A program made the translations under genes and the position numbers. This document shows positions 1 through 33,332 of a stretch of DNA of 33,332 bases, piece after piece; the first letter of the stretch is position 1, and the number at the start of each line of letters is the position of its first letter. The stretch covers positions 1 to 33,332 of the forward strand of contig CAIWTU010000011.1 in NCBI GenBank assembly GCA_903915655.1, written 5' to 3'. The notes beneath the pieces were generated by a model. That model was not told the DNA's origin. It worked only from the letters and a program-made list of their open reading frames with translations, and did no database searches. Source of the DNA: an uncultured Geobacter sp. (GTDB taxonomy: Bacteria; Desulfobacterota; Desulfuromonadia; Geobacterales; Geobacteraceae).

Positions 1-1
1 A

Positions 2-325
2 GGAATTGCATCCAGAGAAAAAGTCAACAAAAGATTCCTGGAAGCGTGCAAAGGGAAGCCGCAGGGTTTGTCTATCAGTTTCGAATCACCTGCCGTTCTT
101 TTCAAAGTGATTTCCGGCCATCGCTGGGAACTGCTCAAGATGATGACCGGTGCCGGGGCTATGTCGATACGCGAAGCAGCACGCCGCTTGGGAAGAGACA
201 TCAAGGCAGTGCATGGTGACGTGTCAGCGCTTTTGAAGATCGGAATACTTCATAAAACCGATGATGGCCAGATCGAATTCCCCTTCGATGCCATTCATGT
301 TGATTTTCTGCTCCAAGCCGCCTGA
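2..325 (+). CDS. TumA-type (HVO_A0114 family) antitoxin / DNA-binding protein, 5' end cut by window
   Basis: The reading frame is open to the left edge, so the start codon lies outside the window; a TTG at 68 is in frame but is probably internal. The visible 107 residues contain the family core: the segment SFESPAVLFKVISGHRWELL, then a winged-helix stretch with SIREAARRLGRD and VHGDVSALL, and the C-terminal FPFDAIHVDFLLQAA. From memory this matches COG4190/HVO_A0114 transcriptional-regulator-like antitoxins, which are normally encoded just downstream of a TumE (DUF6516) toxin. A toxin gene is therefore expected immediately upstream of this window. The role would be toxin neutralisation and operon autoregulation. 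Family assignment is fairly secure; the toxin partner is inference. Confidence 0.8.
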   Translation, partial: GIASREKVNKRFLEACKGKPQGLSISFESPAVLFKVISGHRWELLKMMTGAGAMSIREAARRLGRDIKAVHGDVSALLKIGILHKTDDGQIEFPFDAIHVDFLLQAA

Positions 326-535
326 GTGCGCGGCATTATAGACAAGGACCTCCGGGGACGTTGTTTATTTGTTGATTATTCCCAAAAGAACGGGATCGTC
401 CTGCACCAACTTCTCCCCCCGCCCAGCGGCAACACCAAATCTCCAACCAGAAAGTTCGACCCGCCCGAAAACCGGCGGGTCAACTTCATGCCGTTGACCA
501 GAGGAAATAAATACATCTAACACCACCCCCTCAGA

Positions 536-572
536 AAAATGTAAGCGGCGTCTCTGATGCTGCTTACATTTT
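536..572. repeat. 11-bp perfect inverted repeat
   Basis: AAAATGTAAGC (536-546) pairs exactly with GCTTACATTTT (562-572) across a 15-base loop. It would form a hairpin with an A-run on one side and a T-run on the other. It could be a weak bidirectional terminator behind the antitoxin gene, or an operator. Confidence 0.6.
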
Positions 573-712
573 CCGTCAGCGCCTGGGGTCAGGCCAAGTG
601 GTACGTCAAGGGGCTCAATGAGAAGGACAGATCACGGCAGGTAGAGGTGTTGAAGGAGATTTGCAGGACTGATTTAAAGGGTGTAAAAAATAGTTTGAAA
701 AGGGTAAGATAG
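557..712 (+). CDS. Possible 51-residue small protein or gene remnant
   Basis: ATG at 557 to TAG at 712. The product starts with a short hydrophobic run (MLLTFSVSAW) and continues as a basic, lysine/arginine-rich helix ending in KNSLKRVR. No clear ribosome binding site precedes it and the start sits in the loop of an inverted repeat. The composition is protein-like, so it may be the 3' remnant of a decayed gene. I do not recognise the family. Confidence 0.2.
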   Translation: MLLTFSVSAWGQAKWYVKGLNEKDRSRQVEVLKEICRTDLKGVKNSLKRVR

Positions 713-783
713 CTGTCGCACTCTATCAGACTAGACAGAGATGAATATTACAAAATGCTTTCACTACAAGGAACGGAATAACC

Positions 784-1317
784 ATGGAGAAAAAAGAAAT
801 AAGTAAGATCAAACTGTTGTACGTTACAAATATCTCTTTTGATGCCACGGAAGATGATTTGAGGCGGATGTTTTCAGTCGCGGGAACGGTTCGCTCAATC
901 AAGCTGTTGACTGACCCCCAAAGCGGCAAGTTCAGGGGGTGCGGTTTTGTCGAAATGTCAGCTGTCGCTGAAGCAAAGGAAGCGGTTGCTACCCTGGACG
1001 AAGCTCTTTTGATAGATCGTCTGCTTACGGTAGTTGTGGCACGGGAGTCCAAGCCGAAGGAACAGCTGCCCGCCGCTGACAAAAGGAAGCGACCCCGCCC
1101 TGTAGCAAGTGAGGGGGGAAAGCCGAAGCCGCGTACTTTCGGCGCTGCGCAAAAGGTATCGAAGAGTATTTCCGCTCCTGCAGTAGCAGGGAAACCGGGA
1201 AGAAAGGGGCGTCCCTCTGATGCCGCACAGGTAAAACCGGGCCGGAGCGGGCGACCCTCTGATGCCGCACAGGTAAAACCGGGCCGGAGCGGGCGACCCG
1301 GGAAGGGAAGGAAATAG
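784..1317 (+). CDS. RRM-domain RNA-binding protein with basic C-terminal tail
   Basis: 177 residues. Residues about 11-88 form one RNA recognition motif: RNP2 is LLYVTNI and RNP1 is FRGCGFVEM, with the usual spacing. The rest (about 89-177) is a disordered tail rich in Lys, Arg, Pro and Gly, ending in repeats of GRSGRPSDAAQVKP. Single-RRM proteins of this kind in bacteria bind RNA and are often cold-induced. This one has a longer tail than the common form of about 90 residues, which may add non-specific RNA contacts. ATG 784 is preceded by AAGGAA about 8 bases upstream. It is a single gene, convergent with the OmpH gene. A TTGAAA at 695 followed by AGCTGT weakly resembles the promoter shared by the cold-shock genes in this window. 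Confidence 0.88.
   Translation: MEKKEISKIKLLYVTNISFDATEDDLRRMFSVAGTVRSIKLLTDPQSGKFRGCGFVEMSAVAEAKEAVATLDEALLIDRLLTVVVARESKPKEQLPAADKRKRPRPVASEGGKPKPRTFGAAQKVSKSISAPAVAGKPGRKGRPSDAAQVKPGRSGRPSDAAQVKPGRSGRPGKGRK
1207..1290 (+). repeat. 42-bp tandem repeat, two copies, inside the RRM gene
   Basis: Two adjacent 42-base units (1207-1248 and 1249-1290) differ at a single position (CGT versus CGA). Each encodes GRPSDAAQVKPGRS, and a partial third unit follows. The near identity points to recent slippage, so the tail length may vary between strains. Confidence 0.9.
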
Positions 1318-1371
1318 TCCGTTTAATACGCTTACACTCTTCCCTCTTCCTTGCGACGGTTTTCCCGCCGG

Positions 1372-2061
1372 CTAAAGCTTCAGCTCTTCCTTATCGATCC
1401 TCTCGGTTATGGCGCTGGTGACATCAACCCCTTCTACTCCGCTTCCCAAGAAGAGGAGATCCTTCCTGGCTGTAATGGCGGCGAAACCTGCCTCCTTGCC
1501 ATACTCGGTCGAGGCCTTTTCTATCGCCTGGTAAAGTTTGAAGGTGAGCTGCTCTTCCAGGCCGCGAAGCTCTTTTTCGGCGCTTTGGGCGTATTTCTGG
1601 AAGGCTTCTATCTTCTGCTGGAATTCTTTGGCCTTGGTTGCCTTCTGTTGGGGGGTGAACTGTGCGATCTTTGCTTCGATAGCCTGCTTCTGCTTCTCCA
1701 GCTGCTTCTGCTTTGAAATGATGGCGGCCTGATACTTTTCAGCTTTTTCCTTAAGCCGTTGGCTGATTTTCTTGCCGGGGAGCGAATCGGTAGCGAAGCG
1801 GTTCATATCAACGAAACCGAAACGGATAACCGGTTTTCCGGGCTGCGCCGGTTGGGCTGTCGGCAGAGCCTGGATTGCTGCGCCCGAAGATTTTTCGGCG
1901 GGAACAGATTTCGAGGCCGGAGCGGGGGAAGGTGAAGCGGTTGACGTGGTGGCAACCGGTGCCGGTGCGGGTGCCGGTTCCGCCGCAAGGGCGATGCCTG
2001 GCTGGGTAAGGGTGAATGCAATAAAAAGCTTGATGGCGCCAGAGCGGAGATCGGTCAGCAT
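1372..2061 (-). CDS. OmpH/Skp family periplasmic chaperone
   Basis: 229 residues. An N-terminal signal peptide (about residues 1-27, ending in GIALAA) is followed by a low-complexity Ala/Pro/Ser linker (about 28-78), then the OmpH/Skp region from about residue 80 (FGFVDMNRF). That region has the long Lys/Gln/Glu-rich helical arms (about 95-185) expected to form the coiled-coil tentacles. Skp-like proteins bind unfolded outer-membrane proteins in the periplasm. The Ala/Pro linker makes this longer than E. coli Skp (about 160 residues). The ATG at 2061 has AGAGG just upstream on the minus strand. It is not next to bamA or lpxD here, unlike the classical skp locus, so it may be an additional paralogue. 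Confidence 0.82.
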   Translation of the reverse strand: MLTDLRSGAIKLFIAFTLTQPGIALAAEPAPAPAPVATTSTASPSPAPASKSVPAEKSSGAAIQALPTAQPAQPGKPVIRFGFVDMNRFATDSLPGKKISQRLKEKAEKYQAAIISKQKQLEKQKQAIEAKIAQFTPQQKATKAKEFQQKIEAFQKYAQSAEKELRGLEEQLTFKLYQAIEKASTEYGKEAGFAAITARKDLLFLGSGVEGVDVTSAITERIDKEELKL

Positions 2062-2119
2062 GTAATACCTCTTGGCGGACGAGTTGACCGCAGCATGTTT
2101 GGGTTTTTTATGGCTGATG

Positions 2120-2248
2120 AGACTCTTGCAAAATGATAGTCATCCCCGAATGCCTCTATCGGGGATCCAGTCTTTTCAGTCAGAAAAAATCTGGATTCCG
2201 GCTAGAAGCCTGCCGGAATGACAATTATTCCGACTTTTGCAAGAGGCT
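2120..2248. repeat. Composite inverted-repeat element (MITE-like, with two dRS3-like palindromes)
   Basis: The ends are 14-base inverted repeats with one mismatch (AGACTCTTGCAAAA at 2120-2133; TTTTGCAAGAGGCT at 2235-2248). Inside are two hairpins: ATCCCCGA/TCGGGGAT (2142-2149, 2159-2166) and ATTCCGGC/GCCGGAAT (2195-2202, 2212-2219). The two inner units have the same GTCAT...ATCCAG layout but face each other. The layout resembles short dispersed repeats such as Neisseria dRS3; the comparison is from memory. Confidence 0.75.
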
Positions 2249-2304
2249 ATGATAATACCGCTTTTCCGTCAGGTAGGCAATCAAAAGAAGGAATAAAAAG
2301 AATA

Positions 2305-2318
2305 ATAGTGATCACTAT
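2305..2318. promoter_or_regulatory. 14-bp perfect palindrome, possible operator
   Basis: ATAGTGATCACTAT is fully self-complementary. It lies in the divergent interval between the OmpH and winged-helix-like genes and could bind a dimeric regulator. Confidence 0.4.
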
Positions 2319-2366
2319 CGGGAGATATGCAGATCCGTCGGAGGATAAATCAATTCCTTGCGTCAA

Positions 2367-2439
2367 GGTGGATAACTTTTCCACATATTCCTGAAAACCC
2401 GCATAATTCCGGTATCGGTGCCTGATAAACTGTGGATAT
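2367..2439. other. Cluster of DnaA-box-like 9-mers
   Basis: TTTTCCACA (2377-2385) fits TTWTNCACA. GGTGGATAA (2367-2375) and TGTGGATAT (2431-2439) are one-mismatch boxes on the other strand. They lie within 250 bases of a gene whose product resembles part of a replication initiator. Binding by DnaA is inference. Confidence 0.35.
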
Positions 2440-2617
2440 CTCTGTTGATAAAAAGAGGTGTCGCTGAAAGATGGCACTAAAACTATTGGCTTTTTAGCTT
2501 TTTTACGATAGCTGTGGCATCCGGTTTCATCTTTCTGTAAAGGATTCAAGAGATTTGTTTTTTCTCTTTAACCGGAGTCATGCTATACTGGGAAAAAAAG
2601 AGGAGGTTATATTTCAA

Positions 2618-2980
2618 ATGGGTGGCATAAAAGAAGTTAGTTTTTCGGCATTCGTATCCAACCTCTCCCCTGCTGCTTTTGCATGTTTCAAGGTTCTGCT
2701 TGACACTGCCAGGGACAAGATTGTTCAAGCAGGTCCGCAGGGGGAGTATGAGGCCCCACTGGCTCAACTCCTGGAAGAGAGTGCAATCGGGGACGTTGAG
2801 GCTGTCGCAAGCTCAATCAAGGAAATAATTCAATGTCGGGTTGATGTAAAAAAAGGGGAATTCCAGTACTTTTATCCCTTTTTATCTTCCGTGCGGATAG
2901 AGGGCGGACTAATAAAATATGGGATGTTTCAGGAGATCGAGTCTCTCCTCCCGAACTACTCACTACCTGGTACCGGTTAG
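2618..2980 (+). CDS. Small hypothetical protein, winged-helix-like (faint Rep_3 similarity)
   Basis: The start was set at ATG 2618, not the in-frame upstream start at 2555, because AGGAGG (2601-2606) sits 11 bases ahead of it and a TATACT -10 lies at 2584. The product has 120 residues. The C-terminal part (YPFLSSVRIEGGLIKYGMFQ, about residues 87-106, then EIESLLPN) recalls the beta-wing and closing helix of Rep_3 plasmid initiators. The middle (about 45-75) could be the winged-helix recognition part. There is no membrane segment or signal. The similarity is a visual impression and no family is certain. It is followed by a strong bidirectional terminator shared with csp1. Confidence 0.6.
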   Translation: MGGIKEVSFSAFVSNLSPAAFACFKVLLDTARDKIVQAGPQGEYEAPLAQLLEESAIGDVEAVASSIKEIIQCRVDVKKGEFQYFYPFLSSVRIEGGLIKYGMFQEIESLLPNYSLPGTG

Positions 2981-3007
2981 ATTTTGTAACCGGCGAAAAA
3001 AAGCAAA

Positions 3008-3037
3008 AAAAAGCCCCGAGTTTCCTCGGGGCTTTTT
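3008..3037. terminator. Bidirectional Rho-independent terminator
   Basis: AAAAAGCCCCGAG (3008-3020) pairs perfectly with CTCGGGGCTTTTT (3025-3037) around a TTTC loop, with A-run and T-run arms. It serves both the (+) gene ending at 2980 and csp1 on the minus strand. Confidence 0.93.
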
Positions 3038-3058
3038 GTCGGTTAATGATTCTTGTAG

Positions 3059-3259
3059 TTAAACTTTGGCCACGTTGGCTGCCTGCAGTCCCTTGGGACC
3101 TTTGACCACCTCAAACGTTACCCTGTCGCCTTCTGCAAGGGATTTGAAACCGTTGCCTGCGATGGCGGAGAAATGACAGAAAACATCCTCTCCTGTCTCC
3201 TGCTCAAGAAACCCAAAACCTTTGCTGTCGTTAAACCATTTTACTGTTCCGTTTACCAT
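3059..3259 (-). CDS. Cold-shock protein (CspA family), copy 1
   Basis: 66 residues, the standard length for one cold-shock domain. RNP1 is KGFGFL (within [12 protein letters not shown]) and RNP2 is DVFCHF, where the usual Val is Cys. It binds single-stranded RNA and DNA and is expected to act as an RNA chaperone. It is a close paralogue of csp2 at 20601. On the minus strand GAGGAGAAGG precedes ATG 3259. A 5' leader of about 60 bases separates it from a TTGCAA/TATGGT promoter (3347-3352; 3324-3329) with a 17-base spacer. Confidence 0.95.
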
Positions 3260-3288
3260 TTACGTACCTTCTCCTCAAACTTCTTGTT

Positions 3289-3352
3289 GGTTTTTATCCG
3301 GGTAAATCCGCGGACGTCTGGACACCATAACAGCTTTCAATGAACATTGCAA
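3289..3352 (-). promoter_or_regulatory. csp1 promoter and leader element shared with csp2 and the DEAD-box gene
   Basis: Minus strand: -35 TTGCAA (3352-3347), 17-base spacer, -10 TATGGT (3329-3324). The core AAAGCTGTTATGGT (3337-3324) nearly matches the cores before csp2 and the helicase gene. The leader (3315-3289) begins GTCCGCGGAT and contains CCCGGATAAAAA, aligning with the csp2 leader. Confidence 0.65.
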
Positions 3353-3476
3353 GCAACTTTTTTGTCAGGTCTAAAAAAAGAAATTGCTGCTTGACAGGCA
3401 ATGGTGCTATAAAAATAAAGTTCTTCTGAAACCACAGGGTGGGTGCCCTCTGGTTTTTATTTCTAAAAGGATACTG

Positions 3477-4688
3477 ATGATGCCGGATAAACAGTGGAGA
3501 GTCGGTCCAGAATCGGAGCGGATGATAGGGTTGGGACACCCATGGATAATAGCCGATGCTTACACGAAAAGATGGCCGGCAGGAGAATCGGGTGATCTGG
3601 TCAAGCTAACCGATGAAAAGGGTCGATTTCTGGCCACTGCCCTTCTCGATCCGGCTGAACGGGTTGTGGCAAGGGTGCTTGACCGGAAAGAGATGATGCT
3701 TGACCGGGCGTGGCTCTCTAGGCGGCTGCGGGGGGCAATCGAATTACGTAAAGCCCATGCGGAGCTGGGTGATACCAATGCCTACCGGCTGATCAACGCC
3801 GAAGGGGACGGTCTCCCCGGTTTGACGGTAGACCTCTACGGGGAGTACCTCGTTGTTCAGCTCTACTCCTCTGCCTGGCGCATCCATCTGCAGTTGCTGA
3901 GCCAGCTACTGCAGGAACTGCTTCAGCCCGCGGGGATCTATGAAAAATCACGACCGCAGAAGACCCGGCAGCTGGAGCAGACAAGCGACACGAAAAAGTA
4001 CAGCCGGCTGATGGCCGGCTCGCCTGCTCCGCAACCGCTGGAGGTACGGGAAAACGGCCTTAACTTCCTGGTAAAGCTGGAAGAGGGGCTCAATACTGGG
4101 CTTTTTCTTGACCAGCGCAAAAATCGCCGGGAGCTGATGACCCGTGTCAGTGGGAAACGTCTGCTCAATCTGTTTGCCTATACAGCCTCTTTTTCGGTAT
4201 CGGCTGTGGCCGCCGGGGCAAGCCGGGTCACCAGCGTCGATGCTTCTCCGACTTACACCGAATGGGCCAAAGCGAATTTTGGCGTCAACCGGCTGAACCC
4301 GAAACGCCATGACTTCATAGTCGGTGACTGCCTTTCTGTCCTGCACGATCTGGCGCGGCAGGGGAAAAATTACGACATTATCATCATGGATCCCCCCTCA
4401 TTTTCAACCACAAACAGCAGCCGTTTCACTACCCGTGGCGGTACTTCGGGGCTGGTGGCTGCGGCGCTCCCTTTGCTGCAACCCGGGGGGCTGCTGATCA
4501 CCTCATCCAACCACCAGAAGATCGATGTAGCCGACTACCTGAAGGAGTTGCGCCGCGGCGCCCTCCAGGCCGGATCTGGACTGCAGGTCATTTCCCTGTC
4601 GGGACAACCGGAAGATTTCCCCTATCCGGTGACATTCCCAGAGGGGCGTTATCTGAAATATGCGGTCTGCGTGAAAAGAGTGATATGA
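3477..4688 (+). CDS. RlmI-like class I SAM-dependent rRNA methyltransferase
   Basis: The start was set at ATG 3477 (AAAGG at 3466-3470), giving 403 residues; the open frame extends upstream without a better site. The N-terminal part (about 15-75) is a PUA-like RNA-binding domain (GHPWIIADAYTKRW). The Rossmann methyltransferase follows, with SAM motif I LLNLFAYTASFSVSAVAAGA and motif IV DIIIMDPPSFS. This is the layout of the RlmI/RlmK-type 23S rRNA methyltransferases. RlmI makes m5C1962 with a catalytic Cys in motif VI; here that segment reads LLITSSNHQKI and has no Cys, so m5C chemistry is doubtful. A different base may be methylated. The gene stands alone, ahead of the ABC-F gene. Confidence 0.82.
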   Translation: MMPDKQWRVGPESERMIGLGHPWIIADAYTKRWPAGESGDLVKLTDEKGRFLATALLDPAERVVARVLDRKEMMLDRAWLSRRLRGAIELRKAHAELGDTNAYRLINAEGDGLPGLTVDLYGEYLVVQLYSSAWRIHLQLLSQLLQELLQPAGIYEKSRPQKTRQLEQTSDTKKYSRLMAGSPAPQPLEVRENGLNFLVKLEEGLNTGLFLDQRKNRRELMTRVSGKRLLNLFAYTASFSVSAVAAGASRVTSVDASPTYTEWAKANFGVNRLNPKRHDFIVGDCLSVLHDLARQGKNYDIIIMDPPSFSTTNSSRFTTRGGTSGLVAAALPLLQPGGLLITSSNHQKIDVADYLKELRRGALQAGSGLQVISLSGQPEDFPYPVTFPEGRYLKYAVCVKRVI

Positions 4689-4729
4689 AACCGGGCCGAC
4701 CAGAATAAAAGGATATCTGCAAAAAAGGA

Positions 4730-4759
4730 TTGCAGTTAAGATGCGAATAATGTTATAAT
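4730..4759 (+). promoter_or_regulatory. Sigma-70-type promoter ahead of the ABC-F gene
   Basis: -35 TTGCAG (4730-4735), 18-base spacer, perfect -10 TATAAT (4754-4759). Transcription would begin near 4766, just before the hairpin at 4773-4797. Confidence 0.65.
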
Positions 4760-4772
4760 TTACAATTAATTG

Positions 4773-4807
4773 AACCACGGGGCTCATTCCCGTGGTTTTT
4801 ATTTTTT
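4773..4807 (+). terminator. Rho-independent terminator / possible attenuator in the ABC-F leader
   Basis: AACCACGGG (4773-4781) pairs with CCCGTGGTT (4789-4797), followed by a T-rich run to 4807. It lies downstream of the best promoter and only 20 bases before the ABC-F start. It either ends transcription of the methyltransferase gene, or attenuates the ABC-F gene, or both. Confidence 0.85.
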
Positions 4808-4826
4808 CACAAGGGAGTTTTAAAGC

Positions 4827-6464
4827 ATGATCAGTGCATCAAGCGTAACCCTCGCCTATGGCAAGAGGGTCTTATTCAAAGACGTCAACATGAAATTTAC
4901 TCCGGGGAACTGTTATGGATTGATCGGCGCCAATGGCGCAGGGAAATCAACCTTCCTCAAGATACTGTCCGGTGAGATCGACCCGGATCAGGGGCAGATT
5001 TCGGTTGGGAGCAGGGAACGAATTGCAGTATTACGTCAGGACCAGTTCGCCTTTGATGAGGAGACGGTCTTCAACGCCGTCATCATGGGACATCGGCTCC
5101 TTTACAAGATTATGGCAGAGCGGGAGGCGATCTACTCCAAGGCCGATTTTTCCGAGGAGGATGGGGTCCGTTCTGCGGAACTGGAGGCGGAATTTGCCGA
5201 GATGAACGGCTACGATGCAGAGTCCGAGGCAGCCGTGCTCCTGAATGGTCTTGGTATTCCCGAGGAGCTGCGCCACAAGAAAATGAAGGAACTGGAAGCG
5301 GGAGACAAGGTAAGGGTTCTCCTCGCCCAGGCCCTGTTCGGGAACCCGGACGTTCTGCTCCTGGATGAGCCGACCAACCACCTGGACCTCAAGTCCATAT
5401 CGTGGCTGGAGGATTTTCTGTTCCGTTTTCCCAATACGGTCATCGTCGTTTCCCATGACCGGCATTTTTTGAACCAGGTCTGCACCCATATAGCCGATAT
5501 CGACTTCGGGCGGATCCAGGTCTACGTAGGGAATTACGACTTCTGGTACCAGGCGAGCCAGCTGAATCTCAAGCAGAAGCAGGACGATAACCGCAAGGTT
5601 ACCGACAAGGCCAACGAGTTGAAGGAATTTATACAGCGCTTCAGCTCTAATGCGTCCAAGGCGAAGCAGGCCACATCCCGCAAGAAACTGCTTGAGAAGC
5701 TTACCATCGAGGATATGCCGACCTCGTCGCGCAAATACCCATATGTCGTATTCAAGCCGGAACGTCCCTGTGGCGATATCATACTGGAGATTCAGGGGCT
5801 TTCCAAGGAAATCGACGGGGTGCCGATCCTGAACGACCTGACCCTCACCGTACGGAAGGGAGACAAGATAGCCTTTGTGGGAGCGAACAGCCTGGCAAAG
5901 ACGATCCTTTTTCAGATCCTTGCCGGTGAGATGGAGCCTGACAGCGGCAGCTTCCGCTGGGGTGTAACTATCACATCCGCCTATTTCCCGAAAGAGAACG
6001 CCGCTTTCTTCGCCAACGACCTGAACCTGATCGAGTGGCTCGGCCAGTATTCCCCCCCCACGGAAGGGGAGTCCTTTGCCCGGGGATTCCTCGGCAGGAT
6101 GCTCTTCTCCGGGGAAGAGGCGCTGAAGAAAACCAGCGTCCTCTCCGGGGGTGAACGGGTCCGTTGCATGTTGTCCCGGATGATGCTGTCAGGCTCCAAT
6201 GCCCTCATCCTGGACGAACCGACCAACCACCTGGATCTGGAATCGATCACCGCCCTGAACAACGGGCTAATCGCTTTCTCCGAGGTGGTTCTCTTCTGCT
6301 CCCATGACCACCAGTTTGTCTCTACCGTGGCGAACCGGATCGTAGAGATTACACCAGTGGGGATTATCGATCGGGTGATGGGCTTTGAAGAGTACCTGGA
6401 AGACGGAGAGGTGTCGAAGCTCCGGGACGAGCTTTTCCATGGACACCGGGAGCTTTCGCTGTAA
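4827..6464 (+). CDS. ABC-F ATPase, YbiT subfamily
   Basis: 545 residues, two ATP-binding domains and no membrane segments. NBD1 has Walker A GANGAGKST (about 35-43) and Walker B DVLLLDEPTNHLD. The central linker (about 240-320) is charged and helical, as in ABC-F ribosome-binding factors. NBD2 has signature LSGGERVR and Walker B ALILDEPTNHLD. The opening and DQFAFDEETV match YbiT from memory. Two key motifs are degenerate: the NBD1 signature reads LEAGDK and the NBD2 Walker A reads GANSLAKT. One composite ATP site (Walker A1 with signature 2) is therefore complete and the other is not. ABC-F proteins act at the ribosomal E site in translation; YbiT's exact role is unclear. AGGGAG (4812-4817) supports ATG 4827. 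Confidence 0.92.
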   Translation: MISASSVTLAYGKRVLFKDVNMKFTPGNCYGLIGANGAGKSTFLKILSGEIDPDQGQISVGSRERIAVLRQDQFAFDEETVFNAVIMGHRLLYKIMAEREAIYSKADFSEEDGVRSAELEAEFAEMNGYDAESEAAVLLNGLGIPEELRHKKMKELEAGDKVRVLLAQALFGNPDVLLLDEPTNHLDLKSISWLEDFLFRFPNTVIVVSHDRHFLNQVCTHIADIDFGRIQVYVGNYDFWYQASQLNLKQKQDDNRKVTDKANELKEFIQRFSSNASKAKQATSRKKLLEKLTIEDMPTSSRKYPYVVFKPERPCGDIILEIQGLSKEIDGVPILNDLTLTVRKGDKIAFVGANSLAKTILFQILAGEMEPDSGSFRWGVTITSAYFPKENAAFFANDLNLIEWLGQYSPPTEGESFARGFLGRMLFSGEEALKKTSVLSGGERVRCMLSRMMLSGSNALILDEPTNHLDLESITALNNGLIAFSEVVLFCSHDHQFVSTVANRIVEITPVGIIDRVMGFEEYLEDGEVSKLRDELFHGHRELSL

Positions 6465-6470
6465 AAAACG

Positions 6471-6508
6471 GAAGGTACGGGGCAAAGCCTGCTTTGCCCC
6501 GTACCTTC
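6471..6508. terminator. Perfect 18-bp hairpin after the ABC-F gene
   Basis: The arms 6471-6488 and 6491-6508 are exactly complementary (starting GAAGGTACGGGGCAAAGC) with only a CT between them. No T-run follows on the plus strand, though an A-run precedes it. It is likely an RNA 3'-end or processing structure, or a rho-assisted terminator. Confidence 0.65.
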
Positions 6509-6579
6509 ATCGGCATTGCCTCCTGCTCTCTGAACTGATATTATGTGCAAACTATTATTTGACAAGAGGGGAGGGGGAC

Positions 6580-7374
6580 GTGACGGCGAGACTGCTTGAC
6601 ATCCTGGAGAAAAAATTCGGAAGGTATGCCCTGCCAAATCTTACCGTCTACCTGATTGCCGGGCAGACGTTCTTTTACCTCCTCTTCATGACCGGCCGGC
6701 TTGATCCGGCCCGGGTCCGGTTTTCAGCAGAGCTTTTCCTGGGAGGTGACTGGTGGAGGCTTGCAACCTTTCTCTTCAATCCGCCGAATTGCGGACCCCT
6801 CTGCGCCCTCTTCGGATGGTATCTGTTCTACCTTATGGGGTCGGCGCTGGAAGAGTTGTGGGGAATATTCCGGTACAACATGTTCATCCTGGCCGGGTTC
6901 ATCCTGGCCGTTGCAGTTTCATTCCTTATCCCTGCGTATCCGGTCAGCAACCTCTTTATCGGAGGCTCGGTATTTCTCGCGTTTGCCTTTCTTTTTCCCG
7001 ACTATCAACTGCTTTTATTTTTTATTCTGCCGGTCCGCATCAAGTGGCTCGCACTCCTTACCTGGCTCGGCTATGGCTATATGCTCCTCTTCGGCGGGTG
7101 GCCTGAACGCTTGCTGACGCTGGCCTCCATCGGCAATTTCCTCCTTTTCTTTGCACGGGACATTCAGGTAACTATGAAATACGGCAGACGGCAGATTGCC
7201 AGAAAGGGGGCACTCTTTGCCCGGCGCGATCCGGAACCGTTCCATCGCTGCACGGTCTGCGGCATTACCGACAAAACCCACCCGCAGATGGATTTCCGCT
7301 ACTGCACGGAGTGCCGGGGGCAGGGTTGTTACTGCAGCGAACATATTTATAATCATGAGCATCTGAAAGGCTGA
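6580..7374 (+). CDS. Rhomboid-fold membrane protein, probably catalytically inactive, with C-terminal zinc ribbon
   Basis: The start was set at GTG 6580, directly behind GAGGGGAGGGGG; upstream in-frame codons overlap the ABC-F gene and its hairpin. The product has 264 residues with about five to six membrane helices. GWYLFYLMGSALEELWG resembles the rhomboid loop-1/TM2 region (usually YLFGRPLEERWG). The expected catalytic GxSG is GGSV (about residue 127), and the TM6 position that normally carries the catalytic His reads LASIGN (about 180). It looks like a pseudo-rhomboid, comparable to iRhoms. The cytoplasmic tail carries CTVC, CTEC and CYC with nearby His (about 223-260), a likely zinc-binding ribbon. 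Substrate and partner are unknown. Confidence 0.72.
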   Translation: MTARLLDILEKKFGRYALPNLTVYLIAGQTFFYLLFMTGRLDPARVRFSAELFLGGDWWRLATFLFNPPNCGPLCALFGWYLFYLMGSALEELWGIFRYNMFILAGFILAVAVSFLIPAYPVSNLFIGGSVFLAFAFLFPDYQLLLFFILPVRIKWLALLTWLGYGYMLLFGGWPERLLTLASIGNFLLFFARDIQVTMKYGRRQIARKGALFARRDPEPFHRCTVCGITDKTHPQMDFRYCTECRGQGCYCSEHIYNHEHLKG

Positions 7375-7415
7375 TTTCCGGAATAATCGGAAAAGTTTAC
7401 TGACTTACCCGGGAG

Positions 7416-9161
7416 ATGACCATCAGGGAATATTCAAATCTATACGAATATATCAGGAACTGCCGGACGCGGTACTTGCTGGGCTCTCTTTTCCTGCTTG
7501 GCGCCAATGGGTTTGCCCTCCTTATCCCCTGGCTCCTCAAGTTGGCTGTCGAAGGTCTCAAAAATCCCGCTCCGGGCGGGCATGCCCCGGGCTATTATGC
7601 AGCATGGATAATTGTCGCGGCGCTTGCCCACGGTCTGGTCCGCGTCTATTCCCGCACATTCATCCTCCATGCCGGTCGGCGGATAGAATACGAAATCCGG
7701 GAAGACCTACATGCAAAATTGCAGTCCCTTGACCTCCCATATTTTGCAATGGGGCGCACAGGAGACATCCTCTCCCGTTTTTCCAATGATCTGGCCAATG
7801 TGCGCATGCTGCTCGGTTTCGGTTTTCTTAACATAATCAATACGGCAATCATTTACCTTGCAGCCCTTTCCCTTATGGTACGTATCAGCCCCGCCCTGAC
7901 CCTCTACGCTGCTATCCCCTATCCGTTCATGATCCTTCTGGTCAAGAGAGTAAGCCATTCCATCTTCCATAACTCGAAAATGGCACAGGAAGAACTCTCC
8001 CGCCTCTCCAGCCAGGTGGAGGAGAATGTTTCGGCCGCCGTGGTGGTCAAGGCCTACTGCCGGGAGGATGCGCAAACGGAAGCGTTTCGCGGCATCGGTA
8101 CCAGCTATCTCTACTACAGCATGAAAATGGCCAATCTGCGGGGTATCCTGATCCCCTTCATGGCCTTGGTGGGTGGAGTGGGAACCATGATCGTGCTCCT
8201 TGCCGGCGGCTCAAGGGTAATTACGGGCGAACTGACTCTGGGTGATTTTGTAGCTTTCAACGGCTACCTAGTGATGCTCATCTGGCCGACCGTGGTACTG
8301 GGGTGGATACTGAATCTCCTGCAGCGCGGCGCCGCCTCCATGGCGAGGCTTAACGCACTCCTGGATGCCAAAGCGACCGTCAGGGAGCCGTCCGACCCGG
8401 TGAAAATGGAAAAAATCAGCGGCAGAATAGAATTTCGCAACCTCTCCTTCAGCTACAATGGTACTCCCCTGCTCCAGGGAATCGACCTGCAGATAGGTAT
8501 CGGTACGCGGGTTGGAATTGTTGGTCCGGTGGGAAGCGGCAAGACCACTCTGGTTAGGCTCATTGCCCGTCTTTACCCGGTCGGGGATGGAGAGCTCTTT
8601 ATTGACGGGGTAGACATCAACCGGATTTCGTTGCAAAAGTTGAGAGATGCCATAGGGTACGTCCCGCAGGAAAGCTTTCTTTTTTCCCGGACCGTTGCCG
8701 AAAATATTGCTTTTGGCCGGGCCGGCGCGACTTTGCAGGAGATCGAGGGAGCGGCTCGGCTGGCGTGCCTTGACGGTGATGTGGCGGGTTTCCCCAATGG
8801 TTACAAAACCGTTGTCGGGGAGCGCGGGGTCACCCTGTCCGGTGGTCAGAAACAGCGGACTGCCATTGCCAGGGCTCTGATAAAAAATCCTGCGATTCTG
8901 ATACTTGATGACCCGCTTTCCGCAGTGGACGCCGGTACCGAGGAAGCTATCCTGCAGGGATTTTCCAGGTATTACGGCGACCGGACAGTAGTTATAGTCT
9001 CCCATCGTATCTCCGCCCTGCGTGACTGCAACCTGATAGTCGTACTGGACGAGGGTAGAATCAGTGAGCGGGGAACCCATCTGGAGCTACTGGAAATAGG
9101 TGGCCTCTACGCTGCGATGTACCGTGAACAGCAGTTGAGGGAAGAGATAGCGGGGTATTAA
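7416..9161 (+). CDS. ABC exporter half-transporter, subunit 1 (degenerate catalytic site)
   Basis: 581 residues: six-helix transmembrane domain (about 1-310) fused to an ATP-binding domain. Walker A is GPVGSGKTT (about 370), signature LSGGQKQR (about 473), Walker B ILILDDPLSAVD (about 493). The catalytic Glu after Walker B is Asp, the hallmark of the degenerate half in heterodimeric exporters such as TM287/288, BmrCD and LmrCD. It sits in the inner membrane and exports drugs, lipids or peptides; the substrate is not predictable. The partner gene starts 2 bases after its stop. The start codon is poorly supported: GGGAG touches the ATG with no spacer. Confidence 0.92.
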   Translation: MTIREYSNLYEYIRNCRTRYLLGSLFLLGANGFALLIPWLLKLAVEGLKNPAPGGHAPGYYAAWIIVAALAHGLVRVYSRTFILHAGRRIEYEIREDLHAKLQSLDLPYFAMGRTGDILSRFSNDLANVRMLLGFGFLNIINTAIIYLAALSLMVRISPALTLYAAIPYPFMILLVKRVSHSIFHNSKMAQEELSRLSSQVEENVSAAVVVKAYCREDAQTEAFRGIGTSYLYYSMKMANLRGILIPFMALVGGVGTMIVLLAGGSRVITGELTLGDFVAFNGYLVMLIWPTVVLGWILNLLQRGAASMARLNALLDAKATVREPSDPVKMEKISGRIEFRNLSFSYNGTPLLQGIDLQIGIGTRVGIVGPVGSGKTTLVRLIARLYPVGDGELFIDGVDINRISLQKLRDAIGYVPQESFLFSRTVAENIAFGRAGATLQEIEGAARLACLDGDVAGFPNGYKTVVGERGVTLSGGQKQRTAIARALIKNPAILILDDPLSAVDAGTEEAILQGFSRYYGDRTVVIVSHRISALRDCNLIVVLDEGRISERGTHLELLEIGGLYAAMYREQQLREEIAGY

Positions 9162-9163
9162 CA

Positions 9164-10984
9164 ATGACGCATTTTGTCGGTATGCACGAAGATGAAGTTC
9201 TTGGCAAGGCATATGACAATCGCCTCTTGGGGAGGTTTATCGGCTACCTTCGCCCCTACCGGTGGCTGGCTTTCTGGAGCTTGCTGCTGCTGCCGCTCAT
9301 CGCTGCGGCCAGGCTTGCCCAGCCCTATATCCTGAAGGTCGCTATCGATAACCACATTGTTGCCGGTAGGATGGAAGGCCTTCCCCAGCTATCCGGCTAC
9401 TTTTTCTCTCTAATCCTGGCAGAAGCTCTTTTGACCTATCTGGAGATTTACCTTCTGCAGCTGATGGGGCAGAAGGTGATGTTTGACCTCCGGATGGAGC
9501 TTTTTGCACATATACAGAAACTCTCCACCTCGTACCTGGACCGTACCCCGGTCGGCGGACTTGTTACAAGGGTAACAAGTGATGTGGAAGTTCTGGGGGA
9601 AATGTTTGCGGCCGGGATCATTTCCATTGTTGGTGATATCCTGGTGCTGGTCGGAATAGTCTGCGTCATGCTATGGATGAACGTGAAGCTTTCCCTGGTG
9701 ACCTTTGCCGTCCTCCCGGTTCTCGTCTACATCGTTTTCGCCTTTCGCAGCAGGATGCGGAAGGCTTTTCGCGAGGTAAGGGCGCGGCTTTCCACTCTTA
9801 ACTCCTTCCTTGCGGAGAATATCGGCGGAATGGCAATAGTGCAGCTTTTTAACCAGCAGGAAAAAGAGCGGCAGAGATTCAGACAGCTCAACGCCTCCTA
9901 TCGTGACGCCAACCTGCCGGTGATCACCTGGGACGCTTCACTTTTTGCGGTTGTAGAGACGCTCTCATCGGTGGCGATCGGTCTCATCATCTGGTATGGA
10001 GGGGGGGAGATCGTTCGGGGAGCCCTCACCTTTGGTGCCCTGGTCGCCTTTATCCAGTACATAGAAAAATTCTTCTCGCCTATTCGCGACCTCTCCGCCA
10101 AATATTCCATTATGCAGGGCGCCATGGCAGGTCTGGAACGGATATTTCTACTTCTTGATACGGAAAAAAACGAAGATAAAAGAGAGTCTGGGCAAAGCCC
10201 CCTCAATCCCCCTTTTGCAAAGGGGGGTGAGGGTGGATTTAAAGAAAATTTCGCCCCCTTCGAAACCATCGAGTTCAGGGAAGTCTGGTTTGCCTATCAG
10301 AACGACGAATATGTGCTCAAAGGATTCAACCTGATGCTCTGCAGAGGGGAAAAGGTGGCGCTGGTTGGAGAGACGGGAGGGGGCAAGACTACCGTAACAA
10401 GGCTCCTGTCAAGGTTTTATGATGTGCAGCGGGGAAGCATTCTCCTGGATGGCACGGATATCCGGCAGATTCCGTTGCCGTTACTGAGGAGGCGGATCGG
10501 AGTCGTCTTGCAGGAGCCTTTTCTCTTTACTGGAACCATAGAATACAATGTCTGCCTGGGAGATGAGTTTGCCCGCCAAAGGGTTGAGCAGGCAGCAGCC
10601 ATAGTAGGTGCAGATCGTTTCATCAGAAATCAGCGGAACGGTTTTCAGGAAGAGGTGCGGGAGAGAGGGAGTAATTTTTCCGTGGGCGAACGGCAGCTTC
10701 TCTCATTTGCTCGGGCCGTCGCTTTCAATACGGAAATACTGGTACTCGATGAGGCGACCTCCAGCGTCGATACGGCGAGCGAAAGGCTGATCCAGGAAGG
10801 GCTGCGCGGTCTTCTTGCCGGTCGAACCTCGCTTGTGGTTGCGCACCGGCTTTCGACCATTCAGGATGCCGACCGGATAGTGGTGATTCATAGGGGGGAG
10901 AAGTGCGAAGAGGGGAGCCATAGGGAACTGATGGCCAAGGGTGGCTTGTATTACAAGCTGTACCAGTTGCAGTTTAAGGATTGA
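9164..10984 (+). CDS. ABC exporter half-transporter, subunit 2 (catalytic site intact)
   Basis: 606 residues, six-helix transmembrane domain and ATP-binding domain. Walker A is GETGGGKTT (about 400) and Walker B is ILVLDEATSSVD with the catalytic Glu (about 524). The signature is FSVGERQ instead of LSGGQ (about 504). Together with subunit 1 this gives one consensus ATP site (Walker motifs here, signature from subunit 1) and one degenerate site, as expected for a heterodimer. Between the membrane domain and the ATPase domain, about residues 336-365 include SPLNPPFAKGGEGGF, encoded by a palindromic dispersed repeat inserted in frame. The insertion sits at a domain linker, where it should be tolerated. 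Confidence 0.92.
   Translation: MTHFVGMHEDEVLGKAYDNRLLGRFIGYLRPYRWLAFWSLLLLPLIAAARLAQPYILKVAIDNHIVAGRMEGLPQLSGYFFSLILAEALLTYLEIYLLQLMGQKVMFDLRMELFAHIQKLSTSYLDRTPVGGLVTRVTSDVEVLGEMFAAGIISIVGDILVLVGIVCVMLWMNVKLSLVTFAVLPVLVYIVFAFRSRMRKAFREVRARLSTLNSFLAENIGGMAIVQLFNQQEKERQRFRQLNASYRDANLPVITWDASLFAVVETLSSVAIGLIIWYGGGEIVRGALTFGALVAFIQYIEKFFSPIRDLSAKYSIMQGAMAGLERIFLLLDTEKNEDKRESGQSPLNPPFAKGGEGGFKENFAPFETIEFREVWFAYQNDEYVLKGFNLMLCRGEKVALVGETGGGKTTVTRLLSRFYDVQRGSILLDGTDIRQIPLPLLRRRIGVVLQEPFLFTGTIEYNVCLGDEFARQRVEQAAAIVGADRFIRNQRNGFQEEVRERGSNFSVGERQLLSFARAVAFNTEILVLDEATSSVDTASERLIQEGLRGLLAGRTSLVVAHRLSTIQDADRIVVIHRGEKCEEGSHRELMAKGGLYYKLYQLQFKD
10193..10241 (+). repeat. Palindromic dispersed repeat inserted in frame in the ABC gene
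   Basis: CCCCCTTT (10208-10215) and AAAGGGGG (10219-10226) form a hairpin. It is flanked by CCTCAAT on one side and GAGGGTGGATTT on the other. It encodes LNPPFAKGGEGG, a peptide I remember as common where such repeats fall in genes. Related C/G-rich palindromes occur elsewhere in this window. Confidence 0.75.
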
Positions 10985-11013
10985 ATAAAAAATCGTTATA
11001 GAGGTTTGATCAT

Positions 11014-12924
11014 ATGAAACACCTGATACTCGGAACCGCGGGCCATGTTGACCACGGCAAGACTACACTTGTAAAGGCCCTGACAGGGATTGACACCGAC
11101 CGCCTGAAGGAGGAGAAGGAAAGGGGGATAACCATCGAGCTCGGTTTCGCGCACCTGGAACTCCCCGGTGACATCCTCCTCGGCATCGTAGATGTGCCGG
11201 GGCATGAGCGGTTTGTCCGGACCATGGTGGCGGGAGTCGGCGGGATGGACCTGGTGATGCTGGTGATTGCCGCCGACGAGGGGATTATGCCGCAAACCCG
11301 CGAGCATCTTGAAATTTGCCGGCTGCTCGGTGTCAGTAAAGGGTTGGTGGCGCTGACCAAGTGCGATATGGTGGATACGGAATGGCTGGAACTGGTTACG
11401 GAAGAGATCCGGGATTACCTGAGCGGGAGCTTTCTGGAAGGCGCCCCGATAATGCCTGTCTCCGCAAGGAGTTCCACCGGTCTGGAAGATCTGAAGCGCG
11501 GTCTGGCCGGGATTGCCGCCGAAGTGAATGAAAAGTCGATGGATGGTCCATTCAGGCTTCCCGTTGACAGGATCTTCACCGTTACCGGTTTCGGTACGGT
11601 GGTAACCGGCACACTCCTTTCGGGGATAATCAAGACAGGTGATGAGGTGGAGATCCTCCCGTCCGGGCTCACTACCCGGGTGCGTGGCGTGCAGACCCAC
11701 GGCAGAAAGTCCGACACCGGTTCGGCCGGGCAGAGGGTTGCGGTAAACCTCCAGGGGGTTGACCATACCTGGATCCAGCGTGGCAACGTAGTTGTGCCGC
11801 GCGAGGTTTTTCAGACAACCCGCACCGTCGATGCCCGGTTCAACTATCTCCCTTCTGCCCCGCGGGAACTCAAACACCGGGCAATGGTCCATCTTCACTC
11901 GGCGACCTATGAGGTGAGCGCACAGGTTATCCTCCTTGACCGCGATGCTCTGCAACCTGGTGATACCGGATTTGTTCAGCTTCGCCTGAAGAATCCTGTC
12001 CTGCTTTTGCCTGGCGACCTTTTTATCGTCCGTACCCACTCCCCGCAAACTACCGTCGGCGGCGGGGCGGTGCTTGATCCGGCGCCTCCGAGGCGGCGCC
12101 GGCGCTCAGCGGATGCCCTGGCGCTTCTCCATGCGCTCCTGGAAGGAGAGGATGCTGAAAAGATCCGTCTCCTGGCAAGGGAAAGCCTCTTTAGCGGGAT
12201 TACCTTGGCCGAACTCGGCATCCGCAGTGGCCTCCCTGTCAAGCGACTGGAAGTGGCGCTTACCGGCCTCCTGTCGAAAGGACTCCTCGTGCAGATGGTC
12301 AGGGAGCCGCGCATTTTTCTGGGGAAAGAGGCCTCTGACGGTCTAAAAGAAAAACTCTTTCATGAACTGCAGCGATACCTGAAGGAAAACAGCCTGAAAG
12401 AGGGGATCAGCAAGGAAGAGCTGAAATCACGCATCCCTAAAAGGAGTGATCCCAGGTTTTTCGGCCCGCTCCTCTCTGCACTGGAAAAAGAGGGTAAGGC
12501 TCTGACTGACCGGGACCTGGTAAGAGAGATCGGACGGAAGATAACAACGACGGAAAATCAGGCCTGTCTGCAGAAAAAAATTGAAGCAGCCCTTAACAGT
12601 GGTGGATTTACCCCTCCTACGCTGAAGGAGCTTGGGGATTCATTACGTTGTCCGGAAAAGGAAATTCTGGAACATCTCAATCTCCTTGTCCGCGAGGGGA
12701 GGGGAATGAAGATAAAAACCGACATATTTTACGCATCAGAACCGCTGTCTCAGATAAGGGAGAAACTGATAAACTATCTGCGGGAAAAAGGAGAGATTCT
12801 GCCACCCGAATTTCGTGAATTGACCGGGCTTTCCCGGAAATTCCTGATTCCGCTCATGGAGTATTTTGACCAGGAAAAGGTTACCATACGGGTGGGGGAC
12901 AAGAGGATGCTGCGGAAGGGGTAG
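11014..12924 (+). CDS. selB: Selenocysteine-specific elongation factor SelB
   Basis: 636 residues (E. coli SelB has 614). The GTPase motifs are all present: G1 GHVDHGKT (10-17), G2 GITIELG (38-44), G3 DVPGH (60-64), G4 TKCD (115-118). Translation-factor beta-barrel domains follow (about 170-350), then a long C-terminal half of winged helices (about 370-636) that in SelB reads the SECIS hairpin. SelB delivers Sec-tRNA to in-frame UGA codons, so the organism should make selenoproteins. Neither selA, selD nor a Sec-tRNA gene is visible here. GAGGT at 11001-11005 lies 8 bases before ATG 11014. The gene follows the ABC pair by 29 bases and may share their transcript. Confidence 0.96.
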
Positions 12925-12965
12925 GGGCCGTCCACGAATCAATAACGAGCCGGGTATGCGCCAGG

Positions 12966-13313
12966 CTAAAACCCTCCCTTCTTGAAGGCCGCGAGGTAGT
13001 TTTTCAGAACCCGTTCACCTTTTGCGTCCATCTGCAGAAACTCGACCCCTGAATGGAAATTCTCGAGGGATGGCTCAACATGTATGATGCGCCCCCCTAT
13101 CTCCAGAAGCTCTTCCTCCAGCTCTATCGTTATCATCAGTATCTGGCCTCTCTGCAAAGGGATATGAGTTTCAAAGAGGATACCTTTTTCGCTGATATTT
13201 AAAGTCCGACCCATGCCGCGATCGACCAGCTCACCGTTTTGCCCTGAAACCGAATAGTCGAGCAGGTTCAAGGACTCTGTTCTAAAGGATTTGCGCCGTT
13301 CGCCTCTACTCAT
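12966..13313 (-). CDS. PilZ-domain protein, probable c-di-GMP receptor
   Basis: 115 residues, a single PilZ domain. The N-terminal RRKSFR supplies the RxxxR c-di-GMP motif (RGERRKSFR, about 3-11) and NISEKG (about 41-46) is the (D/N)xSxxG motif. GRIIHVEPSLENFHSGVEFLQM is the usual final strand pair. The protein should bind c-di-GMP and signal through an unseen partner, typically in motility, pili or matrix control. It is convergent with selB and downstream of hemH on the same strand, but more than 300 bases separate it from hemH, so it likely has its own promoter. Its ribosome binding site lies in a dispersed repeat. Confidence 0.9.
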   Translation of the reverse strand: MSRGERRKSFRTESLNLLDYSVSGQNGELVDRGMGRTLNISEKGILFETHIPLQRGQILMITIELEEELLEIGGRIIHVEPSLENFHSGVEFLQMDAKGERVLKNYLAAFKKGGF

Positions 13314-13317
13314 TTTT

Positions 13318-13350
13318 CCTCCCCCACCTTAACCCTCCCGTTGGGGAGGG
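13318..13350. repeat. C/G-rich dispersed repeat providing the pilZ ribosome binding site
   Basis: CCCTCCC (13333-13339) pairs with GGGAGGG (13344-13350). On the minus strand the repeat continues into GGTGGGGGAGG, whose GGGGGAGG (13325-13318) lies 4 bases before ATG 13313 and acts as the Shine-Dalgarno sequence. Confidence 0.65.
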
Positions 13351-13426
13351 GACTTTAATTGACATTTTTGGAGTATTGCAAGAACCTCATGCTTTGCAGT
13401 GAATGATACACGCTAAATCACGTTTG

Positions 13427-13454
13427 TAAAATATTACATCCAGGTAATATTTTA
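13427..13454. promoter_or_regulatory. AT-rich 11-bp inverted repeat, possible operator
   Basis: TAAAATATTAC (13427-13437) pairs perfectly with GTAATATTTTA (13444-13454) across ATCCAG. It lies about 115 bases upstream of the pilZ start and behind hemH. It could be an operator for the pilZ gene. Confidence 0.45.
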
Positions 13455-13617
13455 ATCAACCGATAGCTACCATATGTAGTCTCGAGCGATTTCTCTTTTG
13501 TCATGGCTGAACAAAATGTGAAACACCCTGATTTTTTCAGTTTTACCGTGCGATATTATTTTCGATACCCCAATAAATATCGGAGCAAAAGGGGGGGCGT
13601 ATGGTCTCTCAAGGGAG

Positions 13618-14574
13618 TTATTCCGCCACTTTTTCCCGTACCAGATCTGCGAGAGATTCAATAAAGAGCGGTGAGCAGTTCAGAGCCGGGGCACGATGGA
13701 ACTCACAGATTCCGAGGGAGTGGGCCAGTTCGCGGTAACAGAGATCAATCTCGTAGAGCGTTTCAAGGTGGTCGGAGACAAAAGAGATAGGGACAATCAG
13801 CAGCTCACTGCAACCATTTGCTGCCAGCTCCCTGATCACTTTCTCCGTATCCGGCTCCAGCCACTTAAGCGGACCGGCTCGCGACTGGAATGCCAGGCGA
13901 TGTGTTACTCCGATGAAATGCTCCATGACCAGCCGCACCGTTTCGACTATTTGGGAAAGATATGGATCTCCCGCGTCAATAAATGACTGGGGAAGGGAGT
14001 GGGCGGAAAAAACCACCTGCAGGTCCTTCCTGTCGGGGAACCGGGTAAGGCCTTCCGCGATCCTTTCCGCGAGGGCGCCTATATAGAGGTGGTGGTTGTA
14101 ATATGGTTCGATGCAGGAAAGCTCGAATTTCACCCCGGCCTCACGCAATACCCTCTTAAGCTCGTTGAGGCTTGAACCGGTAGTTGCCCGCGAATAGTGG
14201 GGGTAGAGGGGGAGAGCGACAATCCGGGTTATCTTTTCCCGTTTGATGGCCGCCAGCGCCTCAATGGTTGATGGTCGCCAATAGCGCATCGCCACGAAAC
14301 AACGGAATCCGTCGCCCAGCTTTTCTTCCAGGGCCTGCGCCTGGTTTTCGGTCATTTCCCGGATGGGCGAGCGGCCGCCAATCTTTTCGTACTGCCGTTC
14401 AACCTCCGGCGTCCTTTTGCGGGAGATTCGCCGGGCAAGGAAAGGGTGTAGAAACGCCGGTCCGAGCCGGATGATATCCCGGTCGGAAAAGAGGTTCAAC
14501 AGAAATGGCCCGACTGCATCGAGCGAATCTGGTCCGCCCATCTGGAGTAAAAGAACAGCGGTTTTATCGGACAT
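13618..14574 (-). CDS. hemH: Ferrochelatase (protoporphyrin or coproporphyrin)
   Basis: 318 residues from ATG 14574; a TTG two codons upstream is also in frame. The family signatures are clear: [14 protein letters not shown] at the start, [14 protein letters not shown], the catalytic-His segment [10 protein letters not shown] (about 190) and [13 protein letters not shown] with the second key Glu near the C-terminus. It inserts ferrous iron into a porphyrin at the last or second-last step of heme synthesis. It is the third gene of ahbD-like, hemE, hemH (minus strand), 91 bases after hemE. With an AhbD-like enzyme in the operon the substrate might be coproporphyrin III; sequence reading alone cannot settle that. 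Confidence 0.95.
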
Positions 14575-14665
14575 TGGCAACGCTTCTCATCTTAACCTCG
14601 AAAAAGCTGCTTCAGCAGCGCCTGAAGACGCTCCTGAAGAGGGATTGTAACATTATGCAAGAGGC

Positions 14666-15685
14666 TCATTTTTGCGACAGCCGATGAACGCACTCCACCA
14701 TGAATCTGGCATTCTCCGGTGGGGTGGCTGGTAGAATGCCGTGCCCGAGATTGAAGATATGACCAGGCCTGCCGGCGTTTTCTGCGAGAATCCTGGCAAC
14801 CTCCGCCTCGATTGTCGCATGTGGCGCAAATAGTACGGTCGGGTCGAGATTCCCCTGCACGACCGTCTCTTGCAGCGTCTCCCTGGCACTGCCGAGACTC
14901 ACATGCCAGTCAAGCCCCATGACATCAGCCCCCCCCTTTTTTACCGTTTCCAGCATGGTCCCTCCCCCCTTGACGAAATGTATAAGAGGGGTTTTACCGC
15001 GACGCAGACCTTTCATCAGGCGCACAGTGTAGGGGAGAACCGATTTCTCGTAATCGCTGGGGGAGAGAATACCGCCCCACGTGTCGAAGATCTGGATCGC
15101 CTCTGCCCCGGCATCGATCTGGGCGTTCAGGTATTCGATCAGCATGTCAGTAATCTTTTCCATCAGGGCGGAGTAAATTTCAGGTGCGGCATACATCATC
15201 TTCTTGATCTGCGCAAAGTCTTTGGAACCTTTCCCCTCCACCATGTAACAGGCCAGGGTAAAAGGGGCGCCGCCAAAGCCGATGAGAGGGACGCGCCCCG
15301 AAAGTTCCCGGCGCAGGATGGCGATAGTCTCCAGCACGAAAGGGACTGCTTCCTCCATGGGGGGAATATGCAGCTTTTTCACCTCTGCCAAGGAACGGAT
15401 CGGCCGGGCAAAAACCGGTCCGGGGACAAAATCGAGTTCCATCCCCATCTGTTCCACCGGAATGAGGATGTCGGAAAAAAGGATAGCGGCATCTACATCG
15501 AGGATATCGACCGGTTGCAGGGTTACTTCCGCCGCCAGCTCGGGAGTCTTGCAGAGTTCCAGGAAAGTGCGACTGCTCCGGATTTTCATATATTCGGGGA
15601 GATAGCGGCCGGCCTGCCGCATCAGCCAGACCGGGGTTCTATCCACAGGTTTACCCCAACAGGCGTCGAGGAATCTCTTATTCAT
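14666..15685 (-). CDS. hemE: Uroporphyrinogen decarboxylase
   Basis: 339 residues, the normal length. The N-terminal signature [15 protein letters not shown], the catalytic-Asp segment [14 protein letters not shown] and the central [19 protein letters not shown] are intact. It converts uroporphyrinogen III to coproporphyrinogen III in the cytoplasm. The start overlaps the end of the upstream radical-SAM gene by 8 bases, which implies translational coupling. The stop region contains TGCAAGAGGCTC (14657-14668), similar to one end of the composite repeat at 2120-2248, so a repeat relic may form the gene's tail. Confidence 0.97.
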
Positions 15686-16757
15686 AGCTATTGCCCCTTT
15701 GCCCGACAGGTATATAATTGCAGAACGGCTCTTCTTCCATGTAATCTCCGTGGAGAGCGTCGGCCCTTGCCCGGCACCCGCCGCATACGTTCAGATATTC
15801 GCACCGGCCACATTTCCCCTTGTAACTTTTAAAATCGCGCAGGTCAGTAAAGATCTCCGAATTTTCCCAGATCTCCCGGAAGGGGGTCTGCTTCACATTT
15901 CCTGCAACACGGGGAAAGTAGGAACAGGGTTTGACATTGCCGAAGCAGTCTATCAGGCAGATGCTCTGGGCGGCTACACACCCTTTACCCCCGCCGGTGG
16001 AAAAAGTGAGCGACCTCCGTTCGAACTTTACCCCTTCGGCCTTTGCCCTCTGTAGCACGATTCGATAGTAGTGGGGGGCGCAGGTCGGGCGCATCAGGAT
16101 CTCGTCTTCCTGCTTTTCCTGGCGATAGTGCCAATCCAGGATTTCTTCGTAATCTTCCTTCGAGACCAGTTCACTCATAATCTCATCGCCGCGGCCGATC
16201 GGTACAATCATGAACATATACCAGGCCGTGGCGCCAAGCGATTTTGCCAGCCGGAAGACGTTGGGGATATCTGCCTGGTTGCGTCTGGAGAATGAGGAAT
16301 TGATGAGGAATTTCTGTCCGTTTCTGCGCAGGATCTCCGCTCCTCTCAGAACAGCTTCAAATGCCCCCGGAGACTGGCGAAAATCATTATGAATCCCGGC
16401 AGTGCTGCCGTCCAACGAGAGCGACACCATCTTTATGTCGGTCTCCCGCATCTTCCGGCAGACCTCTTCGGTAATAAGGGTACCATTTGTGGCGATGCAG
16501 ATGCGCATTCCGAGTGATCTGCCATGGGCTGCGAGGTCGAAGATGTCCCCCCTCAAAAGGGGCTCGCCGCCCGAAAGCACAAGAACGGGCTTGGAGAGTC
16601 CTGAGATTTCCTTCAGCAGTTTATGCCCTTCCTCCGAGGTAAAATCCCCTTCGGACGAGTTCATATCTGAAGAGGAGCGACAGTGTACGCAGTTGAGGTT
16701 GCAGCGTCGGGTAACCTCCCAGGCAATCCATTTAGGAAAATACTCAACTGTTTTCAT
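15678..16757 (-). CDS. ahbD: Radical SAM/SPASM heme-biosynthesis protein, AhbD-like (heme b synthase)
   Basis: 359 residues. The opening [16 protein letters not shown] places the [4Fe-4S] cysteines at 19, 23 and 26. LSGGEPLLR is the SAM-binding GGEP motif. The C-terminal SPASM region (about 255-350) has many Cys, including [17 protein letters not shown] and FCNYIP, for auxiliary clusters. [12 protein letters not shown] and the CR after the cluster motif recall AhbD, which removes two carboxyls from Fe-coproporphyrin III to give heme b without oxygen. AhbC and NirJ are close alternatives. It is the first gene of the operon with hemE and hemH, which supports a heme role. Confidence 0.72.
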
Positions 16758-17214
16758 CTTCTGACTTTACTATGAAAAGGGGTTAAAAGACAAGAAAGCG
16801 TTCTCGAATTGCCCACTTTTACTTCATGTATGGCTCAAGGCTACGGGGCTCTCAGCTACTTCATGGGGAAGGGGTGAGCAGTATTGTCCCCTGATTTATC
16901 TTTTTGCCGCGTTGCATCAATTCCAGGGAGGGAGTCTTCGACTGCCTTGTCGGGGTTGCCCGGGAAAGGCTCGACTGGTCATAGCTCATGGTTGAAATCA
17001 GCGGAAACAGCTGGGATTTTCTGGGACAGCAAAAAGCAGTCGGAAGCGCTCATGTCTCCTTTACATCGATTTCCGCGCGTGATACCCTTTTCTGGAAATA
17101 TTTTTCTTTTAGAGCTTAAAGGCGCGTGAAAGGAACTGATTCATGCGCCTTGTTTTTTTTACGGGCCTTGAGACTATTAACACCCTCCTTTGCGAGAATG
17201 GAAGTTGCTGCCAA
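16758..17214. other. Divergent intergenic region containing an unexplained plus-strand terminator
   Basis: Lies between the minus-strand radical-SAM gene and the plus-strand MFS gene. The main feature is the terminator at 17119-17160. A 43-codon open frame (16988-17119) stops exactly where the terminator stem begins but has no ribosome binding site. No known riboswitch was recognised. Confidence 0.55.
17119..17160 (+). terminator. Rho-independent terminator upstream of the MFS gene
   Basis: AAGGCGCGTGAA (17119-17130) pairs with TTCATGCGCCTT (17140-17151; one G-U pair), followed by eight T (17153-17160). No gene on this strand lies between it and the divergent radical-SAM gene, so it must end a leader RNA or small RNA. 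Confidence 0.85.
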
Positions 17215-18372
17215 ATGGACATAATTGACGAACAAAAACCTATGCTCCGCTTCCTGGCGGTCATGACCGCCTCCTCAATGATCGGGCTTCAGGGCTACAC
17301 TATTCTCTTCAACAATTACGCGGTTGACCTGGTCGGGCTCAATGGGCAGGAGGTCGGAATTATTCAGTCTGTGCGCGAACTCCCTGGTTTTCTTGCGCTT
17401 CTGGCAGTATTCCTGCTACTCCTGATCAAGGAGCACCGACTTTCCGCCATCTCGATTGCTTTGCTCGGAATCGGGACAGGAATTACCGGATTCTTTCCCA
17501 GTTACGGAGGGATAGCCTTTACCACGTTGGTCATGAGCTTTGGCTTTCACTACTACGAGACCACCAACCAGTCGCTTACCCTGCAATACTTTTCCACCAG
17601 CGCAGCTCCAATCGTTTTCGGCAGGCTTCGGAGCCTGGCAGCCGTTTCCAGTATTGTATCGGGAGTCCTTATCTGGTTCCTGAGCCTCTTCATGAATTAC
17701 CGGAATATCTTTCTCGTCATCGGGTCGCTTGTCTTTGCCGTAGGAATCTGGGGGCTGTTTCAGGACCCGACTCATCTGAACATACCTCCCCAGCGACAGC
17801 GGATGGTCCTGCGCCGGAAATATTCCCTGTTCTATCTGCTTACATTCCTCTCCGGGGCGCGACGGCAGATTTTTATGGTATTCTCCATCTTCCTCCTGGT
17901 CAAGATGTTCCACTTTTCGGTGCGGGAAATGACTCTTCTCTTCATTATCAACAACCTGATCGCCTGGTTCATGAACCCTCTTATCGGACGGGCCATAGTC
18001 CGTTTCGGCGAACGGAAGGTAAGCTCTATCGAGTATGCCGGAGTAATAGTGATCTTCATAGCCTATGCCTTCACAACCTCTAAATTGCTAGTCTCCCTCA
18101 TGTATATGGTCGATTCCCTGCTCTTCAACTTTTCGGTGTCGCTCCGTACCTACTTCCAGAAGATGGGGGACAAGCAGGATATTTCTTCCTCAATGGCGGT
18201 CGGCTTTACAATCAATCATATCGCGGCGGTTTTTCTTCCTGCCCTTGGTGGATATCTCTGGATGATAGACTACCGGATCCCCTTCCTTGTGGGGGGAGCG
18301 CTTGGAGTTCTGTCGCTTATAGCCGCCCAATGGATGCGGGTCCCCGGAGTGGCGGAAAAGGGGGCGGGATAA
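17215..18372 (+). CDS. MFS transporter
   Basis: The start was set at ATG 17215 (385 residues). The upstream in-frame ATG at 17143 lies inside a terminator stem, so a transcript starting there is unlikely to be the main one. About 12 hydrophobic helices are visible, beginning at FLAVMTASSMIGLQGYTILF, with a central basic loop (about 195-205, RQRMVLRRKYS) between the two six-helix halves. The usual MFS loop motif A is poorly conserved. The substrate is not predictable. The next gene follows immediately, so they are probably cotranscribed. Confidence 0.8.
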   Translation: MDIIDEQKPMLRFLAVMTASSMIGLQGYTILFNNYAVDLVGLNGQEVGIIQSVRELPGFLALLAVFLLLLIKEHRLSAISIALLGIGTGITGFFPSYGGIAFTTLVMSFGFHYYETTNQSLTLQYFSTSAAPIVFGRLRSLAAVSSIVSGVLIWFLSLFMNYRNIFLVIGSLVFAVGIWGLFQDPTHLNIPPQRQRMVLRRKYSLFYLLTFLSGARRQIFMVFSIFLLVKMFHFSVREMTLLFIINNLIAWFMNPLIGRAIVRFGERKVSSIEYAGVIVIFIAYAFTTSKLLVSLMYMVDSLLFNFSVSLRTYFQKMGDKQDISSSMAVGFTINHIAAVFLPALGGYLWMIDYRIPFLVGGALGVLSLIAAQWMRVPGVAEKGAG

Positions 18373-18873
18373 GTGGCAGTGGATGCCGAGCAGGTTTTTG
18401 AAAAAAGGAGACAGATTCTGAAAATCTGGATTGACGCGGATGCCTGCCCCAGGATCATCAAGGAGATTGTTTTCAGGGCTTCGGAGCGGCTTCAGGTTCC
18501 GGTCTGCCTTGTGGCGAATAAGGACCTCTCCAAGGCGCATTCCCGCCTAGTAACTTCGGAGTTGGTTGCAGCGGGAGTTGATGCTGCGGATGATTTTATC
18601 GTCCAGCATGCGGCGCCGAGAGACCTGGTGATTACAGCCGACATCCCACTGGCTGCCCGGATCGTGGAAAATGGTGGAGTGGCTCTCGATCCGCGGGGGG
18701 AGATGTATACCGATGAAAACGTTGGGGACCGGCTATCGATGCGCAACCTGCTGCAGGAGCTCCGGGCAGAGGGGCTCGTCCAGGGGGGGCCTCCCCAGTT
18801 CAACCGCACCGACCGGAATCGGTTTGCTTCCGCTCTGGATCGTCAGTTGACCAGAATGATCAAGGGGAAGTAG
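18373..18873 (+). CDS. YaiI/YqxD family (DUF188) protein
   Basis: 166 residues as written from GTG 18373, which directly abuts the MFS stop. The family core starts at [11 protein letters not shown] and includes [29 protein letters not shown] and [15 protein letters not shown]. The fold is PIN-like and the acidic residues (DADACP, TADIP) suggest a nuclease, but the biochemical role is unknown. Relatives normally begin at MKIWVDADACP. Here that position is CTG 18418, preceded by AAGGAG with good spacing, so true translation may start at CTG and give 151 residues. It overlaps no neighbour and is followed by a terminator. Confidence 0.88.
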
Positions 18874-18899
18874 GGGCGATCCTCGTGATCGCCCTTTCT
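18874..18899 (+). terminator. Terminator after the YaiI/YqxD gene
   Basis: GGGCGATC (18874-18881) pairs with GATCGCCC (18887-18894), then TTTCTT. It ends the MFS-YaiI transcript. Confidence 0.75.
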
Positions 18900-18937
18900 T
18901 GATTGATGCTCTTTATTCGATTTATTGAATTAATGCC

Positions 18938-18967
18938 TTGACATGATCGGCGTAAAGCTGTTACGCT
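18938..18967 (+). promoter_or_regulatory. DEAD-box helicase promoter with shared cold-shock core
   Basis: -35 TTGACA (18938-18943), 18-base spacer, -10 TACGCT (18962-18967). The core AAAGCTGTTACGCT (18954-18967) nearly matches the cores before csp1 and csp2. GCGTAA/TTACGC (18950-18955, 18961-18966) is also an inverted repeat, a possible operator. Confidence 0.65.
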
Positions 18968-19020
18968 GCGAAGACAGTAGTGCCGTTACCGGATTTAATC
19001 GTAGATCAATACGTCATCGC

Positions 19021-19050
19021 AAGCCCCGGAAAAACCGGGGCTTTTTATTT
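19021..19050 (+). terminator. Terminator/attenuator in the DEAD-box gene leader
   Basis: AAGCCCCGG (19021-19029) pairs with CCGGGGCTT (19035-19043), then TTTATTT. It lies after the promoter and 26 bases before the start codon, so it would end most transcripts at about 75 nucleotides unless bypassed. Confidence 0.85.
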
Positions 19051-19075
19051 ACCTCACACAAGTAGAAGGAGTTTC

Positions 19076-20419
19076 ATGAATTTTCAGGCATTTAATTTTC
19101 ATCCAGACATCACCGCAGGAGTAACGGCGGCAGGCTATGATACCCCGACCCCGATCCAGGCAGAGGCGATCCCGCCGGTCTTGGCAGGTCGCGACGTAAT
19201 GGGCCTGGCACAAACTGGTACCGGCAAGACCGCGGCATTCGTGCTCCCCATCCTGCAACGGCTGGTGCGGGGGGCGCGTGGTCACGTCCGGGCACTGATT
19301 GTAGCACCCACCCGCGAGCTCGCGGAACAGACCCATGAATCGATAGGTTCTCTGGGGAAGCAGACTCGTCTGCGCAGCGTAACAGTCTACGGCGGGGTCA
19401 ATGCCAATCCGCAGATAAAGAAGCTCAGGGAGGGTGCCGAGATCGTAGTGGCCTGTCCCGGCCGCCTTCTCGACCACATCGGCCAAGGGACCATCGATCT
19501 TTCACGCCTGGAAGTGCTCGTTCTGGACGAGGCCGACCAGATGTTCGACATGGGCTTTCTTCCGTCGATCAGAAAAATCCTCGGCCAGATACCCAAAAAA
19601 CGGCAAACATTGCTCTTCTCCGCGACCATGCCAGCTGACATCCGGCATCTGGCCCAGGAGATACTGGATAATCCTGTCACTGTTCAGGTTGGCTCCACTG
19701 CTCCGGCAGTCACGGTAGCACATGCCCTATATCCGGTGACCCAGCATCTGAAGACCCCCCTCCTTCTGGAGCTGTTGCGACATACCGACACCGAGTCGGT
19801 GCTGATTTTCACCCGGACCAAGCACCGGGCCAAGCGGCTGGGAGAGCAGCTTGAGAAAGCCGGTTACCGGGCTGCCTCACTCCAGGGAAATCTTTCCCAA
19901 AACCGGCGTCAGGCGGCGCTGGACGGTTTCCGTGACGGTACATACCAGATACTTGTTGCTACAGATATTGCTGCGAGGGGGATCGATGTCTCCCAGATTT
20001 CCCACGTGGTCAACTATGACATGCCCGATACTGCTGAAGCCTACACGCATCGTATCGGCCGCACCGGTCGTGCCGCAAAGACCGGAGATGCCTTTACCCT
20101 GTTCACTGGCGAAGACACCGAAATGGTGCGGACCATCGAACGAGTTCTCAACTCAAAACTTGAGCGGCGCACTGTACCGGACTTCGATTACAACGTTCCT
20201 TCGCCTCACCGCGACATAGAATTTGCCCGTCCGCCACGGGAGCCGAGGCCGAGCCGTAAACCTTCTCCGGTAAAAAAAGCCGGGTTGGAGGGTGCAGCCG
20301 ATTCCCGGTTCGCCAGATCAAAGCCTGCTGCATCGGGACAGCCGCTGCAGCGCCCGGGGCAGTCTCTCCCTCCATCTGCCACGCCATTGCGTTCCCAGCG
20401 TTCGCGACGCGCCCGCTGA
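19076..20419 (+). CDS. DEAD-box ATP-dependent RNA helicase (RhlE-like)
   Basis: 447 residues from ATG 19076 (AGAAGGAG just upstream); the longer in-frame start at 18980 would read through the leader terminator. All helicase motifs are present: Q motif region TPTPIQAEAIPP, motif I AQTGTGKT (45-52), PTRELAEQ, motif II VLDEADQ, motif III SAT, and motifs V/VI ATDIAARGIDV and HRIGRTGRA. The tail (about 375-447) is disordered and rich in Arg, Pro and Ser. It unwinds RNA in ribosome assembly or mRNA decay. RhlE is the closest type from length and tail, with CsdA as an alternative. The promoter resembles those of the csp genes, which suggests cold-stress control. Confidence 0.93.
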   Translation: MNFQAFNFHPDITAGVTAAGYDTPTPIQAEAIPPVLAGRDVMGLAQTGTGKTAAFVLPILQRLVRGARGHVRALIVAPTRELAEQTHESIGSLGKQTRLRSVTVYGGVNANPQIKKLREGAEIVVACPGRLLDHIGQGTIDLSRLEVLVLDEADQMFDMGFLPSIRKILGQIPKKRQTLLFSATMPADIRHLAQEILDNPVTVQVGSTAPAVTVAHALYPVTQHLKTPLLLELLRHTDTESVLIFTRTKHRAKRLGEQLEKAGYRAASLQGNLSQNRRQAALDGFRDGTYQILVATDIAARGIDVSQISHVVNYDMPDTAEAYTHRIGRTGRAAKTGDAFTLFTGEDTEMVRTIERVLNSKLERRTVPDFDYNVPSPHRDIEFARPPREPRPSRKPSPVKKAGLEGAADSRFARSKPAASGQPLQRPGQSLPPSATPLRSQRSRRAR

Positions 20420-20448
20420 CCGCTTTGCCGCTAAACCTATGGGATTAC

Positions 20449-20511
20449 GGCCCGTTGGGCCTAAATATATTGTGCAACAAATGTCAGGGCCAACGGCCCG
20501 TGGTTCCTTAG
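20449..20511. repeat. Imperfect inverted repeat after the helicase gene
   Basis: GGCCCGTTGGGCCT (near 20449) and AGGGCCAACGGCCC (near 20497) can pair with a few mismatches across an A/T-rich loop, forming a long RNA hairpin in the 3' untranslated region. Confidence 0.4.
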
Positions 20512-20552
20512 CCCGCGCCCAACCGGCCGGGGAATGTTGCCGAATTCAAATA

Positions 20553-20582
20553 AAAAAGCCCCGGATCTCTCCGGGGCTTTTT
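20553..20582. terminator. Bidirectional terminator between the helicase and csp2 genes
   Basis: AAAAAGCCCCGGA (20553-20565) pairs with TCCGGGGCTTTTT (20570-20582) around TCTC. The stem is nearly the same as the terminators at 3008-3037 and 19021-19050. Confidence 0.93.
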
Positions 20583-20600
20583 TTAGATTTGGGTGGGTGG

Positions 20601-20801
20601 TTAACCTTTTACTACGTTGGCGGCCTGCAGACCTTTTGGTCCCTTTACTACGTCGAACGATACCTTATCACCTTCGGCCAGTGATTTAAACCCATCTCCG
20701 GTAATTGCAGAGAAATGTACAAAGACATCCTCACCGTTTTCCCGCTCAAGAAAACCAAACCCCTTGCTGTCGTTAAACCATTTTACCGTGCCTTTTTCCA
20801 T
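20601..20801 (-). CDS. Cold-shock protein (CspA family), copy 2
   Basis: 66 residues from ATG 20801, with AGGAG about 10 bases upstream; a longer in-frame extension upstream is the leader. RNP1 is KGFGFL and RNP2 is DVFVHF, both canonical. It differs from csp1 mainly in conservative positions and the two share the C-terminal [13 protein letters not shown]. It should bind single-stranded nucleic acid and melt RNA structure. Promoter, leader and terminator all resemble those of csp1, so the whole locus looks duplicated. Confidence 0.95.
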
Positions 20802-20825
20802 TGCGTTCTTTCTCCTGGTACTTTT

Positions 20826-20887
20826 GATTTTATCCGAGATCATCCCCGGACTCTGATTAACCGTAACAACTTTATATACAATGTCAA
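20826..20887 (-). promoter_or_regulatory. csp2 promoter and conserved leader
   Basis: Minus strand: -35 TTGACA (20887-20882), 16-base spacer, -10 TACGGT (20865-20860), with core AAAGTTGTTACGGT (20873-20860). The leader (20851-20826) starts GTCCGGGGAT and ends CTCGGATAAAATC, aligning with the csp1 leader. Confidence 0.65.
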
Positions 20888-21059
20888 GAAAAAATTTGTT
20901 TATTCTGCAGGGAGGTAAAGTGAAAAAGTAGCTCCGCAGAGGGGAGATCAGAGCTGTTGTGAATCTAACTCCCCTGAAAATAACGGTTTGTCCCGGACAA
21001 AAATCTGCAGCAGACCGGGTTGCCATCGGCTCGCAGGCGCGTATTATTCCAGACAATTT

Positions 21060-21830
21060 CTAGCCGAGGACAAGTTTCAGAGCATCATCAATTTTCGGGG
21101 TTTCGACACGGGTGTTGTAGCATGGGCCGAAGGGTCGATCGTTGAGAATTCCCAGCACAGGAAGCGGATAGCAATCCTTGATACCGGAAGTAAGATCGCC
21201 TTCGCAGGCAACGGCTACCACCAGTTTCGGCCTTTTTTCAGTGATGATCTTGCGGGCCAGGGTTCCACCGGTTGCTACCGAGATATCGATCTGATATTTT
21301 TCCCCAAGTTCCGATATCCCCTTGATGTCGCACCTGCCGCAGCGGGCACATTTGCTTATGGCGCCTGTTACCTTGATCTCGCAGTCAAAGAGCTGTATAC
21401 AGTGGGGGAGAAGGATTAGAACCCGGTCGGCCTTAACCAGAATTTTTTGGGACAGGACAAGACTGTTGTTCATGGCGATGAATGACTGGCGGATGGTGTC
21501 CCTTTGAATACCGATAAGTTTGCCGATAAATTCGATCAGGGGGAAGAGAAATTTGATCACTATCCCCCGCAGGAACCGTGTGAAAAGGATGTCCTTTCCC
21601 AGCGCCGTAGTCAGGAGCAACAGTACGGTTCCGAGCAGAACAGCTGCCGCAAGAAGGCCCAGGGTAATTCCGGATATCGTGGGAAGGAGGGGATTAATGC
21701 CGGCCAGTCCGGTATTCTGAATCCACCAGAGAAGGGCGATAACTCCGGCAATCAGGATGCAGGTAACCCCCATAAGGGATACGAACAGCAGTTTACCCGG
21801 CAGTTTTTTTTGTCCAGGATCGGCCTTCAA
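21060..21830 (-). CDS. DUF116 membrane protein
   Basis: 256 residues from a TTG at 21830 whose TTGA overlaps the fmt stop by 4 bases, with GAGGAGG about 10 bases upstream; this fits translational coupling better than a start 19 codons earlier inside fmt. Two membrane helices (about 15-35 and 50-75) precede a cytoplasmic domain with a Cys cluster (CEIKVTGAISKCARCGRCDIKG) and later single Cys (VACEGDLTSG, GPCYNTRVE), suggesting a metal or Fe-S site. DUF116 has no assigned function; its repeated occurrence after fmt in related genomes is my recollection. Confidence 0.85.
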   Translation of the reverse strand: MKADPGQKKLPGKLLFVSLMGVTCILIAGVIALLWWIQNTGLAGINPLLPTISGITLGLLAAAVLLGTVLLLLTTALGKDILFTRFLRGIVIKFLFPLIEFIGKLIGIQRDTIRQSFIAMNNSLVLSQKILVKADRVLILLPHCIQLFDCEIKVTGAISKCARCGRCDIKGISELGEKYQIDISVATGGTLARKIITEKRPKLVVAVACEGDLTSGIKDCYPLPVLGILNDRPFGPCYNTRVETPKIDDALKLVLG

Positions 21831-22798
21831 GGTTTGTATTCCTCCTCCCTGACCCCGACAAAAATGTTTCCCGGTCCGATCTTGCAACCGGCCAGAAAAT
21901 TTCCGGCAGGAAGTCTTTTTCTCCCCTCGAGCTGAAGTTCGTCGATTATTATGGCGCCATCTGCACAGGCGACTTCAATTCCGCCCCGGTCGGCCCGAAG
22001 CACCGTTCCCGGAGTTTCCACCTCTCCGCAGGGAACTTCAGCTCTCCTCACCTGGTAAATCTTTACCATTTTCCCCTCCAGCCAGGTAAAAGCGCCCGGC
22101 CATGGAGACATCCCCCGGACCATGTTCTTGATGGTCAAGGCGTCCTTGTTCCAGTTTATAAGTCCGTCTTCTTTTTTCAGCATGGGAGCATAACAGGTGA
22201 GGGCATCATCCTGCTGCTCCGGGGCCAGTTTTCCCGTAACAAGCATGTTGATGGTTTCAGAGAGGATCTCTGCGCCGACAAGTGATAACCGGTCATGGAG
22301 AGATTGACTGTTCTCGTCGGGATCTATCGGGGTGGTTTTCTTCAGCAACATGGCGCCTGTGTCCAGTCCCGCATCCATCAGCATGGTAGTAACGCCTGTC
22401 TCGGCTTCCCCGTTGATGATACACCAGTTGAGCGGCGCTGCACCGCGATAGCGAGGGAGTAGAGAGGCATGAACGTTGATACAGCCAAGCAGGGGTATCT
22501 CCAGCAGCGTTTTTGGGAGTATCTGGCCAAAGGCGACCACCACTATCAGGTCCGGATTCATCCCCTTGATCACCTCGATGAATTCCGGAGCCCGCACCTT
22601 GACCGGCTGAAGGGTCGGTATGCCATGTTTTCCGGCCAACTCCTTCACCGGTGGCGGAACCATCTTCTGTCCCCGCCCCTTTGGCCTGTCCGGCTGGGTG
22701 ACGACAGCGATGACTTCTTCGTCCCGGTCTATCAACCGTTGCAGGGTGGGGCAGGCAAACTCCGGCGTACCCATAAAAATAATACGCAATTTATCCAT
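21827..22798 (-). CDS. fmt: Methionyl-tRNA formyltransferase
   Basis: 323 residues, the usual length. The start MDKLRIIFMGTPEFA is the Rossmann opening, and INVHASLLPRYRGAAP carries the Asn/His catalytic and formyl-folate motif, with the partner Asp in MDAGLDTGAML. The C-terminal OB-like domain (about 210-323) binds tRNA. It formylates Met-tRNA for initiation. The start overlaps the def stop by one base (TGATG) and the end overlaps the DUF116 start, so def-fmt-DUF116 is one tightly coupled operon. Confidence 0.97.
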   Translation of the reverse strand: MDKLRIIFMGTPEFACPTLQRLIDRDEEVIAVVTQPDRPKGRGQKMVPPPVKELAGKHGIPTLQPVKVRAPEFIEVIKGMNPDLIVVVAFGQILPKTLLEIPLLGCINVHASLLPRYRGAAPLNWCIINGEAETGVTTMLMDAGLDTGAMLLKKTTPIDPDENSQSLHDRLSLVGAEILSETINMLVTGKLAPEQQDDALTCYAPMLKKEDGLINWNKDALTIKNMVRGMSPWPGAFTWLEGKMVKIYQVRRAEVPCGEVETPGTVLRADRGGIEVACADGAIIIDELQLEGRKRLPAGNFLAGCKIGPGNIFVGVREEEYKP

Positions 22799-23313
22799 CA
22801 GGCTGTTCCCTGCGTTTCTTCCAGCATGCGCCGGTATTTTTTTATAAACATCTCCCTTTTCAGGGGAGAAAGGTGGTCAACAAATAGTATTCCGTCCAGG
22901 TGGTCGATTTCGTGCTGAAAAGCGATTGCGAGAAGTCCTTCGGCCCTGCAGGTCACTTCTTCCCCTTCCAGGTTCAGCATCTTTACAACCACTACCGCAT
23001 GGCGACGGACATTCGCTGCAAACCGGACAACGGAGAGACAACCTTCCTCTTCGTAAGCTTCACCTTCGCCATGAATTATGAACGGATTGATTGCAACGAT
23101 GAGGTCCGGCTCTTCATCCTTGGCGGAAACATCTATAACTACGATCCTTTGATGGATCCCGATCTGTGGGGCGGCCAGGCCGATTCCCGGGGCATCGTAC
23201 ATGGTTTCTGCCATGTCTCGAACAATTTCCAGGATTTTTTCATTAATAACCTTAACCGGCGCTGACTTCTTTTTCAGTTCGGGGTCCGGATAGATAAGTA
23301 TTGGTCTGATCAT
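22798..23313 (-). CDS. def: Peptide deformylase
   Basis: 171 residues. The three motifs are intact: GIGLAAPQ (43-50), EGCLS (90-94, metal Cys) and QHEIDH (133-138, two metal His and catalytic Glu). It removes the formyl group that Fmt adds, from nascent proteins. The tail (about 155-171) is basic and charged, as in many type 1 enzymes. It is the first gene of the def-fmt-DUF116 operon. Confidence 0.97.
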   Translation of the reverse strand: MIRPILIYPDPELKKKSAPVKVINEKILEIVRDMAETMYDAPGIGLAAPQIGIHQRIVVIDVSAKDEEPDLIVAINPFIIHGEGEAYEEEGCLSVVRFAANVRRHAVVVVKMLNLEGEEVTCRAEGLLAIAFQHEIDHLDGILFVDHLSPLKREMFIKKYRRMLEETQGTA

Positions 23314-23677
23314 ACTCTCCTTTTTTGAAACCGGCTTTTGCTCAATATATAAAGTTGAGCGGAAAAAATCAAATCATTCCTTGTTGCGTAGCTTGATAAA
23401 TTATCTCCAAAAGAATAAAACGACTAATGGTCAGCCCCGGTACGCTTTGTCGTGATGGCCCAAGGCAATGAATTTAGATCGTATCATCGGTACACTCTGG
23501 GCAGTCTGCGCAAAGGAGAATGGAACTATTACCCTTCTTTCGACAGATCGAACAGTAGAGGAGCCGCGGGCATCGGCAAGGGGGAGATCAATGCTGTTTT
23601 TGTGAAGATCAAGAGCAACAAATGTGATAGACTTTTCCATGACCTGCCTTCTTGGTCACGCCATAGAGGAGAGAAGC
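23314..23677. other. Divergent intergenic region with a transposase relic
   Basis: Holds promoters for def (minus) and the histidine kinase (plus), neither clearly recognisable, and a decayed IS110-like start at 23563-23640. Confidence 0.5.
23563..23640 (-). pseudogene. Relic of an IS110-family transposase N-terminus
   Basis: The 26 codons starting at ATG 23640 read MEKSITFVALDLHKNSID followed by LPLADARG, matching the first residues of IS110-type transposases (DEDD catalytic Asp in ALDLHK) from memory. The similarity then ends and an unrelated frame continues to a stop at 23431. No inverted-repeat ends or rest of the element are present. Confidence 0.5.
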
Positions 23678-26008
23678 ATGAAGACGGGAGTAGTTGAAGA
23701 TTACCGACTTGTAGAGATCGTACTCGACGCAATTCCGATACCGGTCTTTTACAAAAATAGCAAGGGGTTCTATCTTGGCTGCAATACTGCTTATGAGACT
23801 TTTTTTGGAAAGTCCAGGAACTACCTGTCCGGTAAAAACGTGCATCAAGTTTTCGACAAGAAATTTGCAGAGATCATCCATGAAATGGATGAGAAGCTGA
23901 TACGGGAACCGGGCATTCAGATTTATGAGAGTACGGTTCTTGATGTCAACCGAATAGAGCGCGACATTATTTTTCACAAAGCAACTTTTCTTTATCCGGA
24001 CGGATCAGTGGCAGGTATTGTCGGGGCGGTTCTTGATACTACCGAACTGAAAGCGTCAGGAAATGACCTTCGGCTGGCGATTCATCTCTTTAAGACAATC
24101 ATTGATGCTTCACCCTTGGCCATTATCGCGCTGGATACTGATGTCAACCTTACCCTCTGGAATGATGCCGCGGAGAAGATGTTCGGCTGGAAAAAGGAAG
24201 AGGTGCTCTTTAAGCCATATCCGTTAATTCCCGATGACCGTATTGAAGAGGTGCGAAATAATATAAGGCTCCTGCACAAGGGAGAAGTGCATCGTTCTAC
24301 GGAAACGTGCCGCAAACGAAAAGATGGCTCACTTGTCGATGTGAGTCTTTCCACAGCCGTTATGCCGGGACCGGATGGTCAACTTATGGGCTACATGGCG
24401 ATTATGGCCGACATAGCCGAGCGGAAGCGCGCAGAACTGGACCTCATGGAATCCGAGGCAAATTACCGGACTATTTTCGATATGGTGAATGACGCGGTCT
24501 TTCTCCTCGATTTTGAGACCGGTAATATTCTGGACGTAAACCGTAAGTTGTGTGAGATGTATGGATATAACCGGGCAGAAGCCCTCCTCCTCAGGATAGA
24601 AGATCTCAGTTCCGGTGAAACTCCGTACAGACAGGAAAATGCTTTCAAGCAAATTAGAAAGGCCGGTCATAACAGATCGCATCTTTTCGAATGGGTAGCA
24701 AAAGACAGTGCCGGAAAGCTTTTCTGGGTTGAGGTCAACATGAAGGGGGTGATTATCGGGGGGGGCTACAAGGCCCTTGCAGTTGTGAGGGATATTACGG
24801 AGCGGAAGGAGGCCGTGCAAGCCCTCCGGGAAAGTGAGGAACGTTTCAGACAGATCTTCGAAGAAGACGAAGATGCTGCTCTGATCCTCAATCCTCAAAC
24901 ATTTTCCATAGTCGATGCCAATGCTGCGGCTGTGCGTCTGTATGGTTGTTCGAAAAAAGAGATCAGGAAAAGCAGACTTTCTCAATTTATGATATCGGAA
25001 GAATATGGCAAATTTACTGAAACCTTCGCGATGACGGAGATCGATCCCTCTTCCAGGAGCAGGTTATTCAAGATTGACCGAATTGATATCGTTAGCAAAA
25101 ACAGAAAAAAGATAGCGACATCAGTGCGAGGAAGGATCATCAAATCCCAGGGCAATAATTACATATACTGTACTTTCAGGGACATAACGGAAAAGCTGAG
25201 GATCAAAGAGGAAAGGAAAAGCTTCGAAGATAAGTTGATACAGGCCAATAAGATGACGGCTCTCGGAACCCTGGCATCAGCGATTGCACATGAGATCAAT
25301 AACCCCAACAATTATATCCTTTCCAGCTCCCAATTTATCCGCGAAGCATGGAGAGAGATCGAACAGATCCTTCTGGAGTACGGCAGAGAAAACGGGGAAT
25401 ATAATATCGGGGGACTCACCGATAAAGAGGCCAGGGATGTAATTCCGAAACTTTTGACCAGCCTGGAAGAAGGATCTCTCCGGATTAAAAATATCGTGGG
25501 GAATCTGAAGAGTTTTGCACGGCAGGAAAACCAGCCCGATTACACCATCCTGGATGTAAACATGGCAGTAAAAGCCGCCTTGGGTTTACTTGGAAATCAG
25601 ATACTTAAATACACCGATAATTTCTTCTGCCATCTGGATGAAAGCCTTCCGAAAGTTCAGGGGAGTTTTCAACAGCTCGAACAGGTCATTATCAATTTAA
25701 CCATGAATGCCCTTCAATCATTGCAAAACAAAAATTCCGGTATCTATATCAGTACGTTTAAAGACCAAAATACGCAACAGGTTGTCATAAGGGTTCGCGA
25801 CCAGGGGACGGGAATACCGGGTGAGTTACTGCCGCGAATCATGGAACCGTTTTTCACGACCAAACAGGATACGGGAGGAACAGGTCTCGGCCTTTCCATC
25901 TGTAACTCGATTATAAAAAAACACAGGGGAACAATCGAATGCGAATCCAGTCTTAAACTTGGGACGATTTTTACCGTGAAACTACCGGTTTACGGAGCAA
26001 AATTATGA
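23678..26008 (+). CDS. Sensor histidine kinase with four PAS domains
   Basis: 776 residues from ATG 23678 (GAGGAGAG just upstream). No membrane segment is obvious, so it is probably a soluble sensor. Four PAS domains lie at about 10-120, 133-255, 260-380 and 385-505. The HisKA segment has the phospho-acceptor His538 (SAIAHEINNPNNY). The ATPase domain (about 660-775) has N box NLTMNAL, G1 DQGTGIP, F box FFTTK and G2 GTGLGL. It should autophosphorylate and pass the phosphate to the overlapping regulator. The signal is unknown; PAS domains could bind heme, flavin or small molecules. The stop overlaps the regulator start by 4 bases (ATGA). Confidence 0.93.
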   Translation: MKTGVVEDYRLVEIVLDAIPIPVFYKNSKGFYLGCNTAYETFFGKSRNYLSGKNVHQVFDKKFAEIIHEMDEKLIREPGIQIYESTVLDVNRIERDIIFHKATFLYPDGSVAGIVGAVLDTTELKASGNDLRLAIHLFKTIIDASPLAIIALDTDVNLTLWNDAAEKMFGWKKEEVLFKPYPLIPDDRIEEVRNNIRLLHKGEVHRSTETCRKRKDGSLVDVSLSTAVMPGPDGQLMGYMAIMADIAERKRAELDLMESEANYRTIFDMVNDAVFLLDFETGNILDVNRKLCEMYGYNRAEALLLRIEDLSSGETPYRQENAFKQIRKAGHNRSHLFEWVAKDSAGKLFWVEVNMKGVIIGGGYKALAVVRDITERKEAVQALRESEERFRQIFEEDEDAALILNPQTFSIVDANAAAVRLYGCSKKEIRKSRLSQFMISEEYGKFTETFAMTEIDPSSRSRLFKIDRIDIVSKNRKKIATSVRGRIIKSQGNNYIYCTFRDITEKLRIKEERKSFEDKLIQANKMTALGTLASAIAHEINNPNNYILSSSQFIREAWREIEQILLEYGRENGEYNIGGLTDKEARDVIPKLLTSLEEGSLRIKNIVGNLKSFARQENQPDYTILDVNMAVKAALGLLGNQILKYTDNFFCHLDESLPKVQGSFQQLEQVIINLTMNALQSLQNKNSGIYISTFKDQNTQQVVIRVRDQGTGIPGELLPRIMEPFFTTKQDTGGTGLGLSICNSIIKKHRGTIECESSLKLGTIFTVKLPVYGAKL

Positions 26009-27423
26009 GCGCCTGTTGTGAAAAAATTCTTCTTGTCGATGACGAAGAGAGCATTTTGCTGACTTCGGGCACCTTGCTTCGCAGCGCCGGCATCAGGGAT
26101 CTGCTGACGGTTGACGACAGCAGAAAGGTGCTGCCGTTACTTGCAAGGGAAAAAATCGATATAATTGTCCTGGATCTCTTTATGCCCTATATTACCGGCA
26201 AAGTACTGCTTGCCGAAATTTCAAAGGAATATCCGAACATTCTGATACTGGTCATGACAGCTGCCGATGAGTTGGAAACCGCCGTTGAATGTATGAAGGC
26301 CGGTGCATTCGATTACCTGGTGAAGCCGGTTGAAAGGGCGCGATTCATCTCCAGTGTGAATAAGGCAATCGAAATTTGCAGCCTGAAGAGGCAGATGAAT
26401 GATCTAAGGGAACACCTTCTGCACAAAACAGTGGAACACCCCGCTCTCTTTTCATCGATAGTTACTGCAAGTGAAAAAATGACTACCATCTTTCAGTACG
26501 TGGAAGTCGTGGCCCCTTCGCGTGAACCCGTTCTGGTTACGGGGGAGACCGGAGTGGGGAAGGAATTGATCGCCAGGGCCATACATGAAACAAGCGGAGT
26601 GCAGGGAAGCTTTGTCCCTGTAAATGTTGCGGGCCTTGATGACGCAATCTTTACAGACACCCTTTTCGGCCATAGAAAAGGCGCTTTTACGGGCGCGGAC
26701 AAGCCAAGGGAAGGGATGATTGCCCAAGCTTCGGGCGGCACGCTCTTTCTGGACGAAATCGGGGATCTGAAGGAACTTTCGCAAATCAAGTTGCTGAGAC
26801 TTCTTCAGGAACGTGAATATTATGCAATCGGTTCCGATGTCCCTAAAAAAAATAATGCACGTATTCTTGCCGCGACAAACAGACCCCTGAGGGAAATGGT
26901 CGCCAGGGGAGATTTCCGCAAGGACCTCTATTACAGGTTGTGCACGCACCATGTCGAAATACCCCCCCTGCGTGAACGGAAGGAGGACATCCCGCTCCTG
27001 CTCGACTATTTTCTGGGAAAGGCCTCCGCAGCGCTCAATAAAAAGAAGCCGCTCCTTCCTCCTCAAGCGGTTCTTCTTCTTGCAAATTATTCATTTCCCG
27101 GCAATGTCAGGGAGATTGAAGCGATGGTGCACGACGCCGTTGCCAGGCACAGGTCGGGGGTCCTTTCCCTGGACAGCTTCAGGCGCAGTATGAAAGAGGG
27201 CGAAACGCTCGATCCCCACTTCTCCGCGGACCTGTCACAAGGTACCGAAATGCTGACCGGCATCCTCCCTTCCCTCCCCACCCTCAGGGAAGCAGGGACC
27301 TTTCTGGTTAAAGAAGCTCTGAGGCGCTCCTCAGGAAACCAGGGAATTGCAGCCTCTCTCCTCGGCATTACCCGTACTGCCCTGAACAAGCGATTGAAAA
27401 GGGATTCTGCCCTGCTCGACTGA
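26005..27423 (+). CDS. NtrC-family sigma-54-dependent response regulator
   Basis: 472 residues. The receiver domain (about 6-120) has acidic pair DDE (12-14), phospho-acceptor Asp57 and a conserved Lys (VKP). The AAA+ domain (about 150-385) has Walker A GETGVGKE, the sigma-54 contact loop GAFTGA, Walker B GGTLFLDEIGD and the arginine-finger region PLRERKEDIPLL. A Fis-type helix-turn-helix ends the protein (NQGIAASLLGITRTALNKRLK). It should activate sigma-54 promoters when phosphorylated by the upstream kinase. The alcohol dehydrogenase gene 233 bases downstream has a sigma-54-like promoter, making it the first candidate target. Confidence 0.95.
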   Translation: MSACCEKILLVDDEESILLTSGTLLRSAGIRDLLTVDDSRKVLPLLAREKIDIIVLDLFMPYITGKVLLAEISKEYPNILILVMTAADELETAVECMKAGAFDYLVKPVERARFISSVNKAIEICSLKRQMNDLREHLLHKTVEHPALFSSIVTASEKMTTIFQYVEVVAPSREPVLVTGETGVGKELIARAIHETSGVQGSFVPVNVAGLDDAIFTDTLFGHRKGAFTGADKPREGMIAQASGGTLFLDEIGDLKELSQIKLLRLLQEREYYAIGSDVPKKNNARILAATNRPLREMVARGDFRKDLYYRLCTHHVEIPPLRERKEDIPLLLDYFLGKASAALNKKKPLLPPQAVLLLANYSFPGNVREIEAMVHDAVARHRSGVLSLDSFRRSMKEGETLDPHFSADLSQGTEMLTGILPSLPTLREAGTFLVKEALRRSSGNQGIAASLLGITRTALNKRLKRDSALLD

Positions 27424-27437
27424 ACCCCTGTGCCATT

Positions 27438-27467
27438 TTTCACACCAGAGACAAATTTCACACCAGA
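27438..27467 (+). promoter_or_regulatory. Pair of 12-bp direct repeats, candidate activator sites
   Basis: TTTCACACCAGA occurs at 27438-27449 and again at 27456-27467, an 18-base period. It lies about 155-185 bases upstream of the predicted sigma-54 start near 27621, the usual distance for NtrC-type enhancer sites. Confidence 0.5.
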
Positions 27468-27594
27468 TCATGATGCGCTGCCGGTCGGCCTTGCCGTGCT
27501 GTTTTCGTAATTTTCCTTTCCAGACGGCACACCCCCAGTTCACCCTCGATGCCCACAACAGACTGAAAATACACACATAAAAATATCTGCATCA

Positions 27595-27610
27595 AGGCAT
27601 GATAACTGCT
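27595..27610 (+). promoter_or_regulatory. Candidate sigma-54 promoter for the alcohol dehydrogenase gene
   Basis: AGGCATGATAACTGCT keeps the invariant GG (-24) and GC (-12) ten bases apart and differs from TGGCACG-N4-TTGCT at three positions. It overlaps an inverted repeat AACTGCTA/TAGCAGTT (27604-27611, 27621-27628) that could be an operator or a leader hairpin. Confidence 0.5.
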
Positions 27611-27656
27611 AAAGAGTTGATAGCAGTTTAATTTCAATAAAGATCAGGAGGAAAAC

Positions 27657-28820
27657 ATGTCAATGCCATTAACAGTAGCCAGATTTCTCATGCCCGCTAT
27701 TTCGCTGATTGGATGTGGAGCAGCCAAAGGTGTCGGTGCTAATCTGAAGGTTTACGGAGCAAAAAAGGCGCTGATTGTTACCGATAAAGGCCTCTCCAAG
27801 GCTGGCGTGGCGAGCACAATCAAGAAATATATCGAGGATGCCGGAGTGCAGGCTGCTATCTTTGACGGTGCGGAGCCAAACCCGACCGACCAGAATGTAG
27901 CCGCGGGGCTGAAGGCATACAATGAAAACGGCTGTGATTCTATTGTATCTCTCGGTGGTGGAAGTTCCCACGACTGCGGCAAGGCTGTCGGTATTTTAGC
28001 CACCAATGGCGGCAGAATTCATGATTATCAGGGATTCGACACGGTTACAAAACCGATGCCTCCTTTTGTTGCCATCAATACCACTGCCGGCACCGGTAGT
28101 GAAGTGACCCCCGCTGCGGTAATCACCAATACTCAAAACCATGTAAAAATGGTCGTATGGAGCATCAATGTGTCGGCCAACGTCGCCATCAACGACCCGG
28201 AACTGATGGTTGGGATGCCCCCTCCCCTAACGGCTGCAACGGGTATGGATGCCCTTACCCATGCGGTGGAAGCCTATGTTTCCCTGGGGCACAATCCGAA
28301 AGCCGATGCACTTGCCCTCCAGGCGATCAAGATGATTGCCAAATACCTGCGCAAGGCCGTTGCCAATGGTCAGAATATAGAAGCACGTACCGGTATGGCA
28401 TATGCGGAATACCTCGCCGGCGAGGCATTCTCCAGCGCGGGTCTCGGCATTGCCCACTCCCTTGCTCATCAGCCCGGCAGTTTCATCGGTCTGCCGCACG
28501 GTGTCTGCAACGCCATCTTCCTCCCGCTTGTCTGCGAATTCAACATGAATGCCTGTCTGGAAAGATACGCGGAAGTGGCTGCAGCCATGGGGGAAAAGAT
28601 TTGCGGACTCACACCGCGGGAAGCGGCTCTGAAAGGGATCGATGCGATCCGGACCCTGTCCGCCGACATCGGTATTCCGTCGGGTCTCGCGGAACTGGGG
28701 ATGAAGGTAGAGGATATCCCGAATATGGCCGAATGGGCCATGAAGGAAGTCTGTACGCCTACCAACCCCCGGAATACGACCTTGAAGGACATGATAGCGA
28801 TATATAATAAGGCGATGTAA
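27657..28820 (+). CDS. Iron-containing (group III) alcohol dehydrogenase
   Basis: 387 residues, typical length. The NAD-binding motif is SLGGGSSHDCGKAVG. Metal ligands expected in the family are visible: Asp in AINDPELM or nearby and His in GIAHSLAHQPG and LPHGVCNA. It interconverts primary alcohols and aldehydes with NAD(H) in the cytoplasm, for growth on ethanol or similar donors; the exact substrate is open. AGGAGGAAAAC lies just before the ATG at 27657. The kinase/regulator pair upstream and the sigma-54-like promoter suggest it is induced by an alcohol or its aldehyde. Confidence 0.94.
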   Translation: MSMPLTVARFLMPAISLIGCGAAKGVGANLKVYGAKKALIVTDKGLSKAGVASTIKKYIEDAGVQAAIFDGAEPNPTDQNVAAGLKAYNENGCDSIVSLGGGSSHDCGKAVGILATNGGRIHDYQGFDTVTKPMPPFVAINTTAGTGSEVTPAAVITNTQNHVKMVVWSINVSANVAINDPELMVGMPPPLTAATGMDALTHAVEAYVSLGHNPKADALALQAIKMIAKYLRKAVANGQNIEARTGMAYAEYLAGEAFSSAGLGIAHSLAHQPGSFIGLPHGVCNAIFLPLVCEFNMNACLERYAEVAAAMGEKICGLTPREAALKGIDAIRTLSADIGIPSGLAELGMKVEDIPNMAEWAMKEVCTPTNPRNTTLKDMIAIYNKAM

Positions 28821-28872
28821 GGCGACGTCGGTCTGCAGCCTCTGCCTGACGATGGAGTCATGTTGCAATGAT

Positions 28873-28925
28873 CCAGGCGCCTGGCCTCACTCGAGCCCTC
28901 CCTCGCAAAGGGGGAGGGGCAATTT
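28873..28925. repeat. Palindrome and C/G-rich dispersed repeat after the dehydrogenase gene
   Basis: CCAGGCGCCTGG (28873-28884) is a 12-bp palindrome. Next is a hairpin of the dispersed C/G-rich family, CCCTCCC (28896-28902) with GGGGGAGGG (28910-28918). It may act as a weak terminator. Confidence 0.6.
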
Positions 28926-29016
28926 AGCTGAGTCTTTCAGGATCTGTCCGTAAGCGGGCAGGAATGGAGTTCGTATGCGAATTCTCGGACCACCATGAAA
29001 TGACGGAGGAATCTAT

Positions 29017-29913
29017 ATGAAAAAACTATTTGCTCTTCTGGCGCTTTCCCTTCTGCTTGCCAGACCGGAAGTCTCCTTCGGGGCGTATGCGCGGGATTAC
29101 ATTCCGCTCCCCCCAGGAACATCCCTCTTCTGTGGCTATTTTAATCATGTAACTGCAAACACGCTTTACAACAACGGCACAAAAGTCGGCAACGATTTCA
29201 ACCAGACTGCAAACGTCGGGATGTTCAGGTATGTCTATTACACGAGCGCCGGCAAGGCTCTCTTGGGTGACGGCCCCTTTACTATCGACCCCCAGTTTAT
29301 AATACCCTTTGTCGACATCAACTTAAGCGGCAGCTACGAAGCTTTAAATGGTGGGAATACTTTTTCCACCACCGGCTTGGCAGACCCGATCGTACTTGCC
29401 ACCTTCTGGTTCGTCAACGACCCGAAGAACAAGTTCTGGGTGGGGTTCACCCCATGGCTTACCCTGCCGGTGGGTCAGTACAACAGAGACAGGCTGGCGA
29501 GTCCCGGCGGCAACCGCTGGGTCATCAAGCCGGAAATCGGCATTGTAAAGGGGATTGGTGAAAAGGCGTACATTGACCTTATCCTCGGGGGCGAATTCTA
29601 CACGGATAACGACAAATTCAATGGGAGTCAAAAGCTGCAGCAGGATCCCACCCTGCAGGCGGAGGTACATCTCAGTTACGACATCACCAAGCAGTGGGCA
29701 GGAGCTCTGGACTATTATTACACGAACGGCGGCGAGACCAAGGTTGACGGCGCCAGGCAGAACAATTCGCAGAGCAATCATGGACTCGGGGTCAGCATGA
29801 TGTTCATGGTCGGTAGCAACAACCAGCTGATCCTCTCCTATCGCGATGACTTTTCGGTCAAAAGCGGGGCGGGGAGTAATACCTTCGGCGCACGCTGGGC
29901 CTATTTCTTCTGA
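29017..29913 (+). CDS. Outer-membrane beta-barrel protein, MetA-type (Phenol_MetA_deg-like)
   Basis: 298 residues with a signal peptide (about 1-22, ending VSFGA). The mature part alternates hydrophobic and polar residues as in beta strands (FWVGFTPWLTLPVG, YIDLILGGEFYTD, WAGALDYYYTNGG) and ends in the aromatic WAYFF expected for outer-membrane assembly. The pattern recalls the PF13557 family, predicted outer-membrane channels for hydrophobic compounds often found with aromatic or alcohol catabolism genes. GGAGG (29005-29009) is 7 bases before ATG 29017. It lies 196 bases after the dehydrogenase gene, so it may take part in the same catabolic function. Confidence 0.75.
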   Translation: MKKLFALLALSLLLARPEVSFGAYARDYIPLPPGTSLFCGYFNHVTANTLYNNGTKVGNDFNQTANVGMFRYVYYTSAGKALLGDGPFTIDPQFIIPFVDINLSGSYEALNGGNTFSTTGLADPIVLATFWFVNDPKNKFWVGFTPWLTLPVGQYNRDRLASPGGNRWVIKPEIGIVKGIGEKAYIDLILGGEFYTDNDKFNGSQKLQQDPTLQAEVHLSYDITKQWAGALDYYYTNGGETKVDGARQNNSQSNHGLGVSMMFMVGSNNQLILSYRDDFSVKSGAGSNTFGARWAYFF

Positions 29914-29990
29914 CCAGCAGCTTATTGCCGGAAATCAGCGAAAATATTATCGTAACTCCGCAACGTTGTCCGTATATGCAGCCGTCATTT

Positions 29991-30065
29991 TCCCCTCTCC
30001 CTACCCCTCTCCCATAAGGGGAGAGGGAATTTCAACCCCCCCTCCCTTCGATGGGAGTGGTAGGG
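29991..30065. repeat. C/G-rich dispersed repeat with two hairpins
   Basis: CCCCTCTCCC pairs with GGGGAGAGGG around ATAA near 30003-30028, and CCCTCCC with GGGAG near 30045-30060, resembling the other CT/GA-rich repeats in the window. Confidence 0.65.
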
Positions 30066-30161
30066 TGGATGGATGTTGTTTTAGTCAAGGAACCAAACAG
30101 TGCGACTTTCTAACTGACAACGCTGGAAACTTCTTGCCGAAAGTCCTCCTTTTCGGTGGTT

Positions 30162-30186
30162 GGGCGCACTATGCGCCCTTTTTTTC
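30162..30186 (+). terminator. Rho-independent terminator
   Basis: GGGCGCA (30162-30168) pairs with TGCGCCC (30172-30178), then seven T (30179-30185). A second hairpin CCGAAA/TTTCGG lies just before it (about 30137-30156). It may end the outer-membrane protein transcript or a small RNA. Confidence 0.85.
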
Positions 30187-30348
30187 GGGGATCCCGGTAG
30201 GTGGGTGAAAAATCCGGAGGGAGAGCTCCCCGTTTCTGGCGAGTTTGTAGAAGCATGAACGCCCCCCCTTCAACGAGTTTCGGGTGAACGGCTTTTGTGG
30301 CAGCAATTTTTTTCGTGTATTTTCATCTGCTTCGTGATTCAATAAACT

Positions 30349-30421
30349 TTGATGCTCTCGCAAATTCTGAGAAAAGTCCCCTCCCCCCTGGCGGGGGAAT
30401 GATTTTCTGCGACTGCATCAA
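30349..30421. repeat. Palindromic element, copy 1 (MITE-like)
   Basis: 73 bases with inverted ends TTGATGCTCTCGCAAA (30349-30364) and, reversed, TTGATGCAGTCGCAGAAAA (30403-30421). The centre is a CCCCTCCCCCCTGGCGGGGG hairpin. A longer copy lies at 31793-31950, on the other side of the MFS gene. Confidence 0.75.
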
Positions 30422-30457
30422 CTTCTCAGGATACTATTTCTGCTGCCGGGGGGGGGG

Positions 30458-31750
30458 ATGACAGCTTCGGATCTCCACAAAACGCTGCGCTACCGCTGGC
30501 TCATCTTCTGGAGCCTTGCCTTCGGGTATGTTCTCGTCTTTTTTCACCGACTCTGTCCGGCGGTCGTCGCCACCGACATGATGACCGACCTGCACGCGAG
30601 CGGGGCGCTGGTAGGCTTTCTCAGTTCGGCCTATTTCTACCCCTACGCACTCATGCAGTTGCCGACGGGTCTTCTTGCCGACAGATGGGGTCCACGCAAG
30701 ACCGTCACGCTCTTTCTTTGTCTGGCATGCATCGGATCTATTCTGCTCGGCCTTACTCCGTCGCCAGCCGGGGCGATTATCGGCCGCGTCCTGGTAGGAC
30801 TGGGGGTCTCGACCCTGTTCGTATGTACTCTGAAAATCATCGCCGAGTGGTTCAGCGTCAGAGAGTTTACCGTCATGACAGGTATCCTGATGGCAATGGG
30901 GGGGATCGGATCGCTCTCTGCCGCAGCGCCGCTGGCGCTGGCGAGCAGCCGGATCGGCTGGCGTCTTTCGTTCGTCGTGGTGGGGTTGCTGACCGGTGTG
31001 CTGGCGGCGCTGGTATGGTGGGTGGTACGGGATCGACCGGCCAACCTGGGGTGGCCCTCTCCTGCGGAACATACGGCACTGAACCTGCCGCGTGTCAGAC
31101 TGGCCGACGGGATCCGGCAGGTGGTTACCCGACCGGCATTCTGGCCGCTGGCGATCTGGTTCTTCTTCAAGTACGGGATCTTCACATCGTTCGCCGGGCT
31201 CTGGGGAGGGCCGTACCTGATGCACCTCTACGGGATCAGTAGAAGCCGGGCAGGGGGGATTCTCTCCCTGGTTGCGGTCGGGATGGTAGTCGGGAGCCTA
31301 CTGCTCGGCTACGTTTCGGATCGTCTACTCAAGGGGCGGAAACCGACCCTAATACTTGCCAGCATGGTCATCGTCTGCCTCACCGGTCTACTTGCCTTTG
31401 CTACCGAGAAACTCTCCCTGCCGCTGATCGGCGCCCTCTGTTTCGGATTCGGCGTCTTTGGAAGCGCCATCGCAGTGGTGGGCTTTACCAGCGCCCGTGA
31501 ACTCTTTCCTCCCCGGATAGCCGGAACCTGTTTCGGCCTTCTCAATATCTTCCCCTTTGCCGGAGGGGCCCTCCTCCAACCTCTCCTTGGCTACATCCTC
31601 GAAAGCCATGGGAAAATCGGAGAGGCGTTCACTGCAGAGGGATACCGGCAGGCCTTCCTGGTCCTCTTCCTGAGCGCGCTTGCATCGCTCTGCGCCACTT
31701 TCTTTGTAAAGGAGACGATTGGCGGGAAGGGGGCAGAGGGCGCGGCTTGA
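30458..31750 (+). CDS. MFS transporter (sugar-phosphate/organic-anion permease-like)
   Basis: 430 residues with 12 hydrophobic segments. Motif A is GLLADRWGPRKT in loop 2-3 and a central loop separates the halves near residue 200. The opening (LIFWSLAFGYVLVFFHRLCPAVV) and helix 1-2 layout recall UhpC/GlpT-like permeases and the NreB/AAHS groups; the substrate is not determined. The start is ATG 30458, immediately after ten G residues, which give no normal spacing to a Shine-Dalgarno sequence. The gene is bracketed by two copies of a palindromic element (30349-30421 and 31793-31950). Confidence 0.88.
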   Translation: MTASDLHKTLRYRWLIFWSLAFGYVLVFFHRLCPAVVATDMMTDLHASGALVGFLSSAYFYPYALMQLPTGLLADRWGPRKTVTLFLCLACIGSILLGLTPSPAGAIIGRVLVGLGVSTLFVCTLKIIAEWFSVREFTVMTGILMAMGGIGSLSAAAPLALASSRIGWRLSFVVVGLLTGVLAALVWWVVRDRPANLGWPSPAEHTALNLPRVRLADGIRQVVTRPAFWPLAIWFFFKYGIFTSFAGLWGGPYLMHLYGISRSRAGGILSLVAVGMVVGSLLLGYVSDRLLKGRKPTLILASMVIVCLTGLLAFATEKLSLPLIGALCFGFGVFGSAIAVVGFTSARELFPPRIAGTCFGLLNIFPFAGGALLQPLLGYILESHGKIGEAFTAEGYRQAFLVLFLSALASLCATFFVKETIGGKGAEGAA

Positions 31751-31792
31751 AGTGAGGCAGTAAGTGGAGTCTCGGGAAAATTATTATATAGC

Positions 31793-31950
31793 TTGATGCT
31801 CTTGCAAATTCTCAAAAAAGTTCCCTCCCCCCTGGCGGGGGAGGGCTAGGGTGGGGGGGACATTGCCATGTAAACTCCAAGTTGCAGCTTCACCCACCCC
31901 CTGGCCCCCTCCCGTCAAGGGAGGGGGAATGATTTTTTGCAGCTGCATCA
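31793..31950. repeat. Palindromic element, copy 2 (MITE-like, longer)
   Basis: 158 bases, starts TTGATGCTCTTGCAAATTCT and ends TTTTTTGCAGCTGCATCA, the same ends as copy 1. Two internal C/G hairpins (31822-31845, 31909-31927) and a GGGTGGGG/CCACCCCC pair suggest an internal duplication. Outside, TATATAGC and GCTTATAT extend the inverted ends. Confidence 0.75.
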
Positions 31951-32088
31951 CGCTTATATCAGAGGAGATAGCAGGAATCTCTAGAGCTGCTCCCTGTGTC
32001 CCGATAAAAAAATCTAGCTGCAAAGGCACTGATAGCAAGGATCTATCTCTCTGGATGCGTGCAAAAGCGGCAAAATGGTGATTTTCCC

Positions 32089-32117
32089 TTGCATTCCCCG
32101 TATAAAACCTTTAATAT
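32089..32117 (+). promoter_or_regulatory. Sigma-70-like promoter candidate
   Basis: TTGCAT (32089-32094), 17-base spacer, TAATAT (32112-32117). It would transcribe the structured segment at 32179-32289 towards the porin gene. Confidence 0.35.
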
Positions 32118-32178
32118 AGCCCTCCGTGGTGATCCCGAGGTCTGACTACTGTTCGATATTAAGACGGTATTATTTGAG

Positions 32179-32289
32179 GCGACAGGTTAAAACGCCCGTA
32201 TTTACGGGGAGCAGTGCCACGGTCTGTCGCTGAGAAGCAAAGCGTTCCTAAATAGAACACAGGTTGAAAAGCCGGTTTTAGTAAAACCG
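32179..32289. repeat. Set of inverted repeats upstream of the sigma-54 promoter
   Basis: GCGACAG/CTGTCGC (32179-32185, 32224-32230) encloses CCCGTA/TACGGG (32195-32200, 32203-32208). A 17-bp palindrome CGGTTTTAGTAAAACCG (32273-32289) ends 22 bases before the -24 element. They could be activator or repressor sites, or RNA structure. Confidence 0.5.
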
Positions 32290-32311
32290 CGTAAACATGG
32301 GTTTTGTTGTC

Positions 32312-32327
32312 TGGCACGCTAATTGCT
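32312..32327 (+). promoter_or_regulatory. Perfect sigma-54 (-24/-12) promoter
   Basis: TGGCACGCTAATTGCT fits TGGCACG-N4-TTGCW at every position. Transcription would start near 32339, giving an untranslated leader of about 330 bases before the porin start codon at 32671. Confidence 0.85.
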
Positions 32328-32377
32328 CGTCTTAAACGAACTTTTGTATTTAACTCTGAACAGGAAGGAGGTGTGTA

Positions 32378-32440
32378 GTGTTTTGGCGCCGGCCTTTGAC
32401 CGGTCAGGATGCTTTTGAAGGTGACTCTTTGGATTCCTGA
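32378..32440 (+). CDS. Possible 20-residue leader peptide
   Basis: GTG 32378 to TGA 32440, preceded by AAGGAGGTG (32365-32373), among the strongest Shine-Dalgarno matches in the window, 26 bases after the predicted sigma-54 start. The product would be MFWRRPLTGQDAFEGDSLDS. No family; it could regulate the porin mRNA. Confidence 0.3.
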   Translation: MFWRRPLTGQDAFEGDSLDS

Positions 32441-32670
32441 CGTCCGCAGCAAGCTTTCTGGAATCTGCCATTTATCTGGCTTTATCCCATTGAGGGGAAA
32501 ACGTGCCATTGCTCCTGATCGGGGCAGGTATCAAAAAAGATGGGGTAAAATTTGACAGTGAGTTTTTGTAGTATTTAGCCGGACTCCAGACAGGCGATCG
32601 GGGGAAAGATGTTCCCCGGACGGTTTGACTGGAGTAACCAACTTGTAGTTACTATCAGAAGGAGGAAAAA

Positions 32671-33332
32671 ATGAAATTAAGACTGAGTAAGATGTTTACT
32701 GGACTGCTAGGTCTGGCCGCTCTCGTAGCGGTAGCAGCAAGCCCGGCACAGGCGGCGTTCGTCGTCGGTGGTGAGAACGGCTGGCAGATGAGCTTTGACG
32801 GTATGATCAACGTGTTCGGTGTTTATGACACGAAGAGCAGCAGAACTGGCGGGAATAACTTTTATAATACCGATCCGGTCACAATGAATCAATCCCCGGC
32901 CGAGCAGTCTTTCCGTATCCGTACCGGTCTCCTGCCGAGCATTTTCGCCTTCAACGTAAAGTCACCGACCATTAACGGCGTAGACTACGCCGCCAGGATT
33001 GGCCTTTATCCCCAGATAGAAAATGCCGGCACCAGATCAGGTCTCGGACCAGGTATGAACAACGGCGGCACCTCGATCGATATCCGTGAAGTATTCTTCA
33101 CCGCTGACGGTTGCTTCGGCCAGGTTCTCGCCGGCCGTGCCCTCAACCTCTACCTCGGTAAGAACATCCTTACCGACATGACCCTGATCGGTCTTGGCGT
33201 GCCGCTGAACCTGACCGGTGAAGGCGTAAGCTTGGGCTTTATCGGCAGGGGCTATCCTTACCCCTCCTTTGGACCACAGTTCCGCTATACCACGCCTGAC
33301 ATGAACGGCTTCAAGGTTGCGGTCAGCATCAA
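32671..33332 (+). CDS. Outer-membrane porin-like protein, 3' end cut by window
   Basis: ATG 32671 with AAGGAGG (32659-32665) at ideal spacing; the frame stays open to the right edge, giving 220 visible residues. A signal peptide covers about 1-28 (LLGLAALVAVAASPAQA, cleaved before AFVVGG). The mature part alternates like beta strands: WQMSFDGMINVFGVYD, SFRIRTGLLPSIFAFNVKS, AARIGLYPQIE, FFTADGCFGQVLAGRALNLYLG. This is the start of a Gram-negative porin-type barrel for solute entry through the outer membrane. The perfect sigma-54 promoter upstream suggests control by an NtrC-type activator, for example nitrogen or carbon status. Confidence 0.85.
   Translation, partial: MKLRLSKMFTGLLGLAALVAVAASPAQAAFVVGGENGWQMSFDGMINVFGVYDTKSSRTGGNNFYNTDPVTMNQSPAEQSFRIRTGLLPSIFAFNVKSPTINGVDYAARIGLYPQIENAGTRSGLGPGMNNGGTSIDIREVFFTADGCFGQVLAGRALNLYLGKNILTDMTLIGLGVPLNLTGEGVSLGFIGRGYPYPSFGPQFRYTTPDMNGFKVAVSI

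What the first reader, a model, noticed from the sequence alone, without database searches (positions are those of the whole stretch)
32312..32670. Perfect sigma-54 promoter with a long leader and a leader-peptide candidate before a porin gene
TGGCACGCTAATTGCT matches the full consensus, yet the porin ATG is about 330 bases beyond the start. Early in the leader is AAGGAGGTG (32365-32373) followed by a 20-codon frame (32378-32440), while the porin has its own strong ribosome site at 32659. A long leader with an efficient upstream frame suggests post-transcriptional control.
Basis: partly seen in the sequence, partly recalled or inferred. Interest (0 to 1): 0.55.

Follow-up and report, generated by a model that had tools for sequence, protein, structure and literature searches.

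The report
Orphan ribosome-binding site in porin leader
A porin gene of an uncultured Geobacter relative is read from a sigma-54 promoter into a long untranslated leader that keeps a perfect ribosome-docking site with no conserved small gene behind it, which probably protects the messenger RNA rather than making a leader peptide.

Summary
The sigma-54 promoter is real: a strong match (14 or more of 16.2) precedes 31 of 47 porin loci across the order. The leader-peptide reading fails. AAGGAGGTG is kept in 8/8 near porin leaders found by protein search, plus one found by a pattern; a usable ATG/GTG/TTG follows in only 3/9 and never ATG, about chance (40%). The small-frame region is no more conserved (47%) than the rest of the leader (48%). 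In 141 genomes, 18 of 20 non-porin sites with the same strict pattern have ATG 4-8 nt on; a looser pattern gave 14 of 23. A second porin clade keeps its own internal GAAAGGAG (9/9 loci), also without a conserved frame, and 7/30 cytochrome loci carry such sites. Best explanation: an orphan Shine-Dalgarno site near the mRNA 5' end binds 30S subunits without translation and protects the transcript, like STAB-SD of Bacillus cry3A; RNase J, the type of nuclease STAB-SD blocks, is encoded here. That function is inferred, not shown. A UAS-like motif lies exactly 68 bp before the -24 in 8 genomes, and a linked GAF-PAS activator gene is the likely regulator.

The parts
32244..32260 (+). UAS-like motif GTTCCTAAATAGAACAC (GTTC-N7-GAAC), probable enhancer site of a sigma-54 activator
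   Evidence: GTYYCTAAAWWGAACAC found once in each of 8 of 48 family genomes, each time at this leader; exactly 68 bp before TGGCAY in all 8, no match in G001
32293..32305 (+). A/T palindrome-like element just upstream of -24 (AAACATGGGTTTT; other clades AAAAC-N3/4-GTTTT)
   Evidence: aligned upstream regions
32312..32327 (+). sigma-54 promoter TGGCACGCTAATTGCT
   Evidence: conserved upstream of porin orthologues
32334..32345 (+). second palindrome-like element over the inferred start (AAACGAACTTTT; most near relatives AAACGATGTTTTGG)
32365..32373 (+). orphan Shine-Dalgarno site AAGGAGGTG, about +28 to +36 of the mRNA
   Evidence: present in 8/8 near porin leaders found by protein search and in one found by pattern, without a conserved start codon
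32378..32440 (+). 20-codon GTG frame proposed as leader peptide; not conserved
32388..32404 (+). short stem-loop just after the orphan SD (GCCGG...CCGGT)
   Evidence: extra stability at this position across the 9 leaders, (suggestive only; the window alone is not significant there, 13% of shuffles as stable)
32338..32670 (+). long untranslated leader (start inferred from promoter spacing)
32659..32665 (+). porin's own SD AAGGAGG
   Evidence: GAAGGAGGAA is the longest invariant run of the 8-leader alignment
32671..33332 (+). porin gene (Porin_4), cut by the contig end

Best explanation
The porin is transcribed by sigma-54 RNA polymerase, probably driven by the linked GAF-PAS activator bound at the motif 68 bp before the -24. 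The transcript has a roughly 333-nt untranslated leader. Near its 5' end a full-length Shine-Dalgarno sequence (AAGGAGGUG) docks a 30S subunit but has no selected start codon behind it. The docked 30S shields the 5' end from 5'-to-3' decay and keeps the mRNA of an envelope protein long-lived; the porin is translated from its own SD about 290 nt downstream. Shown here: the elements, their conservation, and the lack of a conserved frame. Inferred: 30S binding, stabilisation, and the activator.
For: AAGGAGGTG in 8/8 near porin leaders that came from a protein search; a ninth, G011, came from a pattern that requires AAGGAGG and its contig ends before the gene. In the 8 full leaders, aligned from the palindrome on, the only invariant runs of 9 or more are this site and the porin's own SD; pairwise identity is 1.00 for the SD, 0.47 for the small-frame region, 0.48 for the rest of the leader. 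Start codon at spacing 4-12 in 3/9, GTG in the best position each time; chance level 40%. Control: of 20 non-porin TGGCAYN6TGC...AAGGAGGTG matches in 141 genomes, 18 have ATG at 4-8 nt; porin leaders 0/9 (Fisher p = 5e-6, rows include orthologues). A second porin clade (f4) keeps GAAAGGAG in 9/9 loci fetched for it, 117-136 nt before the ATG, an island in a poorly alignable leader. Orphan SD 7-mers in 7/30 related cytochrome loci against 2/89 other genes with long upstream regions, after moving one misclassified porin. RNase J in G000: 628 bits, cut-off 400. Precedent: passages of PMC4113751 and PMC3997798.
Against: No RNA or decay data. STAB-SD was worked out in Bacillus; [quoted passage not shown] coli. 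A looser sigma-54 plus AAGGAGG pattern gave ATG at 4-12 in only 14 of 23 non-porin loci (against 0/9, p = 0.002), so SDs without a start are not rare at that looseness; some of those nine may lie inside coding DNA, untested. Porin loci of g13 and f2 and most of f3 have no internal SD, nor has the second porin copy C26, so it is not needed for porin expression in general. 3/9 near leaders and 4/9 f4 leaders do have a possible start. The SD adjoins a conserved DNA-like element, and the GGA core also fits CsrA. The 16S 3' end was not found in this assembly, so the pairing rests on the universal anti-SD (recalled).
Confidence: 0.5

Rival explanations
1. Leader peptide or short upstream frame: ribosomes translate the 20-codon frame and its translation controls the downstream gene.
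For: Strong SD with GTG at spacing 6 in the window; 2 more near leaders and 4 of 9 f4 leaders also have a possible start.
Against: Start present in 3/9, no ATG, different frames and lengths, background-level identity. The strict pattern elsewhere mostly recovers SDs with ATG (18/20).
Confidence: 0.1
2. CsrA-type binding site: the GGA-rich stretch (ACAGGAAGGAGG) binds a repressor that controls stability or translation.
For: ACAGGA plus a further GGA near a hairpin; some f4 leaders have ACAGGAT. The CsrA consensus is recalled, not from a call; a csrA gene was not sought.
Against: The ACAGGA part varies in 3/9 near leaders (G021, G016, G001) while AAGGAGGTG does not; the conserved 9-mer is the full anti-SD complement, more than a GGA core needs.
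Confidence: 0.15
3. The block is promoter-proximal DNA: one or more regulators bind the palindromes and the purine stretch around the sigma-54 start.
For: The element over the inferred start has identity 0.90, and palindromes of the same type lie upstream of -24 in several clades.
Against: The spacer between palindrome and SD is less conserved (0.64); the f4 clade has its SD far from the promoter; the conserved 9-mer equals a full SD.
Confidence: 0.15
4. Structured regulatory RNA (riboswitch-like leader) of which the SD is one part.
For: Long leader; fold slightly more stable than shuffles (z -1.9, 4 of 100 shuffles as good); hairpin signal after the SD.
Against: No Rfam match; mid-leader identity about 0.48 without long invariant blocks; the eight 117-nt 5' folds range from z -1.8 to 1.6.
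Confidence: 0.1

Closest known systems
STAB-SD of Bacillus thuringiensis cry3A
   Same: A strong SD close to the mRNA 5' end, far upstream of the real ribosome site, without directing translation; RNase J-type nuclease encoded in the host (PMC4113751 passages).
   Different: Here in a Geobacteraceae relative, at a sigma-54 transcript, inferred on the primary 5' end rather than on a shortened transcript, with a possible stem-loop after the SD; stabilisation untested.
[quoted passage not shown]
   Same: Ribosome binding without translation plus a stem-loop near the 5' end (known here only from the title in the reference list of PMC3997798).
   Different: In the window the possible stem-loop follows the SD; no experiment. 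Order of parts in aprE is recalled, not checked.
RpoN regulon of Geobacter sulfurreducens (PMC2725144)
   Same: Sigma-54 control in a related bacterium.
   Different: A term search of its main text for porin, leader, untranslated, transcription start and outer membrane gave no hits; whether that species has this porin was not tested by name.

Membership tests
sigma-54 promoter | TGGCAC-N5-TTGCW with GG-N10-GC spacing, conserved at orthologues | tested here: met
   31 of 47 loci score 14 or more of 16.2, 14 score 12.2-13.7, 2 below 12
sigma-54 promoter | transcription start about 12 nt after -12 and dependence on RpoN | not testable with these tools
   needs 5'-end mapping and an rpoN mutant
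STAB-SD | SD-like sequence in the 5' UTR that does not direct translation | tested here: inconclusive
   conservation says no selected frame; translation itself not measured
STAB-SD | binds the 30S/16S 3' end | not testable with these tools
   needs toeprinting; 16S 3' end not found in the assembly
STAB-SD | stabilises the mRNA | not testable with these tools
   needs half-life measurement
STAB-SD | host has an RNase J-type 5'-3' exonuclease | tested here: met
   TIGR00649, 628 bits, cut-off 400; the same family is over cut-off in 9 of 14 control genomes
leader-peptide attenuator | conserved small frame with its start | tested here: not met
   3/9 with a start, background identity
Rfam riboswitch or leader families | covariance-model match at gathering score | tested here: not met
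   0 matches in the window

The most novel reading that the evidence does not exclude
Geobacterales use orphan, frame-less Shine-Dalgarno sites in long leaders as a recurrent stability element on mRNAs of envelope proteins (this porin in at least two lineages, and several multihaem cytochromes), in part behind sigma-54 promoters: a STAB-SD-like system outside the Firmicutes that arose more than once.
Probability: 0.35. Interest if true: 0.7.

Novelty: new variant of a known kind. Interest (0 to 1): 0.5.

Why it matters
If true, ribosome docking without translation would be a stability device in metal-reducing bacteria as well as Bacillus, linked to RNase J, and would help explain sustained synthesis of envelope proteins. 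It also gives genome annotators a rule: a strong SD in a long leader need not mean a leader peptide.

Tried and rejected
Leader peptide: rejected on conservation. Known RNA family: none. Whole-leader fold: only slightly better than shuffles; eight 117-nt 5' folds around shuffle level, so no riboswitch is claimed. Formal covariation count for the hairpin after the SD: not done, because MAFFT does not bring the 3' arms into register; the only support is the stability contrast on related sequences. CsrA site: kept as a rival. A closer sigma-70 promoter: none on the + strand at the scan's threshold. The two-component NtrC-type regulator in the window (26005-27423) was considered as activator; the GAF-PAS one downstream is preferred because it stays next to the porin in the relatives. 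Papers, listings only. No paper held both STAB-SD and Geobacter; STAB-SD with proteobacteria gave 3, 2 of them listed, both reviews. PMC12316311, passages on porin, Geobacter, Desulfuromon and outer membrane: nothing on this porin.

Rows and counts: duplicates of the same leader from two collections were dropped, and L049, which is a cytochrome locus. The pattern ends in a not-G base, so some true sites are missing there, for example window, G026 and G031. G011 entered through a pattern with AAGGAGG, so it counts for the start-codon question, not for SD conservation. The ten f4 rows hold nine loci from the protein search and L078, which I added after seeing its SD; a distant f4 match, G086, was not examined. 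With L078 a start follows in 5/10, without it in 4/9; two more have ATG at spacing 2. A first background count (29 of 158) used loci chosen by an SD pattern and was discarded. In one search, 8 of 90 other genes had an internal SD 7-mer and 3 of these no ATG 3-11 nt after it; one of the three (L075) is a porin missed by my text rule, hence 2 of 89. The cytochrome count (7 of 30) takes the match start as gene start and is approximate. Of 16 RRAAGGAGGTG sites in this genome I take only the window's and C154's as leader orphans; several others lie in or at coding frames and the rest were not resolved.

Full report
What is there. The sigma-54 site fits the full consensus, and the inferred start gives a leader of about 333 nt.

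The promoter is conserved. Porin homologues occur in 52 of 97 genomes of the relatives set. Of 47 porin loci with an assigned start taken from that search (L017-L046 without L032, and L186-L203), the best upstream sigma-54 site scores 14 or more of 16.2 in 31, 12.2-13.7 in 14 and below 12 in 2; second-best sites in the same stretches reach at most 12.7, so the middle group, mostly genus g13, is uncertain. Among the 31 the -24 element lies 132 to 470 bp before the ATG. The long leader is thus a clade feature, not a freak of this genome.

Upstream anatomy. GTYYCTAAAWWGAACAC occurs once in each of 8 of 48 family genomes, each time at this leader and exactly 68 bp before TGGCAY in all 8; G001 lacks it. 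Palindrome-like elements AAAAC-N3/4-GTTTT stand just upstream of -24 in many of the f3 and f4 sites printed, in looser form in f2, not in g13, and a second one sits over the inferred start in the near clade. Downstream of the porin lies a gene for a GAF-PAS-sigma54-Fis activator: G000:C165:4108-6051, 72% identical over 648 aa to the one in G026, also in G001; its DhaR-like N-terminal part is in L057 and homologous frames are in the other six named near loci. C165 is joined to C11 by inference: a 98-base identical end and gene order, since the next gene (L204:1160-2077) is 49% identical to the gene after the porin in G001. A HipA-like gene lies between it and the activator in this genome. This activator is the best candidate for the promoter; binding is not shown.

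The small frame. Nine distinct near leaders were compared. Eight came from the protein search and all eight have AAGGAGGTG. The ninth, G011, came from a pattern that requires AAGGAGG, and its contig ends before the gene. A start at spacing 4 to 12 is present in 3/9, GTG in the best position each time, with frames of 20, 12 and 69 codons; the other six have none. Any of ATG, GTG or TTG falls in nine random positions 40% of the time in these loci, so 3/9 is chance. In the 8-leader alignment the SD region is 100% identical, the small-frame region 47%, the remaining leader 48%. The only invariant runs of at least nine are the orphan SD and the porin's own SD.

Controls with the same pattern elsewhere. 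TGGCAYN6TGC followed 15-45 or 46-76 nt later by AAGGAGGTG was sought in 141 genomes of the order. Of 20 non-porin matches, 18 have ATG 4-8 nt after GGAGG, as ribosome sites do. The two others are a secreted-type 133-aa protein in this same genome (C154) and a CXXCH cytochrome in G020, both with their own SD further on. Porin leaders: 0/9 with ATG; Fisher p = 5e-6, but rows include orthologues. A looser pattern, TGGCNYN5TTGC with AAGGAGG 11-41 nt on, in 48 family genomes gives a weaker contrast: of 23 non-porin loci analysed 14 have ATG at 4-12 and 9 do not (p = 0.002 against 0/9). Some of those nine have no gene start within 600 nt and may be coding DNA, which I did not test; one (L113) stands before a gene that one search places in the cytochrome family.

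Second clade and other genes. In family f4 the porin leaders keep GAAAGGAG in 9/9 loci from the protein search, 117-136 nt before the ATG, inside a leader that is otherwise hardly alignable (one row, L192, is out of register there). A start at spacing 4-12 follows in 4/9, once ATG. Among 30 related cytochrome loci, 7 carry an orphan 7-mer upstream. Among other genes with at least 150 nt of upstream space in loci not chosen by an SD pattern, it is 2 of 89 after the correction stated under Tried and rejected. Porin loci of g13 and f2 and most of f3 show no internal SD. The second porin copies also lack it: C26 in this genome has AAGGAGG only at its own start, and the 191 nt held before the porin of L067 have none.

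Structure. The 40 nt after the SD fold better than shuffles in the nine leaders together (mean z -1.46, Stouffer -4.4), unlike windows further down (mean z between -0.94 and 0.33). Single leaders reach p below 0.05 in only 2 of 9. The sequences are related and no formal covariation test was made, so this is suggestive.

Mechanism. A conserved full-length anti-SD complement without a conserved frame is what a ribosome-docking, non-coding site would look like. The precedent is STAB-SD of cry3A, where an SD that does not direct translation binds the 30S subunit and blocks RNase J1 (PMC4113751, passages); [quoted passage not shown] coli (PMC3997798, passages). This genome encodes RNase J. I therefore commit, at 0.5, to a STAB-SD-like role; that the frame is not a conserved leader peptide I hold at about 0.9.

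Natural contrast. The second porin copy in this genome (C26:98925-99769) is 93% identical at the DNA level from window 32507 on and lacks the sigma-54 promoter and the orphan SD. It may be expressed differently.

Noticed in passing
window 31793-31952: Dispersed GC-rich repeat with inverted repeats; about 20 partial copies elsewhere in the genome; terminator-like hairpins on both strands.
   Followed up: partly
G000:C26:98925-99769 (L014, L205): Second porin copy, 93% identical from window 32507 on, without the sigma-54 promoter and orphan SD.
   Followed up: partly
G000:C154:13745-13832 (L149, L174): Another sigma-54-like site followed by an orphan AAAAGGAGGTG and a possible hairpin, 70 nt before a gene for a 133-aa secreted-type protein with its own SD; no Pfam match.
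   Followed up: partly
L211, L212, L217, L219, L220 upstream regions: Cytochrome leaders with orphan GAAAGGAG(G) sites about 100-155 nt before the match start.
   Followed up: partly
L026, L028, L031, L032, L034, L036, L046 after the sigma-54 site: Other porin leaders carry a GCGCGCCGGGCGACG-like stretch instead of the SD, roughly 20-35 nt after the -12 element.
   Followed up: no
L155-L157 and L183-L184: Sigma-54-like sites before small ATG frames (29 and 32 aa) that could be peptide precursors.
   Followed up: no
G000:C81:38536-38546 (L142): GAAAGGAGGTG in the gap between divergent genes, about 400 nt before a 149-aa frame; role not resolved.
   Followed up: no
G000:C165:2155-3429 (L204): HipA-like gene between the gene after the porin and the activator gene, on the opposite strand.
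   Followed up: no
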